From: Bacillota bacterium
GTDB lineage: Bacteria; Bacillota; Sulfobacillia; Fermentithermobacillales; Fermentithermobacillaceae
Direction of reading: 5' to 3'
Assembly (NCBI GenBank): GCA_012841065.1
Contig: DUVI01000007.1
Location: 1-59,028 of the forward strand
DNA: 59,028 nt
The translations under genes and the position numbers were made by a program. A model generated the notes under the pieces. That model saw nothing but the letters and a program-made list of their open reading frames with translations. It searched no databases and was not told where the DNA came from. The stretch's first letter is position 1, and every line of letters starts with the position of its first letter. Positions 1 through 59,028 of the stretch are shown here, piece by piece.

Positions 1-1
1 A

Positions 2-133
2 AAGGGATTATCAGCAAAAGAAGTTAAAAAAATATTAGGGTCTGATTATGATGATTCCCAATACAATGAGTATTTACTTGCATATGATAACAAGACTAGA
101 ATTGATGATTATAAGAGAAAGAGTATCGATTAA
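2..133 (+). CDS. C-terminal fragment of an unidentified protein (cut by window edge)
   Basis: The second reading frame is open from the window edge to a TAA at 131-133 and gives 43 residues rich in Lys, Asp and Tyr. The segment GLSAKEVKKILG resembles the short helix of BamE/SmpA-like small lipoproteins, but this is too little for a call. The codons are clearly AT-rich, unlike the genes from 293 onward, so it may belong to a segment of different origin. The start lies outside the window. No function is assigned. Confidence 0.5.
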   Translation, partial: KGLSAKEVKKILGSDYDDSQYNEYLLAYDNKTRIDDYKRKSID

Positions 134-151
134 CTGTATTAGTAGTAATGA

Positions 152-180
152 TTGACATCATGTTCTAGACATGGTATTGA
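152..180 (+). promoter_or_regulatory. Candidate sigma-A promoter for rubrerythrin
   Basis: A perfect -35 TTGACA (152-157) is followed after 17 bases by a weak -10 TATTGA (175-180). A start near 187 would give a leader of about 105 bases before the GTG at 293. That leader contains a short hairpin (CAAGGGG pairing with CCTCTTG, about 219-238). I see no clear PerR box. Confidence 0.4.
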
Positions 181-292
181 TCAATATGGAACTTCTATTT
201 AGAAATATTATCCTACCATCAAGGGGTTTTTGCCTCTTGGTGCATAATAATGGCAGATAGCAGACCAGATCGAATATTGGAGAGTGAATTAG

Positions 293-829
293 GTGAAGGA
301 ACTCAAAGGAACCCGGACCGAGAAGAATTTGGAGGAAGCTCTCGCAGGAGAATCTCAAGCATCTAGCAAATACATGTTTTTTGCAGGAGTAGCCCGGAGA
401 GAAGGGTATCATCAGATCGCCGCAGTTTTCGAAGAAACCGCGTTCAACGAGAAAGAGCATGCAAAAGTCTGGGCGAAGCAGCTGGGTCTCATTGGAGATA
501 CCAAGGAAAACCTGAAGCATGCTGCCGAGGGCGAAAACTACGAATGGACAACCATGTACAAGAACTTCGCCGAAGTAGCTGAAGAAGAAGGTTTCCCTGA
601 GATAGCCAAACTGTTCCGCGAAGTGGCATCTGTTGAAGTGGAACACGAGAATCGCTATAAGCAGCTTCTTGAACGGGTAGAATCAGGCACTGTGTTCAGC
701 AGGCCCGAACCGATTAAGTGGCATTGCAGGAACTGCGGGTACATATATGAAGGTACCAATGCACCTGAGATTTGCCCGGCTTGCGACCATCCGCAGAGCT
801 TTTATGAGCCTGCACCGGAAAACTACTAA
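293..829 (+). CDS. rbr: Rubrerythrin
   Basis: A 178-residue rubrerythrin, the cytoplasmic non-haem iron peroxidase that detoxifies hydrogen peroxide in anaerobes. Residues 1-135 form the ferritin-like four-helix domain. The di-iron ligands appear as E20, E53-x-x-H56 and E115-x-x-H118. The C-terminus is a rubredoxin-like domain with two C-x2-C knuckles (C145/C148 and C161/C164) that hold the electron-transfer iron. Length and domain order are those of the classical family. The GTG start is supported by GGAGAG at 279-284, eight bases upstream. It stands alone as a single-gene unit and ends at a strong hairpin at 856-883. It is the only oxidative-stress gene seen here. Confidence 0.95.
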
Positions 830-855
830 ACTCTCTGGTTTAGTCAGTATATTAC

Positions 856-883
856 ATGAGGAGGCCGCTTAAGGCCTCCTCAT
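856..883. terminator. Bidirectional terminator between rbr and the tad operon
   Basis: A perfect 11-bp inverted repeat (ATGAGGAGGCC at 856-866, its complement at 873-883) with a six-base loop lies between the convergent rubrerythrin and pilus genes. T-rich sequence follows only weakly. A second small hairpin (GTCAGG at 909-914, CCTGAC at 920-925) lies just downstream of the last pilus gene. Confidence 0.75.
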
Positions 884-949
884 GTTCATTTCGCCGCTCC
901 TTCGGAGAGTCAGGTATTGCCTGACATCCAGTGTTATGTCCCCGGCAGC

Positions 950-1474
950 TTATTTCCAATTGGTGCGTTCTACAACCGATGATTCTGATATTACAGTGAT
1001 GGTTATCCCATTCTCCAAGCCAGATAACCATTTCAGGAAATACGTTCGTACTACCACCTGTGCACGCACGGTAATCGTGGGTTCGTCCTTCATGGAATTG
1101 TTGACAACGGCGGTAAGGTTTATTTCATCAAGCAGGTTTTCGTTGGGTTTCAGGTTACTCATTGTGTACTCAATGGCTCTTGCCCTACCTCTCGCTTCAT
1201 CTATGAAGACAGTCCCTTGGGCAAGCAAGTCCCAGTCCAGTTCCTGACAACCGGCAAGCGCACCTAGATCGCAGGCAGCTTGGACTAACCGCCTGGCTGT
1301 GAACAATACACCTAAGTCAGCGACGATTCCAATGCTTAAGACGGCCACCGGCAAGAACAAGGCGACCAAGGCGATCACACCACCCTTCTGGGAGCGTAAC
1401 CCCCGGATACTCCGTACCGGGCCTGACAGGCCCCGCTTCTCCGGTGCAGTGCCTTCATCTTGGCACAAACTCAC
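950..1474 (-). CDS. TadG-like Flp pilus assembly protein
   Basis: 174 residues. After a basic 30-residue N-terminus comes the TadG N-terminal signature, a Gln-Lys-Gly-Gly turn followed by one long hydrophobic helix (about residues 31-60). The rest is a small extracytoplasmic domain. TadG-type pseudopilins are minor membrane-anchored components of the Tad (tight adherence) pilus. The protein is shorter than many TadG proteins and shows no von Willebrand domain. It is the last gene of the tad operon and overlaps the tadE gene by 20 bases, which indicates translational coupling. Family membership rests on the N-terminal helix plus context. Confidence 0.7.
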   Translation of the reverse strand: MSLCQDEGTAPEKRGLSGPVRSIRGLRSQKGGVIALVALFLPVAVLSIGIVADLGVLFTARRLVQAACDLGALAGCQELDWDLLAQGTVFIDEARGRARAIEYTMSNLKPNENLLDEINLTAVVNNSMKDEPTITVRAQVVVRTYFLKWLSGLENGITITVISESSVVERTNWK

Positions 1475-1895
1475 TCCGCGTCACCGCCTTTGCCCTGAGG
1501 GTAACCGTAGGTCCGGCGATAACCGACACTACAGGCGACTTCACCCGGTAATCATAAGACAAACTGACGTTTATGTCCGTGCCATATATGGCTTGTTTGG
1601 GAACCACTGCCAGGTCTATCCTGTCCGCCTCAAGTCCTGCAGATTCGATTACCGAATCAGCCCGCTGGATTGCTTTCCCTACGTAACCACCTTCGACTGC
1701 ACATATCCTGGCGATTTCCCTGGCCGCTGACGCAAGGGCCAATTTGGCATTGAGCATAAGCCCCAACTCAAGAATGGCAAACAAGACCAGGATAAGTGCG
1801 AACAAGACCAGTACGAACTCTGCAATGGCTTGGCCTGATTGGTCAAGTAGGGCCCTGTGGACATGCTTGCTTCCAGGTGCTTTCAAACCGGACAA
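1455..1895 (-). CDS. TadE-like pilus assembly protein
   Basis: 146 residues with the TadE pattern GQAIAEFVLVL (about residues 20-31), where Gly-Gln-x-x-x-E marks the prepilin-like cleavage region. A hydrophobic helix follows to about residue 47. TadE is a pseudopilin that is cleaved like Flp pilin and needed for pilus assembly at the membrane. The soluble C-terminal half is divergent. It lies between the Flp pilin and TadG-like genes in the expected order. The assignment is firm for the N-terminal domain. Confidence 0.8.
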   Translation of the reverse strand: MSGLKAPGSKHVHRALLDQSGQAIAEFVLVLFALILVLFAILELGLMLNAKLALASAAREIARICAVEGGYVGKAIQRADSVIESAGLEADRIDLAVVPKQAIYGTDINVSLSYDYRVKSPVVSVIAGPTVTLRAKAVTRSEFVPR

Positions 1896-1916
1896 CTGAG
1901 CACCTCCGGTTCTGTT

Positions 1917-2138
1917 TCAATGGGTAGGGACATCTTTGATCCCGTTGATTATCTGCTCCAACTTGGCTTCAAGTGCACCGGTAAGCCGGCCTAACACAGC
2001 AATTAACGCAACCACCACAACCGCCAGCAGTATTGCGTATTCGGCAATAGTGGCGCCACGCTCTTCCTTGAAAAACCCACTGAGCCAGTCTGCAGCTTGC
2101 TTTCTGAGAACACACGCTTTTGCGTACAACTCCAACAC
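1917..2138 (-). CDS. flp: Flp/Fap-type pilin subunit
   Basis: A 73-residue major pilin of the Tad system. Residues 24-34 read KEERGATIAEY, so cleavage after Gly28 would leave mature Ala29 with the invariant Glu at +5 and Tyr at +6. A 20-residue hydrophobic helix follows, then a short C-terminus. The 28-residue leader is longer than usual for Flp pilins. The GTG start has a purine-rich site GAGGGAGTGG just upstream. This is the only pilin gene in the cluster, and no prepilin peptidase gene accompanies it. Confidence 0.88.
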   Translation of the reverse strand: MLELYAKACVLRKQAADWLSGFFKEERGATIAEYAILLAVVVVALIAVLGRLTGALEAKLEQIINGIKDVPTH

Positions 2139-2227
2139 GGTTTATCCACTCCCTCGTTTGTGTGCTGATTTAGCCAAAACAACCCTGTTTGGGGTCAGGC
2201 CGTGCCTGGCATACTTGTGCTCGCAGG

Positions 2228-2845
2228 TTACCATCCGGCTTTCAAGAACGAAAGCACATGTGGCATAACTGAAATAATCAATACAGGAGGTAACAGGAAT
2301 ACTACGGTTATTACAGACAACTTTACCGGAAGTGAGTTGATTCTGGCGTCAAAACGTTGCTTCTCAAGGGTGTAGTATTCAGCCGCCAAAGTTTCCAGCA
2401 CATCAGACACCGGCGTACCCAGCACTTCGGCTTGAGCGAGGGTAGCTCTCAGCCGCCTTGCAGCATCGACGCCCTCTTTCTCCATGGCAGCCAGGGCCGC
2501 CGGCAGGGACATCCCGCTATGTAACCGCACGGTAACTTTTTCAACACAGTCTTTCAAGGGGCCATATGTCTTGCCTGCACATATCTCAAATGCGTGCAAA
2601 ACGTCCATCCCCGCTGACACTGCCACCGCCATACTCTCAAGCAGGGTAGGCCATTGAGCCAACATAAGCTTCTCATTGCGCTTGCGTTGAAAGTTCCGGG
2701 TGAGCAAGCGGACCAGGGCATCACTCGTGCATCCCATCCTTGCGGGCTTGCCTGACAGGCGGCTGTGTTTGGGATACAGCGCCAATGCACACAACACAGC
2801 GCCATATAAGCTCACCGCCCATGCAATAACATGCAGATCGTTCAA
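2228..2845 (-). CDS. tadC: TadC-like type II secretion F-domain protein
   Basis: 205 residues with a T2SF/GspF domain. An N-terminal membrane helix precedes a helical cytoplasmic domain (about residues 75-165, including the segment SAGMDVLHAFE), and two hydrophobic stretches sit near the C-terminus. TadC and TadB form the inner-membrane platform on which the TadA ATPase acts. The gene overlaps the 3' end of tadB by 4 bases. TadB and TadC are paralogues; the call as TadC rests on gene order. Confidence 0.82.
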   Translation of the reverse strand: MNDLHVIAWAVSLYGAVLCALALYPKHSRLSGKPARMGCTSDALVRLLTRNFQRKRNEKLMLAQWPTLLESMAVAVSAGMDVLHAFEICAGKTYGPLKDCVEKVTVRLHSGMSLPAALAAMEKEGVDAARRLRATLAQAEVLGTPVSDVLETLAAEYYTLEKQRFDARINSLPVKLSVITVVFLLPPVLIISVMPHVLSFLKAGW

Positions 2846-3603
2846 GAGGTTTTCTTACCCCTTTCCCCTTTGGAATAACGCCTGGCATCGGCAGAAGCAG
2901 GACACACCGAGCCCAAACATAGCTTGATCAATGTTCCTCCCACAGCCCATAGCACCGCCGCTGCAATAGTCAGCAATTTACCTTCCCGGGACGCTGCAAA
3001 ACCTTTCAGCAAATCCGGTTCATACCGCAACATGAAAAATCCAATGAACCAGGGCAATGCCAAGAGCAGCCACGACGTGATTCTGGCTTCTGACAGTTTG
3101 GCATCTACTTCCCCGCGAAACACACGCCTTCTCCTCAGTATTTCAAACGCCCGCCAAAGCAGAGTTGCAGTATCGCCGCCGCTTACTGAACCGATTTCGA
3201 GAATGGCCGCAATCATGGACAGTTCTGCGTCCCCACCGGCTACCGTTTCCAGCGCTTTGAAGATTGGCACTCCCGTTTCATACAACTTGTAAGCTTTGCC
3301 AAGTTTCTTGTGGGCATCCGATGTGCCTTGCTGTGAAACCGAGTGGATAGCCTGTACCATGCTATTCCCTGCCCGCACCTGAAAGGCAAGATCTGAACAT
3401 ATTTCATCCCATGGCATGTGCCTCGGGCGTTGAGGCCAGACGCGCCTCGTCACATCGTTTAGGGCTCCCAAATCCGGTGCCACACCGGCTTCGTGCTCTT
3501 GTTCAAGGGCCCGGGGCAAGCTCCACACGCCCGAGGACTTGCTCACGTCCAGCCCTATCAAGGCAGCCGTAAGCCCAAGGCCAATTGAAACCAAGACCTT
3601 CAC
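2842..3603 (-). CDS. tadB: TadB-like type II secretion F-domain protein
   Basis: 253 residues. An N-terminal hydrophobic segment is followed by a GspF-like helical domain (about 65-165) and two C-terminal membrane helices. It is predicted to be the partner of TadC in the platform that assembles the Flp pilus. Four-base overlaps with the tadA and tadC genes on both sides show tight translational coupling. The C-terminus is basic (KGERGKKTS). Confidence 0.82.
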   Translation of the reverse strand: MKVLVSIGLGLTAALIGLDVSKSSGVWSLPRALEQEHEAGVAPDLGALNDVTRRVWPQRPRHMPWDEICSDLAFQVRAGNSMVQAIHSVSQQGTSDAHKKLGKAYKLYETGVPIFKALETVAGGDAELSMIAAILEIGSVSGGDTATLLWRAFEILRRRRVFRGEVDAKLSEARITSWLLLALPWFIGFFMLRYEPDLLKGFAASREGKLLTIAAAVLWAVGGTLIKLCLGSVCPASADARRYSKGERGKKTS

Positions 3604-4892
3604 AACGCAGCCTCCTCAAGCAGGACATTGCAACGCCTTTCGCCGATTTTCTCCATAAACCACGAGGGAAACTCCAAGCTCAGCCCCTGTTCACGACGAT
3701 ATACTTGGAAGTCGGTAAGGCCCTCACCAGGTTCGGTGCCGACCAGGGAAACCCCTGACACCACCCTGTGCCCGGTTGAAGTCTTCTCTAAATGCACAAT
3801 AACGTCAACCCCAATAGCTATCCACGAGCGGAGTATGTCCACAGGCACACCTTCTTCAGCCATCAAGGCCATGCCCACCATTCTTTCCAGGCAGTCCCCG
3901 GCTGAATTTGCATGTACCGTGGAGAGGCAGCCTTCGTGTCCCGTGTTCATCGCGGTTATCAGGTCGAACGTCTCCTTGCCCCTGCATTCCCCTATGATCA
4001 GCCTGTCCGGCCTCATCCGCAAGGCGTTTCTCAGTAGATCCCTTATGGACACTTCACCTTTGCCTTCCATGTTTTTCGGGCGCGCCTCAAGGTACACTAC
4101 GTGATGCTCGGGGATCCTTATTTCTGCCGAATCTTCTATGACTATGATGCGTTCGCTGGGCGATACTGCACTTGCCAAGACGTTGAGTGTCGTGGTTTTC
4201 CCGCTCCCTGAACCGCCGGACACCACGATATCCAGTTTGGCCTCGACGCACTTCTTCAAGAAACATGCCACGTCAGGTTCAAGAGTCCCGCACTCTACAA
4301 GTTGGGACAGGTCGGTGAATCGCCGGGGAAAGCGCCTGATTGTAAGCACGGGCCCGTTTAGGGCAAGCGGAGGGATTATTGCATTCACCCTGGACCCGTC
4401 TGGAAGCCTGGCGTCCACATAGGGCATGGAAACGTCCACCCTTCTTCCGGCGCTCTGGACAATCCGGTTGATTATGTCCAACAGGTGCCTGTCATTTTGA
4501 AACTTGATTGAAGTACCTGCCAACACCCCGGCCTTTTCTACAAATACCTCTTCCGGACCGTTGACCATGATTTCGGTGACCGTTTCATCATCCAGCAATT
4601 CATCGAGCGGCCCCAAGCCACAGATTTCCTGGGCTATGCGTTCAGCCAGATCTTGCCTTGTGAGTCTTGGAACATAAAGCCCCGAAGAGATAATCACATT
4701 GGAGATCAACGTAATCACTTCTCTTCGCTTGCTGCGAGACATCCTGGCTTCAACGATGAGGTCAGGATAATGCTCCAGTAGCTTCTCCCTGACCTTTTGC
4801 GTCACATCCTCAATGGACATTTCCTTGGCCTCGCTATGGGTAGGCAACAGTCCGTATGGCTCTTGCTCAAGTTTCTCTAGGATGCTCACCAA
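3600..4892 (-). CDS. tadA: Tad pilus assembly ATPase TadA/CpaF
   Basis: A 430-residue secretion ATPase of the VirB11/PulE superfamily that powers pilin polymerisation. Walker A is GGSGSGKT (226-233). The Asp box VIEDSAE and the Walker B/His region RLIIGECRGKE and MNTGHEG follow in order. The N-terminal domain (1-200) has the CpaF arrangement, including LGPLDELLDD and VTEIMVNGP. Length and all catalytic motifs are normal, so an active enzyme is expected. It overlaps cpaE by 7 bases and tadB by 4. Confidence 0.93.
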   Translation of the reverse strand: MVSILEKLEQEPYGLLPTHSEAKEMSIEDVTQKVREKLLEHYPDLIVEARMSRSKRREVITLISNVIISSGLYVPRLTRQDLAERIAQEICGLGPLDELLDDETVTEIMVNGPEEVFVEKAGVLAGTSIKFQNDRHLLDIINRIVQSAGRRVDVSMPYVDARLPDGSRVNAIIPPLALNGPVLTIRRFPRRFTDLSQLVECGTLEPDVACFLKKCVEAKLDIVVSGGSGSGKTTTLNVLASAVSPSERIIVIEDSAEIRIPEHHVVYLEARPKNMEGKGEVSIRDLLRNALRMRPDRLIIGECRGKETFDLITAMNTGHEGCLSTVHANSAGDCLERMVGMALMAEEGVPVDILRSWIAIGVDVIVHLEKTSTGHRVVSGVSLVGTEPGEGLTDFQVYRREQGLSLEFPSWFMEKIGERRCNVLLEEAAL

Positions 4893-5983
4893 AACCGAAA
4901 CCTCCTTGTTTTGTTCTGTCTCTTATCGGTATCCGGTAGCGGCAACCCGGGGGACACTTCTGACAACAGTCTCCATATTGACGAGGCAATCTCAGTCTTG
5001 GGGAACAGCACAACCGGCCTTCCCTGAAATGCAGACTTTTCAACGGTCTTCCGGTCATCGGGCACAACCGAAGCTAACTTCTTTTCAAGGTATTCTTCGA
5101 CCTTGTGCTCAGGTAACGGAGCATCCCTGGCACCCCTGTTCAGCACCACGTGTATTGAGCTTTCGTGGATTCCCAGCTTCCTGAGTATGTCCAGGGCAAT
5201 CTTACCCTGCCTGAGTGCGCACACATCCTGGGTGATCACAAGTACTATAGCTGACGCTGCGTCTATGGCTTCACCTAATAGGTCGCTGGTAATGTCAGGG
5301 GCCGTGTCAACGTACAAGAGCCCCCATCTCCGCGCTGCAAGGGACAGCAGTTGTTTCGCATGTTCAACTCCTACAAGGGTAGAGAGTTCAGGCCTTCTGG
5401 GGCCGCAAATTACATTCAGGCGCGAGGGGCCATAGATCTGCGTGTACCGGTCCAGCCCGTCGGGCCTCAACCTTGGCAATTCAGGCAGCATCTCGATAAT
5501 CGTAGGGCCTTCGGAAAGATCCAGATAGGTGGCAACATCCCCAGAATACACGTTGAGATCAATGAGGGCGGCCTTTCCCTGGGTAGCTATGGCGGCAGCG
5601 CACGCCAGGTTGGCTGAAATGAACGTCTTTCCGACTCCGCCCTTAGGGCTCCATACCACTACAGTCTGCGAAGTTATCACGCTTGCGGCGGGTACCTGGG
5701 CTGTGTTCCGGTGTGTGCTTTCCCTAAAGACAGTTACTGCAACATGAGGAAACGCTTTCTTGAACCGTGAGATCCACCCCTCCAAAGATTCGCCCCGCGG
5801 GGTGAGTCTGCTGTCAAGCACGACTTCGTCTACGAACATCTCTGATGATACGTACTCCACCAGGGCCAAATCTCTGAGAACGCCCACTATTTTCGCATTG
5901 GGCCTTTCCTGCTTGACAGCTTGTTCACAATGGGAATCACCTGCAATAAGTACCAAGGGTCTTTGAGTCATTTCCCGGGCCAA
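4886..5983 (-). CDS. cpaE: Pilus localisation MinD-like ATPase CpaE/TadZ
   Basis: 365 residues. The N-terminal 100 residues resemble a degenerate response-regulator receiver. A MinD/ParA-type ATPase follows, with the deviant Walker A KGGVGKT at 114-120 and a Walker B-like YVDTAPD near 220. TadZ/CpaE proteins place the Tad machine in the cell. The gene sits between cpaB and tadA and overlaps both. No phospho-acceptor pattern is obvious in the receiver part, as is common in the family. Confidence 0.85.
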   Translation of the reverse strand: MAREMTQRPLVLIAGDSHCEQAVKQERPNAKIVGVLRDLALVEYVSSEMFVDEVVLDSRLTPRGESLEGWISRFKKAFPHVAVTVFRESTHRNTAQVPAASVITSQTVVVWSPKGGVGKTFISANLACAAAIATQGKAALIDLNVYSGDVATYLDLSEGPTIIEMLPELPRLRPDGLDRYTQIYGPSRLNVICGPRRPELSTLVGVEHAKQLLSLAARRWGLLYVDTAPDITSDLLGEAIDAASAIVLVITQDVCALRQGKIALDILRKLGIHESSIHVVLNRGARDAPLPEHKVEEYLEKKLASVVPDDRKTVEKSAFQGRPVVLFPKTEIASSIWRLLSEVSPGLPLPDTDKRQNKTRRFRFW

Positions 5984-6615
5984 ACCTCCGAATCAAAATG
6001 CATGCCGTTCCCAGTCATGCCCCACGGCACCAGTGCCAGGTAAATGCTGCCCGTTTCCAGATAGTGGGTGATCTCCTCGCAAGTCTCAGGCGGTGCTGCT
6101 ATCACAACGCCTTTGAACTCACCTGAGTTATCATGTACGACTCTCACTATCCTGGCTTGATCCATGACTGTAACGGCACCGTAATAATCACCGGGTTGAT
6201 AGAAGCCTGTGCCTCTCTGAGACCAGATTAGATCTACCCTGTCTCCTGGGTTGACCAAACCGCCCACTGCGCGGGACGCATCCGCAGGTATAAATATCGC
6301 CCTTTGTTCTACGGGGATCTCGAGAGATATTCCAGGATGATTGTGTGATGACATCACGTGGCCCGCCAGTACAATCTGCCCTGCAAGCAAAGGGCAAATG
6401 GTGTAGCTTCCTATTAGATCTTCTGCGTTTCGGATGCTATCCGGGTGGATACCTTTTTGAGGCAGTTCGACAACCTTTACATCTGACACGGTGATCTTCT
6501 GGTATGGCTCTAAGTAGCGGCTGGCTACAACCACCTTTTCTGTCTTTACGTAAACCGACAGCAGGCGGTAAGATATGGCGAAAACCGACACTCCAAGCAA
6601 AAGGGCGAGCAGCAA
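5968..6615 (-). CDS. cpaB: Flp pilus assembly protein CpaB/RcpC
   Basis: 215 residues from a TTG at 6615. An N-terminal membrane helix leads into a SAF domain (about residues 30-95, with ASRYLEPYQKITVSDV) and a C-terminal RcpC-like domain. CpaB/RcpC is the periplasmic/wall-side component of the Tad apparatus. The TTG has no Shine-Dalgarno sequence. A perfect AAGGAGG lies farther upstream, seven bases before an in-frame CTG at 6648. That start would add LLKSLARRHKP, a natural positive N-terminus before the membrane helix. It is the first gene of the tad operon. No secretin gene is present, as expected for a monoderm. Confidence 0.82.
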   Translation of the reverse strand: MLLALLLGVSVFAISYRLLSVYVKTEKVVVASRYLEPYQKITVSDVKVVELPQKGIHPDSIRNAEDLIGSYTICPLLAGQIVLAGHVMSSHNHPGISLEIPVEQRAIFIPADASRAVGGLVNPGDRVDLIWSQRGTGFYQPGDYYGAVTVMDQARIVRVVHDNSGEFKGVVIAAPPETCEEITHYLETGSIYLALVPWGMTGNGMHFDSEVWPGK

Positions 6616-6948
6616 GGGTTTATGTCTTCTGGCCAGTGATTTCAGCAGACGACTACCTCCTTAGCCGTGGCCGTACCCGGCCATTGGGTTGACTGCGAAG
6701 GGCGCCGGTGGCGACTGTTGTTTTTGGCATTGCCGGAATGCCGAGTGGATGTCGAAAACTCCCTCCTTTCTCCGGCAACAATGGTACTGATGACCCGGCA
6801 CGGCCACTTACAAGTATTGCCAGGCAATTCCAGAATATAGCAGATTTCTCGGTTTGTCAATACTTTCCAGATTGTTTTCCATAAAAAGACACTGCCTCAA
6901 AAATATGATATATTCTTGGTGCCGGTGGCGAATCGGAGGTTGTGTTCC
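6616..6948. other. Intergenic region: tad leader and divergent control region
   Basis: About 330 bases without a convincing protein gene. On the minus strand it holds the tad promoter and an unexplained leader of about 180 bases with a second purine-rich site (AAAGGAGGGAG, about 6768-6778) that has no good start codon after it. On the plus strand it carries the Shine-Dalgarno CGGAGG (6934-6939) of the SLH gene. I could not match the leader to a known riboswitch. Confidence 0.5.
6832..6860 (-). promoter_or_regulatory. Sigma-A promoter of the tad operon
   Basis: On the minus strand a perfect -35 TTGACA (6855-6860) is followed by an extended -10, TGC then TATATT (6834-6839), with a 15-base spacer. 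The overlapping hexamer TATTCT (6832-6837) would give 17 bases. It lies about 180 bases upstream of cpaB. Confidence 0.6.
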
Positions 6949-8538
6949 ATGGGAAATTCGCCGCTACCTGGTTGGATAAAAGCAGCCTTGTGCATCTGTC
7001 TTGGTCTTGCCACGGCAATTGCCGCGCCCACTTCCACAGCACTGTGTGGGACTGATCCATGGTACAGCGATGTTAGTGGACACTGGGCCCAGGCGATGAT
7101 TTATGTTCTGTGGCAAGAAGGAGTGACTGACGGATATTTGTTTCAGTGGGGTGGTGAACTCACTCCTTACTTCTTTCCAGATTCTGATTGCACAAGGGCC
7201 CAACTCACTGTAATGCTTGCGAAGGTTTTTGACCTTACTCCTATGGCGCCTGCTTCACCATCATATCCTGACGTCCCCAGGTCATACACCATATATCCGG
7301 GAAAACCTGCGTGGAGGTGGATCGAAGCTGCGGTGGCTGCAGGTTTGTCGTCTGTTCCAAGAGGCAACCGCTTTTACCCGGACCGCGGGATATCCAGGCA
7401 AGACGCTGTGGACTTGCTCATACGCTGTCTGGATCTGTACGACTATGCACAATCCATGCCAGAGAGTGAAGTACGCAGCCTGCTCCGGCGTTTCAGCGAC
7501 GGAATGGATACAAGCTACGACAGGCGGCATACAATGGCCTGCGCCATAAAGTTTGGAATAATTGAAGGGTTTGAAGACAGGACCATACGGCCTGAAAGCG
7601 TCCTGTGGCGTTGCCAGGCAGCAGCACTTGTCTACCGGTCGTGCCTCATACGGGCAACTGCAAACCCGGATGCGTTTTCTCCGGACGGCGACGGCGTAGA
7701 CGACACGGTGAGATTCAGCCTGTCTTACCTCAAGAACCGGGGTATATCCACCTGGAACATGGCTATTGAAGACTCTTCAGGCAGTACTGTCCGCACTTTC
7801 AACCCTAAGGGCAACCGGGGCTCGCCGCCAGGCACGATTATCTGGGACGGGACCGATGCTAAGGGTAAGACTGTGTCCCCAGGAAGGTACTACTACCAGG
7901 CATGGGTGAAAGACAGGAACAACAGGCAGTTCTTTTCAGTGAAGAAACCTTTAGATGTTGAGATATACTCTCTCCGTGGTTCTGTAAGCCCTGCGTCCTG
8001 CCGCGACGGCCAGACTCTTACGGTAAAGGCATATACCTCCCCGTCCGCCAAGAGTGTAACGGCGCTGTTTGCTGACGGTAAGAGCAGGCAACTCAGCCCG
8101 TCATCTGACCGGAAAACCTGGACGCTGCAGCTCGTGATGGGGCCGTTCCTGCCACCGGGTTCTCAGCAAGTGTCACTGACGGCACAGTTCGGGGCAGTAA
8201 GCCGGCACGTCACCCTTGATTTCACCAGGGTAGAAGACCTATGGATATCTCCCTCTATCGCTCCCAACCCGGCTGGGCCTGGCCAAACCCTTGGGCTCTG
8301 CTGCGAAGCTTCATCCAATGTGGAAAAACTCACCGCGGCTTTGTTTAACGACTTGACTGTCTTGGAGAAGTCAGGCGGAATCTGGCGGGGTGGTTCAGAA
8401 GTGCCGGTAGAGTGCCCCCAAGGCGAGTACCCTGTAGTTTTCACAGGATACTCGGGCAACCGGCAAGTCTCTTCCACCATCTATCTAAGAGTGGATACCG
8501 GCAATCTCAGCAATCTTGTTTTCACCCTTACGCGTTAA
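6949..8538 (+). CDS. Secreted S-layer homology (SLH) protein with FlgD-like domain
   Basis: 529 residues from the ATG at 6949, chosen because CGGAGG lies nine bases upstream; an in-frame TTG at 6916 has none. A signal peptide (about 1-32) precedes three SLH repeats (about 36-225: DVSGHWAQAMIYVLWQEGV, then YPDVPRSY, then FSDGMD followed by MACAIKFGIIEGF). SLH repeats bind pyruvylated cell-wall polymer and anchor exoproteins. Residues 226-325 match a FlgD Ig-like/gliding-motility C-terminal fold (NPDAFSPDGDGVDDTVRF, then IIWDGTDAKGK). Two further beta-rich stretches fill the C-terminus. It is divergent from the pilus operon and has its own terminator. Its substrate or partner is unknown. Confidence 0.85.
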   Translation: MGNSPLPGWIKAALCICLGLATAIAAPTSTALCGTDPWYSDVSGHWAQAMIYVLWQEGVTDGYLFQWGGELTPYFFPDSDCTRAQLTVMLAKVFDLTPMAPASPSYPDVPRSYTIYPGKPAWRWIEAAVAAGLSSVPRGNRFYPDRGISRQDAVDLLIRCLDLYDYAQSMPESEVRSLLRRFSDGMDTSYDRRHTMACAIKFGIIEGFEDRTIRPESVLWRCQAAALVYRSCLIRATANPDAFSPDGDGVDDTVRFSLSYLKNRGISTWNMAIEDSSGSTVRTFNPKGNRGSPPGTIIWDGTDAKGKTVSPGRYYYQAWVKDRNNRQFFSVKKPLDVEIYSLRGSVSPASCRDGQTLTVKAYTSPSAKSVTALFADGKSRQLSPSSDRKTWTLQLVMGPFLPPGSQQVSLTAQFGAVSRHVTLDFTRVEDLWISPSIAPNPAGPGQTLGLCCEASSNVEKLTAALFNDLTVLEKSGGIWRGGSEVPVECPQGEYPVVFTGYSGNRQVSSTIYLRVDTGNLSNLVFTLTR

Positions 8539-8561
8539 GCCGGTACACAGGAGAGGCATAA

Positions 8562-8602
8562 GGGAGAAGCATTGGGACTCTCAGGCCCCGGTGCTTTCTC
8601 CC
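8562..8602 (+). terminator. Hairpin terminator after the SLH gene
   Basis: GGGAGAAGCA (8562-8571) pairs with TGCTTTCTCCC (8592-8602) with one bulged base. It lies between two convergent genes. No strong T-run follows, so it may act mainly as a 3'-end stabiliser or a weak bidirectional terminator. Confidence 0.5.
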
Positions 8603-8626
8603 CTGCCCATGCAGGTATTTCCCCCT

Positions 8627-9472
8627 TTAGGAAGGGGCGTTTACGCTGCTTAGGGCAGCAATGATTTCTTGATAAGGCACCTGGTAAGTATGGTCGCCGA
8701 TAGGCCGTTGCTCTAACGCTTTCTGGAAGGTTTTTCGGGCGTTTTGTTTATCGCCCTTGGCATACAGGAGTTTGCCCCACCAGTAAAGCACATCCGGATT
8801 TTCAGGTGACAAAATCTTGGCCTTACCCAGTTCATCTTCAGCTTGCTCTATGTAGCCCAGCTGCATATACGCGTGGCCCAGCTTGAGGTGGCACTCAAAA
8901 CCCTGCGGCGCTAATGAAAGTGCCTTTTGGTATGCAGACGCAGCTGCCACAAAATCCTGTTTGCCTGCCATCACATCGCCCAATACTATGTAGCCCAATG
9001 GATCGCGCGCTGAGATTTCAAGGCAAGTCTGAGCTACCTCGAGAGCTTCATCCATCCTGCCTGCCCTGACAAGTGTCCTAGCCAATAGCACCCGGGCCGG
9101 TACATCCTTGGGCATCCTGGCGGCAGCCTCTTCGAGCAACCTGACAGCTTCAAAAGTGTCCCCTTCTGCATAGGCCAAGCTACCCAGGGCGCAATAAGCT
9201 TGGCTGGTTGCCCTGCCGCTGTTGACCGCTTGCCGGTACCTCTTATTGGCTTTTTGATAATCATGGAACACCCATCTGTTCAGAAAGCCCACATGTTCAT
9301 GGATGATCCATGGCACGAAAATCCTGCCTAAAGCCACCCAGACTATAGCGGCCCCGAAAACCAGGCGCCCGTCCAGCCTCCCAAGGTGCCATAGCACAAC
9401 ACCTGGTATCACGATGAGGAGCAGAACGTAATTCCACCAATGCCCGAATGAAAACCTCAAAGGCTCCTTCAA
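8627..9472 (-). CDS. Membrane-anchored tetratricopeptide-repeat protein
   Basis: 281 residues. Two hydrophobic helices (about 13-30 and 36-55) anchor the protein. They are followed by about five TPR units (about 90-270), recognisable from repeats such as AYCALGSLAYAEGDTFEAV and VLYWWGKLLYAKGDKQNA. TPRs are protein-interaction scaffolds, and no enzymatic domain is present. It is the last gene of the minus-strand series after rbgA, 138 bases downstream, so it may be partly uncoupled. The function is not known. Confidence 0.75.
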   Translation of the reverse strand: MKEPLRFSFGHWWNYVLLLIVIPGVVLWHLGRLDGRLVFGAAIVWVALGRIFVPWIIHEHVGFLNRWVFHDYQKANKRYRQAVNSGRATSQAYCALGSLAYAEGDTFEAVRLLEEAAARMPKDVPARVLLARTLVRAGRMDEALEVAQTCLEISARDPLGYIVLGDVMAGKQDFVAAASAYQKALSLAPQGFECHLKLGHAYMQLGYIEQAEDELGKAKILSPENPDVLYWWGKLLYAKGDKQNARKTFQKALEQRPIGDHTYQVPYQEIIAALSSVNAPS

Positions 9473-9610
9473 CCTGAACTCACTCCAAAACCTAGAGATG
9501 CAGAGATGCCACGATAGTCTGTAGCTTCAGGTCTAGTATGCCCAGAGGAAACTTCGCGAAAACCTAAGGCAAACGGTTCAACCGGTAGGCATAGAGCCAG
9601 AAAGGTGAAC

Positions 9611-10444
9611 TCACTGGGAAGAGGATGATTGAATGTCCGGTTTTTCAATGGAGATCCTGCCAAACTTGCCCTCCCGGAAGCATTGTATGAAACCTTTGCT
9701 TGCCTGGCTGAAGTCTACGCTCCCCCCAGGCCCTAAGCAACCCCTGCTTCTGCCGAACTCGCTGATATGAGAAACCGGGTCATCCTTCTCAAACACTTCC
9801 TTTGCCAGCCAGAAGGCTACTTCCTCTTCATCATATTGGTTTTCGCGGACGGCCCATGTAGCGGCAAGTTTATACAACACTTCACCCTTCGCCTGGGAGG
9901 TGTCAATTACTCCGGGAGTGTCGAGGATTTCAAGCAACCCGCGCCTGAGCCAGTGGCTCCCCCGGGTCAGCCCGGGCCTTGCGCCAAAAGCTGCCTTGGA
10001 GGTTCCCAACAGCCTGTTTGCCAAGGAAGACTTGCCCACGTTAGGCACTCCAAATAGCATCACCCTCAAAGGTCTCGCCATGAGTTCTGGATGGGCCCTG
10101 TCCCCGGTGGTCATTTGCTGCCTTCTGAGATAAGCCATGAGTTCTCCAACGCTCCGGCCTGTATTGCTTTCAACTGCAAACGCCGGCGCACCCTCACGTC
10201 TGAACTTCTGCAACCAGGCATGCGTAACCTCGGGATCCGCAAGATCCGGTTTGGTCATCACATATACCCTGTTGAGCTTCGAAAGGTATGGCTCAGCAAT
10301 CTGCTGAGATGTATGAGGTATTCTTGAATCCAGAAGGAAGAGAAACAGGTCTACCATGCCCAGAGTCCTCGGGCTAGGTAGCCCTGGATGCCGCTTCTTC
10401 CCTCTCGACTCTACTTTATTGCGCCTATGGCTTTTGGAGGCCAT
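9611..10444 (-). CDS. rbgA: RbgA/YlqF-type ribosome biogenesis GTPase (divergent)
   Basis: 277-residue circularly permuted GTPase of the RbgA family, which matures the 50S subunit. Motif order G4-G1-G3 is visible: TKPD (about 68-71, in place of NKxD), GVPNVGKSS (about 132-140) and LDTPG (about 170-174). The C-terminal helical domain with SRGCLGPGG and FREGKFGRISIE matches family members. It lacks the N-terminal WFPGHM element of B. subtilis RbgA and starts with a basic stretch instead. It overlaps lepB by 34 bases. The usual rnhB neighbour is absent. I am confident of the family, less so that the biochemical role is unchanged. Confidence 0.82.
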   Translation of the reverse strand: MASKSHRRNKVESRGKKRHPGLPSPRTLGMVDLFLFLLDSRIPHTSQQIAEPYLSKLNRVYVMTKPDLADPEVTHAWLQKFRREGAPAFAVESNTGRSVGELMAYLRRQQMTTGDRAHPELMARPLRVMLFGVPNVGKSSLANRLLGTSKAAFGARPGLTRGSHWLRRGLLEILDTPGVIDTSQAKGEVLYKLAATWAVRENQYDEEEVAFWLAKEVFEKDDPVSHISEFGRSRGCLGPGGSVDFSQASKGFIQCFREGKFGRISIEKPDIQSSSSQ

Positions 10445-10917
10445 ATGATCACAATCGCCTTTCCCCTTAAGAGATCCACGTGAACGGGCCCGAAAAACCT
10501 TGAATCCTCGCTGTCGGTCCTGTGATCGCCCATCACAAACACTGTGTCTTCAGGTACGACCAGGTTGGCCATATTGCACAGCCCTGGACACCGCACATAC
10601 GGTTCTTCCTGCAAGATACCGTTCACATAAAGCCTGCCCAGCCTCAGTTCTACAGTGTCTCCCGCTACAGCTACTATCCTCTTGATATAGTCCCGTGAAG
10701 GATCGAGAGGGTAACGTAGCACGACCACGTCGCCTCGTTTAGGCTTCCCGAACTTGTAGGCAAGTTTGGAAACAAGGAGCCTTTCCCCGTCCATAAGGGT
10801 AGGCTCCATTGAGGGGCCGTGTACCACAAAGGTCTCAATCACCAGGCCCCTTACAACCATGGCAATCACAAACGCAACGACAATCACTTCAAGGATGTCC
10901 CTGACTGTTTCCATCAT
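10411..10917 (-). CDS. lepB: Type I signal peptidase
   Basis: 168 residues. One N-terminal membrane helix (about 8-30) is followed by the extracytoplasmic catalytic domain, which cleaves signal peptides from exported proteins. The catalytic Ser is S36 in HGPSMEPT, and the general base Lys is K79 in [11 protein letters not shown]. Box [15 protein letters not shown], is complete. A single anchor and small size are typical of Gram-positive enzymes. It is coupled to rplS upstream (4-base overlap) and shares the operon with the SRP gene ffh, a functional fit with export. Confidence 0.95.
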
Positions 10918-11258
10918 CTTCTCTTTTCCGGAATTCTCGCTGACTTCCCTGACAATCCTCTGAGATAGAAGAGCTTGGCCCTTCTTACCCTGCCCCTGCG
11001 AAGCACCTGGATTTTTTCTATCCTCGGTGAGTGCAGCGGAAACGTTCTCTCAACGCCTATCCCGTAGGAAATGCGCCGGACTGTGAAGGTTTCACGCAAG
11101 CCTCCGTTTTGACGCCTGATTACCACACCGTCAAAAGGCTGAACCCTTTCCCGTCCGCCTTCGACTACCTTGAAAAATACTCTTACTGTATCGCCCGGCC
11201 CAAAATCGGGCAGATCTTTTCTCAATTGGGCCTGCTCAATTTGTTTGATTACGTCCAC
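10914..11258 (-). CDS. rplS: Ribosomal protein L19
   Basis: L19 of the large subunit, at the 30S/50S interface. I take the GTG at 11258 as start (114 residues), because AGAGGTGAT lies directly upstream and the protein then begins [12 protein letters not shown] like other L19s. An ATG at 11279 would add seven residues. Core segments [11 protein letters not shown] and [10 protein letters not shown] are typical. It overlaps the end of trmD, as is common in this operon. Confidence 0.95.
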
Positions 11259-12015
11259 GGTTATCACCTCTAGCCTCATTGGCCTTTTCTTCGTTGATTA
11301 CTTGCTCTAGGAGACACCGGTCCTCAAATGTAAGGTCGGCAACTTTGAGCAGCTCCGGACGTCTCCTCAAAGTACGTCTTATAGCTTCCTTACGCCGCCA
11401 CCTGGTAATGTCTTCATGCCGGCCGGTAAGTAGAATGTCAGGAACCTTGAGTCCCCGGTATTCTGCAGGCCTCGTATACTGAGGGCCTTCAAGCAGCCCG
11501 TCAGAAAACGAATCTTGCAGGGCAGAATCGCTGTCACCCAGCACTCCGGGGACAAATCGGATTGATGCATCAAGCACAACCATAGCCGCTAACTCCCCGC
11601 CGGTCAAGACATAATCCCCAATCGAAACCTCTATGTCGGCCAGGCAGCGTATCCGCTCATCGAAACCTTCATAGTGTCCTGATATGAGCACCAGGTCCGG
11701 TTTGTGAGCCAGCTCCCTGGCGAGGCCGGCAGTGAGTGTTTGCCCCTGGGGGGTGAGAAGCACCACAAACGGCTGCCTCCCCAACTCCTGCTTGACCCAA
11801 TCGACGGCTTCAAACACCGGCTCAGGTTTGAGTACCATCCCCGGCCCTCCGCCGTAAAGATAATCATCTACAGTCTTATGGGCGTCTTGTGCAAAGCCCC
11901 TGACATCAACCGTCTTTATCCTTACAAGGCCTTGCTCTTGCGCCCGCTTGATTATGCTTGTGTTTACCACAGGCGAGAACATACCGGGAAACAGGGTGAG
12001 TATGTATACATTCAA
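11236..12015 (-). CDS. trmD: tRNA (guanine-37-N1)-methyltransferase
   Basis: 259 residues. TrmD methylates G37 of tRNAs that read CNN codons, using S-adenosylmethionine bound in a SPOUT trefoil knot. Visible motifs are LTLFPGMF at the start, [13 protein letters not shown] (about 54-66), [13 protein letters not shown] (about 109-121) and the knot segment [10 protein letters not shown] (about 133-142). The C-terminal domain ends in a polar tail where the frame runs over rplS. The gene upstream in most bacteria is rimM; here only a 116-base gap separates trmD from khpA. Confidence 0.95.
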
Positions 12016-12131
12016 CTGTCAGCCCTCCCTGGTTTCCCACAGGCCTTCGTCATATCCATGCCTGGTATCTTCGTTCCCACACCCACGGAAACACTTGTGC
12101 CGCCTACACCGCCTTATACACTCAAACCGGA

Positions 12132-12371
12132 TTATTCCAGAATCTCAACTGTAGCCCTTTTGCCTTCCTTAGCTGCAGCTGCTTGAACCAGGGCTCTCAC
12201 TGCATGAATCACGCGCCCCTTCTTTCCAATCACTTTCCCCATATCTTCAGGAGCAACACGAAGTTCGAATACTACTGCCCTTTCGCCTTCCACCTCATTC
12301 ACTTCGACCAAATCAGGGTTATCCACGATGGACTTAGCGATAAACGTCACAAGTTCTCTCAACATACGCAC
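12132..12371 (-). CDS. khpA: KH-domain RNA-binding protein KhpA
   Basis: 79 residues making one KH domain with the GxxG loop GKKG at 49-52. KhpA (YlqC) binds RNA, usually with KhpB/Jag, and influences cell elongation and division in Gram-positives. It lies between rpsP (11 bases upstream) and trmD, its conserved position. Confidence 0.92.
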
Positions 12372-12382
12372 CCTCCTCGGAA

Positions 12383-12676
12383 CTAGTTATTCCCCTGACT
12401 CTCTTCCCCGGCACTCCGAGCAGACTGCCATTTCTCAATAACGCCCGCCCGCCTGAGTATGGTCTTGACCGTCGGTGTAGGGATCGCCCCCTTCTCCAAC
12501 CATGAGATAGCTTTATCCTCGTGAACCTTGAAGGTCACTGGATCAGTGGTTGGATCGTAAAATCCAATCTCCTCGATGGACCTTCCGTCACGCTGAGTCC
12601 TTGAATCAGCCACTACTATCCTGTAAGCCGGCCTTTTCTTCGCTCCCATTCTCTTGAGTCTGATTTTTACCGCCAA
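12383..12676 (-). CDS. rpsP: Ribosomal protein S16
   Basis: 97 residues. The N-terminus [19 protein letters not shown] is the S16 signature, followed by [13 protein letters not shown]16 is a small-subunit protein that stabilises the 16S 5' domain. It is the usual partner of ffh upstream and khpA downstream. The C-terminal tail is polar and variable. Confidence 0.96.
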
Positions 12677-12716
12677 ACTACCTTATCCCCTTTCCTTGTT
12701 CTGGAACAACTTAGTT

Positions 12717-14039
12717 CTAGAATAGCCGAAACCTGCCCAATCTCTTGTCAGGGCTACTCATCTGAAACAGCATTTTCCTTGCTTGGAAAAACTGCTTGAG
12801 AAGCCGGTTAACCTCTTGAACCGAAGTACCGCTCCCCTTTGCAATCCTGCGCCTTCTGGACCCGCTGATTATGTCGGGGTTTTGCCGCTCAGCCGGCGTC
12901 ATAGAGTTTATGATCGCCTCAACCCGGGCCAGTTCTTTCGGATCGAAATCAACGTCGATCTTGGCCTTGGCGAAACCTGGGATCATCCGCATTATGTCCC
13001 CGAACGACCCCATCTTTTTGACCTCTTCCATTTGCTCCATGAAATCTTCAAGGGTGAATTGCTTCCGTCTGAGCTTTTCTTCCGTCTCGGCAACTTTCTT
13101 TTGATCGAAAGCTGCCTCAGCTTTTTCGATGAGGGTAAGCACATCGCCCATACCCAGGATTCTGGATGCCATCCGGTCCGGGTGAAATACTTGGAAGTCT
13201 TCAAGTTTTTCGCCCATGGACGCGAACTTAATGGGCTTACCTGTAACCTTTGCGATCGAAAGCGCTGCTCCTCCCCTTGCGTCAGAATCCAGTTTGGTGA
13301 GGATTACGCCTGTAATGTCCACAACCCGGTTAAACTCTTCAGCCACCTGGCAAGCTTCCTGGCCGGTCATGGCATCAACCACGAGCAGGCGCTCCCGGGG
13401 TGAGGTGGCTTCTTTGATTTTGCGGGCCTCTTCCATCATTTCATCGTCTATTTGCAGCCTGCCTGCAGTGTCTAAGATCACCACGTTGTGAGCTGACTCA
13501 ACTGCCTTCTCCACGCCCCGTTTGGCAATCACTTCAGGAGAAACCTTGTCGGTCAGGGTGAAGAAAGACACGCCTGCCATGCCTGCCACAACCTCGAGTT
13601 GCTTCTTGGCAGCAGGCCTGTAGACGTCACATGACACCAGGAGCACCTTGCGGCCGCTTTTTTTCAGCTGCAGCGCAAGTTTGCCGGCGGTAGTGGTCTT
13701 ACCAGAACCCTGGAGTCCGAACAAAGCAATGACCACAGGCGGGGGTCCTGAGATCTCAAGAGGGTGGGTTTTTCCTCCCAGGAGGCTTATGAGCTCCTGA
13801 TGAACGATCTTGATAGCTTGCTGTGCCGGAGTCAAGCTTTCCAGCACTTCAGCTTCGAGGCACCTTTCTCTTACATTGGCGATAAACTCTTTGACCACCC
13901 TGAAGTTCACATCTGCTTCCAGGAGTGCAAGGCGAACCTCTCTCAGGCCTTCGTTGATGTCCTTTTCAGACAGTTTCCCTCTTCCCCTGAGTTTCTTGAA
14001 GGTATCAGCAAGCCGCGAAGCCAGATTCTCAAACGCCAT
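12717..14039 (-). CDS. ffh: Signal recognition particle protein Ffh
   Basis: 440 residues from the ATG at 14039, preceded by CAGGGGGTGA; an upstream in-frame start would overlap ylxM further. N and G domains (1-290) carry the P-loop GLQGSGKT (108-115), DTAGRL and TKLDSDARGG. The C-terminal M domain is methionine-rich, with a GSG-type RNA-binding segment (IISGSRRRRIAKGSG). With SRP RNA, Ffh brings signal-bearing ribosomes to FtsY. It overlaps ylxM by 11 bases. Confidence 0.96.
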   Translation of the reverse strand: MAFENLASRLADTFKKLRGRGKLSEKDINEGLREVRLALLEADVNFRVVKEFIANVRERCLEAEVLESLTPAQQAIKIVHQELISLLGGKTHPLEISGPPPVVIALFGLQGSGKTTTAGKLALQLKKSGRKVLLVSCDVYRPAAKKQLEVVAGMAGVSFFTLTDKVSPEVIAKRGVEKAVESAHNVVILDTAGRLQIDDEMMEEARKIKEATSPRERLLVVDAMTGQEACQVAEEFNRVVDITGVILTKLDSDARGGAALSIAKVTGKPIKFASMGEKLEDFQVFHPDRMASRILGMGDVLTLIEKAEAAFDQKKVAETEEKLRRKQFTLEDFMEQMEEVKKMGSFGDIMRMIPGFAKAKIDVDFDPKELARVEAIINSMTPAERQNPDIISGSRRRRIAKGSGTSVQEVNRLLKQFFQARKMLFQMSSPDKRLGRFRLF

Positions 14040-14400
14040 ATTCGGTGTCACCCCCTGCCTGCGCATCCCTCAGGACTTCCAGGATACGTTTTTGCATATC
14101 CCGCCAATTGGCCTCATTCATACTCTCTGCTAGTTCCAACGCATGCTCAATCCGGGCCAGTTGCTTCCTGAAACCAAGTTTGTCTTCGTAGGAAAGCAGC
14201 GCCCTTACACAACGCCTTATTGCGTCATCGCATCCTTGCCTGGAAATGCCCAGACGCTGGGCTATTTCCGAAAGGGATAAGTCTTCGTCAAACTTAAGGT
14301 AAGCTACCTGCCTCTGCCTCGGCGGCAGCAAACCTTCATATATGTCCCGGAGCATTATGATTTCGTGAATACGTTCAGGCGACTCGTAAATTCTTTTCAT
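14029..14400 (-). CDS. ylxM: YlxM-type DNA-binding/SRP-associated protein
   Basis: 123 residues with a sigma-70 region-4-like helix-turn-helix (about 25-75), including LPPRQRQVAYLKFDEDLSLS and IAQRLGISRQG. YlxM sits upstream of ffh across Gram-positives. In some species it modulates SRP GTPase activity; it is not a true sigma factor. The C-terminal 40 residues are charged and helical. A good sigma-A promoter lies about 50 bases upstream, so ylxM heads the SRP/ribosome operon. Confidence 0.9.
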   Translation of the reverse strand: MKRIYESPERIHEIIMLRDIYEGLLPPRQRQVAYLKFDEDLSLSEIAQRLGISRQGCDDAIRRCVRALLSYEDKLGFRKQLARIEHALELAESMNEANWRDMQKRILEVLRDAQAGGDTEYGV

Positions 14401-14453
14401 CTCGTCACTATCCGTTCAGCTGTCATGGTGAACACCTTTACACACGGATCGAT

Positions 14454-14481
14454 TCTATATCAGTTGTGCATCCAAGGTCAA
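14454..14481 (-). promoter_or_regulatory. Sigma-A promoter of the ylxM-ffh-rpsP operon
   Basis: On the minus strand -35 TTGACC (14476-14481), a 16-base spacer and an extended -10, TGA then TATAGA (14454-14459). It lies just after the ftsY stop, so the SRP/ribosome genes can be transcribed apart from smc-ftsY. Confidence 0.6.
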
Positions 14482-14483
14482 CA

Positions 14484-15404
14484 CTAAGCTGGGTCAATGC
14501 CAAACAAACTGTATGCAAAACTACGGGAATCAAAGTCTCTCAAGTCTTCCGCCTGCTCGCCCACACCCACGAGCTTGACGGGAATCCCCAACTCGCTGGC
14601 TATAGCCACAGCAATGCCACCCTTGGACGAACCGTCAAGTTTTGTGATACACAGCCCGGTTATGTCAACCGCCTGGGCAAACTCCCTTGCCTGAACCAGC
14701 CCGTTTTGGCCGGTAGTGCCGTCTATTACGAGTATAATCTCGTGGGGGGCACCGGGTATTTCCCTGGATAGCACCCTGATTATTTTCTTCAGTTCTTCCA
14801 TTAGGTTCTTCTTGGTATGAAGCCTTCCGGCAGTGTCGACCAGCAACAGGTCAGCTTTTCTGGCAATAGCTGCCTTCGCAGCATCAAAAGCTACGGCCCC
14901 CGGGTCAGAACCGTGGCTGTGCCTGATCAAATCGGCACCTGTGCGCTTAGCCCAGACTGCCAGCTGGTCGTCTGCAGCAGCCCTGAACGTATCTGCAGCT
15001 GCAAGTATCACTTTCTTGGTTTGCCGGGTGTATCTGTGGGCGAGTTTGGCGATTGTGGTAGTCTTGCCTGAACCGTTTACGCCCACCATGGCATACACCG
15101 TAGGCCCACCGCCGGCAACCTGCAAAGGAGCGTCCACCGAAGCGAATATATCAGCTACCTTTTCCGCCATTGTGCGGTAAAGGTCCTCCACAGTTTCAAA
15201 AGATCTGCTGCGGCTCTCTTCCCGGAGGCTGTCGATTAGATCTGTGGTCGCCCCGACGCCCACATCTGCTTGTATCAGAACGGCTTCTAACTCATCAAGA
15301 AACTCATCACTCAGGACCCCGGGCCTGAAAATATCCTGTATCTTGTTTCTGATGTTACTGGATGTCTTGGACAAACCTTGCTTGAGCTTTTGAAAAACGC
15401 TCAT
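14484..15404 (-). CDS. ftsY: SRP receptor FtsY
   Basis: 306-residue NG-domain GTPase, the membrane receptor for Ffh. The P-loop GVNGSGKT is at 108-115, with [11 protein letters not shown] and [10 protein letters not shown] following. A short basic/amphipathic N-terminus takes the place of the acidic A domain of E. coli FtsY, as usual in Bacillota. It follows smc by 27 bases, a conserved smc-ftsY pair. Confidence 0.96.
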
Positions 15405-15431
15405 GAGAAATCTCCCCTTTCTCTGAACCGG

Positions 15432-18400
15432 TCACCGGTTTTCCAGACGCATGCTAAATACCTTGGATACACCCGGTTCTTCCATGGTAATCCCGTATAT
15501 TATGTCGGCGGCTTCCATGGTAGACTCCTGGTGAGTTATTACAATAAACTGGGTGTGTTCTGAATACTTCTTGAGAAATTGGGCAAATCGTACCACGTTG
15601 GCTTCGTCCAACGATGAATCCACCTCATCCAGGACTATGACCGGCGAAGGGTTGGCCGCCAGGATGGCAAATATGAGAGCTATCCCGCAAAGAGACCTTT
15701 CCCCGCCTGATAACAGGCTGAACTGTTTGTGTCTCCTTCCCGGTGGCTCTGCAAGCACCTCGACTCCCATAGTATCTTCTACCAGGCTGAGTTTGCCCCG
15801 CCCGCCTCCGAAAAGCTCCCTGAAAACCACCTGAAAGTTCTCATCGACCGTCTCGAAAGTCTCAACAAAACGCTTCTGGATTTCGCGTCGGATGAGTTCT
15901 CTTGCGCGGTTGAGCTCGGCTATCGCATCTTCCACGTCGTGTATTTCATTGCGGATATTGTCTATCCGTTCTGACAAGTCCTTGAAATCCTGTTCCGCCT
16001 TGAGGTTTACGGTACCCAGAGATTTAATTGACATCTCAATGCGCTCTACCTGGTTAAGGGCTTCCTGGCGTTCTATCCTGGGATGCTCACAGGAGCCGGG
16101 GTCCGTTATACCGTACCTGGCCGCAATTAGCTTGCGTGTATCTGAGAGGGCTGCATCAAGGGATTCATGTTCCAGCCGGCCGTCAGCAATCCTTGACCTC
16201 AGGGAGGTTTGCTCCAAACTCAAAGACTCGACTTTTGCCAAAGCTTGCTCCAAGTACTGCCTCAGGGATTCTGCCTGGGTTGAAAGTTCTGAAATCCGGG
16301 CGCTCAATTCTCCCATCCGCTCCTCAAGCGCGGATATGGATTCTCCAAGGGAAGTCTCTTGGGAAGCAAGCTCTTCCCTCAGTACCTCCAGCCTGGCCAG
16401 TTCCTTGCCTTCTTCATCCAGGTTCTTGCGCGTGGAGGCTGCTTCCCCCCGCAAGTTCTCCAACTGTCTCAAAAGGGATGCCAGACGCTGCTCCAACTCT
16501 TGCTTTTCGCGGCTCAGCCCGGCAATACGCTCTGAGTATTGCTCTTCCAACCCGAGCCGGTCCCTAATCTGAGTTTCAAAACCCTTGAGTTCAGCTTCTT
16601 TCTGCACCAAGATATCGGAAATCTGCTTCTCACATGAAGCGACCTCTTGGATCTGGGCGAGAAGTTCCTGTTCGGCAGCTGTCATGTGTTCTATCTTCTG
16701 CTTGTTGCCGACAACCTCTGCTCTTGCCCTCTCCAGACTCTGCTCCAGTTGAGAAGCTTGCTCTTTGAGCCTGGCCACAGCCGTACCTGCCAAGAGCGCA
16801 TCTTCCCTGGATTGCTCAAGCTCTGAAGTAAGCGCCGAAAGGTTCGTTTCCAGGGAAACAATTCGCGAACTCACCGCGTTCAACTCGCCGGTCACTTTGC
16901 CAATCGCTTGAGCTAAAGAAGCCAATTCCTGCTTCCTCAGGAAAATTGACTCATGCCTGGGCGCTTCTCCTCCGGTTATGGCGCCTCCAGGCTGGATGTT
17001 TTCCCCTCCCAGGGTAACCACCCTGGTAACCCACCCTGATTCCTTCATGAAAGCCAGGGCATGGTCCATGGTATCGGCAAGTACTACCCTGCCAAACAAA
17101 TACTCAGCGCATGGTCTGAGGTCATCTGTGTACCGGACCACAGAGATGAGTGGCCTCACCCCCTGTACCCGGGATAAGGCTTGTACGGCTCTTGGGTGAA
17201 GCTTGCCGGGCCTCAACAGGTTGAGGGGCAGTAGGGTACAGCGGCCGCTCTTGTGCTGTTTCAAGAAGTCTATCGCCGCTTTGGCTGCTTCCTCATCGGT
17301 TACCACAATGTTCTCCGCCGCGCCTCCTACTGCTGCAGACAGGGCGGGCACATATTTTGCATCACAAGAGAACAGCTCGGCCACAGAACCGATGATCCCA
17401 TCCAGCACCGACTGCTGTCTTGCAGTGAGAATGGTCCGTGGCCCCTTTCCGTAACCCTCAAAAGACCTTTCCATTTCTTCGAGGAGCCTCTTTCGCGTAG
17501 CCAGCCTGGTGCGCTGTGCCTCCAGCCTCTTCTGGGCTGAAACCTCCTCGCCCAGGCGAATCCTTATTTCATGGACTTGCTCCTCGAGAGCTCTGCAAGC
17601 CGCCTGGCTGGAACTCTGCTTCTCCGCGCTTTCGCTAATACCTTGCCTGGTTTCCTCTAGTTCCCGTTCAAGCTGCGCTACCTGCTCGTTAAGGGACACA
17701 AGGCGCACGTTGATCTCAACTGTTTCACGCCGCTTGTCCTCAAACTGCGCCCTGAGTCTGTCTTTGTCTTGCTGTAACTGATTTAGCCGCGCAGTAGACG
17801 ACGCCATGCTTTCCCTGATTTTGATTACCTTTTCACTTAAGACTCTCCATTGAGTTTCAAACGCTTGCCTCTCGTTCTCAACCCGGCTGAGTTCGTCACA
17901 CGTTATCTCAAGTTTCCCGGAAACACTAGCCCGCTGCTCCTGCAGTTGGGCCTCACGCCCGGACAAGACCGCTATCTCCTGCTGCAGCACGTTTCGGCGT
18001 ATTCTCCTTGTCTCAATCTCCCTTGCCACCAATGCAAGTTTGCCTCTGGCCGAATCCCTGTTTTTCTCAAGCGCCACCAGTTCAGAAGCGACTTGTTCCC
18101 TTTCGGAAATCTTGGACTTGAGCAGATTCTCAACAGCTTCCAATCTGCTTTTTGTGGGTTCTATCTCCTTAGAAAGCGCATGGGCAGCAGCAATGCACTC
18201 CTCCAGTTCTTTTGTGTACCGGCCAATGCGCCGCGCCACATTTTGGACACGGCGGGATTCTTCTTGTTCCTGGTAGAGCCACATAGCTAGCTCAATATCA
18301 TTCTTCTGGCTCACAAGGCGGTGATACTCCCTGGCAGTCTCCCAATCAGAACGCAGAGCTTTCTTGCGTTCCTCAAGTTCAACCAAGAGATCCGACAAAC

Positions 18401-18950
18401 GGACGATGTCTTCCTTTGCCCCTCTAAGCCTGGTCTCGACTTCCCGCTCCCGTACCCTGTACCGGGACACCCCTGAAGCTTCTTCAATCCAAATCCTCCT
18501 GTCCTCGGGCTTGCCTCCTGCGAGTTCTTGAATGGTGCCCTGTCCGATTACCACATAACCTGTGTGAGAGAGGCCTGTCCCCAGCAGGCTTTCATATATA
18601 TCCTTCCAACGGCATACCTTATCGTTTATCCTGTACTCCCCTGTGCCGTCGCGGGTAAAACGCCTCATGATCTCATGCTCGCCTTCGTCGAGCACACCTT
18701 CGAGAAGAAGCCTCACTTCAGCCATTCCCATGGCCTTGCGCCGGTTTGTCCCTGAAAACACGATTTCTTCGAGTTTATTGCAACGCAACAGCCTGGCGTT
18801 ATGCTCTCCCAGGACCCATCTGAGCGCATCGGCAAGGTTTGACTTGCCGCAGCCGTTGGGGCCCACAATTGCGGTTATTCCCTTTCCGAATACAAGTTCA
18901 GTCCGATCGCAGAACGACTTGAATCCGTGAACTGTCACTGATTTCAGCAA
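15432..18950 (-). CDS. smc: Chromosome segregation protein SMC
   Basis: 1172 residues, full length for bacterial SMC. The N-terminal ATPase lobe has GPNGCGKS at 30-37. Two long coiled coils flank a hinge (about 500-660, with GSVAELFSCDAKYVPAL and glycine-rich GGAITGGEAP). The C-terminal lobe carries the signature LLSGGERSL and Walker B VIVLDEVDSSLDE. It compacts chromosomes with ScpA/ScpB, neither of which is in this window. The gene lies between rnc and ftsY as in B. subtilis, but 362 bases separate it from rnc. Confidence 0.97.
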   Translation of the reverse strand: MLKSVTVHGFKSFCDRTELVFGKGITAIVGPNGCGKSNLADALRWVLGEHNARLLRCNKLEEIVFSGTNRRKAMGMAEVRLLLEGVLDEGEHEIMRRFTRDGTGEYRINDKVCRWKDIYESLLGTGLSHTGYVVIGQGTIQELAGGKPEDRRIWIEEASGVSRYRVREREVETRLRGAKEDIVRLSDLLVELEERKKALRSDWETAREYHRLVSQKNDIELAMWLYQEQEESRRVQNVARRIGRYTKELEECIAAAHALSKEIEPTKSRLEAVENLLKSKISEREQVASELVALEKNRDSARGKLALVAREIETRRIRRNVLQQEIAVLSGREAQLQEQRASVSGKLEITCDELSRVENERQAFETQWRVLSEKVIKIRESMASSTARLNQLQQDKDRLRAQFEDKRRETVEINVRLVSLNEQVAQLERELEETRQGISESAEKQSSSQAACRALEEQVHEIRIRLGEEVSAQKRLEAQRTRLATRKRLLEEMERSFEGYGKGPRTILTARQQSVLDGIIGSVAELFSCDAKYVPALSAAVGGAAENIVVTDEEAAKAAIDFLKQHKSGRCTLLPLNLLRPGKLHPRAVQALSRVQGVRPLISVVRYTDDLRPCAEYLFGRVVLADTMDHALAFMKESGWVTRVVTLGGENIQPGGAITGGEAPRHESIFLRKQELASLAQAIGKVTGELNAVSSRIVSLETNLSALTSELEQSREDALLAGTAVARLKEQASQLEQSLERARAEVVGNKQKIEHMTAAEQELLAQIQEVASCEKQISDILVQKEAELKGFETQIRDRLGLEEQYSERIAGLSREKQELEQRLASLLRQLENLRGEAASTRKNLDEEGKELARLEVLREELASQETSLGESISALEERMGELSARISELSTQAESLRQYLEQALAKVESLSLEQTSLRSRIADGRLEHESLDAALSDTRKLIAARYGITDPGSCEHPRIERQEALNQVERIEMSIKSLGTVNLKAEQDFKDLSERIDNIRNEIHDVEDAIAELNRARELIRREIQKRFVETFETVDENFQVVFRELFGGGRGKLSLVEDTMGVEVLAEPPGRRHKQFSLLSGGERSLCGIALIFAILAANPSPVIVLDEVDSSLDEANVVRFAQFLKKYSEHTQFIVITHQESTMEAADIIYGITMEEPGVSKVFSMRLENR

Positions 18951-19073
18951 ACCGGAAGCCCCCTGACACTGTTCATGTATCTATATTTATAAAATCTATG
19001 TAAAGGATTATCGGGTTTCAGCTATAAGGCTATATGATGTCCATTTTATCTAACCTGCGGGTGTGAAACCCTC

Positions 19074-19346
19074 TTGTCGAAAATCAACCGGATGGCTCAG
19101 CTTGTACTGGCTAATCCAACTATAACAGCTAAGGAACTTGCACAAAAGATGGGTTATGCCGAACAGAAGCCTGTGTACTACCGCTCGAAAAAGCGGGCAA
19201 CGGGGGATGGAGTACTCAAGAAGGCAGTATTACCCGGCTGTTTTCAGTTTGCCAATGTTCCGGGTGAAGCGCAGGCCGCAAAGGATGTCAGAGGCCCCCT
19301 GTACCGCCCTTACTACTGTTTCCCAACTCCGTCATCGGCAAGGTAG
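19074..19346 (+). CDS. Small putative helix-turn-helix protein, possibly a truncated regulator
   Basis: 90 residues from TTG 19074 (or ATG 19092) on the plus strand, in the gap between smc and rnc; its last 34 bases are antisense to rnc. Residues 1-55 read like an HTH with the pattern NPTITAKELAQKMGYAEQK, then VYYRSKKRATGDGVLKKAVL. This resembles N-termini of LexA/S24-type regulators of Clostridia as I remember them. The remaining 35 residues show no fold, so it may be a decayed remnant. The rest of the 362-base gap is AT-rich and holds no other gene that I can see. Confidence 0.4.
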   Translation: MSKINRMAQLVLANPTITAKELAQKMGYAEQKPVYYRSKKRATGDGVLKKAVLPGCFQFANVPGEAQAAKDVRGPLYRPYYCFPTPSSAR

Positions 19347-20059
19347 TTTTTGTTGTGAAGCACACCATCTGAGTATCCATTGCGCACCAGCCAGTTTCGT
19401 GCAGCATTCTCCTCTGCCTCTTTCTTGGAAGAACCCTTTCCTACAGACGCCTGAGTACCGTTGATCACGCAGGCAACTGTATACTCAGGCATGTGATCAG
19501 GGCCGGCTACTTGGAGCACCACGTACTCCAGTTTAGAACCGGGACTGCTTTGCACTATTTCCTGTAACAAAGTCTTCGGATCAACGGGTACGACCTCCAG
19601 TTCAGTATCCAACAGCAACTCTTCCACCAATTTGCATACCTGCCGCCACCCGTGCTGGATGAAGTATGCCCCGAAAAAAGCTTCAAGAGCTCCTGCCAGA
19701 ATCCTGGGCCGTTCGCGCCCTCCTGTGAGTTCCTCCCCGCGTCCGAGTTTGAGGTACCGCCCCAATTCCACCGCCTTTGCAATCGCCGCCAAGGATGCTC
19801 CCGAAACCAGGCTGGCTCTCATCCTGGTAAGATCCCCTTCAGAAACTTGAGGGTAGTTGTCGTATAGATAAAGGCCCACCGCTAAGGAGATCACCGCATC
19901 ACCGAGAAACTCCAACCTCTCATTTGAAGAGCCGGTGTCTCCTTGTTCGTTAGAATAGGAAATATGGGTAAAAGCTTGTGTCCTGAGCCCAAACTCAAGC
20001 GAGTTTACTGCTTCATCAAACACAGTCTTCAGCCGTCGTACTTTCTCAATACCAGACAA
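19313..20059 (-). CDS. rnc: Ribonuclease III
   Basis: 248 residues. Catalytic motif ERLEFLGDAVI (47-57) and the second acidic site GALEAFFGAYF (about 122-132) are intact. The C-terminal dsRNA-binding domain ends with GSSKKEAEENAA. It processes rRNA precursors and other duplex RNA as a homodimer. It overlaps the end of fabF by 31 bases, so rnc is translationally coupled to the lipid operon. Confidence 0.95.
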   Translation of the reverse strand: MSGIEKVRRLKTVFDEAVNSLEFGLRTQAFTHISYSNEQGDTGSSNERLEFLGDAVISLAVGLYLYDNYPQVSEGDLTRMRASLVSGASLAAIAKAVELGRYLKLGRGEELTGGRERPRILAGALEAFFGAYFIQHGWRQVCKLVEELLLDTELEVVPVDPKTLLQEIVQSSPGSKLEYVVLQVAGPDHMPEYTVACVINGTQASVGKGSSKKEAEENAARNWLVRNGYSDGVLHNKNYLADDGVGKQ

Positions 20060-21282
20060 GTATTCTGCCCTCCAAAACCGAATGAATTCTTTAGCGCTAC
20101 CTTGATTTCACAAGGCCTGGCCGTGTTGGGTATGTAATCAAGATCGCATTCCGGATCAGGTGTCTCATAGTTTATCGTAGGTGGCACCGTTCCGCCATCT
20201 ATTGTCAGCACAGTAGCTACAGTTTCCACGGCTCCCGCAGCGCCGAGCAGGTGGCCGATCATGGATTTGGTAGAAGAAATCATCACTTCGTAAGCCCTGT
20301 CACCCAGTGCGCCCTTTATCGCCCTTGTCTCGTTGACATCGTTATAGGGCGTGGAAGTGCCATGGGCATTGATGTAGTCTATCTGGTCCGAGGTCACCTG
20401 CGCGTCCTTAATTGCGGCCTTCATCGCCCGCCTGGCTCCTTCTCCCCCGGGTGCAGGCGCGGTAATATGGTAGGCATCAGAAGCGGTTCCGTAACCCACG
20501 ATTTCAGCGTATATCTTCGCGTTCCGGCCTACTGCACGGCCAAGTTCCTCCAAGATCAGTATCCCTGCGCCTTCCCCAATCACAAAACCGTCCCGGTGCT
20601 TGTCGAAAGGACGGCAAGCCCTTGAGACAAGTTCATTCCTGGTTGACAGAGCCCTCATGCTGCAAAACCCGGCGATAGTCAGGGGCGTTATCCCGGCTTC
20701 AGAACCCCCGGCAACCATAACATCAGCGTAGTCGCCTTGGATCAACCTGAAGGCTTTTCCAATGGCGTTAGCTCCCGAAGCACAAGCGGTTGCTATCGTG
20801 CTTATGGGGCCTTTAAGCCCAAGAGCAATAGATATGTGCCCCGCCGCCATATTCGGGATTATCATCGGAATGAAGAACGGAGAAACCCTGCCAGGCCCCA
20901 TAGACCTGTAGCGTTCATACTGAGCGGTAACTGTCTCAATACCTGCCAGCCCTGTCCCTATTATCACTCCTGCCCTTTCCGGGTCAAACCGCCCGGCAAC
21001 TCCTGAATGCTCAACGGCCATACGTGAACACACTACGGCCATCTGAGTGAACCTGTCCATCTTTCTGGCATCCCGGCGATCCAAGTACACCTCAGGATCG
21101 AAGTCGACCTCGCCTGCAATCCTCGACGGAAGGCCGGTGGCATCAAACCTGCTGATCTCCCTGATCCCCGATCTCCCCTTGACAAGGCTGTCCCAAAACT
21201 CAGGCAGCCCTATGCCAATAGGGCTTACGACCCCCATTCCTGTAACAACCACTCGTTTCTTCGTTTTTCCATCACCGACCAT
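20029..21282 (-). CDS. fabF: 3-oxoacyl-[acyl-carrier-protein] synthase II
   Basis: 417 residues. KAS II condensing enzyme that extends acyl-ACP with malonyl-ACP. The Cys-His-His triad is C167 (TACASG), H307 (NAHGTSTPYND) and H344 (SMIGHLLGAAG). The glycine-rich end GFGGQNTCLV is present. It is the only condensing enzyme in the operon; the initiating enzyme FabH is not in this window. A terminator-like hairpin separates it from acpP upstream. Confidence 0.96.
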   Translation of the reverse strand: MVGDGKTKKRVVVTGMGVVSPIGIGLPEFWDSLVKGRSGIREISRFDATGLPSRIAGEVDFDPEVYLDRRDARKMDRFTQMAVVCSRMAVEHSGVAGRFDPERAGVIIGTGLAGIETVTAQYERYRSMGPGRVSPFFIPMIIPNMAAGHISIALGLKGPISTIATACASGANAIGKAFRLIQGDYADVMVAGGSEAGITPLTIAGFCSMRALSTRNELVSRACRPFDKHRDGFVIGEGAGILILEELGRAVGRNAKIYAEIVGYGTASDAYHITAPAPGGEGARRAMKAAIKDAQVTSDQIDYINAHGTSTPYNDVNETRAIKGALGDRAYEVMISSTKSMIGHLLGAAGAVETVATVLTIDGGTVPPTINYETPDPECDLDYIPNTARPCEIKVALKNSFGFGGQNTCLVLRKYDG

Positions 21283-21305
21283 CCGCCTGACGTCTCAAAA
21301 GGTTA

Positions 21306-21332
21306 ACAGGGCCTCACCCTGGGAGGCCCTGT
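21306..21332 (-). terminator. Intercistronic hairpin between acpP and fabF
   Basis: A perfect 10-bp stem (ACAGGGCCTC at 21306-21315, complement at 21323-21332) with a seven-base loop lies right after the acpP stop. On the minus strand the sequence TTAACCTTTTG follows, a weak T-run. It may attenuate readthrough into fabF-rnc and raise the ratio of ACP to FabF. Confidence 0.6.
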
Positions 21333-21341
21333 GCCTTATGC

Positions 21342-21584
21342 TTACTCCTTAGCGTGTTCTACCAAGTAGTCCACTGCATCTTGCACAGTAGACATATTTT
21401 CAGCTTCCTCATCTGAAATGCTAACTCCGAACTCGCCTTCGAAAGCCATTATCAGATCAACTATCTCCAGAGAATCGGCACCCAGGTCATCTATGAACGA
21501 AGCTTCCAGGGTCACCAACGACTCATCAACTCCAAGTTGATCCACTATGATCTTCTTTACCTTTTCAAAAATCTTATCTGACAT
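21342..21584 (-). CDS. acpP: Acyl carrier protein
   Basis: 80 residues, acidic four-helix protein. The phosphopantetheine attachment Ser is S38 in [13 protein letters not shown]. It carries the growing acyl chain between fatty-acid enzymes and to PlsX. It lies 26 bases after fabG in the FapR-controlled operon. Confidence 0.97.
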
Positions 21585-21610
21585 GCCAATTCACCTCCTT
21601 GCCAACCACC

Positions 21611-22366
21611 TTATATAATGAACCCGGAAGACAAACCTCCGTCAACAGGCAAGACCTGTCCTGTAATATACCCGGCCTGAGGCGATGAGAGAAAAGCAAC
21701 TGCATAAGCTACCTCCGCCGGAGTCCCCGGCCTGCCTAAGGGTATCTGTCTCATGAACGCTCGTTTAACATCTAAAGGCAAGTTTTGTGTCATATCTGTA
21801 GATATGTATCCGGGTGCCACTACATTCGCAGTTATCCCATAGCTTGCCAATTCCTTGGCGAGGCTTAAGGTAAAACCAATCACGCCGGCTTTAGCTGCAG
21901 CGTAGTTCGCTTGCCCCGGGTTGCCCCTCAAAGCCACAACTGAAGAGATATTGATTATCCTCCCTCGTCTTCTCCGGGCCATAGATCTTGCGGCCCACCT
22001 TGTGACGTTGTACACCCCCTTCAAGTTGGTGTTTACCACTTGATCCCAATCATCCTCGCTCATCCGCATCAGAAGAGCATCACGGGTTATCCCTGCATTC
22101 CCGACCAGCACTTCAATCGGGCCGGCTTGTTCTTCGCTACGCTGGACAAGGCGCTTGGCGTCATCATGATTGGACACGTCACACTGAAGCGCCACGGCCC
22201 TGCCTCCCGCTTGCTCAACCAACCTTACAGTCTCCAGGGCCCCTGCTTCATCTGCGACATAGTTTACGGCAATATCAAATCCGTTCCTTGCCAGCTCTAC
22301 CGCACAAGCCCTCCCGATACCCCTGGATGCTCCTGTGACCAGAGCTACAGGACGATCGAGCATCAT
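21611..22366 (-). CDS. fabG: 3-oxoacyl-[acyl-carrier-protein] reductase
   Basis: 251 residues from ATG 22366, which has AGGAGG ten bases upstream; the in-frame TTG at 22375 is too close to that site. Short-chain dehydrogenase: NADPH-binding TGASRGIG (11-18), NAGITRD, and catalytic S142, Y155, K159 (numbered from this start). It reduces beta-ketoacyl-ACP. It overlaps fabD by 4 bases. Confidence 0.95.
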   Translation of the reverse strand: MMLDRPVALVTGASRGIGRACAVELARNGFDIAVNYVADEAGALETVRLVEQAGGRAVALQCDVSNHDDAKRLVQRSEEQAGPIEVLVGNAGITRDALLMRMSEDDWDQVVNTNLKGVYNVTRWAARSMARRRRGRIINISSVVALRGNPGQANYAAAKAGVIGFTLSLAKELASYGITANVVAPGYISTDMTQNLPLDVKRAFMRQIPLGRPGTPAEVAYAVAFLSSPQAGYITGQVLPVDGGLSSGFII

Positions 22367-23316
22367 TCTAACCAAGCCTCCTGGTGAGAATCAAGCACGT
22401 CATCAAGATCTTCAGGGGCGCTGAACTTCATAAACCGAACCTTCGGGTTAATCCTCCGGCCGAATCCCGAAAGCACTTTACCCGGGCCGACCTCAATGAA
22501 CAAACGCGCGCCGTCGCTTATCATGTTTTCCACGGCCACTTGCCACAACACCGGGGATGTTACCTGCCTGATGAGAGCTTGCCTGATCTCCCCGGTGGTA
22601 GACACCCTCTTTCCGGTAACATTGGCGTAGACGGGAACAGAAGGAGGCTTAACGGATATCGCGTCCAGATCGCCTTGGAGTCTCCTGGCGGCCGGTTCCA
22701 TAAGGGGGCAATGGAAAGGCGCGCTCACAGGAATGGGAATAGCCCTGCCTCCCCTTTCCTGAACTGCCTTGCATACATGGGCTACGGCCCTGGCTTCACC
22801 GGAAATCACAATCTGTCCCGGACAGTTGTAATTAGCTCCCATGACCACTCCATGCTTTGAAGACGCAAAACATATAGCCTCTAATTCAGCGTAAGCCATA
22901 CCTATAATGGCAGCCATACTCCCTTTGCCCGGAGGACACACTTCCTGCATGTACATACCCCGTCTACGGGTGAGCACCACCGCGTCCTCAAAACCTAAGC
23001 TGCCTGACACAACCAGGGCGGTATATTCACCCAGGCTGAAGCCTGCAGCCATTTCAGGTCTGAGCCCGTGGGACTCAAGCACCCGTGCACAGGCAACGCT
23101 TACAACGAGGATAGCAGGTTGGGCGTTGTGAGTGAGTGTGAGTTCGTCTAAAGGGCCATGGAAAACAAGTTCCGACAACCTGAAGCCCAAAACCCTGTCT
23201 GCAGTATCAAAGGTTTCTCTGGCAACCGCATAGCTGTCATAGAGTTGCTTACCCATTCCCGGATACTGGCAACCCTGTCCTGGAAATATCCAAGCAACCT
23301 GGGCCAATTCCCACAC
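22363..23316 (-). CDS. fabD: Malonyl-CoA-ACP transacylase
   Basis: 317 residues. It transfers malonyl groups from CoA to ACP. The FPGQG entry motif (11-15), nucleophile S94 in GFSLGEY (Phe where His is common) and catalytic H202 in SAPFHCPLM are present. The GTG at 23316 sits almost on its own ribosome site; the TTG at 23307, seven bases after AGGGGTG, is an alternative start. It follows degV by 6 bases. Confidence 0.94.
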   Translation of the reverse strand: MWELAQVAWIFPGQGCQYPGMGKQLYDSYAVARETFDTADRVLGFRLSELVFHGPLDELTLTHNAQPAILVVSVACARVLESHGLRPEMAAGFSLGEYTALVVSGSLGFEDAVVLTRRRGMYMQEVCPPGKGSMAAIIGMAYAELEAICFASSKHGVVMGANYNCPGQIVISGEARAVAHVCKAVQERGGRAIPIPVSAPFHCPLMEPAARRLQGDLDAISVKPPSVPVYANVTGKRVSTTGEIRQALIRQVTSPVLWQVAVENMISDGARLFIEVGPGKVLSGFGRRINPKVRFMKFSAPEDLDDVLDSHQEAWLE

Positions 23317-23322
23317 CCCTAC

Positions 23323-24192
23323 CTATAGTTGAATGCACCTTGAAGGAATCGCTAACAGAGCAAGTGTGCCAGGACCTGTGTGGGTACCTATTATCGCCCC
23401 GATTTCAGCTTCAAAGAGCCTGGTGACAGTGAACATATCTTTTGCCTGCTTCTTGAGCAAGGCAGCTTCAGCAGGCGCATTTGCATGGGAAATGCAAAGA
23501 TGAACTTGATCTTCTCCTGCCAGGCGCTCTTTAGCGATTTCAACCATCCTGGGGATTACCCTTTCCTTTTCCTTTCCGCGGACCCTTTCTATTGCAGTGA
23601 CATACCCGTCTTTGTCAAGGGACAACACAGGCTTCATGTTGAGAAGGGTACCCAGAAAATGTGCCGCTTTTCCAATCCTGCCGTTTCGCGCAAGGTAATC
23701 CAGGGTATCAACGCAGAACACCGTGACTGCGTTTTCACGCATACGGTTTACGGCAGCCACGATTTCATCAAGAGACTTGCCTTGGTCTGACATTTCCTGA
23801 GCCAGGATTGCCATCATACCGTACATTCCCGACGCGGACTTCGAGTCAATCACCGTAATCTGCCTGTCAGGAAGCGCCTGTGCGGCCATGACCGCCGATT
23901 GATAAGTGCCGCTGAGAGCAGATGAGAGAGTGATTGCCACGACAGCTGACCCGTCTTCAGTCAGGCGGGCAAAAACTTGTTCAAAATCCCAAGGTGATGG
24001 TTGCGATGTGCGTGCAATGTGTGCCGAAGACTCAAGTTTTTCATAGAACTCCTTTCCTCGCAGTTCATAACCATCCTTGAAAGATACGTCGCCAAAATGC
24101 ACGTTCAAAGGGACAACAGTGATCCCCAAGCCTTCCAACAGGTTAGGTTCGAAGTCCTGGGCACTGTCGGTAACGATCTTAACTTGAGCCAT
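23323..24192 (-). CDS. DegV family fatty-acid-binding protein
   Basis: 289 residues from ATG 24192, chosen for AAAGGGG upstream and because homologues begin near KIVTDSAQD. DegV folds bind a single fatty acid, and related FakB proteins deliver it to the FakA kinase. Signature segments include KIVTDSAQDF, IARTSQPSPWDF, TLSSALSGTYQSA and FCVDTLDYLARNGRIGKA. Its place between plsX and fabD is unusual and suggests a link to exogenous fatty-acid use. The FakA homologue is encoded at 34167-35837 in this window. Confidence 0.9.
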   Translation of the reverse strand: MAQVKIVTDSAQDFEPNLLEGLGITVVPLNVHFGDVSFKDGYELRGKEFYEKLESSAHIARTSQPSPWDFEQVFARLTEDGSAVVAITLSSALSGTYQSAVMAAQALPDRQITVIDSKSASGMYGMMAILAQEMSDQGKSLDEIVAAVNRMRENAVTVFCVDTLDYLARNGRIGKAAHFLGTLLNMKPVLSLDKDGYVTAIERVRGKEKERVIPRMVEIAKERLAGEDQVHLCISHANAPAEAALLKKQAKDMFTVTRLFEAEIGAIIGTHTGPGTLALLAIPSRCIQL

Positions 24193-24232
24193 TCTATGAG
24201 CCCCTTTCTCAAGCCGATTCCCCAATGCAGAA

Positions 24233-25255
24233 TCAGGCATTTTCTTCATGAATCTTCCCTATGGTTTCAGAAATTATAGAAGCCACATCATTTGACAGGA
24301 ACTTGAGGGCCTGGTCTATCCCATTGGCGATCGCCGTAGCGCCTGATGAGCCGTGGCATTTGACCACACAACCTTCCAATCCTAGCAGCGGGGCACCTCC
24401 GTAGGTGGAATAATCAAGGACTTGGTAGACCTTACGAAACGCCGGCTTCATGAGGAAAGCTCCCAGCTTAGACCTGAGGCTGGCATAAACCTGCTCCTTG
24501 ATCGTTTCCATCTGGAACAGCGCAGTTCCCTCACAGGTTTTCAGGAACACGTTACCGGTAAATCCGTCGGTCACGACCACGTCGGCCTTTCCGAAAAACA
24601 CATCCCGCGCCTCGATGTTCCCGACAAAATTCAGGGGGGCTTGTTCAAATAAAGCGTACGCCTTCCTTGCAACCATATTCCCCTTTTGTTTTTCGGTTCC
24701 GATATTCAGCAGGCCTACTGTAGGCTCATCCCATCCGAGGACGTGTTCTGCATATATCTTGCCCATGAGTCCAAATTCAACCAGGGTCTCAGCGCGTACA
24801 TCAGACGATGCGCCCAGGTCTACAAAGAGCACCCCACGCTTGTTCCGGGAAGGCAACACAATTCCGAGGCAAGGACGATCGATTCCTTTCGCACGCCTGA
24901 TAATCAGCGCACCCCCTGCAACAAGTGCCCCGGTGGAACCGGCCGAAACGAAAGCTCCCGCCTGCCCCTGCTTTACCGCAGTAAGTCCCCGCACAATCGT
25001 TGAATCCCTCTTATGCCTTATGGCGCTGACCGGCGAATCGTCTTGAGTGACCACCTCACTACACTCGATAGCCTCGAGATTGGGATAGTTGCCCTGATTC
25101 CTAAGTTGAGCAACAGCCTCAGCATCTCCCAGTGCCAAAATGCGGACACCCTTTTCCAGGGCGGCTACACATCCCTTAATTGGTGCATCAGGGGCATAGT
25201 CGCCCCCCATGAGGTCGACCGCCACGGTGGTTCTCGCCTTTACCCCGGTATTCAT
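24233..25255 (-). CDS. plsX: Phosphate acyltransferase PlsX
   Basis: 340 residues. It converts acyl-ACP to acyl-phosphate, the donor for PlsY in phospholipid synthesis, and acts at the membrane surface. The N-terminal VAVDLMGGDYAPDAPIKG is the family signature; GSTGALVAGG and VVTDGFTGNVFLKTCEG follow. A nine-residue N-terminal extension precedes the usual start. It overlaps fapR by 4 bases. Confidence 0.95.
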   Translation of the reverse strand: MNTGVKARTTVAVDLMGGDYAPDAPIKGCVAALEKGVRILALGDAEAVAQLRNQGNYPNLEAIECSEVVTQDDSPVSAIRHKRDSTIVRGLTAVKQGQAGAFVSAGSTGALVAGGALIIRRAKGIDRPCLGIVLPSRNKRGVLFVDLGASSDVRAETLVEFGLMGKIYAEHVLGWDEPTVGLLNIGTEKQKGNMVARKAYALFEQAPLNFVGNIEARDVFFGKADVVVTDGFTGNVFLKTCEGTALFQMETIKEQVYASLRSKLGAFLMKPAFRKVYQVLDYSTYGGAPLLGLEGCVVKCHGSSGATAIANGIDQALKFLSNDVASIISETIGKIHEENA

Positions 25256-25821
25256 TCCTGGCTCCCCCTCTCGTCTAACACAAACACCAGAAACTTGCCT
25301 CTGAACACTAGTTCACCCTTGGCACGGGTTTCCACAAGGACGACGAACTTCTGCCCTTTTTGCCTTATAACCTGCGCTTTGGCGATGAGCTTATCACCCA
25401 CCCGGGCCTGTCGCTTGAATTTAAGGTTGGCGATCCCCGTGACCACGTTATCAGCATCGATCACGCAAATAGCAAGGGAGTCGGCCTGGGCAAAAATATA
25501 GTGGCTTCTTGTGATCCCTGTACGCTCAAAAGCCATGTCAGTTGTTATTTCCATGATTGAGATTGCAGCTTTTCCCAGTTCAAGGTCTATAAGTTCTCCC
25601 ACAACCTCGCGTTGCCCCATAGCCCTGAGCCTCTGATAGGCTTTCTCTGCAACTTGTTTTGTCCGGGTCCTTTGGCCCGGAATACCAAGGGCAAGTCTGT
25701 CCAGGCGTATAGTCTGTACGCTTACGTCAAAATGACGCGCCAGCCGCCTGTCAGGCAAGAACGGGTCGGCGGTAAGGATCTCCTTAAGTTGCTCTCTTCG
25801 CTGCTTAGGATCGTGGGCCAT
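25252..25821 (-). CDS. fapR: Transcription factor FapR (malonyl-CoA-responsive repressor)
   Basis: 189 residues. An N-terminal HTH of the DeoR type (about 8-55, with DRRLARHFDVSVQTIRLDR) is joined by a helix to a hot-dog effector domain (about 75-185). FapR represses phospholipid-synthesis genes until malonyl-CoA binds. It heads the fapR-plsX-degV-fabD-fabG-acpP operon. A near-perfect FapR operator lies 17 bases upstream of its start and overlaps the promoter, so autoregulation is predicted. Confidence 0.94.
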   Translation of the reverse strand: MAHDPKQRREQLKEILTADPFLPDRRLARHFDVSVQTIRLDRLALGIPGQRTRTKQVAEKAYQRLRAMGQREVVGELIDLELGKAAISIMEITTDMAFERTGITRSHYIFAQADSLAICVIDADNVVTGIANLKFKRQARVGDKLIAKAQVIRQKGQKFVVLVETRAKGELVFRGKFLVFVLDERGSQE

Positions 25822-25837
25822 TCATACTCACCTAGTC

Positions 25838-25856
25838 ATTAGTACTTAATACTAAT
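25838..25856 (-). promoter_or_regulatory. FapR operator
   Basis: ATTAGTACTTAATACTAAT is a 19-base palindrome (7-base arms around CTTAA) that matches the known Bacillus FapR box ATTAGTA-N5-TACTAAT. It covers the predicted -10 region of the fapR operon, so binding would block RNA polymerase. Confidence 0.92.
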
Positions 25857-25875
25857 ACCTTTGTCTTAATGTTAA
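25846..25875 (-). promoter_or_regulatory. Promoter of the fapR-fab operon
   Basis: Minus strand: -35 TTAACA (25870-25875), 18-base spacer, -10 TATTAA (25846-25851). The -10 lies inside the FapR operator. Confidence 0.6.
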
Positions 25876-25914
25876 GTATATAATGCCCGGGAAACATTGG
25901 CAATCCAAAAATCA

Positions 25915-25940
25915 AAAACTCCGATAGATATCGGAGTTTT
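25915..25940. terminator. Terminator of the ylbN-rpmF unit (bidirectional)
   Basis: AAAACTCCGATA (25915-25926) and its exact complement (25929-25940) form a stem with A-tract and T-tract ends, so it works in either direction. It separates rpmF from the fapR operon. Confidence 0.8.
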
Positions 25941-25963
25941 GGCTACGTTCGGGAAACCAAGAG

Positions 25964-26152
25964 TTACTGCTGTACCTTGATGACTTCCTGACCCCTGTAA
26001 TACCCGCAATCAGGACAAACCCTATGCGGCATGCGCAATGAGTGGCACCTTGGGCATTCTACCAGGTTAGGTGCTGATAGCCTTCTCTTCCAGGCGGAAG
26101 ATCTCCTCATGTCCCGCTTAGCCCTAGAAGTCCTCCTCTTTGGAACTGCCAT
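25964..26152 (-). CDS. rpmF: Ribosomal protein L32 (zinc-binding type)
   Basis: 62 residues. The N-terminus AVPKRRTSRAKRDMRRS is the L32 signature. The C-terminal half has CPRC and CPDC, a complete zinc ribbon, so this is the zinc-requiring (C+) form. It overlaps ylbN by 29 bases, the conserved ylbN-rpmF pair. Confidence 0.96.
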   Translation of the reverse strand: MAVPKRRTSRAKRDMRRSSAWKRRLSAPNLVECPRCHSLRMPHRVCPDCGYYRGQEVIKVQQ

Positions 26153-26687
26153 TTTTCTTGCCCCTTTCCTCTAAAGCTTCCAACAGTTTTCTGCCAAACA
26201 GTGTAGCCCGGCCTCCCGGCCCCCCACACTGACACGGTGCTTCGTTCAGGTTAGCCCCACAAATCTCACACAGACCCTTGCACTCTGGATTGCACAACGG
26301 TTTCATGGTCATGGAAATGCTCAATACCAGGCCATGCTGTACCATATCGTCTAAGATGCAATACCCGTCAACCAGTGCAAATAACTCCACGTCATCTTCC
26401 TCGTCATATTCCCCGGCATCAGGGTCATGGACGAACCGGCCCTCGCAGTCAAACTCAACAGGCATTTCAAAGCCGGTAAGACATCTGGAGCACGTAATGC
26501 CTACAGTCCCCCTGACGTTGGCTTGAACATATATCCCTTCACCGGTAGATGTGGCGATCCCTCTTACGGTAAACGGTTCCGGCGTCGCAATATCCTCGTT
26601 CCCTTCTCCAAGATCCACGCGACTTGTTTCGGAAAACGAGATGCTGGCACCGGGCTGATCGATTATATCAGAAACGTCTATTTTCAA
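26124..26687 (-). CDS. YlbN/YceD family (DUF177) protein
   Basis: 187 residues from the TTG at 26687, chosen because GGAGGG lies six bases upstream and the protein then starts KIDVSDIIDQPG like relatives. The ATGs at 26708 and 26702 would fall at the predicted transcription start. DUF177 proteins are linked to 23S rRNA accumulation and nearly always precede rpmF. The mid-region CSRCLTGFEMPV and the tail CNPECKGLCEICGANLNEA carry the family cysteines and probably bind zinc. Confidence 0.88.
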   Translation of the reverse strand: MKIDVSDIIDQPGASISFSETSRVDLGEGNEDIATPEPFTVRGIATSTGEGIYVQANVRGTVGITCSRCLTGFEMPVEFDCEGRFVHDPDAGEYDEEDDVELFALVDGYCILDDMVQHGLVLSISMTMKPLCNPECKGLCEICGANLNEAPCQCGGPGGRATLFGRKLLEALEERGKKNGSSKEEDF

Positions 26688-26714
26688 ATCGTAACCCTCC
26701 ATTGGCATAAAGGG

Positions 26715-26744
26715 ATTATATCCACACAGGGAACGCGGTGTCAA
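26715..26744 (-). promoter_or_regulatory. Consensus sigma-A promoter for ylbN-rpmF
   Basis: Minus strand: perfect -35 TTGACA (26739-26744), 18-base spacer, perfect -10 TATAAT (26715-26720). The -35 overlaps the stop of the upstream ylbL-like gene. It gives a leader of about 20 bases to the TTG start of ylbN and is one of the strongest promoters in the window. Confidence 0.85.
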
Positions 26745-27469
26745 GAATTGCTACCTGAGGAAAGCACCCTTATCGCCTCCTCAACGGTATCCACACCGTA
26801 CACTTCCATATCCCCTGCAAACCGCAGGGCTTCGTCAAGGTTTTGACTGGGAACCAGGAATACCTCTATCCCTTCTTCCCTGCATGCAATCGTTTTTTGT
26901 GCCACTCCTCCTACCGGAAGTACCCTCCCGTCAGGGTCGAGAATGCCTGTACCTGCAATCTTGCGCCCCATAACTATATCCTGATCCATTCGGGTGATGA
27001 TTTCAAGGGCAAATACAAGCCCCGCAGACGGGCCGGCCACCTGCCCGGGCATTATGCTTACTCTTACAGGAAAAGGACCCTCTTTAGGTGCAGACATTCC
27101 CTGAACACTCAAAGCAACCCAGGTGGCGGTTACCTGGCTCCGCTCCATCAAGTCCCGGTTTACCTCCAAGTATTCCTCAACACTTCTGCCACCAAGCAAT
27201 TGCCGTTTGGACCAAAGATCCAGGTTGGGATCTACGGCAGCTCCCAAAGTTTGTAAGATACCGGCCTCCCTTGCAAAGATTGAAACCATGTAGAACGAAG
27301 CGCCTGTAGAGGGGTATCCTTCGATCTCCACAACCTGAGAGAGTTCAATCACAGGACCGGGAGAAATCACAAGATACCCTGAAGGCAGATAGTACAGAAC
27401 ACAGGCCAGGGTCACGAAAACAGCGACAAAACCAATCCGTTTCCATTTGTAGCCTTTTTGTCTAATCAA
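26741..27469 (-). CDS. YlbL/SepM-like Lon-type membrane protease lacking a PDZ domain
   Basis: 242 residues. One N-terminal membrane helix (about 11-33) and the beta segment LVISPGPVIELSQVV match YlbL. The C-terminal half (about 130-240) is a Lon-like serine protease domain with nucleophile S148 in GPSAGL and Lys192 in GGVAQK. YlbL proteins are usually about 340 residues, with a PDZ domain between these parts; here it is missing. YlbL is described as acting on cell-division or competence-peptide substrates at the membrane. The position in the ylb cluster supports the call. Confidence 0.82.
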   Translation of the reverse strand: MIRQKGYKWKRIGFVAVFVTLACVLYYLPSGYLVISPGPVIELSQVVEIEGYPSTGASFYMVSIFAREAGILQTLGAAVDPNLDLWSKRQLLGGRSVEEYLEVNRDLMERSQVTATWVALSVQGMSAPKEGPFPVRVSIMPGQVAGPSAGLVFALEIITRMDQDIVMGRKIAGTGILDPDGRVLPVGGVAQKTIACREEGIEVFLVPSQNLDEALRFAGDMEVYGVDTVEEAIRVLSSGSNS

Positions 27470-27473
27470 ATCC

Positions 27474-27502
27474 GAATACCCCTCTCTGTTGATCCATATA
27501 GA
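27474..27502 (+). promoter_or_regulatory. Possible sigma-E-type promoter for ylbJ
   Basis: GAATACC (27474-27480) and CATATAGA (27495-27502), separated by 14 bases, resemble the mother-cell sigma-E pattern (ATA then CATACA-like). B. subtilis ylbJ belongs to the sigma-E regulon. The match is imperfect. Confidence 0.4.
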
Positions 27503-27531
27503 TTTATGGTAGGTAAAGGAGGCTTCCCCAT

Positions 27532-28818
27532 ATGGGTTACCTAGTGACCTTCTTCGCTATCGTTCTCGTTGCCTGTATCAGACTGTGGAGGCCGCGAAAA
27601 GACGCAGTCCTGTCTGTCGTGCTTGCTCTGTTAGTTGTGCTGCTTGCAGCTTCCATGATACTCTTTCCCGAACCTTCCTTCAAAGCAGCAGAAAGAGGTT
27701 TGACCGTATGGTGGGATATAGTGTTACCCGCGCTCCTGCCCTTTTTCATAGCAGCCGAGCTTCTGATGGGTATGGGAGTGGTCCATTTCATCGGGGTTTT
27801 GATGGAGCCTCTGATGAGGCCTTTATTCAATGTCCCAGGCACCGGGGCTTTTGTGTTGGCTATGGGGATAGCTTCAGGGTACCCCCTTGGTGCGGCGCTG
27901 GCTGCCAGGCTCAAAGACGACAACCTGGCGACCAAGACGGAAGCTGAGAGGCTCATGTGCTTTTGCAACACCTCGGATCCTCTGTTCATGACAGGGGCCG
28001 TAGCAGTGGGGATGTTTAAACGAGCTGACCTGGCGGGAGTAATCATAGCGGCACATTACCTGTCAGGACTTTCAGTAGGAATCATCATGAGGTTCTGGCG
28101 GAAGGGCAAAGACAGGAGGCAGGCGGAAATATCCAAACATCCTGAGCCCGGTTCGCCTCTTGCACGTGCGTTTAGGGCAATGCGGAAGGCGCAGCAAGAA
28201 TCAAACAAGAGCCTCGGGGAACTCCTTGGCGAAGCAGTCAAGCGCTCACTTGATACCCTGCTGCTGGTACTTGGGTTTATGGTGCTGTTCTCGGTAATAT
28301 TCGAGATTCTGACCCTGGCCGGGGCAACTGACTATATCTCCCGGTTGGTCTCAAGACTTATACCTGAGAAGCTGCTGCCGAAAAGCCTGCATCAATCGCT
28401 TGTGAGCGGAATTTTTGAGATAACCATAGCCAGCTCCCTTGTCGGCCAGGCTGATGCACCCCTCATCACAAGAGTAGCTGTATGCAGCGGAATCATCGCA
28501 TGGAGCGGATTGTCTGTCCATGCCCAGGTGGCCGCAGTAATACAACCGTCGGGCCTCTCTATCTGGCCGTATTCGATTACCAGGTTGTTGCAGGCGATCC
28601 TGGCCGCAGTCTATACCGTTGCACTCATGAGATTTGACGAACACAGATGGGCGTTGCCTGCGTTCGAACCTGCATATACCAAGGCAAGCTGGTTCCACAG
28701 CCTTGGGGTTGCCACCAAGGCATGCCTTTCCTGGGTTGTACTGATGTGCCTAGTGTCTTTGGCGTTGGCCGCAGGCGGCCACTTCAAACGGCTTTGGGAT
28801 AATCGCCGTAGGAGCTAA
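27532..28818 (+). CDS. ylbJ: Sporulation integral membrane protein YlbJ
   Basis: 428 residues with about ten hydrophobic helices and nucleoside-recognition (Gate)-like segments: WWDIVLPALLPFFIAAELLMG and, later, LGFMVLFSVIFEIL. YlbJ is needed for spore cortex formation in B. subtilis and is made in the mother cell. AAAGGAGG stands ten bases before the ATG. It is divergent from the YlbL-like gene and convergent, with a 4-base overlap, with the coiled-coil gene that follows coaD. Confidence 0.92.
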   Translation: MGYLVTFFAIVLVACIRLWRPRKDAVLSVVLALLVVLLAASMILFPEPSFKAAERGLTVWWDIVLPALLPFFIAAELLMGMGVVHFIGVLMEPLMRPLFNVPGTGAFVLAMGIASGYPLGAALAARLKDDNLATKTEAERLMCFCNTSDPLFMTGAVAVGMFKRADLAGVIIAAHYLSGLSVGIIMRFWRKGKDRRQAEISKHPEPGSPLARAFRAMRKAQQESNKSLGELLGEAVKRSLDTLLLVLGFMVLFSVIFEILTLAGATDYISRLVSRLIPEKLLPKSLHQSLVSGIFEITIASSLVGQADAPLITRVAVCSGIIAWSGLSVHAQVAAVIQPSGLSIWPYSITRLLQAILAAVYTVALMRFDEHRWALPAFEPAYTKASWFHSLGVATKACLSWVVLMCLVSLALAAGGHFKRLWDNRRRS

Positions 28819-29402
28819 TCCCTTGCTTGGCTCCATGGAAACTTGCGGGAGCGGACCGGCTCGTCATCCTCGTTTTCATCCCATTCATCTGTAAAGCCTG
28901 CGCCGTCTTCGTATTCGGCATTCTCGGGTTCCGGCTGCAAGTTTTCTTTCTCCTGAGGCTCACGCACGCCCAGCTCTTTTCTGTTACTCCTTACCCTTTC
29001 CAGCAGTTCAACCAGAAGATCCTCAACAGTTCTCATCAAGTCATCTGCGTACTCACGGGCGCCCAGATTGATTTCTTCTGCCACCGCCCTGGCTTGCTCT
29101 ATGAGTTGTTCAGCCTGGACCCTTGCTTCTTTGGCGATCACATGTTCAGAGGCCCGTGCTGCTATCTGGCTCTGGGCATCTCTGATCATTTCCTGGGCTT
29201 CTTTCCGGGCTTCCTGGAGTATCTGTTCCCGCTCTTTGAGCACCCAGTTAGCACGTTCTATTTCCTGAGGAATCGCAGCTTGAAGTGCGTCGATCAGGTC
29301 AAATACCTCATCTTCGTCCACAACGATCTTCCCAACCAAAGGCAAACGTGAACATTCTTGAAGGTATGTATCAAGTCGTTCAAGCAAATTCAGCACATCC
29401 AT
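28815..29402 (-). CDS. Coiled-coil protein of the coaD-ylbJ neighbourhood
   Basis: 195 residues from ATG 29402 (a longer in-frame form reaches 29426). The N-terminus MDVLNLLERLDTYLQEC and the segment VVDEDEVFDLIDALQAAIP precede a long Ala/Glu/Arg-rich coiled coil (about 50-135). The tail is strongly acidic and ends RSRKFPWSQARD. Similar proteins follow coaD in many Clostridia and are often labelled ATPase or ATP-synthase-b-like only because of the coil. No catalytic motif is seen, and the function is unknown. Confidence 0.75.
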   Translation of the reverse strand: MDVLNLLERLDTYLQECSRLPLVGKIVVDEDEVFDLIDALQAAIPQEIERANWVLKEREQILQEARKEAQEMIRDAQSQIAARASEHVIAKEARVQAEQLIEQARAVAEEINLGAREYADDLMRTVEDLLVELLERVRSNRKELGVREPQEKENLQPEPENAEYEDGAGFTDEWDENEDDEPVRSRKFPWSQARD

Positions 29403-29435
29403 TGTAAGAGCCCCCAATCGTGACATAATGCAAGC

Positions 29436-29921
29436 CTAAACCGATCTCTGAAACTTACTCAGGAGTTTCCGTTCGACACTCGGAGGAACCAAGTCCCTGA
29501 CACAGCCGCCATACGACGCCACTTCTTTTACCAAGCTGGAGCTAAGGTAAAGATACTCTGACGATGTCATCATAAACAAAGTCTCAATCTCGGGAGCAAG
29601 TTTCTTGTTCATCAGAGCCATTTTGAACTCATAGTCGAAATCAGAAACTGCCCTCAGCCCTTTGACCAGCACCCTTATCCCTTTTTCTCTTGCGAAGTTT
29701 ACAAGAAGGCCCTGGGAAGAGGTCACTTCAACATTTGGTACATCCTTACATTCTTCCCTGATCATTACTACCCGCTCTTCGACGGTGAACAGCGGAGCTT
29801 TGGCCGGATTTTCGAATACAGCTACATACAGTTTGTCGAAACAACGGGAACTGCGTTTGATGATGTCCATATGACCGTTGGTTATTGGATCAAAACTGCC
29901 GGGATAAGCTGCGATTAACAA
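29436..29921 (-). CDS. coaD: Phosphopantetheine adenylyltransferase
   Basis: 161 residues from TTG 29921, which follows a G-rich ribosome site and gives the family N-terminus LIAAYPGSFDPITNGH. That segment carries the T/HxGH nucleotidyl-transferase motif (NGHMD). The second motif SSSLVKEVA and KGLRAVSDFDYE are present. It makes dephospho-CoA from phosphopantetheine. The neighbour rsmD, which usually precedes coaD, is missing, and a small RNA candidate lies there instead. Confidence 0.95.
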   Translation of the reverse strand: MLIAAYPGSFDPITNGHMDIIKRSSRCFDKLYVAVFENPAKAPLFTVEERVVMIREECKDVPNVEVTSSQGLLVNFAREKGIRVLVKGLRAVSDFDYEFKMALMNKKLAPEIETLFMMTSSEYLYLSSSLVKEVASYGGCVRDLVPPSVERKLLSKFQRSV

Positions 29922-29975
29922 GAAACAACCCCCCCTATCTTCGGGCAATATCATATGTCAAGTTTAGCCTCTAGT

Positions 29976-30005
29976 GTATAATTCGGAAATATTTCGTCCA
30001 TGTTA
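29976..30005 (+). promoter_or_regulatory. Forespore (sigma-G/F-type) promoter of the small RNA, overlapping a sigma-A-like -10
   Basis: GTATA (29976-29980) and CATGTTA (29999-30005), 18 bases apart, fit the sigma-G pattern. The same pattern occurs in front of the SASP gene (GCATA, 17 bases, CATAATA). Transcription would begin near 30011, exactly at the first predicted stem. An overlapping TATAAT (29977-29982) with ATGTCA 16 bases upstream could be a vegetative promoter instead. Confidence 0.55.
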
Positions 30006-30010
30006 CTAAC

Positions 30011-30107
30011 GAGAGTCAGGGTGCAGTCGAGAGATTGCCCCTTACAGGCTCTTCCTCCGGTTTCTCCTCTCCCAATGCCGCTTCAGGAAAGGAAGCGGCA
30101 TTTTTTT
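30011..30107 (+). ncRNA. csfG: Candidate sporulation small RNA (CsfG-like position)
   Basis: About 97 bases. Stem 1 pairs GAGAGTC (30011-30017) with GGCTCTT (30047-30053) and encloses a second stem (GGG-bulged T-GCA with TGCCCC at 30036-30041). A single-stranded C-rich stretch follows (CTTCCTCCGG, then TTTCTCCTCTCCC), which could pair with Shine-Dalgarno sequences. It ends in a strong terminator. There is no open frame or downstream plus-strand gene for a leader. B. subtilis has the conserved endospore-former RNA CsfG between ylbG and ylbH, just before coaD; this locus matches that place. Identity is inferred from synteny, promoter type and structure, not from sequence alignment. Confidence 0.5.
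30074..30107 (+). terminator. Intrinsic terminator of the small RNA
   Basis: AATGCCGCTTC (30074-30084) pairs perfectly with GAAGCGGCATT (30092-30102) and runs into seven Ts (30101-30107). The T-run lies only on the plus strand, so the terminated transcript is plus-strand. Confidence 0.92.
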
Positions 30108-30120
30108 GCGCTCACCCTGG

Positions 30121-30561
30121 TTACGCCGGCTCCCTGAGCAGCAAATAAGCTCCGATTATGAACACTACCACTCCCACCGCTTTGGTTATGTCTATATTTG
30201 CCTTCTGCCCTGTGACTCCGAAATAATCAAGAGCCAGGGCCGTGAGGATCTGCACCGTGAGTATCGCAGTGGTGGCCGGAGCAGCACCTACTCTTGCGAT
30301 ACTGGCAAGCACTCCCCATACGATGATAACACTTAAAGGGCCGCCAAGAAAACTAAACCATGGTGCAGAACCGATGTTTCTTATGTTTCCGTGGGTGATC
30401 CCTGACGCAAGCACGATTCCAAGGAGCGCTGTAGCTATTACGTGTACCACAAACGTAGCCTCAATTTCGCCTATCTTCTCACCAAGTATTGAGTTGAGTG
30501 CTCCCTGAACTGCCATAGAACCTCCTGCAAGGCCCGCTATAATCAAAGGCCAGATGTTCAA
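30121..30561 (-). CDS. DMT-superfamily membrane protein (YdcZ/DUF606)
   Basis: 146 residues with five hydrophobic helices in the small-transporter DUF606 pattern: GLAGGSMAVQGALNSILGEK at the start and GVVVFIIGAYLLL at the end. These proteins are half-size relatives of drug/metabolite transporters and may work as dimers. The substrate is unknown. It stands alone between the small RNA terminator and gpr, on the opposite strand from both. Confidence 0.82.
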   Translation of the reverse strand: MNIWPLIIAGLAGGSMAVQGALNSILGEKIGEIEATFVVHVIATALLGIVLASGITHGNIRNIGSAPWFSFLGGPLSVIIVWGVLASIARVGAAPATTAILTVQILTALALDYFGVTGQKANIDITKAVGVVVFIIGAYLLLREPA

Positions 30562-30660
30562 ACCGCCACCTCCAACCGGAAGTTATACATAAGCCCGCTT
30601 ATCCTTTGGGTAGTATAGCACCAGAACGCTCAATAAAATCTTGGCAGACAGGTGATGATA

Positions 30661-31596
30661 ATGCGTTGGTCAAACTGGGACAGAACCGATCTGGCCGTAG
30701 AACGTGCAGCTATGGTAAAAGAACGCACAGGCGAAATCCCCGGGCTGGAAAGCTCACACGAACAGATAAACGGGATAAGCATTACCAGGGTGCAGGTAAC
30801 TAATCCGTATGCAGCAAGCCAGGTAGGCAAGCCACCGGGCCGTTACTTCACCTTGGAATGCCCTGAACTCAAATACAGGAACAGAACCCTCCTCAAGAAC
30901 GTAGCCCAGATAATTGCCAAAGAGTTGGCAGTGTTGGCAGAACTGCCAAGGAGCAATGATGTGCTTGTGGTTGGATTGGGGAACTGGCAGGCGACCCCTG
31001 ACGCCCTTGGACCCAGGGTAGTGTCTCAACTGATGATTACGCGGCATATCAGGGAATATATCTCTCAGGACCTGGGCCAACGCTTGTATCCTGTAGCCGC
31101 TATATCGCCTGGCGTATTAGGGATAACAGGGATGGAAACTGCGGATATAGTCAGAGGTATTGTTGACCAGGTCAAGCCTGAACTGGTGATCACAGTGGAC
31201 GCCCTCGCTGCCAGATCACCCTCAAGGTTGTTCTCGACAATTCAAATTGCAGATACAGGTATCCAACCTGGTTCCGGGGTGGGCAACAAGCGCCCGGGGC
31301 TTAACCTTGAAAGCCTTGGTGTGCCTGTAATAGCCGTTGGAGTACCCACAGTCGTATCGGGTGCTTCAATAGCTATGGACGTGCTTGAGGACTATTTTTC
31401 GCGGTTCAACCCACACGCCAGGCCGACTCTGGATTCTGTGCATGACTTTTTATGCCAGGACCTGCTCGACTTGATGGTTACCCACAAAGACGTTGATATG
31501 CAAATAATGGAAATATCGAAGCTGTTGGCAAGCGCGATTAACAAGGCCACGCAACCGGCCATAACCGAAGATGAAATGCTCGATTACTTGCAGTAA
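30661..31596 (+). CDS. gpr: Spore germination protease GPR
   Basis: 311 residues from ATG 30661 (AGGTGAT upstream). GPR starts degradation of small acid-soluble spore proteins at germination. It is made as a zymogen in the forespore. The early region WDRTDLAVERAAM contains the area where autoprocessing occurs. Family segments VVGLGNWQATPDALGP, SPGVLGITGMETAD, VDALAARS and TDTGIQPGSGVGN-like ADTGIQPGSGVGNKR are intact. A SASP gene, its substrate class, is convergent 54 bases away. Confidence 0.95.
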   Translation: MRWSNWDRTDLAVERAAMVKERTGEIPGLESSHEQINGISITRVQVTNPYAASQVGKPPGRYFTLECPELKYRNRTLLKNVAQIIAKELAVLAELPRSNDVLVVGLGNWQATPDALGPRVVSQLMITRHIREYISQDLGQRLYPVAAISPGVLGITGMETADIVRGIVDQVKPELVITVDALAARSPSRLFSTIQIADTGIQPGSGVGNKRPGLNLESLGVPVIAVGVPTVVSGASIAMDVLEDYFSRFNPHARPTLDSVHDFLCQDLLDLMVTHKDVDMQIMEISKLLASAINKATQPAITEDEMLDYLQ

Positions 31597-31609
31597 CAGG
31601 CAAGACTTA

Positions 31610-31634
31610 AGGGGCAACCGGTCAGGTCGCCCCT
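31610..31634. terminator. Hairpin between convergent gpr and SASP genes
   Basis: AGGGGC (31610-31615) pairs with GCCCCT (31629-31634) around a 13-base loop, followed by CTATATTC on the plus strand. A modest terminator that could serve both genes. Confidence 0.5.
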
Positions 31635-31650
31635 CTATATTCAATTGTGC

Positions 31651-31905
31651 TTACTGAAGCCTCTGTTGCTGTTGCTGCTGCATACCTGTGGGGAACCTTC
31701 CCTGAGCCAGGTTATGCTGAGCAAACTCAATCATCCGCCTTACCATGTGGCCACCAACTGCCCCACAAGTCCTGGATGGGATATCTCCCCAGTAATCACC
31801 AGGAGGCTGTATTCCCAATTCGTTGGCTACTTCGTTCCTAAAGGCATCCAACGCGGGACGGGCTTGCGGTACCACTGCAATGTTCCTACGCTGTCCTTGA
31901 CCCAT
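31651..31905 (-). CDS. Alpha/beta-type small acid-soluble spore protein
   Basis: 84 residues. The core ALDAFRNEVANELG, then GDYWGDIPSRTCGAVGGHM and VRRMIEFAQHNLA is the alpha/beta SASP pattern (family consensus GDY/WGxLxxRxCGxVGGxMVK). Such proteins coat spore DNA and protect it from UV and heat. The segment NEVANELG corresponds to the GPR cleavage region, with Val in place of the usual Ile/Phe. The C-terminus is Gln-rich (six Gln in a row). AAAGGAGGTGAT lies before the ATG, and a sigma-G promoter lies just upstream. Confidence 0.94.
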   Translation of the reverse strand: MGQGQRRNIAVVPQARPALDAFRNEVANELGIQPPGDYWGDIPSRTCGAVGGHMVRRMIEFAQHNLAQGRFPTGMQQQQQQRLQ

Positions 31906-31931
31906 TCGATTATCACCTCCTTTTCACGAGT

Positions 31932-31960
31932 TATTATGTTCACCGAAAACTCTTGTATGC
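31932..31960 (-). promoter_or_regulatory. Sigma-G promoter of the SASP gene
   Basis: Minus strand: -35 GCATAC (31955-31960), 16-base spacer, -10 CATAATA (31932-31938). This matches the forespore sigma-G consensus closely, as expected for a SASP gene. Confidence 0.8.
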
Positions 31961-32103
31961 TGGTATGTTATGGCGCTGCAGGTTAAGTAAACTTATCCCG
32001 TGTTGCAGAAATGAGCCTCTAACTGGGGATATACAGGTATGGCATAGGGTAACATAAGTTTACAAAAATGAGAGTTTATTTTGTGAAAATTTAGACAAAG
32101 TGA

Positions 32104-34167
32104 TTATCTAGAACGGGCGTGTTTCAGGAGGTTCCCAAACCTTGTGTTTACTTTTGACAAAAGAGGTGACAGCTCAAGAGGCAGCTGCTCCCTCTGTTCA
32201 ACTTCCTCAACCAGAGCCTTGGCTTCTTGCCTGGCGGAGTACACGATATCTTCACTTACACCCAGGTCTTGGATATTAATCTCGCTCACACCGTGTTGCT
32301 TGAGGCCGAAGAATTGGCCCGGCCCCCTCTGGCGAAGGTCCAGCTCTGCAACAGAGAAGCCGTCGTGCAGGTTCTCCAGGGCTTTGAGCCTGGTAGACGA
32401 CTCGCCTGACTCACCGGAGAAAATCATGAAGCAGTATGATTGTTTAGGGCCCCGTCCCACCCTGCCTCTGAGCTGGTGCAATGTTGCCAGTCCAAAGGAC
32501 TCAGCACCTTCAATCACAATGCAAGTGGCGTTCTCCACATCAACGCCGACTTCTATCACTGTAGTTGCCACAAGCACCTGTGTCTTGCCCTCTACAAAAC
32601 CCTGCATTGCTTTGGCGAGCTCTTCCCGGGGCATGTCCCCGTGGGCAAGCCCTACCTCCACATCTCGCAGATGCCCTGTCTTGAGCTCCTCGAAGACCTC
32701 CTCCACAGATCTGCGTCCTGACTTGCCTTGACGGATCAGGGGACACACCACGTAAGCGTGGTGGCCCATGGCAAGTTCTTTTTTGACCCTTTCATAAGCC
32801 AGGTGCCTCAACCGCTCTTCAAGTACTCTGGTAAGCACCTGTTTTCTGCCGTGGGGCAGCTCGTCTATCACAGACAGGTCAAGGTCTCCGAAGAGGGTGA
32901 TTGCCAGGGACCTTGGGATGGGAGTAGCGCTCATCACGAGCATGTGAGGGGCATTGCTGTCATACGAAATGCGTAGACGCTGCCTTACGCCAAACCTGTG
33001 TTGTTCGTCAGTTACAACCATGCCCAGCCGAGTCCACTCTACATCCGGTTCGAGCATGGCATGGGTGCCGACAAGTATGTCAATTGAACCTTCGGCCAGC
33101 TGTTTCAGCGTCAACCGCTTATCCTGTGCGCTTTGACTGCCCGACAAGAACCCGACCCGGGCCATACCGTGAGTGAACTCTTCTACCGTTTTCAGATGCT
33201 GCCTTGACAAGACTTCAGTTGGAGCGAGCAATGCTCCTTGATACCCGTTGGCCACTGCTGCCAAGAGCGACCATACAGCCACCACGGTCTTTCCGCTCCC
33301 GACATCTCCCTGGAGCAGGCGGTTCATGGTCCTCCCTGAACACAAATCATCACGGATTTGTTGTATAGTCCGCTGCTGAGCTTTTGTCAGGTCAAAGGGC
33401 AACGTTTCGATGAAGGCCTCAGGTAGGTCGAATTTTGCGTAAGGCTCTACCGGTTTTGCCCTTTCATTCTGGCTTTTCATGAGCAGCAGTGCAAACTGTA
33501 GGAAAAACACTTCTCTGAACGCCAACGTTCTCCTGGCTTGTTCCCACATTTGGGCATCAGGCGGACAGTGAATGTTGACGTAGGCCTGCTTCTGACTTAA
33601 CAGCCCTTGCCTGCGGGCTATCCCGTCAGGGATGGATTCTTCTATGAGATGAGCATAGGTGTCTAATGCCTCACGCACGAACCTGGAGATCATCGAAGAG
33701 TTGAGACCGGCTGTGGTGTGGTAGATTGGAACAACCAACCCTTGCCCGGACAATTCGCCGGTTTCTTCCCACCGTGGGTGTGCAATTTCCCAACTGCGCC
33801 GCCTCCACTCCACCTTCCCGGAAGCTACAATCTGCTGGCCTCGGTAAAATTGCTTTGAAAGGTAGAGCATATTGTACCACACAAGGTAACAGGTTCCGGT
33901 TCCGTCTGATACGCCCACGCGCAAAGCACGCCCGCGGATGCTGGGGATAACGGCAACGGAGGTTACTCTGCCTGCTATTGTCACCCTTTCTCCCGGTTCA
34001 AGATCCTTTAGTTTCTGAACCCGGGAAAAATCATCGATACGGAAGGGAAAAAAGTCAAGCAAGGCCTGTACGGTCCTCACTCCCAAAGACCCCAGCATCT
34101 TTGCCCTTCTCGGGCCTACACCTTTTACGTATCTTACATCATCTTGCAGAGACAAACGCCGTGACAT
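32104..34167 (-). CDS. recG: ATP-dependent DNA helicase RecG
   Basis: 687 residues, full length. An N-terminal wedge/OB domain (about 60-150) is followed by helicase motifs: I GDVGSGKT (about 288-295), Ia LLAPTEVLS, II DEQH, III SATPIPRSL, V TTVIEVGVDVENA and VI HQLRGRVGRG. It remodels stalled replication forks and branched DNA. It overlaps fakA by one base, the conserved recG-fakA-asp23 unit. Confidence 0.97.
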   Translation of the reverse strand: MSRRLSLQDDVRYVKGVGPRRAKMLGSLGVRTVQALLDFFPFRIDDFSRVQKLKDLEPGERVTIAGRVTSVAVIPSIRGRALRVGVSDGTGTCYLVWYNMLYLSKQFYRGQQIVASGKVEWRRRSWEIAHPRWEETGELSGQGLVVPIYHTTAGLNSSMISRFVREALDTYAHLIEESIPDGIARRQGLLSQKQAYVNIHCPPDAQMWEQARRTLAFREVFFLQFALLLMKSQNERAKPVEPYAKFDLPEAFIETLPFDLTKAQQRTIQQIRDDLCSGRTMNRLLQGDVGSGKTVVAVWSLLAAVANGYQGALLAPTEVLSRQHLKTVEEFTHGMARVGFLSGSQSAQDKRLTLKQLAEGSIDILVGTHAMLEPDVEWTRLGMVVTDEQHRFGVRQRLRISYDSNAPHMLVMSATPIPRSLAITLFGDLDLSVIDELPHGRKQVLTRVLEERLRHLAYERVKKELAMGHHAYVVCPLIRQGKSGRRSVEEVFEELKTGHLRDVEVGLAHGDMPREELAKAMQGFVEGKTQVLVATTVIEVGVDVENATCIVIEGAESFGLATLHQLRGRVGRGPKQSYCFMIFSGESGESSTRLKALENLHDGFSVAELDLRQRGPGQFFGLKQHGVSEINIQDLGVSEDIVYSARQEAKALVEEVEQREQLPLELSPLLSKVNTRFGNLLKHARSR

Positions 34168-35837
34168 TATTCGACCGACACTAGGTAATAGTATAAGGGC
34201 TGTCCACCACGGTAGACCTCTATCTCATAGCTCTCGCCGACCCAACTCTCGAGCATGTCTTGCAGGCCCTCTGCTGTGGAATCATCAATGTCTTCCCCGT
34301 AATAAACAGTAACTACGGAGTGGTTCTTGCGGATCATTTTCTTGACGATTTCCCCGAGCACTTGTTCAGAATTCTGCCCCACTGCCTCAACCCTGCTGTC
34401 TACCAGGCCTATGATATCTCCTTCTTGCATTACATGTTTTCCGAACTTACCGTTTCTGGCGGCAAAGGTCACTTCACCGGTTTTAACGCTGCGCACGGCT
34501 TTGCCCGCCTTCTTGAGGTTTTCTCTTATGCTGTCATTGGGATTCAACGCAAGCAGGGCCGAAATACCCTGAGGTACAGTCTTTGACGGCACAATATACA
34601 TATTTCTGCCGGTAAGCTTCTTGGCTTGTTTGGCGGCCAAGAAGATATTGCCGTTGTTTGGCAAGAATATCACTTTCTTTGCGCCTACGGACTTAACTGC
34701 CTCCACAAGATCACTGGTCGAAGGGTTCATGGTGATGCCGCCGTCCATTACCAAATCGCAGCCCAGGCTTCTCATTATTTCCTGGAGGCCGTCCCCGGTG
34801 GCTACAGATATGATCCCCAGGTCTTTGACAGGCTGCTCAGGATTGACGGTTGCATGGTGAGAGCCGGCCGGTTCATAGGCCTTTCTGTCCATGTGAGCCT
34901 GTTTCGACTGCTCTATCATATTGTCTATGATGATCTGGGACAGATGGCCGTATTTGAAACACACCTCCAGCACCTCATGGGGAACATCTGTATGGATGTG
35001 AACCCTCACCACGTCGCCGGACCCTACTACCAGCAGCGAGTCTCCCAAGGACTCCAAGTCTGTCCTTATCTCGTCAATGGGAAGCCCGCTGCCTAATATA
35101 AGTAACTGGGTATCGTAGGGGTTTTCAATCCCAGTTATTTCTTCTTCATGTACATCCGCCACGGGATTTTCAGTATGTAAAGCAATGTCATCCAGGACGA
35201 TGCCCGCATCAGCCTCGTAGCATTGAAGGAACCCCTCTATAATGTAGACCAGTCCCTTCCCGCCTGCATCAACCACTCCGGCCTGCTTCAAGGCAGGGAG
35301 CATATCAGGAGTCCTGTCAAGCACTTCCTGGCCTTTGGCAACGCATTCCTGAAGCACTTCCGGAATTGAGGCGCCCGGAACCCCTGCTGCCACCTGGGCC
35401 GCATCCCGCATCCCCCGCAGCACCGTCAGTATGGTACCTTCCACCGGCTTCATCACTGCTTTATACGCAGTAGACACCGCTTCCTCAAAAGCATGAGCCA
35501 GGTCCTCGGCATCTGCAGCTTGTTTTCCTGCAAAGCCCTTGGCAATGCCCCTGAATATCTGGGATAGAATCACACCTGAATTGCCCCTGGCTCCCATCAA
35601 AGCTCCCATGCTGGCAGTATCGGCGGCTTCGCCTAATGAAAGCCCTTGTTTTCCCTTGAGGCTGTCAGCAGCTGAAGAGAGGGTAAGATACATATTTGTG
35701 CCTGTGTCCCCGTCAGGAACCGGAAACACGTTAAGCGAATCAACTTCCTTTTTACGTTGTGAAAGGTACCTTTGAGACACAATTATAAGCTCACGAAACC
35801 TGTCGCCATCTAACAACGAAGTACGAACCATTGTCAA
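34167..35837 (-). CDS. fakA: Fatty acid kinase catalytic subunit FakA (DAK1/YloV)
   Basis: 556 residues. The N-terminal DhaL-like ATP-binding domain (about 8-205) has FPVPDGDTGTNMYLTL and MGARGNSGVILSQIFRG, the Mg-ATP site. The middle and C-terminal parts match FakA/DegV-type domains, with LGCDLVMDGGITMNPSTSDL and FLPNNGNIFLAA. FakA phosphorylates fatty acids carried by FakB (DegV-like) proteins. A DegV gene lies in the fab operon of this window and is a natural partner. It is coupled to asp23 by a 4-base overlap. Confidence 0.93.
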   Translation of the reverse strand: MTMVRTSLLDGDRFRELIIVSQRYLSQRKKEVDSLNVFPVPDGDTGTNMYLTLSSAADSLKGKQGLSLGEAADTASMGALMGARGNSGVILSQIFRGIAKGFAGKQAADAEDLAHAFEEAVSTAYKAVMKPVEGTILTVLRGMRDAAQVAAGVPGASIPEVLQECVAKGQEVLDRTPDMLPALKQAGVVDAGGKGLVYIIEGFLQCYEADAGIVLDDIALHTENPVADVHEEEITGIENPYDTQLLILGSGLPIDEIRTDLESLGDSLLVVGSGDVVRVHIHTDVPHEVLEVCFKYGHLSQIIIDNMIEQSKQAHMDRKAYEPAGSHHATVNPEQPVKDLGIISVATGDGLQEIMRSLGCDLVMDGGITMNPSTSDLVEAVKSVGAKKVIFLPNNGNIFLAAKQAKKLTGRNMYIVPSKTVPQGISALLALNPNDSIRENLKKAGKAVRSVKTGEVTFAARNGKFGKHVMQEGDIIGLVDSRVEAVGQNSEQVLGEIVKKMIRKNHSVVTVYYGEDIDDSTAEGLQDMLESWVGESYEIEVYRGGQPLYYYLVSVE

Positions 35838-36205
35838 CTCCCCGAGTTCTCCTGAAGCCTGATGCTTTCTACGCTTACCGTCACTTTGCTCACCTTAAGC
35901 CCGGTAATCCTCTCAACGGTATAACGCACCTTGTCTATGATCATCCTGGCCACTTCGGAAATTTTCACGCCGTACCCAAGTATAACAAACAGTTCAATGT
36001 AGAGTTCATCACCATCTATTGACACCGAAACGCCCTTAGCCAGGTTTTCCATGCCTAAGAGTTCCGACAACCCATCAGTCATCTTGCGGCCTGCCATCCC
36101 AACCACACCGTAACATTCTATGGCGGCAGCGCCCGCAATAGTGGCAATGGCCTCTTCGGACAGAACCAGTTTTCCCATTTCGGTCTTAATTTCTTTTCCT
36201 GTCAA
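35834..36205 (-). CDS. yloU: Asp23/YloU family protein
   Basis: About 123 residues from TTG 36205, which has TGGAGTG seven bases upstream; a GTG at 36214 in frame would overlap that site. The Asp23 domain fills most of the protein, with VLSEEAIATIAGAAAIECYGVVGMAG and, later, VARMIIDKVRYTVERITG. Asp23 proteins are membrane-associated and linked to cell-envelope homeostasis. A candidate promoter (-35 CTGAAA, -10 TATATA) lies near 36245-36275, so this gene probably heads the asp23-fakA-recG operon. Confidence 0.9.
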   Translation of the reverse strand: MTGKEIKTEMGKLVLSEEAIATIAGAAAIECYGVVGMAGRKMTDGLSELLGMENLAKGVSVSIDGDELYIELFVILGYGVKISEVARMIIDKVRYTVERITGLKVSKVTVSVESIRLQENSGS

Positions 36206-36377
36206 CTGAAACACTCCAGTTTAGTCATGACTTCATATATATTGCCACAACAATCCGTTTCAGGGAAGCTTTGCTTACCTTTTTAGGGACTGTCAGAGTC
36301 ATTTTATAGTTAGAGGCTCAATTAGGAAATACCTTTTTTCATGTGCCTACCTTGTTTTCCCTGGCCTGCACTTCTCC

Positions 36378-36406
36378 TTGACGAACATTATGTGGTAGGA
36401 TAGATT
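36378..36406 (+). promoter_or_regulatory. Sigma-A promoter of rpmB
   Basis: -35 TTGACG (36378-36383), 17-base spacer, -10 TAGATT (36401-36406). The transcript would start about 25 bases before the GTG start. Confidence 0.6.
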
Positions 36407-36435
36407 CGTTATGAATCGGAAGGAGGTTGCGCGAC

Positions 36436-36627
36436 GTGCCCAAGTGCGAAATATGCGGCAAGACAAGGACAGTAGGAAACCGGGTCAGCCATTCAAACAT
36501 CAAGACCAAGAGAAAGTGGTCACCTAACGTTCAGAAGGTAAGGGCAGTGGTAGGCCGGACAACCAAACGGATATATGTGTGTACCGGATGCCTCAGGAGC
36601 GGAAGAGTCAAGCGCCCCGTATTGTAG
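36436..36627 (+). CDS. rpmB: Ribosomal protein L28
   Basis: 63 residues from GTG 36436, nine bases after GGAGG; an in-frame TTG at 36427 directly abuts that site. Signature PKCEICGKTRTVGNRVSHSN. Cysteine pairs CEIC and CTGC make this the zinc-binding form. It is a single-gene unit with its own promoter and terminator, divergent from the asp23 operon. Confidence 0.96.
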   Translation: MPKCEICGKTRTVGNRVSHSNIKTKRKWSPNVQKVRAVVGRTTKRIYVCTGCLRSGRVKRPVL

Positions 36628-36651
36628 GAACACAGCCATGGCTGAAATAAC

Positions 36652-36690
36652 ACACCTCTCAAAGGTCGTACCTGTCTTGAGAGGTGTTTT
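36652..36690 (+). terminator. Intrinsic terminator of rpmB
   Basis: An 11-bp perfect stem (ACACCTCTCAA at 36652-36662, complement at 36677-36687) followed by TTTT and, after GG, TTTTA. Confidence 0.85.
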
Positions 36691-36710
36691 GGTTTTATTG
36701 CGCCCGGCGG

Positions 36711-36794
36711 TCACGGCCGGTAGCCGAATATACTCATGACCAGCCTGACCAGGCCTGAAAGCAGTTTGGGCACCTTTATGACCCGCACCGTCAT
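36711..36794 (-). CDS. spoVM: Stage V sporulation protein M (SpoVM)
   Basis: 27 residues, MTVRVIKVPKLLSGLVRLVM and then seven more. It aligns over its whole length with the 26-residue B. subtilis SpoVM, including the Pro at position 9, the basic-hydrophobic amphipathic helix and the aromatic near the end. SpoVM senses the convex forespore membrane and anchors SpoIVA for coat and cortex assembly. ATG 36794 has GGGAGG nine bases upstream. Its place between rpmB and rpe is the same as in B. subtilis. A longer open frame reads through from 36923, but the ribosome site fixes this start. Confidence 0.92.
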   Translation of the reverse strand: MTVRVIKVPKLLSGLVRLVMSIFGYRP

Positions 36795-36814
36795 CTGAGA
36801 CATCCTCCCGCGAT

Positions 36815-36979
36815 TCACTTGTTTGCGAAAAACACAACTAAACCACCTGCTAACAGTAGCGTTCCTAATAACGCCCACAGCATCCAAGAAGGCAACGCCA
36901 TAACAAGAATGGCCAGTCCGCATGTTCCTAGGGCCACAGAAACCAAAAGCTGCCGGTTATTGCGGGAACGTAACCTCAC
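36815..36979 (-). CDS. Small two-helix membrane protein upstream of spoVM
   Basis: 54 residues from GTG 36979, with AGAGGGG seven bases upstream and a TGA 20 bases before the spoVM start. A basic N-terminus (MRLRSRNNRQ) precedes two hydrophobic helices (about 11-28 and 30-51) joined by a Pro-Ser-Trp turn, with a short FANK tail. It probably forms a membrane hairpin. It is co-oriented and close enough to spoVM to be cotranscribed. I recognise no named family. A role in sporulation is inference from position only. Confidence 0.65.
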   Translation of the reverse strand: MRLRSRNNRQLLVSVALGTCGLAILVMALPSWMLWALLGTLLLAGGLVVFFANK

Positions 36980-37030
36980 GGCGAACCCCTCTCGCGCTCT
37001 GTTTCTTACCTTCTCGCTATAACAGTATAT

Positions 37031-37708
37031 TCAGCAGTTCACAAGTGTGCGTCTGCGGAGGCTTTGAATGGCCGAAGCCATGTCATCGCTTGAGAAGATA
37101 TAATTCCCCGAAACAAGAATACTGGCTCCCCTGCCGGCCACGGCCTGTGAGTTGCTTGCCGTTATGCCACCGTCGACTGAAATCTCGACAGGGTGCCCGG
37201 AGTCGTCCACGATTTTGCGTACTTCCTCAATTTTCTGTAGCATGCCGGGAATGAACGATTGCCCACCCCATCCCGGATTTACGGTCATGACCAACACCAA
37301 GTCGACATTTTCAATCACATACTTGAGAAACCCGGGGGAAGTAGACGGATTCATGGCCACACCGCTCTTGCACCCCTTTTCCCTGATCAGGCGCAACATT
37401 CTGTCAAGATGAGGGGTTGCTTCAACGTGAATTGTTAAGTACTCTGCATAGCCGGCAAATGCTTCTATTGCCCAACCCGGGTTTGAAACCATAAGGTGAA
37501 TGTCCAGCGGAATACCCAACTGCTTTAGCTTCTTGGCCAAACCGGGTCCGAAAGTGAGGTTGGGTACGAAATGCCCGTCCATTACGTCAAGATGGAGCAA
37601 GTCGGCCCCTGCGTCTATCACCTGCCGCACCTGGCTTCCAAGATTAAGCAAGTCGGCAGATAGTATTGACGGCGCCACTTTGACCGGCCTGGTGACGGAG
37701 TTACTCAT
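37031..37708 (-). CDS. rpe: Ribulose-phosphate 3-epimerase
   Basis: 225 residues, TIM barrel. It interconverts ribulose-5-phosphate and xylulose-5-phosphate in the pentose phosphate pathway. Metal and substrate motifs: APSILSADLLNL, HLDVMDGHFVPN, MTVNPGWGGQSF and SVDGGI. It overlaps rsgA by 8 bases. thiN, which lies between rpe and spoVM in B. subtilis, is absent. Confidence 0.96.
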   Translation of the reverse strand: MSNSVTRPVKVAPSILSADLLNLGSQVRQVIDAGADLLHLDVMDGHFVPNLTFGPGLAKKLKQLGIPLDIHLMVSNPGWAIEAFAGYAEYLTIHVEATPHLDRMLRLIREKGCKSGVAMNPSTSPGFLKYVIENVDLVLVMTVNPGWGGQSFIPGMLQKIEEVRKIVDDSGHPVEISVDGGITASNSQAVAGRGASILVSGNYIFSSDDMASAIQSLRRRTLVNC

Positions 37709-38570
37709 ACTTTTTCTTCGCCCTTTCTATCAGTTCTTCCAAAAACATGAGGTAATTGTCATAGCGTTCTAGAGGGATCTGGCCCCTGTCTAATGCATCC
37801 AGGACGGCGCACCTGCTTTCGGTCTTATGAAGACATCTGGGGAAATGGCACAATACCGCGTGTTCCCTGAACTCAGGATACAAAAAACTTAGCTCGTGGG
37901 GCTCCACATCAACAAGATCAAGTCTCGAAAACCCTGGTGTATCGGCTACATAGCCGTTTCCAGGGGTACGGATCAAGCTTACCCATTTGGTAGTATGACG
38001 TCCACGCAAACCCTGGGCAAGTTCACCTGTGAGAAGTCTCACGCCCATTAGCGCGGATATGAGTTTGGATTTGCCCACACCGCTCTGTCCTGCAAAAACT
38101 GTAACCTTGCCGCGGAACAGATCGGCCAGCTTATCCAGTCCTTTGCCTGTCACTGCCGACGTTACCACACATCTATATCCCGCGTCAGAATAGATTCTCT
38201 CTACTCTGGCTATCTCGCCTTCATCTTCAAGATCCTGCTTATTGATGCACAAAACGCCCTCAATTGCTTCATGTTCAAGCTGAACCAGGATCCGGTCGAC
38301 GTAAGCCAGATCCAACGGGGGTTGTGTGATTGCAGTCACAACTATGGCTTGATCGACGTTTGCAATAGGTGGGCGGGCAAGCAGATTTTTCCTCTCGACG
38401 ATGCCCTCAATGAGGTAAGAATCTGCAGGGCTGGTAACGTGAACAATGTCTCCGGTATGGACTTGGGAATACTCTAACCTAAGCCGCCCCCGGAAAGCGC
38501 ATGAGACTACTTCATCCCCGAGGTCGACTTTGCATTCAGAAGAATGTACACTTAGCACTCTGCCAATCAA
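37701..38570 (-). CDS. rsgA: Ribosome small-subunit GTPase RsgA
   Basis: 289 residues. N-terminal OB domain, circularly permuted GTPase with G4 NKQD, G1 GQSGVGKS and G3 DTPG, and a C-terminal zinc finger CHFPRCLHKTESRC. It checks late 30S maturation. It lies directly after prkC and before rpe, as in B. subtilis, where PrkC phosphorylates the RsgA homologue. Confidence 0.96.
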   Translation of the reverse strand: MIGRVLSVHSSECKVDLGDEVVSCAFRGRLRLEYSQVHTGDIVHVTSPADSYLIEGIVERKNLLARPPIANVDQAIVVTAITQPPLDLAYVDRILVQLEHEAIEGVLCINKQDLEDEGEIARVERIYSDAGYRCVVTSAVTGKGLDKLADLFRGKVTVFAGQSGVGKSKLISALMGVRLLTGELAQGLRGRHTTKWVSLIRTPGNGYVADTPGFSRLDLVDVEPHELSFLYPEFREHAVLCHFPRCLHKTESRCAVLDALDRGQIPLERYDNYLMFLEELIERAKKKYE

Positions 38571-38597
38571 ACCTGCGTATCACCGCCTTCACATTGC

Positions 38598-40445
38598 CTA
38601 CTGCCCGATTCTCTGCTGATATGCCAAGTCGCCGTCGAAATATACCTTTATTATGGCAAACTCACCTTTGTACTGGAAGGATATGGTTAACGTGTCTCCG
38701 GAAGCTTCATTCCTGTTATGGCGTACTGCTTCCCCGTCCAAGTCCGTCACAGTAAGCCTTACGTGGACGGGCCGTCCCTTATCGGGCACTTCAATCTTGA
38801 TCGTGTGGGAACGCTGGGTGCCCTGTGTACCCATCGAGACGGTAATATCAACCTTAGTTCTTACAGGGACTTCTTCCCCTTCTTCAGGGACTTGTGCGAT
38901 CACCGTTCCTGGAGGCTCATTGGACCGGGCTCCTGTCACGTTGCCCAAGTCGAGCAGATTGGCATTGAGCACAGCAGAAGCCTGTGCTTCTGTAAACCCT
39001 AGAAGACCAGGCACTATCACGGTCTCGGGCTCAGCCCCCTTGGATACTACCAGGTCCACCCTGGTGCCAATTGAAACTGATGTGCCTTCTCTCGGGTTCT
39101 GGGATATAACCTGGTCTTTAGGTACTGCAGGATCCGATATTTCGTCCACGTTCCCAAGTTGAAGCTGGTTGTTCTCAAGCTCAAGCTGAGCCTCCCTCAG
39201 AGTAAGCCTGCGGACATCAGGTACCTCCACATATTCTTCTCCTTTGGAGAGGGTATAGTAGATTTCCCGGCCTTCCTTCACTTTTTCGCCCCCAAGAGGG
39301 CTCTGGGATATTACCGTACCTGCGGGATACTTCCGGTCGTACTTCTCTGCAGAAAGCCGCGGGACCAGCCCTTTTTCACGTAGTGCGGCTTGTGCCTGGA
39401 TATGAGGCATCCCGACAATGTCAGGAACCTCGACAATGGGCACAGCCATCCACCGGTAAAACGAATAGATTGCATACGCGGCTATAGCTACCCCCACCAA
39501 GATAAACGCTGCCAGCACCTTGACAGCCGTCGGAGTTGACCGCTTCTTTCTACCGCGTCTAGCCATTGCTTCATCACCTTTTGCAGAAAACTCCGGCTCG
39601 GTTCTGTGGAACAAAGCTGATCTGCACTTTCTTATGGCTTGTAGCATCTCGCCTGCAGACTGGAAGCGCTCACCGGGGTCCTTGGCCAGAGCTTTCGTTA
39701 TGAGTTTTTCTATCTCTTCATGTATGTCAGGAACCGCCTCCCGCACAGACGGCACCCGGGCTTCCACATGTTGTAACGCCACCGCTACCGGGCTGTCGCC
39801 TGTAAAGGGCAGCCTACCGGTGATCATTTCATAGAGCACAACTCCCAGTGAATACAAATCAGACCTCGCCGAAACCATTCCGTTCCTGGCTTGTTCAGGA
39901 GACAGATACGAAGCAGACCCAACAACAACATCCGTAGACGTAGTTGAGGCCCTCCCCAGGGCCCTGGCAATCCCAAAGTCCGCCACCTTAACGTGGTCAA
40001 GTTCCGTAAGCAAGATATTTTGCGGTTTAATGTCTCTGTGGATTATTTGGTTGTTATGGGCATGGGCAAGGCCAAGGCATATCTGCCCCGCAATACGCAA
40101 TGCTTCCTCCGGGTCAAGCCGGCCTTCCCTGTTAAGTTTATCCCTGAGGGTTTCACCTTCAACCAATTCCATCACAATGAAGTGTAAACCTTGGTCTTCT
40201 CCCACGTCATAAATGCTCACTATGTTGGGATGAGACAAAGATGCAGCAGCTTTTGCCTCCCGCCTGAATCTCTGCACGAAATCGTCGTCTTCACTCATCT
40301 CAGGCCTCAAGATCTTGAGCGCCACATACCTGTCCAGCACCAGATCATTGGCCTTCCACACAACGCCCATGCCTCCGCCGCCGATACGTTCAACAATCTT
40401 GTACCTGCCTAGAATCTTCCGGCCAATCATTTGCTTCGGGTCCAA
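38598..40445 (-). CDS. prkC: Serine/threonine protein kinase PrkC with PASTA repeats
   Basis: About 615 residues from TTG 40445, eight bases after GGGGGTG; ATG 40430 is the alternative. The kinase domain (about 10-270) has the Gly-rich loop GGGGMGVVW, VALKIL, HRDIKPQN and DFGIARAL. A basic stretch and one membrane helix (about 318-340) lead to three external PASTA repeats (about 345-545), which bind muropeptides or lipid II. A beta-rich C-terminal domain of about 75 residues follows. It controls growth, wall synthesis and germination. The ribosome site includes the prpC stop codon, so the pair is tightly coupled. Confidence 0.94.
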   Translation of the reverse strand: MDPKQMIGRKILGRYKIVERIGGGGMGVVWKANDLVLDRYVALKILRPEMSEDDDFVQRFRREAKAAASLSHPNIVSIYDVGEDQGLHFIVMELVEGETLRDKLNREGRLDPEEALRIAGQICLGLAHAHNNQIIHRDIKPQNILLTELDHVKVADFGIARALGRASTTSTDVVVGSASYLSPEQARNGMVSARSDLYSLGVVLYEMITGRLPFTGDSPVAVALQHVEARVPSVREAVPDIHEEIEKLITKALAKDPGERFQSAGEMLQAIRKCRSALFHRTEPEFSAKGDEAMARRGRKKRSTPTAVKVLAAFILVGVAIAAYAIYSFYRWMAVPIVEVPDIVGMPHIQAQAALREKGLVPRLSAEKYDRKYPAGTVISQSPLGGEKVKEGREIYYTLSKGEEYVEVPDVRRLTLREAQLELENNQLQLGNVDEISDPAVPKDQVISQNPREGTSVSIGTRVDLVVSKGAEPETVIVPGLLGFTEAQASAVLNANLLDLGNVTGARSNEPPGTVIAQVPEEGEEVPVRTKVDITVSMGTQGTQRSHTIKIEVPDKGRPVHVRLTVTDLDGEAVRHNRNEASGDTLTISFQYKGEFAIIKVYFDGDLAYQQRIGQ

Positions 40446-40452
40446 CCTGCTT

Positions 40453-41193
40453 TCACCCCCTGCCCGGTCCTGCCTGGGGCCAAAGTACAATCACCGTTAT
40501 ATTGTCGTGGCCGCCCCGTTGGTTCGCAAGGTCCACAAGTTTGCGGGCAACTTGATCTCTGTCGCACATAAGCAGCATTTCGTAAATCTCATCCGGAGAC
40601 ACAAGGCTGGTAAGGCCATCGGTACATAAGATCACTATATCGTCTGGATTAAGCTGCTCCTCATAAATAGCCACGTCAACAGTCTCCTGAGTGCCCAGCG
40701 CCATTGTCAGCACATTTCTTCCAGGATGCCTCATAGCATCTTCTTCGGATATGGTCCCGTTTCTGACCAGTTCTCCTGACACAGAATGATCATCCGTAAT
40801 ACGCCTTATTTGTCCATCCGCAACGATGTATGCCCGGCTGTCACCTACATGCCCGATAAACACCTTGGACATATCACCGGTAATCATAACACATGTAATT
40901 GTAGTTCCCATCCCGGGAACACCTCCGTCACCTGAGGCGCTTTCCCGGATCTTGCCATTACCGTACAAAATTGCTTGCTTTAGAACTTGTCCTGGATCGT
41001 CGTCCGAAAAATGTTCTGTTACATACTGCTGGATAGAACTTACGGCCAAAGACGATGCAACCTCGCCTCCATCGTGCCCTCCCAGTCCGTCTGCCACCAT
41101 GGCAAGCCATCCTGCCGGAAGGCCGACTACCGACCAGGAATCCTCATTCTTTGGCCTGACGAGTCCCCGGGATGTCTCAGCTCTCCACTCCAA
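40453..41193 (-). CDS. prpC: PP2C-type Ser/Thr phosphatase PrpC
   Basis: 246 residues from TTG 41193, which has AGGAGGG eight bases upstream and gives the normal PP2C start (ETSRGLVRPKNEDS). An in-frame start at 41283 would add 30 unusual residues. Metal-binding Asp sites VADGLGGHDGG, GHVGDSRAY, ITDDHSV, CTDGLTSLV and GGHDNITV are complete. It reverses PrkC phosphorylation. rlmN, usual between rsmB and prpC, is missing. Confidence 0.93.
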   Translation of the reverse strand: MEWRAETSRGLVRPKNEDSWSVVGLPAGWLAMVADGLGGHDGGEVASSLAVSSIQQYVTEHFSDDDPGQVLKQAILYGNGKIRESASGDGGVPGMGTTITCVMITGDMSKVFIGHVGDSRAYIVADGQIRRITDDHSVSGELVRNGTISEEDAMRHPGRNVLTMALGTQETVDVAIYEEQLNPDDIVILCTDGLTSLVSPDEIYEMLLMCDRDQVARKLVDLANQRGGHDNITVIVLWPQAGPGRG

Positions 41194-41347
41194 GGTGATT
41201 TCCCTCCTGCCAAGCAGCCATGGCCATACTGCCAAGTCTCGAACTGCTGTCCAATCTGCCTTTGTTATCAGACGCATTGTCATTCCGGCCCGGTTCCCTG
41301 CGATCCAGATTCACCCGTTTCCAGCATCCCTTTCAAATCCTAGCAAT

Positions 41348-42685
41348 TTAGCATTGCCGTTTCAACGCTTTAGCTATGAAAAACCCGTCAGTGCCATGGA
41401 TATGGGGTAGCAAGTAGCCCCACCCGTTCTCCATTCTGAACACACGGGCGCCGTCGTCGAACCTCACTGTTTCGTCCACGGGAATAAGATCCTCGTGGGC
41501 ATCCAAAAAGCAGCGCCATACATCTTCGTTCTCTTCTTGAGTGAGAGTACACGCGCTATACACTAAGGTGCCACCCGGTTTCAAGAAGCGGGCGGCCGTA
41601 CTTAGAAGTAAGCTTTGTCTTCGCGCCATATCAGCAATGTCAGATTCCCTGCGCATCCACTTAATGTCAGGATGCTTGCCTATGACCCCGAGTCCTGAGC
41701 ACGCAGCATCTACCAGCACTTTGTCGAAACACACAGGAAGCCCTGCTGACTCAAGCACATTGGCAGCCTCGCTTGGATTGGTAGCATCAAGCACTGCAGT
41801 GGATATATTACCAAATCCAAGCCGCTTACTTGACTCAGTAATCAGGGCGGTGCGGTGTTTACCTACATCAGATGCCACCACAAGCCCGGCATCTGATACC
41901 AGTTCAGCTATGTGCATGGTCTTGCCGCCCGGGGCGGCGCACATATCCCATACTACATCGCCCCGCGTAGGGCCTAGCACCATAGTGGCAATCATAGCCG
42001 CTTCATTCTGTACGGCAAACAAGCCTTCCCTGTAGCCCGGGAACTCACTCACCTTCCTCCCACCCACTACTCTTATGGAAATCCCCAGGTTCCCCGGTCT
42101 AGCTGAAAGCCCACCGTTTTGAAGGGTCTTGATCAAGTGGGCACGATCTGTCTTGGTCATGTTTACCCGTAAAGTGACAGGAGGAGGATAATTCTGAACC
42201 TTAAGCAGCGCCAGAGCATCCTGCATCCCAAAGGATCCAAAATAGCGGCTTACGATCCAATCAGGAAAGGAATACCGTATCCCTGCATATTGCTTTGGGC
42301 AGGCATCCAAAGAAGGCAGTTCTATGTGGCCAGGGTTTCTGGTTATAGCTCTAAGCACGCCGTTTACAAACCCACGGTGGGACTTGGCCCTTAGGCACTC
42401 AACCACCGAGTTCACAGCCGCATACGGAGGAAGCCCCATGAATACGAGCTGATAGGTCCCAAGCCTGAGCGCATTTAACACTTCCGGTGCAATTTTCTCG
42501 AGGGGCCTATGGCAAAACCATGAAATATAGAAGTCCAAAAAGCGTTTCCATCGTTCGGTACCGGTAACCAGCTCTTTTACCAGTGCCCTGTCTCTTTCAT
42601 CAAGCCTGGCAAATCCGTCATAAGCACCCGGAGGTATCCTGGCCCCTATAATATCGAGAGCAACCCTCCGGGCACTTCCTGACAA
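41348..42685 (-). CDS. rsmB: 16S rRNA (cytosine-967-C5)-methyltransferase
   Basis: 445 residues. An N-terminal NusB-like domain (about 1-140) is followed by an AdoMet methyltransferase with DMCAAPGGKT (motif I) and DAACSGLGVIG (motif IV). The catalytic Cys is in YSACTLTQEEN. It methylates C967 of 16S rRNA. It follows yugP by 2 bases. Confidence 0.95.
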   Translation of the reverse strand: MSGSARRVALDIIGARIPPGAYDGFARLDERDRALVKELVTGTERWKRFLDFYISWFCHRPLEKIAPEVLNALRLGTYQLVFMGLPPYAAVNSVVECLRAKSHRGFVNGVLRAITRNPGHIELPSLDACPKQYAGIRYSFPDWIVSRYFGSFGMQDALALLKVQNYPPPVTLRVNMTKTDRAHLIKTLQNGGLSARPGNLGISIRVVGGRKVSEFPGYREGLFAVQNEAAMIATMVLGPTRGDVVWDMCAAPGGKTMHIAELVSDAGLVVASDVGKHRTALITESSKRLGFGNISTAVLDATNPSEAANVLESAGLPVCFDKVLVDAACSGLGVIGKHPDIKWMRRESDIADMARRQSLLLSTAARFLKPGGTLVYSACTLTQEENEDVWRCFLDAHEDLIPVDETVRFDDGARVFRMENGWGYLLPHIHGTDGFFIAKALKRQC

Positions 42686-42687
42686 CC

Positions 42688-43362
42688 TTAATCACGCCTT
42701 CCCCGGAGCATCAAGAGCCTCAAGAACTGGCCCACAGCCACAGCAGTGGCAGCTACATAGGTAAGGGCCGCTGCATTTAGCACATTCCCAACGGGTACTG
42801 CTTCGTTTCCTGATACATAACCCGACGATTCCAACATGTTGAGAGCACGTCTCGAAGCATCGAATTCCACGGGCAATGTGATCACCTGGAACAGCACGGC
42901 GCCGAGGAAGAACAAGAGCCCAAGGTCCATCAAAGTGCCCGATCTCACAAAAAACCCTATAAGGAACAGGGGAATAGCGGCATTTGACGTGAAATGCGCG
43001 ATAGGCACCAAGCTGTTCCTGATAGACAAAGGAGCATAGCCTACTCCGTGCTGTACTGCATGGCCTACCTCATGGGCGGCAATTCCCAGTGCCGCCACTG
43101 AAGTACTGTCGTATACGCCCGAGGACAAACGCAACACCTTCGACCGGGGATCGTAGTGATCCGTAAGCAACCCAGGGTTTCTTTCTATCCTTACATCCTC
43201 CAGTCCTGCGTCCCGCAGCAAAGCTGCAGCTACAATATACGCCGGCTGCCCTGATTTGGCATACACCCTTGAATACTGGTCATAAGCAGCACGAACCCTA
43301 GCTTGGGCCCAAAGCGCGAACATGAAGGCCGGCAGTACGAAAATGACATAGCCTACATCCAT
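42688..43362 (-). CDS. yugP: Zinc-dependent membrane peptidase (YugP family)
   Basis: 224 residues with four hydrophobic helices and a zinc-protease HEVGHAVQ motif (about 94-101) between the first and second helices. The family (peptidase M-, PF04298) is conserved in Bacillota; its substrate is unknown. Downstream segments LPVEFDASRRALNMLE and NEAVPVGNVLNAAALTYVA are typical. It lies between the def-fmt gene and rsmB, a common place for it in Clostridia. Confidence 0.9.
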   Translation of the reverse strand: MDVGYVIFVLPAFMFALWAQARVRAAYDQYSRVYAKSGQPAYIVAAALLRDAGLEDVRIERNPGLLTDHYDPRSKVLRLSSGVYDSTSVAALGIAAHEVGHAVQHGVGYAPLSIRNSLVPIAHFTSNAAIPLFLIGFFVRSGTLMDLGLLFFLGAVLFQVITLPVEFDASRRALNMLESSGYVSGNEAVPVGNVLNAAALTYVAATAVAVGQFLRLLMLRGRRD

Positions 43363-43390
43363 ATGATCCCCTCCTCAACAAATGAAACTG

Positions 43391-44824
43391 TCAGCCAAAC
43401 TTATTTGACCTGTCTTGTCTACCTACCAGGAAAGCCCTGGCAATCATAGTCGTCTTGCCCGCCGGTTGTACTTCAAGTACTCCGATTACACCTTGGCCGC
43501 ACCTGACTACAGCCATTGTATCATCGATCTTGAGTATTGTACCCGGGGCCGTATCATCTGAAAAAGCGTAGCTTTCTGAAGGCAGCAGCTGCGTCCTCCA
43601 TATTTTCGTACGCTCAGTCCCGAACAAGGTAACGGCACCTGGTACAGGAGAAAGCGCTCGTACAAGGTTATGAATATGTTCTGCAGGCGCTTGCCAGTCA
43701 ATTATCTCTTCCCCCGGCTTCAAATGAGGCGCGTAGGTGCTCTCACCTTCGTCTTGAGGCGTCCTCGCTGCAGCACCTGTATATACCAAAGCGATGGCCT
43801 CAATCAGGGCATCAGCTCCTGTAACCGAAAGGTGTCGCTCCAGAGTACCATAGGTCTCATTGGGATCTACATCAACAGTCTTTTGCACACAAACATCCCC
43901 TGCATCCATACGTTCACTCATGTATATGATTGTAACCCCGCTCTTTTGTTCTCCGGCCATGATTTGCCTCTGAATCGGATTACCCCCACGGTACTTGGGC
44001 AGAAGTGACGGATGCACGTTCAGGCATGCATACTTTGGAAGTTCAAGCACCTGTGCAGGAATTCTCTGGCCGTAAGCGGCAACAGCTATAAAGTCAGGCT
44101 CTACAAGCCTAAGCCGCTCAATTGCCTCAGGGGAGCTTATATTTTCAGGCGTAAACACTTCCAACCCTAACTCCAGCGCTCTCTGCTTAACCGGGGTAGG
44201 CGTCAGGATCTTCTTCCTTCCGTATGGGCGGTCAGGCTGGGTGACAACCAGCCCCACATCAGCTCCTGCTTGCACCAAGCCATCCAGTGACGGCAGTGCA
44301 AATTCAGGGCTCCCCATGAAGATACATTTCAGTCCCGAAAGCGCTTCGTCCGGTCCGGTAAAGTCGTCCTCAACCTCGACGATGGATTTAGCTCTGTCTA
44401 TGAACAACACCCCGTCAAGATGATCCAGTTCATGGCACAATGCCCTGGCCAACAACCCTTCTCCTTCTACCCAGATTTCATGGCCGTCGCGATTTAGGGC
44501 CTTGACGCACACCTTCACAGGGCGTTCAACCTCTCCCAGATAACCAGGCCAGCTCAGGCAACCTTCCCACTTGGTTTCAGTCTCAGCGGACTGGGACACA
44601 ATTTCAGGGTTTATGAGGAAATGAGGGCCTTCGCCAACGTCAATCACTACCATGCGCTTTGAAATGCCAACCTGTGGCGCAGCCAGCCCAACCCCGGACG
44701 CCGCCCTCATGGCTTCCAGCATGGCATCAAGCTGCTCACGGACCTTGTTATTTACTCTTCGCACCGGCTTAGCTTTCTTTCTCAACACCGGCGCGTCAAA
44801 TGTGTGTATCTCAAACCCTGACAA
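43391..44824 (-). CDS. Peptide deformylase fused to methionyl-tRNA formyltransferase
   Basis: 477 residues from TTG 44824, six bases after AAAGGGTGAT; this gives the deformylase N-terminus [15 protein letters not shown], the same spacing as E. coli Def. ATG 44851 and TTG 44881 are longer in-frame options. Deformylase (1-150): GVGLAAPQ (44-51), EGCLS (87-91), metal site HELDH (131-135). Formyltransferase (165-477): [13 protein letters not shown], catalytic N269, H271 ([13 protein letters not shown]) and D307 in MDAGD, then a C-terminal OB domain. One enzyme formylates initiator tRNA, the other removes formyl from nascent proteins. No stop or restart signal separates them. Both active sites look intact. 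Confidence 0.93.
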
Positions 44825-44867
44825 CAAAACATCACCCTTTGTCAAATCCATATCCGGGTATATTCTG

Positions 44868-44890
44868 ATTATATCATCCAATTATATCAC
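44868..44890 (-). promoter_or_regulatory. Tandem extended -10 elements upstream of def-fmt
   Basis: On the minus strand two copies of TGATATAAT occur 13 bases apart (hexamers at 44881-44886 and 44868-44873). Each is a full extended -10. No good -35 is seen, which extended -10 promoters can do without. They lie between priA and the def-fmt start. Confidence 0.5.
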
Positions 44891-44907
44891 TTAAGAGCTA
44901 AGCGCCG

Positions 44908-46854
44908 TCACCCAATCCCAAAAGGCTCTTCAGTGTCCACCGTCATCCTTACCTGGCTGTGGGAAACATCATCCCAAACCTGTTTCACAACCTGGAACAA
45001 TTCCTCTCTCTTAGCAGCTTTAAGCATTATGATCCACCTATAGCGGCCGCGCACCCTCGGTTTTGGCGCAGGCCCCGGTCCAAGCACCCGGACACCGGGG
45101 GAACAGTGTTCCACTCCGGCTGCAAACCTCTCAGCCACCTGCTTCACCTGATCCTGCTTGTTTCCGGAAAACTCAATCTTGAAAAGCACGCCGAAGGGCG
45201 GATACCCCAGGATTGCCCGGTTCCCGGCCTCGATCGCATAGAAAACCTCAGGATCCTGAACACCTCGAATGGCGTGATGCTCGGGGTTCAGTGTCTGGAC
45301 AACAAACTGCTTGTAAGGGTTTCCTCCTGAACTCTTAAGAAGCTGCGTTAAGTCCATAAGGAGCCTGAAGACCTGTTCGGGAGCACTGTAATCGGGAAAG
45401 CTGAGCAGATTGTCACATGAAATCACTCCCAGGCATGTAACCGGAGGCACCTCAAATCCAAGCACCATCTGTGTACACAGCAGGCATGAGGGCGCCGATG
45501 ACCTGAATTGGGCTATCACATCTTCAGGCGCTTCAGTATCTTGATCCAGCTTGAAGATAGGTACTTGGGGGAAACGTTTGCCAAACTCCGATGCCACCCG
45601 GTCTATTCCATATCCCACCTGCCTCCAGGCGAAGCCGCGGCACACGGGACATTCCAAAGGCGGTGTTTCCCTGTAGCCACACGTATGGCATACCATCAGG
45701 GTATCCCGCCCATGGTATGCAAGGGACACAGAACACCTGGGGCACATTATGATACTGCCACAGTCACAGCACATAAGCCCTGACGAAGTACCGCGCCGGT
45801 TTAGAAAAAGCAAGGCTCTTTCCCCTTCATTGAAAACATCTCTCAGCGCAAGGTGAAGTTCTCTGCTAATTGTAAGCCCCCGTTTTCTACCGAGCATGCT
45901 TATTATTTGGTGGTTAACACTTACATCAGCGTGGGATGATGTATCTCCTGAGGTTGGATGTTCTACTGGCTTGAGCTTACCTTGATCTATGTGCCGGCGG
46001 GTTCTGACCGACGGCATGAAAGACCCAAGAAGCACCTGGCAGTCCTGAAGGTTCGCCCGCATCCTTGCAACGGTTACCGCATTATACCCGGGAAATTCCT
46101 CGGCCTTGTATAAATGGGATTCTTCTTCGTCGATAACGATGAGTCCCAAATTCTTAACCGGACTGAAAACAGCACCCCTGGTACCTACGGCGAGTTTGGC
46201 GTCGCCTTCCAGAAGTCTCAGCCAGTTTTCACGCCTGGCCGAACCTGTAAGATCTGAGTGGACCAACGCCACGGGGCCAAACCGTGACTCGAGGGCGGGC
46301 ACAACACTATCCAGTTTACGTATCTCAGGCACAAGCACTATAACGCCCAACCCCGAGCTCAGGATCTCCTCGATTCGGGCAAGGTAGTAATCCCACCTGG
46401 AGGCAGCAGGGCCTTGTACAAACAGGCTTTCCGAAAAACTGTCCAGGTCCGGCAGCTTTGGATCGGTACATCGGGTAAACTGGCCGGATTGGCCAAGTTG
46501 TGTACCTGATTCCAAGCGTCTCCGCCGTACGAAAGGAGGCCACAGGTACCGCCAAAAGGACGCAATAGAGGCAAGGTAATGTTGCTTGAGGAGCTTCGCT
46601 AGGTCCAGGAGCTCAACAGGAGGCAAGAACCTGAGATCATAAACCGCCGACACGCTCTTTACGTCAAAACCAGGTTGCTCGCTGCTGTGGCCCACTACAT
46701 ACCCTTCTGCTTGTCTCTGTCCAAAAGGTACCTGAACCTTAGCTCCATAAGGCAGGTAGCATGCCCCTGGAACCTCATATGTGAACGTGCGGTCCCCTAC
46801 AGCAGGGATATCCACCACAACTTCAACATAGCTAAACCTGTCCGGGTCAACCAA
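44908..46854 (-). CDS. priA: PriA-like primosomal protein with degenerate ATPase motifs
   Basis: 648 residues. The N-terminal DNA-binding domain (1-110) and the zinc module with four C-x2-C pairs (CCDCGS, CPRCS, CHTCG, CPVCR; about 355-400) are conserved. Helicase motifs are not. Walker A reads QGPAASRWDY (about 147-156) instead of GxTGSGKT. Motif II is DEEE rather than DEEH. The GTQMIAKGHDFP region is CTQMVLGFEVPP, and motif VI (QVAGRAGR) is replaced by DLTQLLKSSGG. It resembles the ATPase-less PriA-like proteins of Actinobacteria. It may still bind forks and recruit partners, but helicase activity is unlikely. It overlaps coaBC by 8 bases, its normal partner. Confidence 0.88.
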   Translation of the reverse strand: MVDPDRFSYVEVVVDIPAVGDRTFTYEVPGACYLPYGAKVQVPFGQRQAEGYVVGHSSEQPGFDVKSVSAVYDLRFLPPVELLDLAKLLKQHYLASIASFWRYLWPPFVRRRRLESGTQLGQSGQFTRCTDPKLPDLDSFSESLFVQGPAASRWDYYLARIEEILSSGLGVIVLVPEIRKLDSVVPALESRFGPVALVHSDLTGSARRENWLRLLEGDAKLAVGTRGAVFSPVKNLGLIVIDEEESHLYKAEEFPGYNAVTVARMRANLQDCQVLLGSFMPSVRTRRHIDQGKLKPVEHPTSGDTSSHADVSVNHQIISMLGRKRGLTISRELHLALRDVFNEGERALLFLNRRGTSSGLMCCDCGSIIMCPRCSVSLAYHGRDTLMVCHTCGYRETPPLECPVCRGFAWRQVGYGIDRVASEFGKRFPQVPIFKLDQDTEAPEDVIAQFRSSAPSCLLCTQMVLGFEVPPVTCLGVISCDNLLSFPDYSAPEQVFRLLMDLTQLLKSSGGNPYKQFVVQTLNPEHHAIRGVQDPEVFYAIEAGNRAILGYPPFGVLFKIEFSGNKQDQVKQVAERFAAGVEHCSPGVRVLGPGPAPKPRVRGRYRWIIMLKAAKREELFQVVKQVWDDVSHSQVRMTVDTEEPFGIG

Positions 46855-48040
46855 TGATACTCTTCACCTTGTCAAGGATAGCCATGGCGATTTGATACTT
46901 GGGTGCAGGGCCAACCTCCTGGTGGGTGCCATCAGGCATGACGATGCTGATAACATTGGTGTCTGATCCGAAGCCCCTGTCGGAAAGGCCCACCCGATTG
47001 GCACACACGAAATCAAGGTTCTTCTGTCTTGCCTTTTGCACGGCGTTTTCCACAAGGTTTTCTGTTTCAGCTGCAAACCCTACCAACACTCTGTTCGCCT
47101 TGTCTTGCCCCAGGGTTTTGAGGATATCAGGAGTCTCACGAAAAGCCAGTTCAATCACATCGCCGGACTTCTTTATCTTGTGATCTGATACCTTCTCCGG
47201 GTGGAAATCTCCCGGAGCCGCAGCTCCTATCACCACGTCTGATTCCGGGTAGAATTTTAGGCACGCGTCAAGCATCTGCCGGGTGGTTTCAACCTGCTTC
47301 ACGGTAACTCCAGGCGGCGCTTCCAGCGCAACAGGCCCCGAAACAAGGTATACCGTAGCACCTCTGTTTGCAGCTGCCGCTGAAAGTGCATAACCCATCT
47401 TACCTGTGGACGGGTTGGATATGTACCTGACCGGGTCTATCCATTCCCTTGTGGGCCCGGCAGTTATGAGAATGCGCATCCCTTCCAAGTCACGTTCCGG
47501 CACCAGGATGGATACCACTTCTTGTACTATCCTGTCAGGTTCAGGCAGCCTGCCTTTGCCAATTGCCCCGCAGGCCAACCTGCCGGAATCAGGCTCCAAG
47601 ATGTGATACCCCAGTTGTCTCAAGCCTTCCAGGTTCTTCTGGACAATGGGGTTAATATACATATTGTGGTTCATGGCCGGACAGATCAGTTTGGGAGCAG
47701 CGCAAGCCATAATTGACGTAGTGAGGAAATCATCTGCGATACCATTGTAGATCTTACCTATGACATTAGCTGTCGCAGGGCACACCAGGAACAGATCTGC
47801 AGCTTCGGCCAAAGCTACGTGTTCTACGTTCCACTGCTTAGGTTCCTCAAACATACGCACAACAACGGGATTGTTGGATATAGTTTGAAATGTAATGGGC
47901 GCCACCATCTTGGTTGCGTTTTCAGTCATTATTACACGGGTTTCTGCCCCGAGTTTTTTGAGTTTTGATATCACGTCAAGTGTCTTGTACGCGGCTATCC
48001 CGCCTGTTACGCCAACTACCACAGTGTAACCTGACAACAC
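46847..48040 (-). CDS. coaBC: Bifunctional phosphopantothenoylcysteine decarboxylase/synthetase
   Basis: 397 residues. CoaC flavoprotein part (1-185): GVTGGIAAYK, catalytic His in NVEHVALAEAAD, substrate clamp PAMNHNMY and redox Cys in SGRLACGAIGKGRLPEP. CoaB part (190-397): ITAGPTREWIDPVRYISN, GYALSAAAANRGA and KxKK-like HKIKKSGD. Together they make phosphopantetheine from phosphopantothenate and cysteine. The segment AAAPGDFHPEK replaces the usual AAVADYRP, a mild deviation. Confidence 0.94.
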   Translation of the reverse strand: MLSGYTVVVGVTGGIAAYKTLDVISKLKKLGAETRVIMTENATKMVAPITFQTISNNPVVVRMFEEPKQWNVEHVALAEAADLFLVCPATANVIGKIYNGIADDFLTTSIMACAAPKLICPAMNHNMYINPIVQKNLEGLRQLGYHILEPDSGRLACGAIGKGRLPEPDRIVQEVVSILVPERDLEGMRILITAGPTREWIDPVRYISNPSTGKMGYALSAAAANRGATVYLVSGPVALEAPPGVTVKQVETTRQMLDACLKFYPESDVVIGAAAPGDFHPEKVSDHKIKKSGDVIELAFRETPDILKTLGQDKANRVLVGFAAETENLVENAVQKARQKNLDFVCANRVGLSDRGFGSDTNVISIVMPDGTHQEVGPAPKYQIAMAILDKVKSIIG

Positions 48041-48075
48041 GGTCTACCACCCCTATCGAATCAATTCTCAAAACT

Positions 48076-48103
48076 CCAAGGCACCCTTTGCCGGGTGCCT
48101 TGG
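48076..48103 (-). terminator. Hairpin between rpoZ and coaBC
   Basis: A perfect 11-bp stem (CCAAGGCACCC at 48076-48086, complement at 48093-48103) with a six-base loop. On the minus strand AGTTTTGAG follows, a weak T-run. It probably ends or attenuates the gmk-rpoZ transcript before coaBC. Confidence 0.65.
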
Positions 48104-48106
48104 ACA

Positions 48107-48310
48107 TCAACTTGCGGTATCAGATCTCCACTGATACTCGACTTTTCCGTTACATACCTCATCTATTGCAATGGTCACCGGTTTTTCTGTCGCAAGCACA
48201 TCGCCCTGTTGCTCGCCTACTATCTGCCTCGCACGTTTGGCTACCGCAAGCACCAGGGTGTACTTGGAACCGGTTTTCTTGATCACATCCCTCAAAGATG
48301 AGTTTGCCAT
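48107..48310 (-). CDS. rpoZ: RNA polymerase omega subunit
   Basis: 67 residues. The conserved omega core SKYTLVLAVAKRARQI is present, followed by VTIAIDEVCNGKVEY. Omega helps assemble RNA polymerase. It overlaps gmk by 19 bases, the standard gmk-rpoZ pair. Confidence 0.94.
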   Translation of the reverse strand: MANSSLRDVIKKTGSKYTLVLAVAKRARQIVGEQQGDVLATEKPVTIAIDEVCNGKVEYQWRSDTAS

Positions 48311-48912
48311 CCCTTGCCCCCCCTATGAACCTTACTGGCGGAAAGCTCACGCCTTGCCCTTTCTCCTAACGCTATCGCAATAAGTCTGTCTGTGGCTCTT
48401 TGAACGTCGTCATTGATAATAACATAATCGAAATCAGCAAGATCGGCAATTTCCCGGCGTGCGCTTTCAAGCCGTATACGCTGTTCCGTATCATTTTCAG
48501 TCCCGCGAGTTCTAATCCGCCGTTCAAGTTCTTCAAGGGAAGGTGGAAGGATAAAGATGAAGATGCCTTCAGGATAAACTTGTCGTAAGGTCCGAGCGCC
48601 TTGAACGTCCTTCTCAACCAAAACATCGGAGCCCTGCTCAAGACTATGCTCCAATTCTTCCTTGGGTGTTCCGTAGTAGTTGCCGTATACCTGTGCCCAT
48701 TCACACAGCTGGTTGCTTCGCTTCCTCTCTATAAACTCATCCATAGACACGAATATGTAGTCAACCCCGTCAACTTCACTCGGCCTCCGGGGCCTGGTTG
48801 TAATTGAAGGACAGAACTTTATATCAGGCAACTCTGCTAGGAGAGCCCTCCTTAAGGTGCCTTTTCCGCAACCAGAAGGAGCAGTTATGACAAACAAGAG
48901 ACCCTTTTCCAT
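48292..48912 (-). CDS. gmk: Guanylate kinase
   Basis: 206 residues. It phosphorylates GMP to GDP. The P-loop is APSGCGKGTL (about 10-19; Gly in place of the common Ser/Thr before Thr). The GMP-binding segments are SITTRPRRPSEVDGVDYIFV and YYGTPKEELE. Catalytic Arg residues lie in RIRTRGTENDTEQRIRLESA. It follows the IHF-like gene by 42 bases. Confidence 0.95.
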   Translation of the reverse strand: MEKGLLFVITAPSGCGKGTLRRALLAELPDIKFCPSITTRPRRPSEVDGVDYIFVSMDEFIERKRSNQLCEWAQVYGNYYGTPKEELEHSLEQGSDVLVEKDVQGARTLRQVYPEGIFIFILPPSLEELERRIRTRGTENDTEQRIRLESARREIADLADFDYVIINDDVQRATDRLIAIALGERARRELSASKVHRGGKGWQTHL

Positions 48913-48954
48913 CTGTAATGCTGACTACCTCTCCCTGTATACCGCCAACGTAAC

Positions 48955-49263
48955 CTACTTGTCCATAAACCGCGCCAAAAGCGCCTGCTTCTGCCTTGTA
49001 CCCAGGCCCTGGACCCGCCTGGATTCATTGATTCCAACTTCCTGCATAATCCTTTCAGCCTTCACTTTGCCAACTCTGGGTAAGGACCTAAGCAGATAGG
49101 AGACTTTCATCCGTGCTACGACAGGGTCGTCCCGATTCAGGACTTCTTCGAGCGTGACTTCGCCCTTCTTGAGCTGCTCTCTCAGATTAGCTCTGGCTTT
49201 TCTCATAGCCTGAGCCTTCTCCAACGCTTTCCTCTTCTCGTCTGCAGTCAGGGTCGGAAGCAT
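48955..49263 (-). CDS. mihF: Integration host factor, actinobacterial (mIHF) type
   Basis: 102 residues. A charged N-terminal helix is followed by an S13-like H2TH DNA-binding region (about 50-100), with VARMKVSYLLRSLPRVGKVKA and QEVGINESRRVQGLG. This is the single-chain mIHF family known from actinobacteria and also found before gmk in many Clostridia. It binds and bends DNA without sequence homology to E. coli IHF. AAAGGAGGGAG lies before the ATG. The remA/yicC genes that often precede gmk are not here. Confidence 0.92.
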   Translation of the reverse strand: MLPTLTADEKRKALEKAQAMRKARANLREQLKKGEVTLEEVLNRDDPVVARMKVSYLLRSLPRVGKVKAERIMQEVGINESRRVQGLGTRQKQALLARFMDK

Positions 49264-49334
49264 ACCATTCTCCCTCCTTTATGTTGAACATTGCGTTATC
49301 TATAAGACGCCTGGAAACGGGTTCACACTGGGCG

Positions 49335-51380
49335 TTATTCGCCCTGGATATCAGAATTCCTCCTTTTTCGTCGAATTTTTGGCACTTCCGGTTTAGTATC
49401 CGGGCTGCTTTTCCCCTGGATAAGGTTGACCAAATCAATGTAAGCAGAGTGTGACCACACAAGAGGGCCTACTGACAGGGGTGCTCCCGTGAACCCGTCA
49501 ACCTGTTCGGGCAATATACCCGACCCTAGACTGTGCTTGCGAAACCAATTAAGCCAAGTTATGATTTCTGCCTTATCCAACAGTCTCAACAAGTATCCCG
49601 AAATCAGGTACCATGCTGTGGTGACAAACCATGGGTTACCGGGAAGATCATGAGAACCTTCAGGACGCCAATACCAATCTCCTTTATACCTGGCAATTCC
49701 GTTGGGTTCCGGGCCTGTGCTGACCATCAGCGCCTTTTCCAACCGGTTCCATGTGGTTATGCTCCTGGGTTCGAGCCGCCTTAGCAACGATTCCAGGCGT
49801 TTTGTAGCGGTCAACCCAGGCACCTTATGACAGAGTTCCTCTATTTTGGCGAGCAAGATCGGGATCATGAACAGACTCGAATCTTCAGTCCAATCAACGC
49901 TAAGGGTCGGCGATACCATCCCTCGGCAAAATCCAAACTCGTCGTTGGATAGATTGGAGTAAAGCCCTTGCACAAGTTCGCAGCTTGCCTCGCAAAATTC
50001 CGTGAAGTCGCGTTTGTGCAACAACCACGCAATTCTTGCCGCTACCATGAGAGCAGCCGCCGAAACCGCCTGGGTAAACGAAAAAATGCCCCGCCGCTCC
50101 TCCCAAAGGTCAAACGACGGCTTTACCAAAAACCCGTCTTGAGTACGATACCCCTCGATGAACCTGGCGGCCTTCTCCACAAAAGTGGGATAAATCTCAT
50201 GGATGAAACCGAGATCATGGGTTTGGTCCAAGTATTCAAGCGCGGTGATAAGGGATAGGGCTACCTCATCTTCTTGAATGGGCAATTCACCTGAAGGCAA
50301 GTCAGGGCTGTGCCAGCCTGAGCCCCTCGTCCCATCGGGCCTGTACCTTTGCCAAAAATAGCCGTCCTGGGACAAGGTTTGGGCACAGAAAGCAAGATAC
50401 CGCCTGCCATACTCCGGCAATTTACTATTAATAAGCGAAGATGCGCACATCGCTGCGTCCCTGGGCCATACATACCTGTAGTGGTCCCTGAAATCTCCCA
50501 TAATATCAGTATCGCAAGAGGCCAGAATCCCACCGCCTGCGTCACAATGGGTAGTGATCAGTTTGACCGAAGTGGTGTAGAAGCAACCACGCCTGTCTCG
50601 GCCCAGTTTAGTCGCCCAGTATTTTGCAGACCGCCTGCGGATTCCTTCAAACCCCAATTGCAGTGCTTCGTCCAACCTGAGGTCGGCCTCCTGCCGGGTA
50701 GCGCCAAACGCCACGAAATAGGTGGCTTTCAGCGTATTCACGGTCGCCCCTCCGTGTCCCTCACATGTGACACTGTAGATGCTCTCGATCAACCCATGGT
50801 CGATTGAGTTCCCGTAGACTCCGCCGGTTTCCGGAACCAGTTGGACCCCGCCGTCACGCATTTTGGCGACCGCCCCTCGAGCGGTGTACACCGGATTCTC
50901 AGCATCAAGTCTGTGCTCCGGAGTTACAGTTATGGCCACCCAATGATGTCCTTTGTAGTGGTATAGCCGACCCGCCTTAGCGTCAAAGAACCCGCACTCG
51001 CTGGCTGTGTTCTCTCCCAAGTGGTAATGCTGCCTGAAGTACAAGCAGACCTTGCCCGTGCTCTTGATGTTCAGACTGATGGCCCTGGCCCACAAAGGGT
51101 TGTAAGGATCTACGCAATCAGACATCTCTACTGACAAGGGCAGCTGCTTGTGCTTGAACGCCCAATCAAAGCACATACCCTCTCCGTATCTGGCCTGTGT
51201 ATGCCAGGATGTCCCTCCGGTCCGGTGAAATGTGCCGTCGTACCAGATTAGGCATATATTGCGGGCTCCCTCACCCACATGATTGGCAAGCCCCACCACA
51301 GGCCAGAATATCTCGCGCGTCTTTGCTTCAGCGTCAAATCCCAAGAACAGACTTCCGTTTCCAAGCACACACAATCTCAT
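49335..51380 (-). CDS. Glycoside hydrolase family 15 (glucoamylase/glucodextranase-like)
   Basis: 681 residues from ATG 51380, eight bases after GGGAG; a longer frame to 51419 lacks a site. An N-terminal beta-sandwich (about 1-260) is joined to an (alpha/alpha)6 barrel. Barrel motifs: YRYVWPRDAAMCASSL, the general-acid segment LPIQEDEVALSL and the general-base segment LPEQVDGFTG with PLVWSHSAYI. It would release glucose from alpha-glucans. No signal peptide is seen, so it probably acts inside the cell. It is divergent from the DUF4912-GH57 pair, which suggests a glycogen/maltodextrin module. Confidence 0.92.
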   Translation of the reverse strand: MRLCVLGNGSLFLGFDAEAKTREIFWPVVGLANHVGEGARNICLIWYDGTFHRTGGTSWHTQARYGEGMCFDWAFKHKQLPLSVEMSDCVDPYNPLWARAISLNIKSTGKVCLYFRQHYHLGENTASECGFFDAKAGRLYHYKGHHWVAITVTPEHRLDAENPVYTARGAVAKMRDGGVQLVPETGGVYGNSIDHGLIESIYSVTCEGHGGATVNTLKATYFVAFGATRQEADLRLDEALQLGFEGIRRRSAKYWATKLGRDRRGCFYTTSVKLITTHCDAGGGILASCDTDIMGDFRDHYRYVWPRDAAMCASSLINSKLPEYGRRYLAFCAQTLSQDGYFWQRYRPDGTRGSGWHSPDLPSGELPIQEDEVALSLITALEYLDQTHDLGFIHEIYPTFVEKAARFIEGYRTQDGFLVKPSFDLWEERRGIFSFTQAVSAAALMVAARIAWLLHKRDFTEFCEASCELVQGLYSNLSNDEFGFCRGMVSPTLSVDWTEDSSLFMIPILLAKIEELCHKVPGLTATKRLESLLRRLEPRSITTWNRLEKALMVSTGPEPNGIARYKGDWYWRPEGSHDLPGNPWFVTTAWYLISGYLLRLLDKAEIITWLNWFRKHSLGSGILPEQVDGFTGAPLSVGPLVWSHSAYIDLVNLIQGKSSPDTKPEVPKIRRKRRNSDIQGE

Positions 51381-51504
51381 GCAAATGACTCCCAATCCTA
51401 AGCCTCGAATAAAATACAAGGTTATTCCTCATATTTAGTTAGAGCCGGTCGTTCAAACCAATGGCTTTTCCGATTTTAGCCTGACGGGAGGAATACTATA
51501 CACA

Positions 51505-52392
51505 ATGTGGATTTTTGCAACAGCAATCGCCATCATAGTGCTTGTGCTTGCGCTTCTCCGCTTCCGAAAGAGCACTGACGTGCCTGCTCAAGGGCCTCAG
51601 ACCCATATGGAGATATCCACCGGTATAGGTATACCGCCCGAGGAACTCGACGCAAGCCAAGCCGGCCAAGCTGACCGGCAAGCCGGGGTTGCGCTTCCGC
51701 GGATCCCCCCTCCCACGGAACGTGCAGGTGACGGGTCACTGGCGTCAACTAACTTGCGCAAAATTGACTTACCCAAAGAGGTGGAACTGGTGTGGGAAGC
51801 AGGCGGACTCATCGAATTCCAGCCCGGAGCCTGGGCTGTTGCCAAAGATCCTTCTGAACATTCCCAGGAACACATGAGCGATGAATCCGGCCAAGAGCCG
51901 TCACATCCAACGGTGGAAGAAACCTATACGCTTCCGCAACGCTACGGAATTGACAGGCTGGTCCTGATGGCCAGGGATCCCAATTGGATATATGCTTACT
52001 GGGAAGTAACCCACGAGAAATATAGGCAGAAGTGTGAGAAGCACTTGCGCAATTGGGGACTTTCCCGGCCTGTGCTCAGGATATACAACTTGACCCTAGG
52101 TCAAGGCCGGCACAAAGAAATGGATATTTTCATAAGCGACAACACAGATAACTGGTATATTAACATCTCAAGACCCCGGCATACGCTGATGGCCGAGTTA
52201 GGCAGGCTGTTTCCTGAAGACGTGTTTGTAAGTTTGCTAGCGTCTAACATAATCACCCTTCCCGCAGATGCCGTTTCAGACAGAATTTGCCCCGAATGGC
52301 CACCTATGGGCCGGCCGGAACAATATCCTCAACTCAGCGCTAAGATTGGAACCAGTTCACCAATGACTTGGAGGCAAGACACAGATGGCTAA
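51505..52392 (+). CDS. DUF4912 domain protein with N-terminal membrane anchor
   Basis: 295 residues. One N-terminal hydrophobic helix (about 3-18) and a low-complexity linker lead to the DUF4912 domain (about 145-245; YGIDRLVLMARDPNWIYAYW, then YNLTL). That domain is an Ig-like/CBM-like fold of unknown binding role, often found next to GH57 branching enzymes. The start has GGGAGGAA upstream. It overlaps the GH57 gene by 8 bases, so the two are co-translated. Binding of glucan at the membrane is inference. Confidence 0.85.
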   Translation: MWIFATAIAIIVLVLALLRFRKSTDVPAQGPQTHMEISTGIGIPPEELDASQAGQADRQAGVALPRIPPPTERAGDGSLASTNLRKIDLPKEVELVWEAGGLIEFQPGAWAVAKDPSEHSQEHMSDESGQEPSHPTVEETYTLPQRYGIDRLVLMARDPNWIYAYWEVTHEKYRQKCEKHLRNWGLSRPVLRIYNLTLGQGRHKEMDIFISDNTDNWYINISRPRHTLMAELGRLFPEDVFVSLLASNIITLPADAVSDRICPEWPPMGRPEQYPQLSAKIGTSSPMTWRQDTDG

Positions 52393-53992
52393 AGGTTTCT
52401 TGAGCATCGTGCTCCACGCACACCTGCCCTTCGTGAAGCATCTTGATGCCGAAGACTGCCTGGAGCAAAGATGGCTGTTCCAGGCGATCACAGAGACATA
52501 TATCCCCCTCCTGAACAAGCTGCTGAAGCTTGCAGAAGACAGCTTGCCAGGCAAGATCACAATATCACTGTCCCCTCCCTTGCTTGAGATGTTAGCTGAC
52601 AGCTTGCTTCAAGAACGTTACATGAAGCACCTTGAACATCTTATAGAGCTGGCTGAGAAAGAGACCGTAAGGCTTAGAGGCGACATCAACCTGGAGCCCC
52701 TGGCGCGTATGTACCTGAACAGGTTCAAACAGACCTATTCGGACTACGTAGACAGATTCAAGCGCAACCTGATACAACCATGGGCAACACTTGAATCTGA
52801 AGGATATGTGGAGCTATCCACATCTGCCGCCACTCACGCATATCTGCCCCTTATGCTCACCAAAGAGTCTATCAGAGCTCAAGTGAGAACAGGAATCAAT
52901 ACTTTCAGGCGCCATTTCGGCCACACGCCTCGTGGCTTTTGGCTGCCTGAATGCGCCTACACACCGGATGTAGAGCAGGTACTCAAGCAGGAAGGCGTCG
53001 AATACTTCGTCATGGAAACCCATGGTGTGCTTTTCTCTACCCCCAGGCCAAGATTTGGGTATCACGCTCCTGTAGTTACACCTACCGGCCTGTTGGTTTT
53101 CGCCAGAGATCCTGATTGTTCCAAACAAGTATGGAGTGCAGACGAAGGCTACCCCGGAGATCCGTGGTACAGGGAATACTACAGGGATGTGGGGTACGAC
53201 CTTCCTTTGGACTACCTGGGTGAAGCGCTGCCAAACAACACGCGGGTGCCCATAGGGATCAAGTACTACAGGGTAACCGACAGAAGAAGCGAGTACAAGG
53301 ATTTCTACCGGCCTGATGTAGCTAGGCACAGGGCATGGGAGCATGCGGGCAACTTCATCTTTTGGCGCAACAAAGAGGCCGAATTCTGGAAGGATGTATA
53401 TGACAGAAGACCGGTTATGGTGGCCCCCTATGACGCCGAGCTCTTCGGGCACTGGTGGTACGAAGGCCCCCTGTTCCTGGATAACCTGCTACGCCGGATG
53501 GCACAAGAAAAACAACATGTGAAACCCATAACCTTGTCCCAATACCGCGAGTATTATCCGGTCAACCAGCCTGCAGAACCGTCGGTTTCAAGCTGGGGTT
53601 ACAAAGGCTATCATGAAGTGTGGCTCGAACAATCCAACCATTGGATTTACAGGCACTTGCACCACTGCGAAATGTCAATGGCCCAACTTTCAGAGGATTT
53701 CAAGCACGCCACGGGACTTGCAGAAAGGGCCTTGAACCAGGCAGCCCGTGAGCTTATGCTTGCTCAAGCTTCAGACTGGCCGTTCATAATGAAATCAGGG
53801 ACTGTACATCAATATGCAGTCAATCGTTTTGTAACTCACATAGGGAGATTTCTAAAACTTGCAAGTCAGGTTGAAGCAGGCGCGGTGGACCCGGGTTTTC
53901 TAAAGCACTTGGAGCATACGGACACCATATTCCCTGACATTGATTTTAGGATCTTCGCTGCAAGTACCCAGGATGCCGAGAAGGTATCCTAG
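52385..53992 (+). CDS. GH57 family 1,4-alpha-glucan branching enzyme-like protein
   Basis: 535 residues with the GH57 (beta/alpha)7 barrel and a C-terminal helical DUF1957 domain. Five GH57 motifs are readable: HAHLPFV (11-17), nucleophile E189 in GFWLPECAY, YFVMETHG, acid/base D350 in APYDAELFGHWWYEGP, and the C-terminal domain WPFIMKSG. Branching enzymes move alpha-1,4 segments to form alpha-1,6 branches in glycogen. Length and motif set fit the branching-enzyme subgroup better than amylases. It is coupled to DUF4912 upstream. Confidence 0.9.
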   Translation: MAKGFLSIVLHAHLPFVKHLDAEDCLEQRWLFQAITETYIPLLNKLLKLAEDSLPGKITISLSPPLLEMLADSLLQERYMKHLEHLIELAEKETVRLRGDINLEPLARMYLNRFKQTYSDYVDRFKRNLIQPWATLESEGYVELSTSAATHAYLPLMLTKESIRAQVRTGINTFRRHFGHTPRGFWLPECAYTPDVEQVLKQEGVEYFVMETHGVLFSTPRPRFGYHAPVVTPTGLLVFARDPDCSKQVWSADEGYPGDPWYREYYRDVGYDLPLDYLGEALPNNTRVPIGIKYYRVTDRRSEYKDFYRPDVARHRAWEHAGNFIFWRNKEAEFWKDVYDRRPVMVAPYDAELFGHWWYEGPLFLDNLLRRMAQEKQHVKPITLSQYREYYPVNQPAEPSVSSWGYKGYHEVWLEQSNHWIYRHLHHCEMSMAQLSEDFKHATGLAERALNQAARELMLAQASDWPFIMKSGTVHQYAVNRFVTHIGRFLKLASQVEAGAVDPGFLKHLEHTDTIFPDIDFRIFAASTQDAEKVS

Positions 53993-54066
53993 CAGAGACA
54001 TAATGGCTGCCATTCCCTGGATGTTTGCTGGTTTACCGTATGAATACGTTCGAAAGGGCTGATCGT

Positions 54067-54780
54067 GTGGGAACGTCAGAGCAAACTGAAACCAACAAAG
54101 CCGATACCATCAAGGAATTCGGTACGATTAGTCTGCCGTACGGACAGGCAAAGATCTTCTGCCTGCCCATGATCGGACAAATCGAAGGACACATTGTGCT
54201 TCCTTCCCAAAACAAAACCACCAAATACGAACATGTCCTGCCCCAGCTTGTGGCCATAGAAGAAGATCCGAACATGGCAGGCCTTTTGGTGCTGCTAAAC
54301 ACAGTTGGCGGAGATGTAGAGGCCGGCCTGGCAATAGCCGAGCTGATAAGAAGCATGTCTAAACCTACAGTCTCGCTGGTGCTAGGCGGAGGACACAGCA
54401 TCGGGGTCCCGATAGCTGTCGCGGCCAAGTATTCGTTCATTACAGAGACCGCAACCATGACCATACATCCCCTAAGGCTTGCCGGAACAGTCCTGGGAGT
54501 TCCACAGACGTACGAATACTTGGAGAAAATGCAGGACTGTGTGATAAAATTCGTCGTCAACAATTCAAACATACCCGAACAGGTTTTCCGGGAGATCATG
54601 TTCAGGACAGGTGAGTTGGTCCGGGATATAGGCACCATTCTCGTGGGAAAAGAAGCAGTCCGCGATATGATTCCACTCCGTTCTCCTAAGACTCCTGCAG
54701 CTACGTCATTCCGCCTCGCTCCGGCCTATTTCGCCTCGCTGGCACTTACTCCCATCTTCTTGTTAGGGTCCCCGGAGTGA
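54067..54780 (+). CDS. tepA: ClpP-like protein TepA
   Basis: 237 residues from GTG 54067, eight bases after AAAGGG; TTG 54025 and ATG 54040 lack sites. It is of the ClpP/crotonase fold, TepA (YmfB) subgroup. [22 protein letters not shown] matches the ClpP core. Ser111 in [11 protein letters not shown] and His134 in MTIHPLR could form the catalytic pair. B. subtilis TepA was proposed to aid protein export and is linked to SASP degradation in spores. It stands between the glucan and GH18 genes, all on the plus strand. Confidence 0.88.
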
Positions 54781-54864
54781 GCGAGGAGGAAGAGCAAAAA
54801 GGTTTTCGTTACCAGGATTGCGAAAAAGGATACATGCGAATGCCACGGAGAGAGGAGAATATGG

Positions 54865-56397
54865 ATGGTCCGGACACAAAACTGCGTTAGGCTGCCTCTA
54901 ACACTACTACTGCTCATTTGCTTCTTGACGGCCGCACCTTATCCATGCACATCCTGGCGGCCTGCCCTGGCACAACCAGCCGTCGGAGTTCCTGTTCTCA
55001 TAGCGGTTGCAGAACCGCCTTATGTAAATGTGCTTCTGGATATAACGCCGGTGAGTTTCACGGTTAGACCGTACATTGAAGACGGGACTACAATGGTACC
55101 TCTGAGGGCACTGGGCGAAGCCGTGGGGGCTGAGATCGGATGGGACGATACCCAAAAGGCGGCTACTTATTCCAAGAGCGGCCTTACTCTCCTGATCAGG
55201 GTCGGGGAAACCACAGTCAGCACCACAGACGGACAGCTTATTCCCATGCCCAAACCTGCGGTCTTGCTGGACGGGAACACCATGGTGCCTTTGAGGCTGT
55301 TTACCGAAATCCTAGGGTATAGCGTTTCGTGGGATGAGTCCACCCGCACTGTATACATCTCCTCTCCGAAGGAACGAACGTCTCCTGGCATGTGGGGATT
55401 CTATGCCCTCGGCTCACTTACATATTCAAGCTGGTCAGACGTGTTTGGCGCCAGGTATCCGTATTCCGAAGACGATTGCGCAGCTAACAAAATGGAAGGC
55501 TTGTTCCTTGGGTGGTTTGCAGTGGACAAACAAGGCAACATCACCTCAAAGTACAACCCCACAGGGTTCCAGAAGCCCGACGGTTGGCCCTCTGTAATTC
55601 TAAGAGCAAGATTACACGGGATGAAGCTGTTTTGCATGTATTTTGCTGACCACGAGTCTGACATAGGTTCACTTCTGGATGACCCGGTCACCAGGCGCAG
55701 ACTCGCCTTCGACATTGCCGGTATGTCGGCTGAATATGACGGGGTGCTAATTGACTTTGAAGGCCTGGGACTGGATGAAGCCCTAGCTGAAAGGGACAAA
55801 GCCAACTTCAACGAATTCCTTGAACTGCTGAGAGATCATCTGAAGGATAAGCCCCTCGCAGTAGCCCTCCCTCCTCTCAGCAGCCCATATAAGGGCTACG
55901 ATCACGGGGACATCGGGCACGTTGCCGACTTGGTTGTGCTCATGGCATACAATTTCCAAGATCCCAAATCACCGTCACCTGTAGCATCTCTTGAACAGGT
56001 GGATAACGCCATAAGGCAGGAATGTGAACTTGTAAGCCCGGACAAGATAATCCTCGGAATTCCTGCATACGGTGCCCTTTACAGGGTTTCCGAAGACGGG
56101 CAAGCATCGATTATTGCCTTACCGCCATCTAAGGACGGCATCGCAGGATTTCCAGAGTACCCCGGTGTTTCTGCTTTCAATACAGGCCGTCATGCGGATA
56201 ACGCGACTCTGGCATTTATCCCTGAATACCTGTGCAATTACATTGAATGGGAAGGCATAGAGGGGTCTTACAAAGCTTACCTTGAAGACACCCGATCCTT
56301 ACAAGTGCGTGTTATGATGGCACAAAGGTACGGCTTGAGGGGCGTCGCAGTTTGGCGGCTGGGGTTCCTTCCTGAAAACTGGTGGATTGGATTATAA
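54865..56397 (+). CDS. Secreted GH18 protein with copper-amine-oxidase-like N-terminal domain
   Basis: 510 residues. A signal peptide (about 1-37) is followed by a stalk domain of the 'copper amine oxidase N-terminal' type with two half repeats (about 55-167: TTMVPLRALGEAVGAEIGWD and NTMVPLRLFTEILGYSVSWD). The GH18 domain (about 175-510) carries D292-G-V-L-I-D297-F-E299, where Glu is the acid/base, plus LVVLMAYNFQD and GVAVWRLGFL. Such enzymes hydrolyse peptidoglycan or chitin-like polymers. The closest functional idea is a spore-cortex/wall glucosaminidase, but no LysM is present. AGGAGA lies six bases before the ATG. Confidence 0.9.
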   Translation: MVRTQNCVRLPLTLLLLICFLTAAPYPCTSWRPALAQPAVGVPVLIAVAEPPYVNVLLDITPVSFTVRPYIEDGTTMVPLRALGEAVGAEIGWDDTQKAATYSKSGLTLLIRVGETTVSTTDGQLIPMPKPAVLLDGNTMVPLRLFTEILGYSVSWDESTRTVYISSPKERTSPGMWGFYALGSLTYSSWSDVFGARYPYSEDDCAANKMEGLFLGWFAVDKQGNITSKYNPTGFQKPDGWPSVILRARLHGMKLFCMYFADHESDIGSLLDDPVTRRRLAFDIAGMSAEYDGVLIDFEGLGLDEALAERDKANFNEFLELLRDHLKDKPLAVALPPLSSPYKGYDHGDIGHVADLVVLMAYNFQDPKSPSPVASLEQVDNAIRQECELVSPDKIILGIPAYGALYRVSEDGQASIIALPPSKDGIAGFPEYPGVSAFNTGRHADNATLAFIPEYLCNYIEWEGIEGSYKAYLEDTRSLQVRVMMAQRYGLRGVAVWRLGFLPENWWIGL

Positions 56398-56412
56398 CAG
56401 GCCGCACTGATT

Positions 56413-56540
56413 GTGCATCACATGCACCAACCCCACCGTTTTTCGTCACCTCAACCATCGATGCACAAGGTGCACCAATCCGGCCGATTTCAGTCATGCC
56501 TAACGCCTAAATGGTGCACCGTGTGCGCCAACAGCCGTGC
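56413..56540. repeat. Cluster of three degenerate direct repeats
   Basis: Three related units start at 56413, 56461 and 56514 (spacing 48 and 53). The consensus is RTGCAY-N3-RTGCACCAA followed by CC-rich sequence and TTT. Each unit has an internal TGCA/TGCAC symmetry. The 48-base period equals 16 codons, yet no convincing gene covers it. They fill the 179-base gap between the convergent GH18 and M20 genes. Confidence 0.6.
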
Positions 56541-56576
56541 TTTCCGGAAACCATCCGGCTCCCGCCTTGCCGGCCG

Positions 56577-57761
56577 TCAGAGCTTGTCATATAGTAACGC
56601 CGCAAAGCACATAAGGGCATACTTGATGCCGGGTATCAGCGAGTCGATATAAAGACCTTCGCTGGTCTTGTGTCCGTCCCTCGACCTCTTAAACCCCATG
56701 GTTACCGCGGGCCATCCTCTCGAAAGGGGAATATTTGAGTCCGTGCTCCCGGCACCCACCCGAGGTTCATGCCCCAGTTCCCTTCCAAGCGCCAAGAGCC
56801 CCTGCAAGTAGCCGGACTCTTCAGGCAGCTTGCCTGCAGGCCTGTCTCCGACCACCTGAATGTCGTAACCAGTACCGGTCTCCTCAGCTGCCTTCTCCAA
56901 GATCGCCATGACCTCTCGCTCTAAACGGGACAACCAGTCCTGCGATACAGACCTCATATCCAGGAGCATGCTTGCTGTCTGTGCTATGGAGTTAACTGAA
57001 TGACCTCCCTCAATTACGCCCACGTTGTAGGTGGTCCTGGGGTTATCGGGCACCCGAATCCTGGCTATACCGGCAATAGCAGTACCCAATCCGTGGATTG
57101 CGCTGGAATTGCCGAAGTCAGCCCAGCTATGCCCTCCTTGGCCTTTGAACTCGACCCGAAGCCGCCTGCTTCCAACAGCCTGGCTAGTTATCTGCTGAGT
57201 ATTGCCGTCAATGTTGAGGAACACAAGCTTGTCTGGGTCCAACCTGAATCCGTCAAAATCATAATCTTCGACATGATCGCAGAAATACCGTGCTCCCCTC
57301 AGATCGCCCAAGCCCTCCTCACCTACGGTTGACACCAACACCACCGGATGAGGTAAGGGAAGGTGGCCCAAAAACACTTTACCAAGGAGAAGCATACATG
57401 CAACCGAAGCAGAATTGTCGCTCACTCCAGGCGCAGCAAGGATATTACCCTCCCGCCTTACTGTAAGGTCCGTATCCATGGGAAATACAGTATCCATGTG
57501 GGCCATGCTCACAATCACCCTGGAATCGTCTTTCCCGGGGAAGAATCCAATCACATTACCCACTTCGTCCACATGAACTACAGGAAAACCCATGGATTCC
57601 ATCTTGTTCTTCAGCAGCCTCGTCCTTTGCTCCTCTTGATTGCTGGGAGCAGGCACCTGGGTTATTTCAGTGATGAGCCCAATATACTCCTCCAGGCAAG
57701 TGTCGAAGTACTCCAAACCATTTCTAACAAGGTCTTCCTTGATTAACGCCTCTGAAATCAC
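56577..57761 (-). CDS. M20 family metallopeptidase (PepT-like)
   Basis: 394 residues. Di-zinc site: H88 and D90 in AHMDTV, bridging D115 in GVSDNSAS, base E148/E149 in VGEEGLGD, then GSTDSN and GHKTSEGLYIDSL near the end. The dimerisation/lid domain lies at about 205-310 (FKGQGGHSWADFGNSSAIHG, then IEGGHSVNSIAQ). The overall pattern is closest to tripeptidase T-like or acetylornithine-deacetylase-like members. The exact substrate cannot be told. GTG start with GAGGGG upstream. Confidence 0.88.
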   Translation of the reverse strand: MISEALIKEDLVRNGLEYFDTCLEEYIGLITEITQVPAPSNQEEQRTRLLKNKMESMGFPVVHVDEVGNVIGFFPGKDDSRVIVSMAHMDTVFPMDTDLTVRREGNILAAPGVSDNSASVACMLLLGKVFLGHLPLPHPVVLVSTVGEEGLGDLRGARYFCDHVEDYDFDGFRLDPDKLVFLNIDGNTQQITSQAVGSRRLRVEFKGQGGHSWADFGNSSAIHGLGTAIAGIARIRVPDNPRTTYNVGVIEGGHSVNSIAQTASMLLDMRSVSQDWLSRLEREVMAILEKAAEETGTGYDIQVVGDRPAGKLPEESGYLQGLLALGRELGHEPRVGAGSTDSNIPLSRGWPAVTMGFKRSRDGHKTSEGLYIDSLIPGIKYALMCFAALLYDKL

Positions 57762-57887
57762 ACCTTACACCCCTCAGTCGGATGGTATTTTTCGTATATG
57801 GTGTTTTCACGATTGGTATGCAGATGACTCTGCCCAGTTAGTCTTCATCGTGATTGAACTATAAACCTTCGGTAAGGAAAGGGTTAG

Positions 57888-57896
57888 TGCTATAAT
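57888..57896 (+). promoter_or_regulatory. Extended -10 promoter of the ECF S-component gene
   Basis: TGCTATAAT is a perfect extended -10. The -35 region (TTCGGT, 57868-57873) is weak. It gives a leader of about 33 bases with AGGAGG at 57921-57926. I see no riboswitch in so short a leader. Confidence 0.6.
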
Positions 57897-57935
57897 TCCT
57901 AAGGAACATGCTTATATTCACAGGAGGCAATTCCC

Positions 57936-58439
57936 ATGAGAGACAGACAATCACCTCTTGCCACACTGGTAACCTTAAGTCTACTAACTGCAGTAGTTTT
58001 GGTGGCAACCATGTTCCTAAAGCTGCCGACCGCCACAGGTTACATTCACCTGGGTGACGGAGTAATATATTCGGTGTCAATGGCCTTCGGAGGATTTGCA
58101 GGAGCAGTGTCCGGAGCCTTAGGTTCATTTCTGGCTGATATCCTGGGCGGATACCCTGCATGGGCACCGTGGACCTTTGTGATAAAGGGAGTTGCGGGCT
58201 ATATTGCAGCAATGGTTGGACATGGAAAACCCAAGAACCGTCAGCTTGTGGCAATGGTCCTGGCTTCTGTGTGGATTATCGCCGGCTATGCCGTGGGTGC
58301 GGCAGTGATGTACTCACCAAAGGCGGTTCCTACGGAAATCCTTGGTAACATAGCCCAAACAGGCTCAGGTGTAATAGTCGGCTTTGTATTGACCCCTGTG
58401 CTCCAATCAACCTTTGCCAATTTGACCCGCAAGACTTAA
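57936..58439 (+). CDS. ECF transporter S component (substrate-binding membrane subunit)
   Basis: 167 residues with about five to six hydrophobic helices. The motif GYIHLGDGVIY (about 35-45), GALGSFLADILGGYPAWAPW (about 61-80) and TFVIKGVAGYIA are typical of ECF S components of the HmpT/DUF1393-like group, which bind vitamins or precursors such as hydroxymethylpyrimidine. It would dock on a shared EcfAAT module, which is not encoded here. The substrate remains open. Confidence 0.88.
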   Translation: MRDRQSPLATLVTLSLLTAVVLVATMFLKLPTATGYIHLGDGVIYSVSMAFGGFAGAVSGALGSFLADILGGYPAWAPWTFVIKGVAGYIAAMVGHGKPKNRQLVAMVLASVWIIAGYAVGAAVMYSPKAVPTEILGNIAQTGSGVIVGFVLTPVLQSTFANLTRKT

Positions 58440-58445
58440 TGGCGG

Positions 58446-58470
58446 GCCTGGGGCTGGACTAACCCCAGGC
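58446..58470 (+). terminator. Terminator after the ECF S-component gene
   Basis: GCCTGGGG (58446-58453) pairs with CCCCAGGC (58463-58470), loop of nine. A second hairpin (CCGGG, then CCCGG, about 58483-58500) lies next to the end of the convergent lyase gene. Confidence 0.7.
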
Positions 58471-58514
58471 TCATATTCATTCCCGGGCTTAAATACCCGG
58501 TTCTACCCTGGGCT

Positions 58515-59028
58515 CTACTCCACCCGTTCAAAACGCGCCGTGAAATGCCTCATTACCGGGGCCTCGTATACAAGCCTCAGCCCCTTAATCGAAGATGCGC
58601 GTTCCTTTAAGGCTTTCAGGGTCCTGGCGACCACCATCATGTGCCTGTCGGTATAGGCCCTCCGCGGTATAGCCAGCCTCACCAGTTCAAGCTCGGGCCA
58701 CACATCTTCCCCGGTTTCCGGATCCCTGTATCCAAACGCGCAGCCGCCCAGTTCTACACCACGGATCCCCCCTTCGATGAAAAGCTCGACAGTCAACGCT
58801 TGAGCAGGGAACTCATGCCGTGGGATGTGGGGCAGCAGTGCTTTGGCGTCGATGTATACTCCATGCCCTCCTGTCGGCCTTACAATGGGGATTCCGGCCT
58901 CAATAAGCAGCTCGCCCAGATATCTTACCTGGCCGATCCTGTCCTCAAGGTAGTCTTCATTGAGCACTTCATGCAGCCCTCTGGCCACGGCTTCAAGATC
59001 CCGCCCGGCGAGCCCGCCGTATGTTACG
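58515..59028 (-). CDS. Tryptophanase/tyrosine phenol-lyase family protein (C-terminal part)
   Basis: The frame is open from the right window edge, so the N-terminal two thirds, including the PLP lysine, are outside. The visible 170 residues begin [18 protein letters not shown], a hallmark of the beta-eliminating lyases TnaA and Tpl. [37 protein letters not shown] and [15 protein letters not shown] follow. The family releases indole or phenol, pyruvate and ammonia from tryptophan or tyrosine. The two substrates cannot be told apart from this part. Confidence 0.92.

Follow-up and report, generated by a model that had tools for sequence, protein, structure and literature searches.

A predicted CsfG small RNA gene divergent from coaD in a member of the Fermentithermobacillaceae, with a core shared with Bacillus

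The stretch of DNA analysed here, hereafter the window, is 59,028 nucleotides long, and the unit of interest occupies positions 29976-30107 of its plus strand, between two genes that are read in the opposite direction. On one side lies the divergent coaD (29436-29954, minus strand; TIGR01510, 207 bits), with a true start that is probably a TTG near 29921; on the other is a convergent gene for a YdcZ-like exporter (30121-30561, minus strand; PF04657). Sporulation genes follow, with gpr for the germination protease (30652-31596, plus strand; TIGR01441, 343 bits) and an alpha/beta-type SASP gene (31651-31905, minus strand, start at 31905; PF00269), and ylbJ (TIGR02871), fapR, and rpmF are also found around the unit. 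The first-pass annotation, made from the letters alone, had named coaD, ylbJ, and rpmF as neighbours and had stated that the unit holds no protein gene, and on both points it was right. No gene-length open reading frame was found in the transcript, where the plus-strand frames are of 45 and 37 amino acids only; the former begins at an ATG within the -10 box that most relatives lack, and the latter at a TTG.

The promoter had been described as GTATA, an 18-base spacer, and CATGTTA, and it reads exactly so: a -35 box of the sigma-F/G type at 29976-29980 and a -10 box at 29999-30005, both on the plus strand. The consensus forms of these boxes, GNATAA and CAYNNT[A/T], are the same in 13/13 members of the order, with the letters TG.ATAA and CA...T identical in the 13 homologues, while the spacer between the boxes varies. 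The strict sigma-F/G motif occurs six times in the window, including upstream of csfG and, at 31960-31932 on the minus strand, upstream of the SASP gene, where the same pattern had already been noted. A sigma-F/G-like motif lies 15-150 nt upstream of 106 of 132 homologues; a control taken downstream gave 9, and shuffled sequence would give ~7. SigG is encoded in the window's genome (470 bits, over the cut-off), and SpoIVA is there too. On these sequence grounds, control of the RNA by sigma-F/G is very probable. A sigma-A promoter at 29955-29982 was considered and rejected; its TATAAT is confined to the genus, whereas GNATAA and CAYNNT are found order-wide.

The predicted CsfG small RNA, ~97 nt, would run on the plus strand from a presumed start at 30011 to 30107, as judged from its fold, its homologues, and a match to the Rfam family RF00516. 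Its first seven bases, GAGAGUC (30011-30017), form the 5′ arm of a helix, P1, and pair with GGCUCUU at 30047-30053 (p ~0.92 in the partition function), enclosing a nested hairpin, P2 (30018-30042), in which AGGG-u-GCAGUC faces GAUUGC-CCCU. The last bases of the P1 3′ arm are the first two of the CsfG core, UUCCUCCGGUUUCUCCUCUCC, a mostly unpaired 21 nt at 30052-30072, of which the 16-nt CCGGUUUCUCCUCUCC (30057-30072) is the minimal phylum-wide part. An intrinsic terminator occupies 30074-30107, with an 11-bp stem (30074-30102) and seven Ts (30101-30107). The stem at 30011, the nested hairpin, and the seven-T terminator are thus all present as the first-pass annotation had them, and so is its C-rich unpaired stretch, with the correction that the core is now placed at 30052-30072; in the partition function of the predicted ensemble, C30054-C30073 is mostly unpaired. 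The interval 29976-30107 folds at -43.2 kcal/mol, compared with -31.4 +/- 3.5 for dinucleotide shuffles (z = -3.36), and 0/200 shuffles did as well.

Relatives preserve this architecture. A 141-bp segment is matched in 28 of 41 relatives, at 86-93% identity within the genus and nearby genera, and is far better conserved than the flanking sequence. When the whole unit was aligned for 13 homologues from two of the order's families, all 13 had an identical 21-nt core. The proposed structure leaves 95.5% of cells paired, both sides being altered in 15 cells, and the covariation score is 0.168 against 0.089 +/- 0.012 when shuffled; sliding the structure along the alignment lowers the paired share to 37-54%. 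Compensatory support comes from two helices, P2 (3 of its 8 pairs) and the terminator (two double-compensated pairs), and the terminator stem also has G-U variants in relatives. Covariation in the stems of relatives, which the first-pass annotation had proposed as a check, is therefore found for P2 and the terminator but not for P1, which is invariant in the 13 sequences and for that reason without such support. In genus g2, the predicted partner of GAGAG is instead the terminal CUCUC of the core (p 0.64 vs 0.07), and an exchange between this pairing and P1 is possible under the folding model.

On the plus strand of ten family members, the helices contain 31 G-U and 0 C-A pairs, 11 of the G-U being at pairs that vary, a pattern which identifies the plus strand as the RNA strand. 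The most deflationary account of the unit is that it is a mere terminator with chance hairpins belonging to another transcript, such as the antisense end of coaD or readthrough, and the sigma-A-like match that overlaps it upstream would suit such an account. Against it stand conservation above that of the flanks, the unit's own promoter boxes, the covariation, and homologues across the phylum, and we regard it as extremely improbable.

At the Rfam gathering threshold there are no matches anywhere in the window. In a relaxed search, the best model near the unit is RF00516, named "ylbH leader," which aligns over its full length to minus-strand positions 30110-30025; its 25.8 bits (E = 0.007 over 2 kb) fall below the gathering score of 50. 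The same model matches the 11 other homologues tested at the equivalent place, with 117 bits in Cytobacillus, 51 in Alicyclobacillus, and 26-35 in the rest. A northern analysis in B. subtilis found the ylbH-leader strand silent and its reverse complement to be the small RNA CsfG (PMC3574147), and because RF00516 models the antisense strand of CsfG, a minus-strand match denotes CsfG on the plus strand. The curated "ylbH leader" entry therefore models the wrong strand, and the G-U pattern and terminators seen here agree with that correction, so that the mislabelling can be confirmed from sequence alone.

Taken at its Rfam name and at the strand its model matches, the element would be a cis-regulatory leader of rsmD/coaD. 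This is very improbable, since the terminator T-run and the G-U pattern lie on the plus strand, since the B. subtilis northern saw the CsfG strand only (PMC3574147), and since the element does not depend on the company of the genes it is supposed to lead. In nearly all loci compared, csfG is divergent from rsmD-coaD-(ylbJ). Throughout the window's order rsmD lies away from the csfG locus and coaD adjoins the RNA, and families f10 and f16 separately show the same arrangement, so the element persists at loci that rsmD has vacated (f1 and f2, the window's family and its sister, and f10 and f16). In L144 and L145 the element is inverted relative to rsmD and directed toward it, and in families f7, f43, and f44 the core-bearing elements are away from coaD altogether. 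An RNA that persists without rsmD, inverted, or far from coaD is not an rsmD leader. The first-pass annotation had rsmD gone; it is indeed absent from the locus, but another contig of the window's genome carries a homologue (G000:C11:12658-13197) that scores over the family cut-off, and the gene has thus moved rather than been lost. Inversion or shift of csfG relative to rsmD-coaD, so that it reads toward them, is seen at L144, L145, and L057. One sister-family genome has an additional csfG copy, partial and decayed (L211; G016:C99 near 6895-6915), with the P2 hairpin and a core with one change, and without a terminator.

The core itself reaches well beyond the order. The CU-rich CUUCCUCCGGUUUCUCCUCUCC is exact at 30051-30072 and in loci of Bacillus, Brevibacillus, Alicyclobacillus, the Thermoactinomycetaceae, and Clostridia-like genomes, and the core of the window is letter for letter that of Bacillus. 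At least 118 contig stretches of one-per-species genomes contain TTCCTCCGGTTTCTCCTCTCC exactly, and the great majority of the listed carriers belong to the Bacillaceae, Brevibacillus, Alicyclobacillus, the Thermoactinomycetaceae, or Clostridia-like MAGs. The elements of f7, f43, and f44, several of them with a -10-like box and a terminator, keep only CCGGTTTCTCCTCTCC, which is why the minimal core is taken to be those 16 nt. One of the exact 21-mers lies in unrelated sequence, in a MAG labelled Acidobacteriota (L040), without promoter, terminator, or coaD/rsmD context, and is probably a chance occurrence.

CsfG is known as an RNA of Bacillus produced within the developing spore. With CsfG of B. 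subtilis, the window RNA shares the 21-nt core, the place divergent from (rsmD-)coaD, a promoter of the sigma-F/G type, a terminator hairpin 3′ of the core, and a sporulating host. It differs from Bacillus CsfG in that P1 (GAGAGUC/GGCUCUU) encloses P2, in that rsmD does not lie between the RNA and coaD, and in that, at ~97 nt, it has no hairpin exposing UUUCCCCAU in its loop, the arrangement found at Bacillus loci. Relatives in the class have an unpaired CCCUCCCCCAUA 5′ of the core, and from these the window RNA differs by the lack of the UCCCCCAU motif. The departure from the Bacillus structure thus follows from the missing first C-rich loop motif, which in the window's family and its sister family (f1 and f2) is replaced by P1/P2. 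Nor is the CCCC-loop hairpin universal in CsfG, as other core-bearing families are without it too.

The distribution of the RNA follows that of spore formation. In a class sample of 154 genomes, 58 carry the core (<=2 mismatches); SpoIVA accompanies it in 56, and the remaining two genomes are 81-85% complete. In a phylum sample of 299 genomes, the 16-mer was found in 121 and its reversed control in 0; RNA and SpoIVA occur together in 120, the RNA alone in 1, SpoIVA alone in 136, and neither in 42, with the SpoIVA-negative calls based partly on absence from the listed SpoIVA matches. The Fisher p is ~1e-9, a value that overstates independence because the genomes are related. The single exception in the phylum, G421, is 90% complete and has genus-mates that carry both RNA and SpoIVA. 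Neither RNA nor SpoIVA was found in genus g4, a member of the window's own family, and the same holds for g12, g56, and g59. In several lineages, then, the RNA and spore genes are missing together, which indicates that the CsfG-type RNA is confined to endospore formers and has been lost where sister lineages gave up sporulation. Since 136 of the 256 SpoIVA-positive genomes have no detectable core, the RNA is not required for sporulation.

The exact core, the RF00516 match, the divergence from coaD, the promoter, the terminator, the covariation, and the joint loss with SpoIVA all point the same way, and we consider it nearly certain that the unit at 29976-30107 is a homologue of CsfG, the identity proposed by the first-pass annotation, as a structurally modified member of a known family. 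That CsfG identity and forespore control together account for the unit is highly probable. The range of CsfG is thereby extended to an uncultured class of Bacillota.

As to how such an RNA might act, RNA polymerase carrying sigma-F and/or sigma-G would start near 30011 in the forespore, as the promoter predicts, and transcription would end at the T-run at 30107, yielding an RNA of ~97 nt in which a single-stranded pyrimidine stretch, UUCCUCCGGUUUCUCCUCUCCC, is flanked by P1/P2 on its 5′ side and by the terminator hairpin on its 3′ side. By pairing with purine-rich Shine-Dalgarno sequences in several mRNAs of the forespore, this stretch would keep ribosomes from loading, in the manner of the C-rich regions of RoxS/RsaE. 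C-rich region 3 of RoxS binds the ppnKB ribosome-binding site, blocking 30S binding, and CsfG has been named among the small RNAs with such regions (PMC4409812); published work on CsfG gives no target (PMC9147052, PMC8216469). RoxS/RsaE and FsrA resemble the window RNA in having a terminator hairpin and unpaired C-rich regions able to face a Shine-Dalgarno sequence, but they differ in sequence, locus, and regulators (ResD, Fur) and are not spore-specific, so that the likeness is one of mode of action alone. By this analogy, action of the core through Shine-Dalgarno pairing is the reading toward which we lean, with some reserve.

A screen of nine family genomes for the complement GGGAGAGGAGAAACC, allowing <=2 mismatches, gave no firm conserved mRNA target within that limited set. 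The sole site common to all five genus members proved to be the back strand of another C-rich hairpin rather than an mRNA leader, and was not found outside the genus; sites shared pairwise fall in coding starts, without wider conservation. A genus-wide hairpin with a C-rich loop, GGCGCGGUUUCUCUCCUCCCCCGGAAAUCGCGCC, was observed at L249-L253 (G000:C4 near 1998-2014, plus strand, and four congeners). It is preceded by a TGTCAACATAYTGTRTATCAG box that resembles a mother-cell (sigma-E/K) promoter, and it is possibly a second C-rich sporulation RNA.

The outcome of the target screen would also fit a CsfG in which the core binds a protein, either an RNA chaperone or another CU-binding protein, as sponge or scaffold. 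The invariant core length, 16-21 nt, is more than Shine-Dalgarno pairing seems to need, and these bases are unchanged across classes while flanks, hairpins, and the first C-rich motif vary; in addition, Hfq co-purifies with B. subtilis CsfG (PMC3574147). However, CsfG is lowered only modestly by loss of Hfq, no CsfG-binding protein is known, and the known C-rich small RNAs of Bacillota with similar motifs act via mRNA pairing (PMC4409812), which leaves the protein-binding core a plausible but clearly less probable reading. A partner in 16S rRNA is, by comparison, extremely unlikely. The 16S segment AAACCGGAGGAAG of many Bacillota is complementary over 13 nt to CUUCCUCCGGUUU of the core, and the exact complement is present in genomes such as G038 and G141-G143, but the window's genus and family read GATCCGGAGGAAG (GATCC) in their 16S rRNA while the RNA core keeps GGUUU. 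As a reason for core conservation, 16S pairing is thus refuted: the 16S varies where the RNA is constant.

Whichever partner applies, the comparison separates an unchangeable part of CsfG, the 16-21 nt, from the changeable first C-rich arm, hairpins, and rsmD neighbourhood, and so narrows both the sites for mutation and the search for a CsfG partner. A broader and tentative reading, which we think rather unlikely as a whole, is that CsfG is a 16-nt invariant element, CCGGUUUCUCCUCUCC, carried on interchangeable hairpins and serving one conserved forespore partner, which would be either a protein or ribosome-binding sites of a universal set, with csfG used also as a phage attachment site. If true, the element changes locus and can shed the first C-rich arm, as in the window, yet tracks sporulation phylum-wide because of that partner. 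That csfG may be an attachment site is raised by two IMG/VR phage contigs with the exact CsfG core, L139:5940-5960 (minus strand) and L140:1468-1488 (plus strand). In both, the core follows a tyrosine integrase gene by ~100 nt, in the attP place, with Phage_integrase in L140 and a CI-like repressor alongside in L139.
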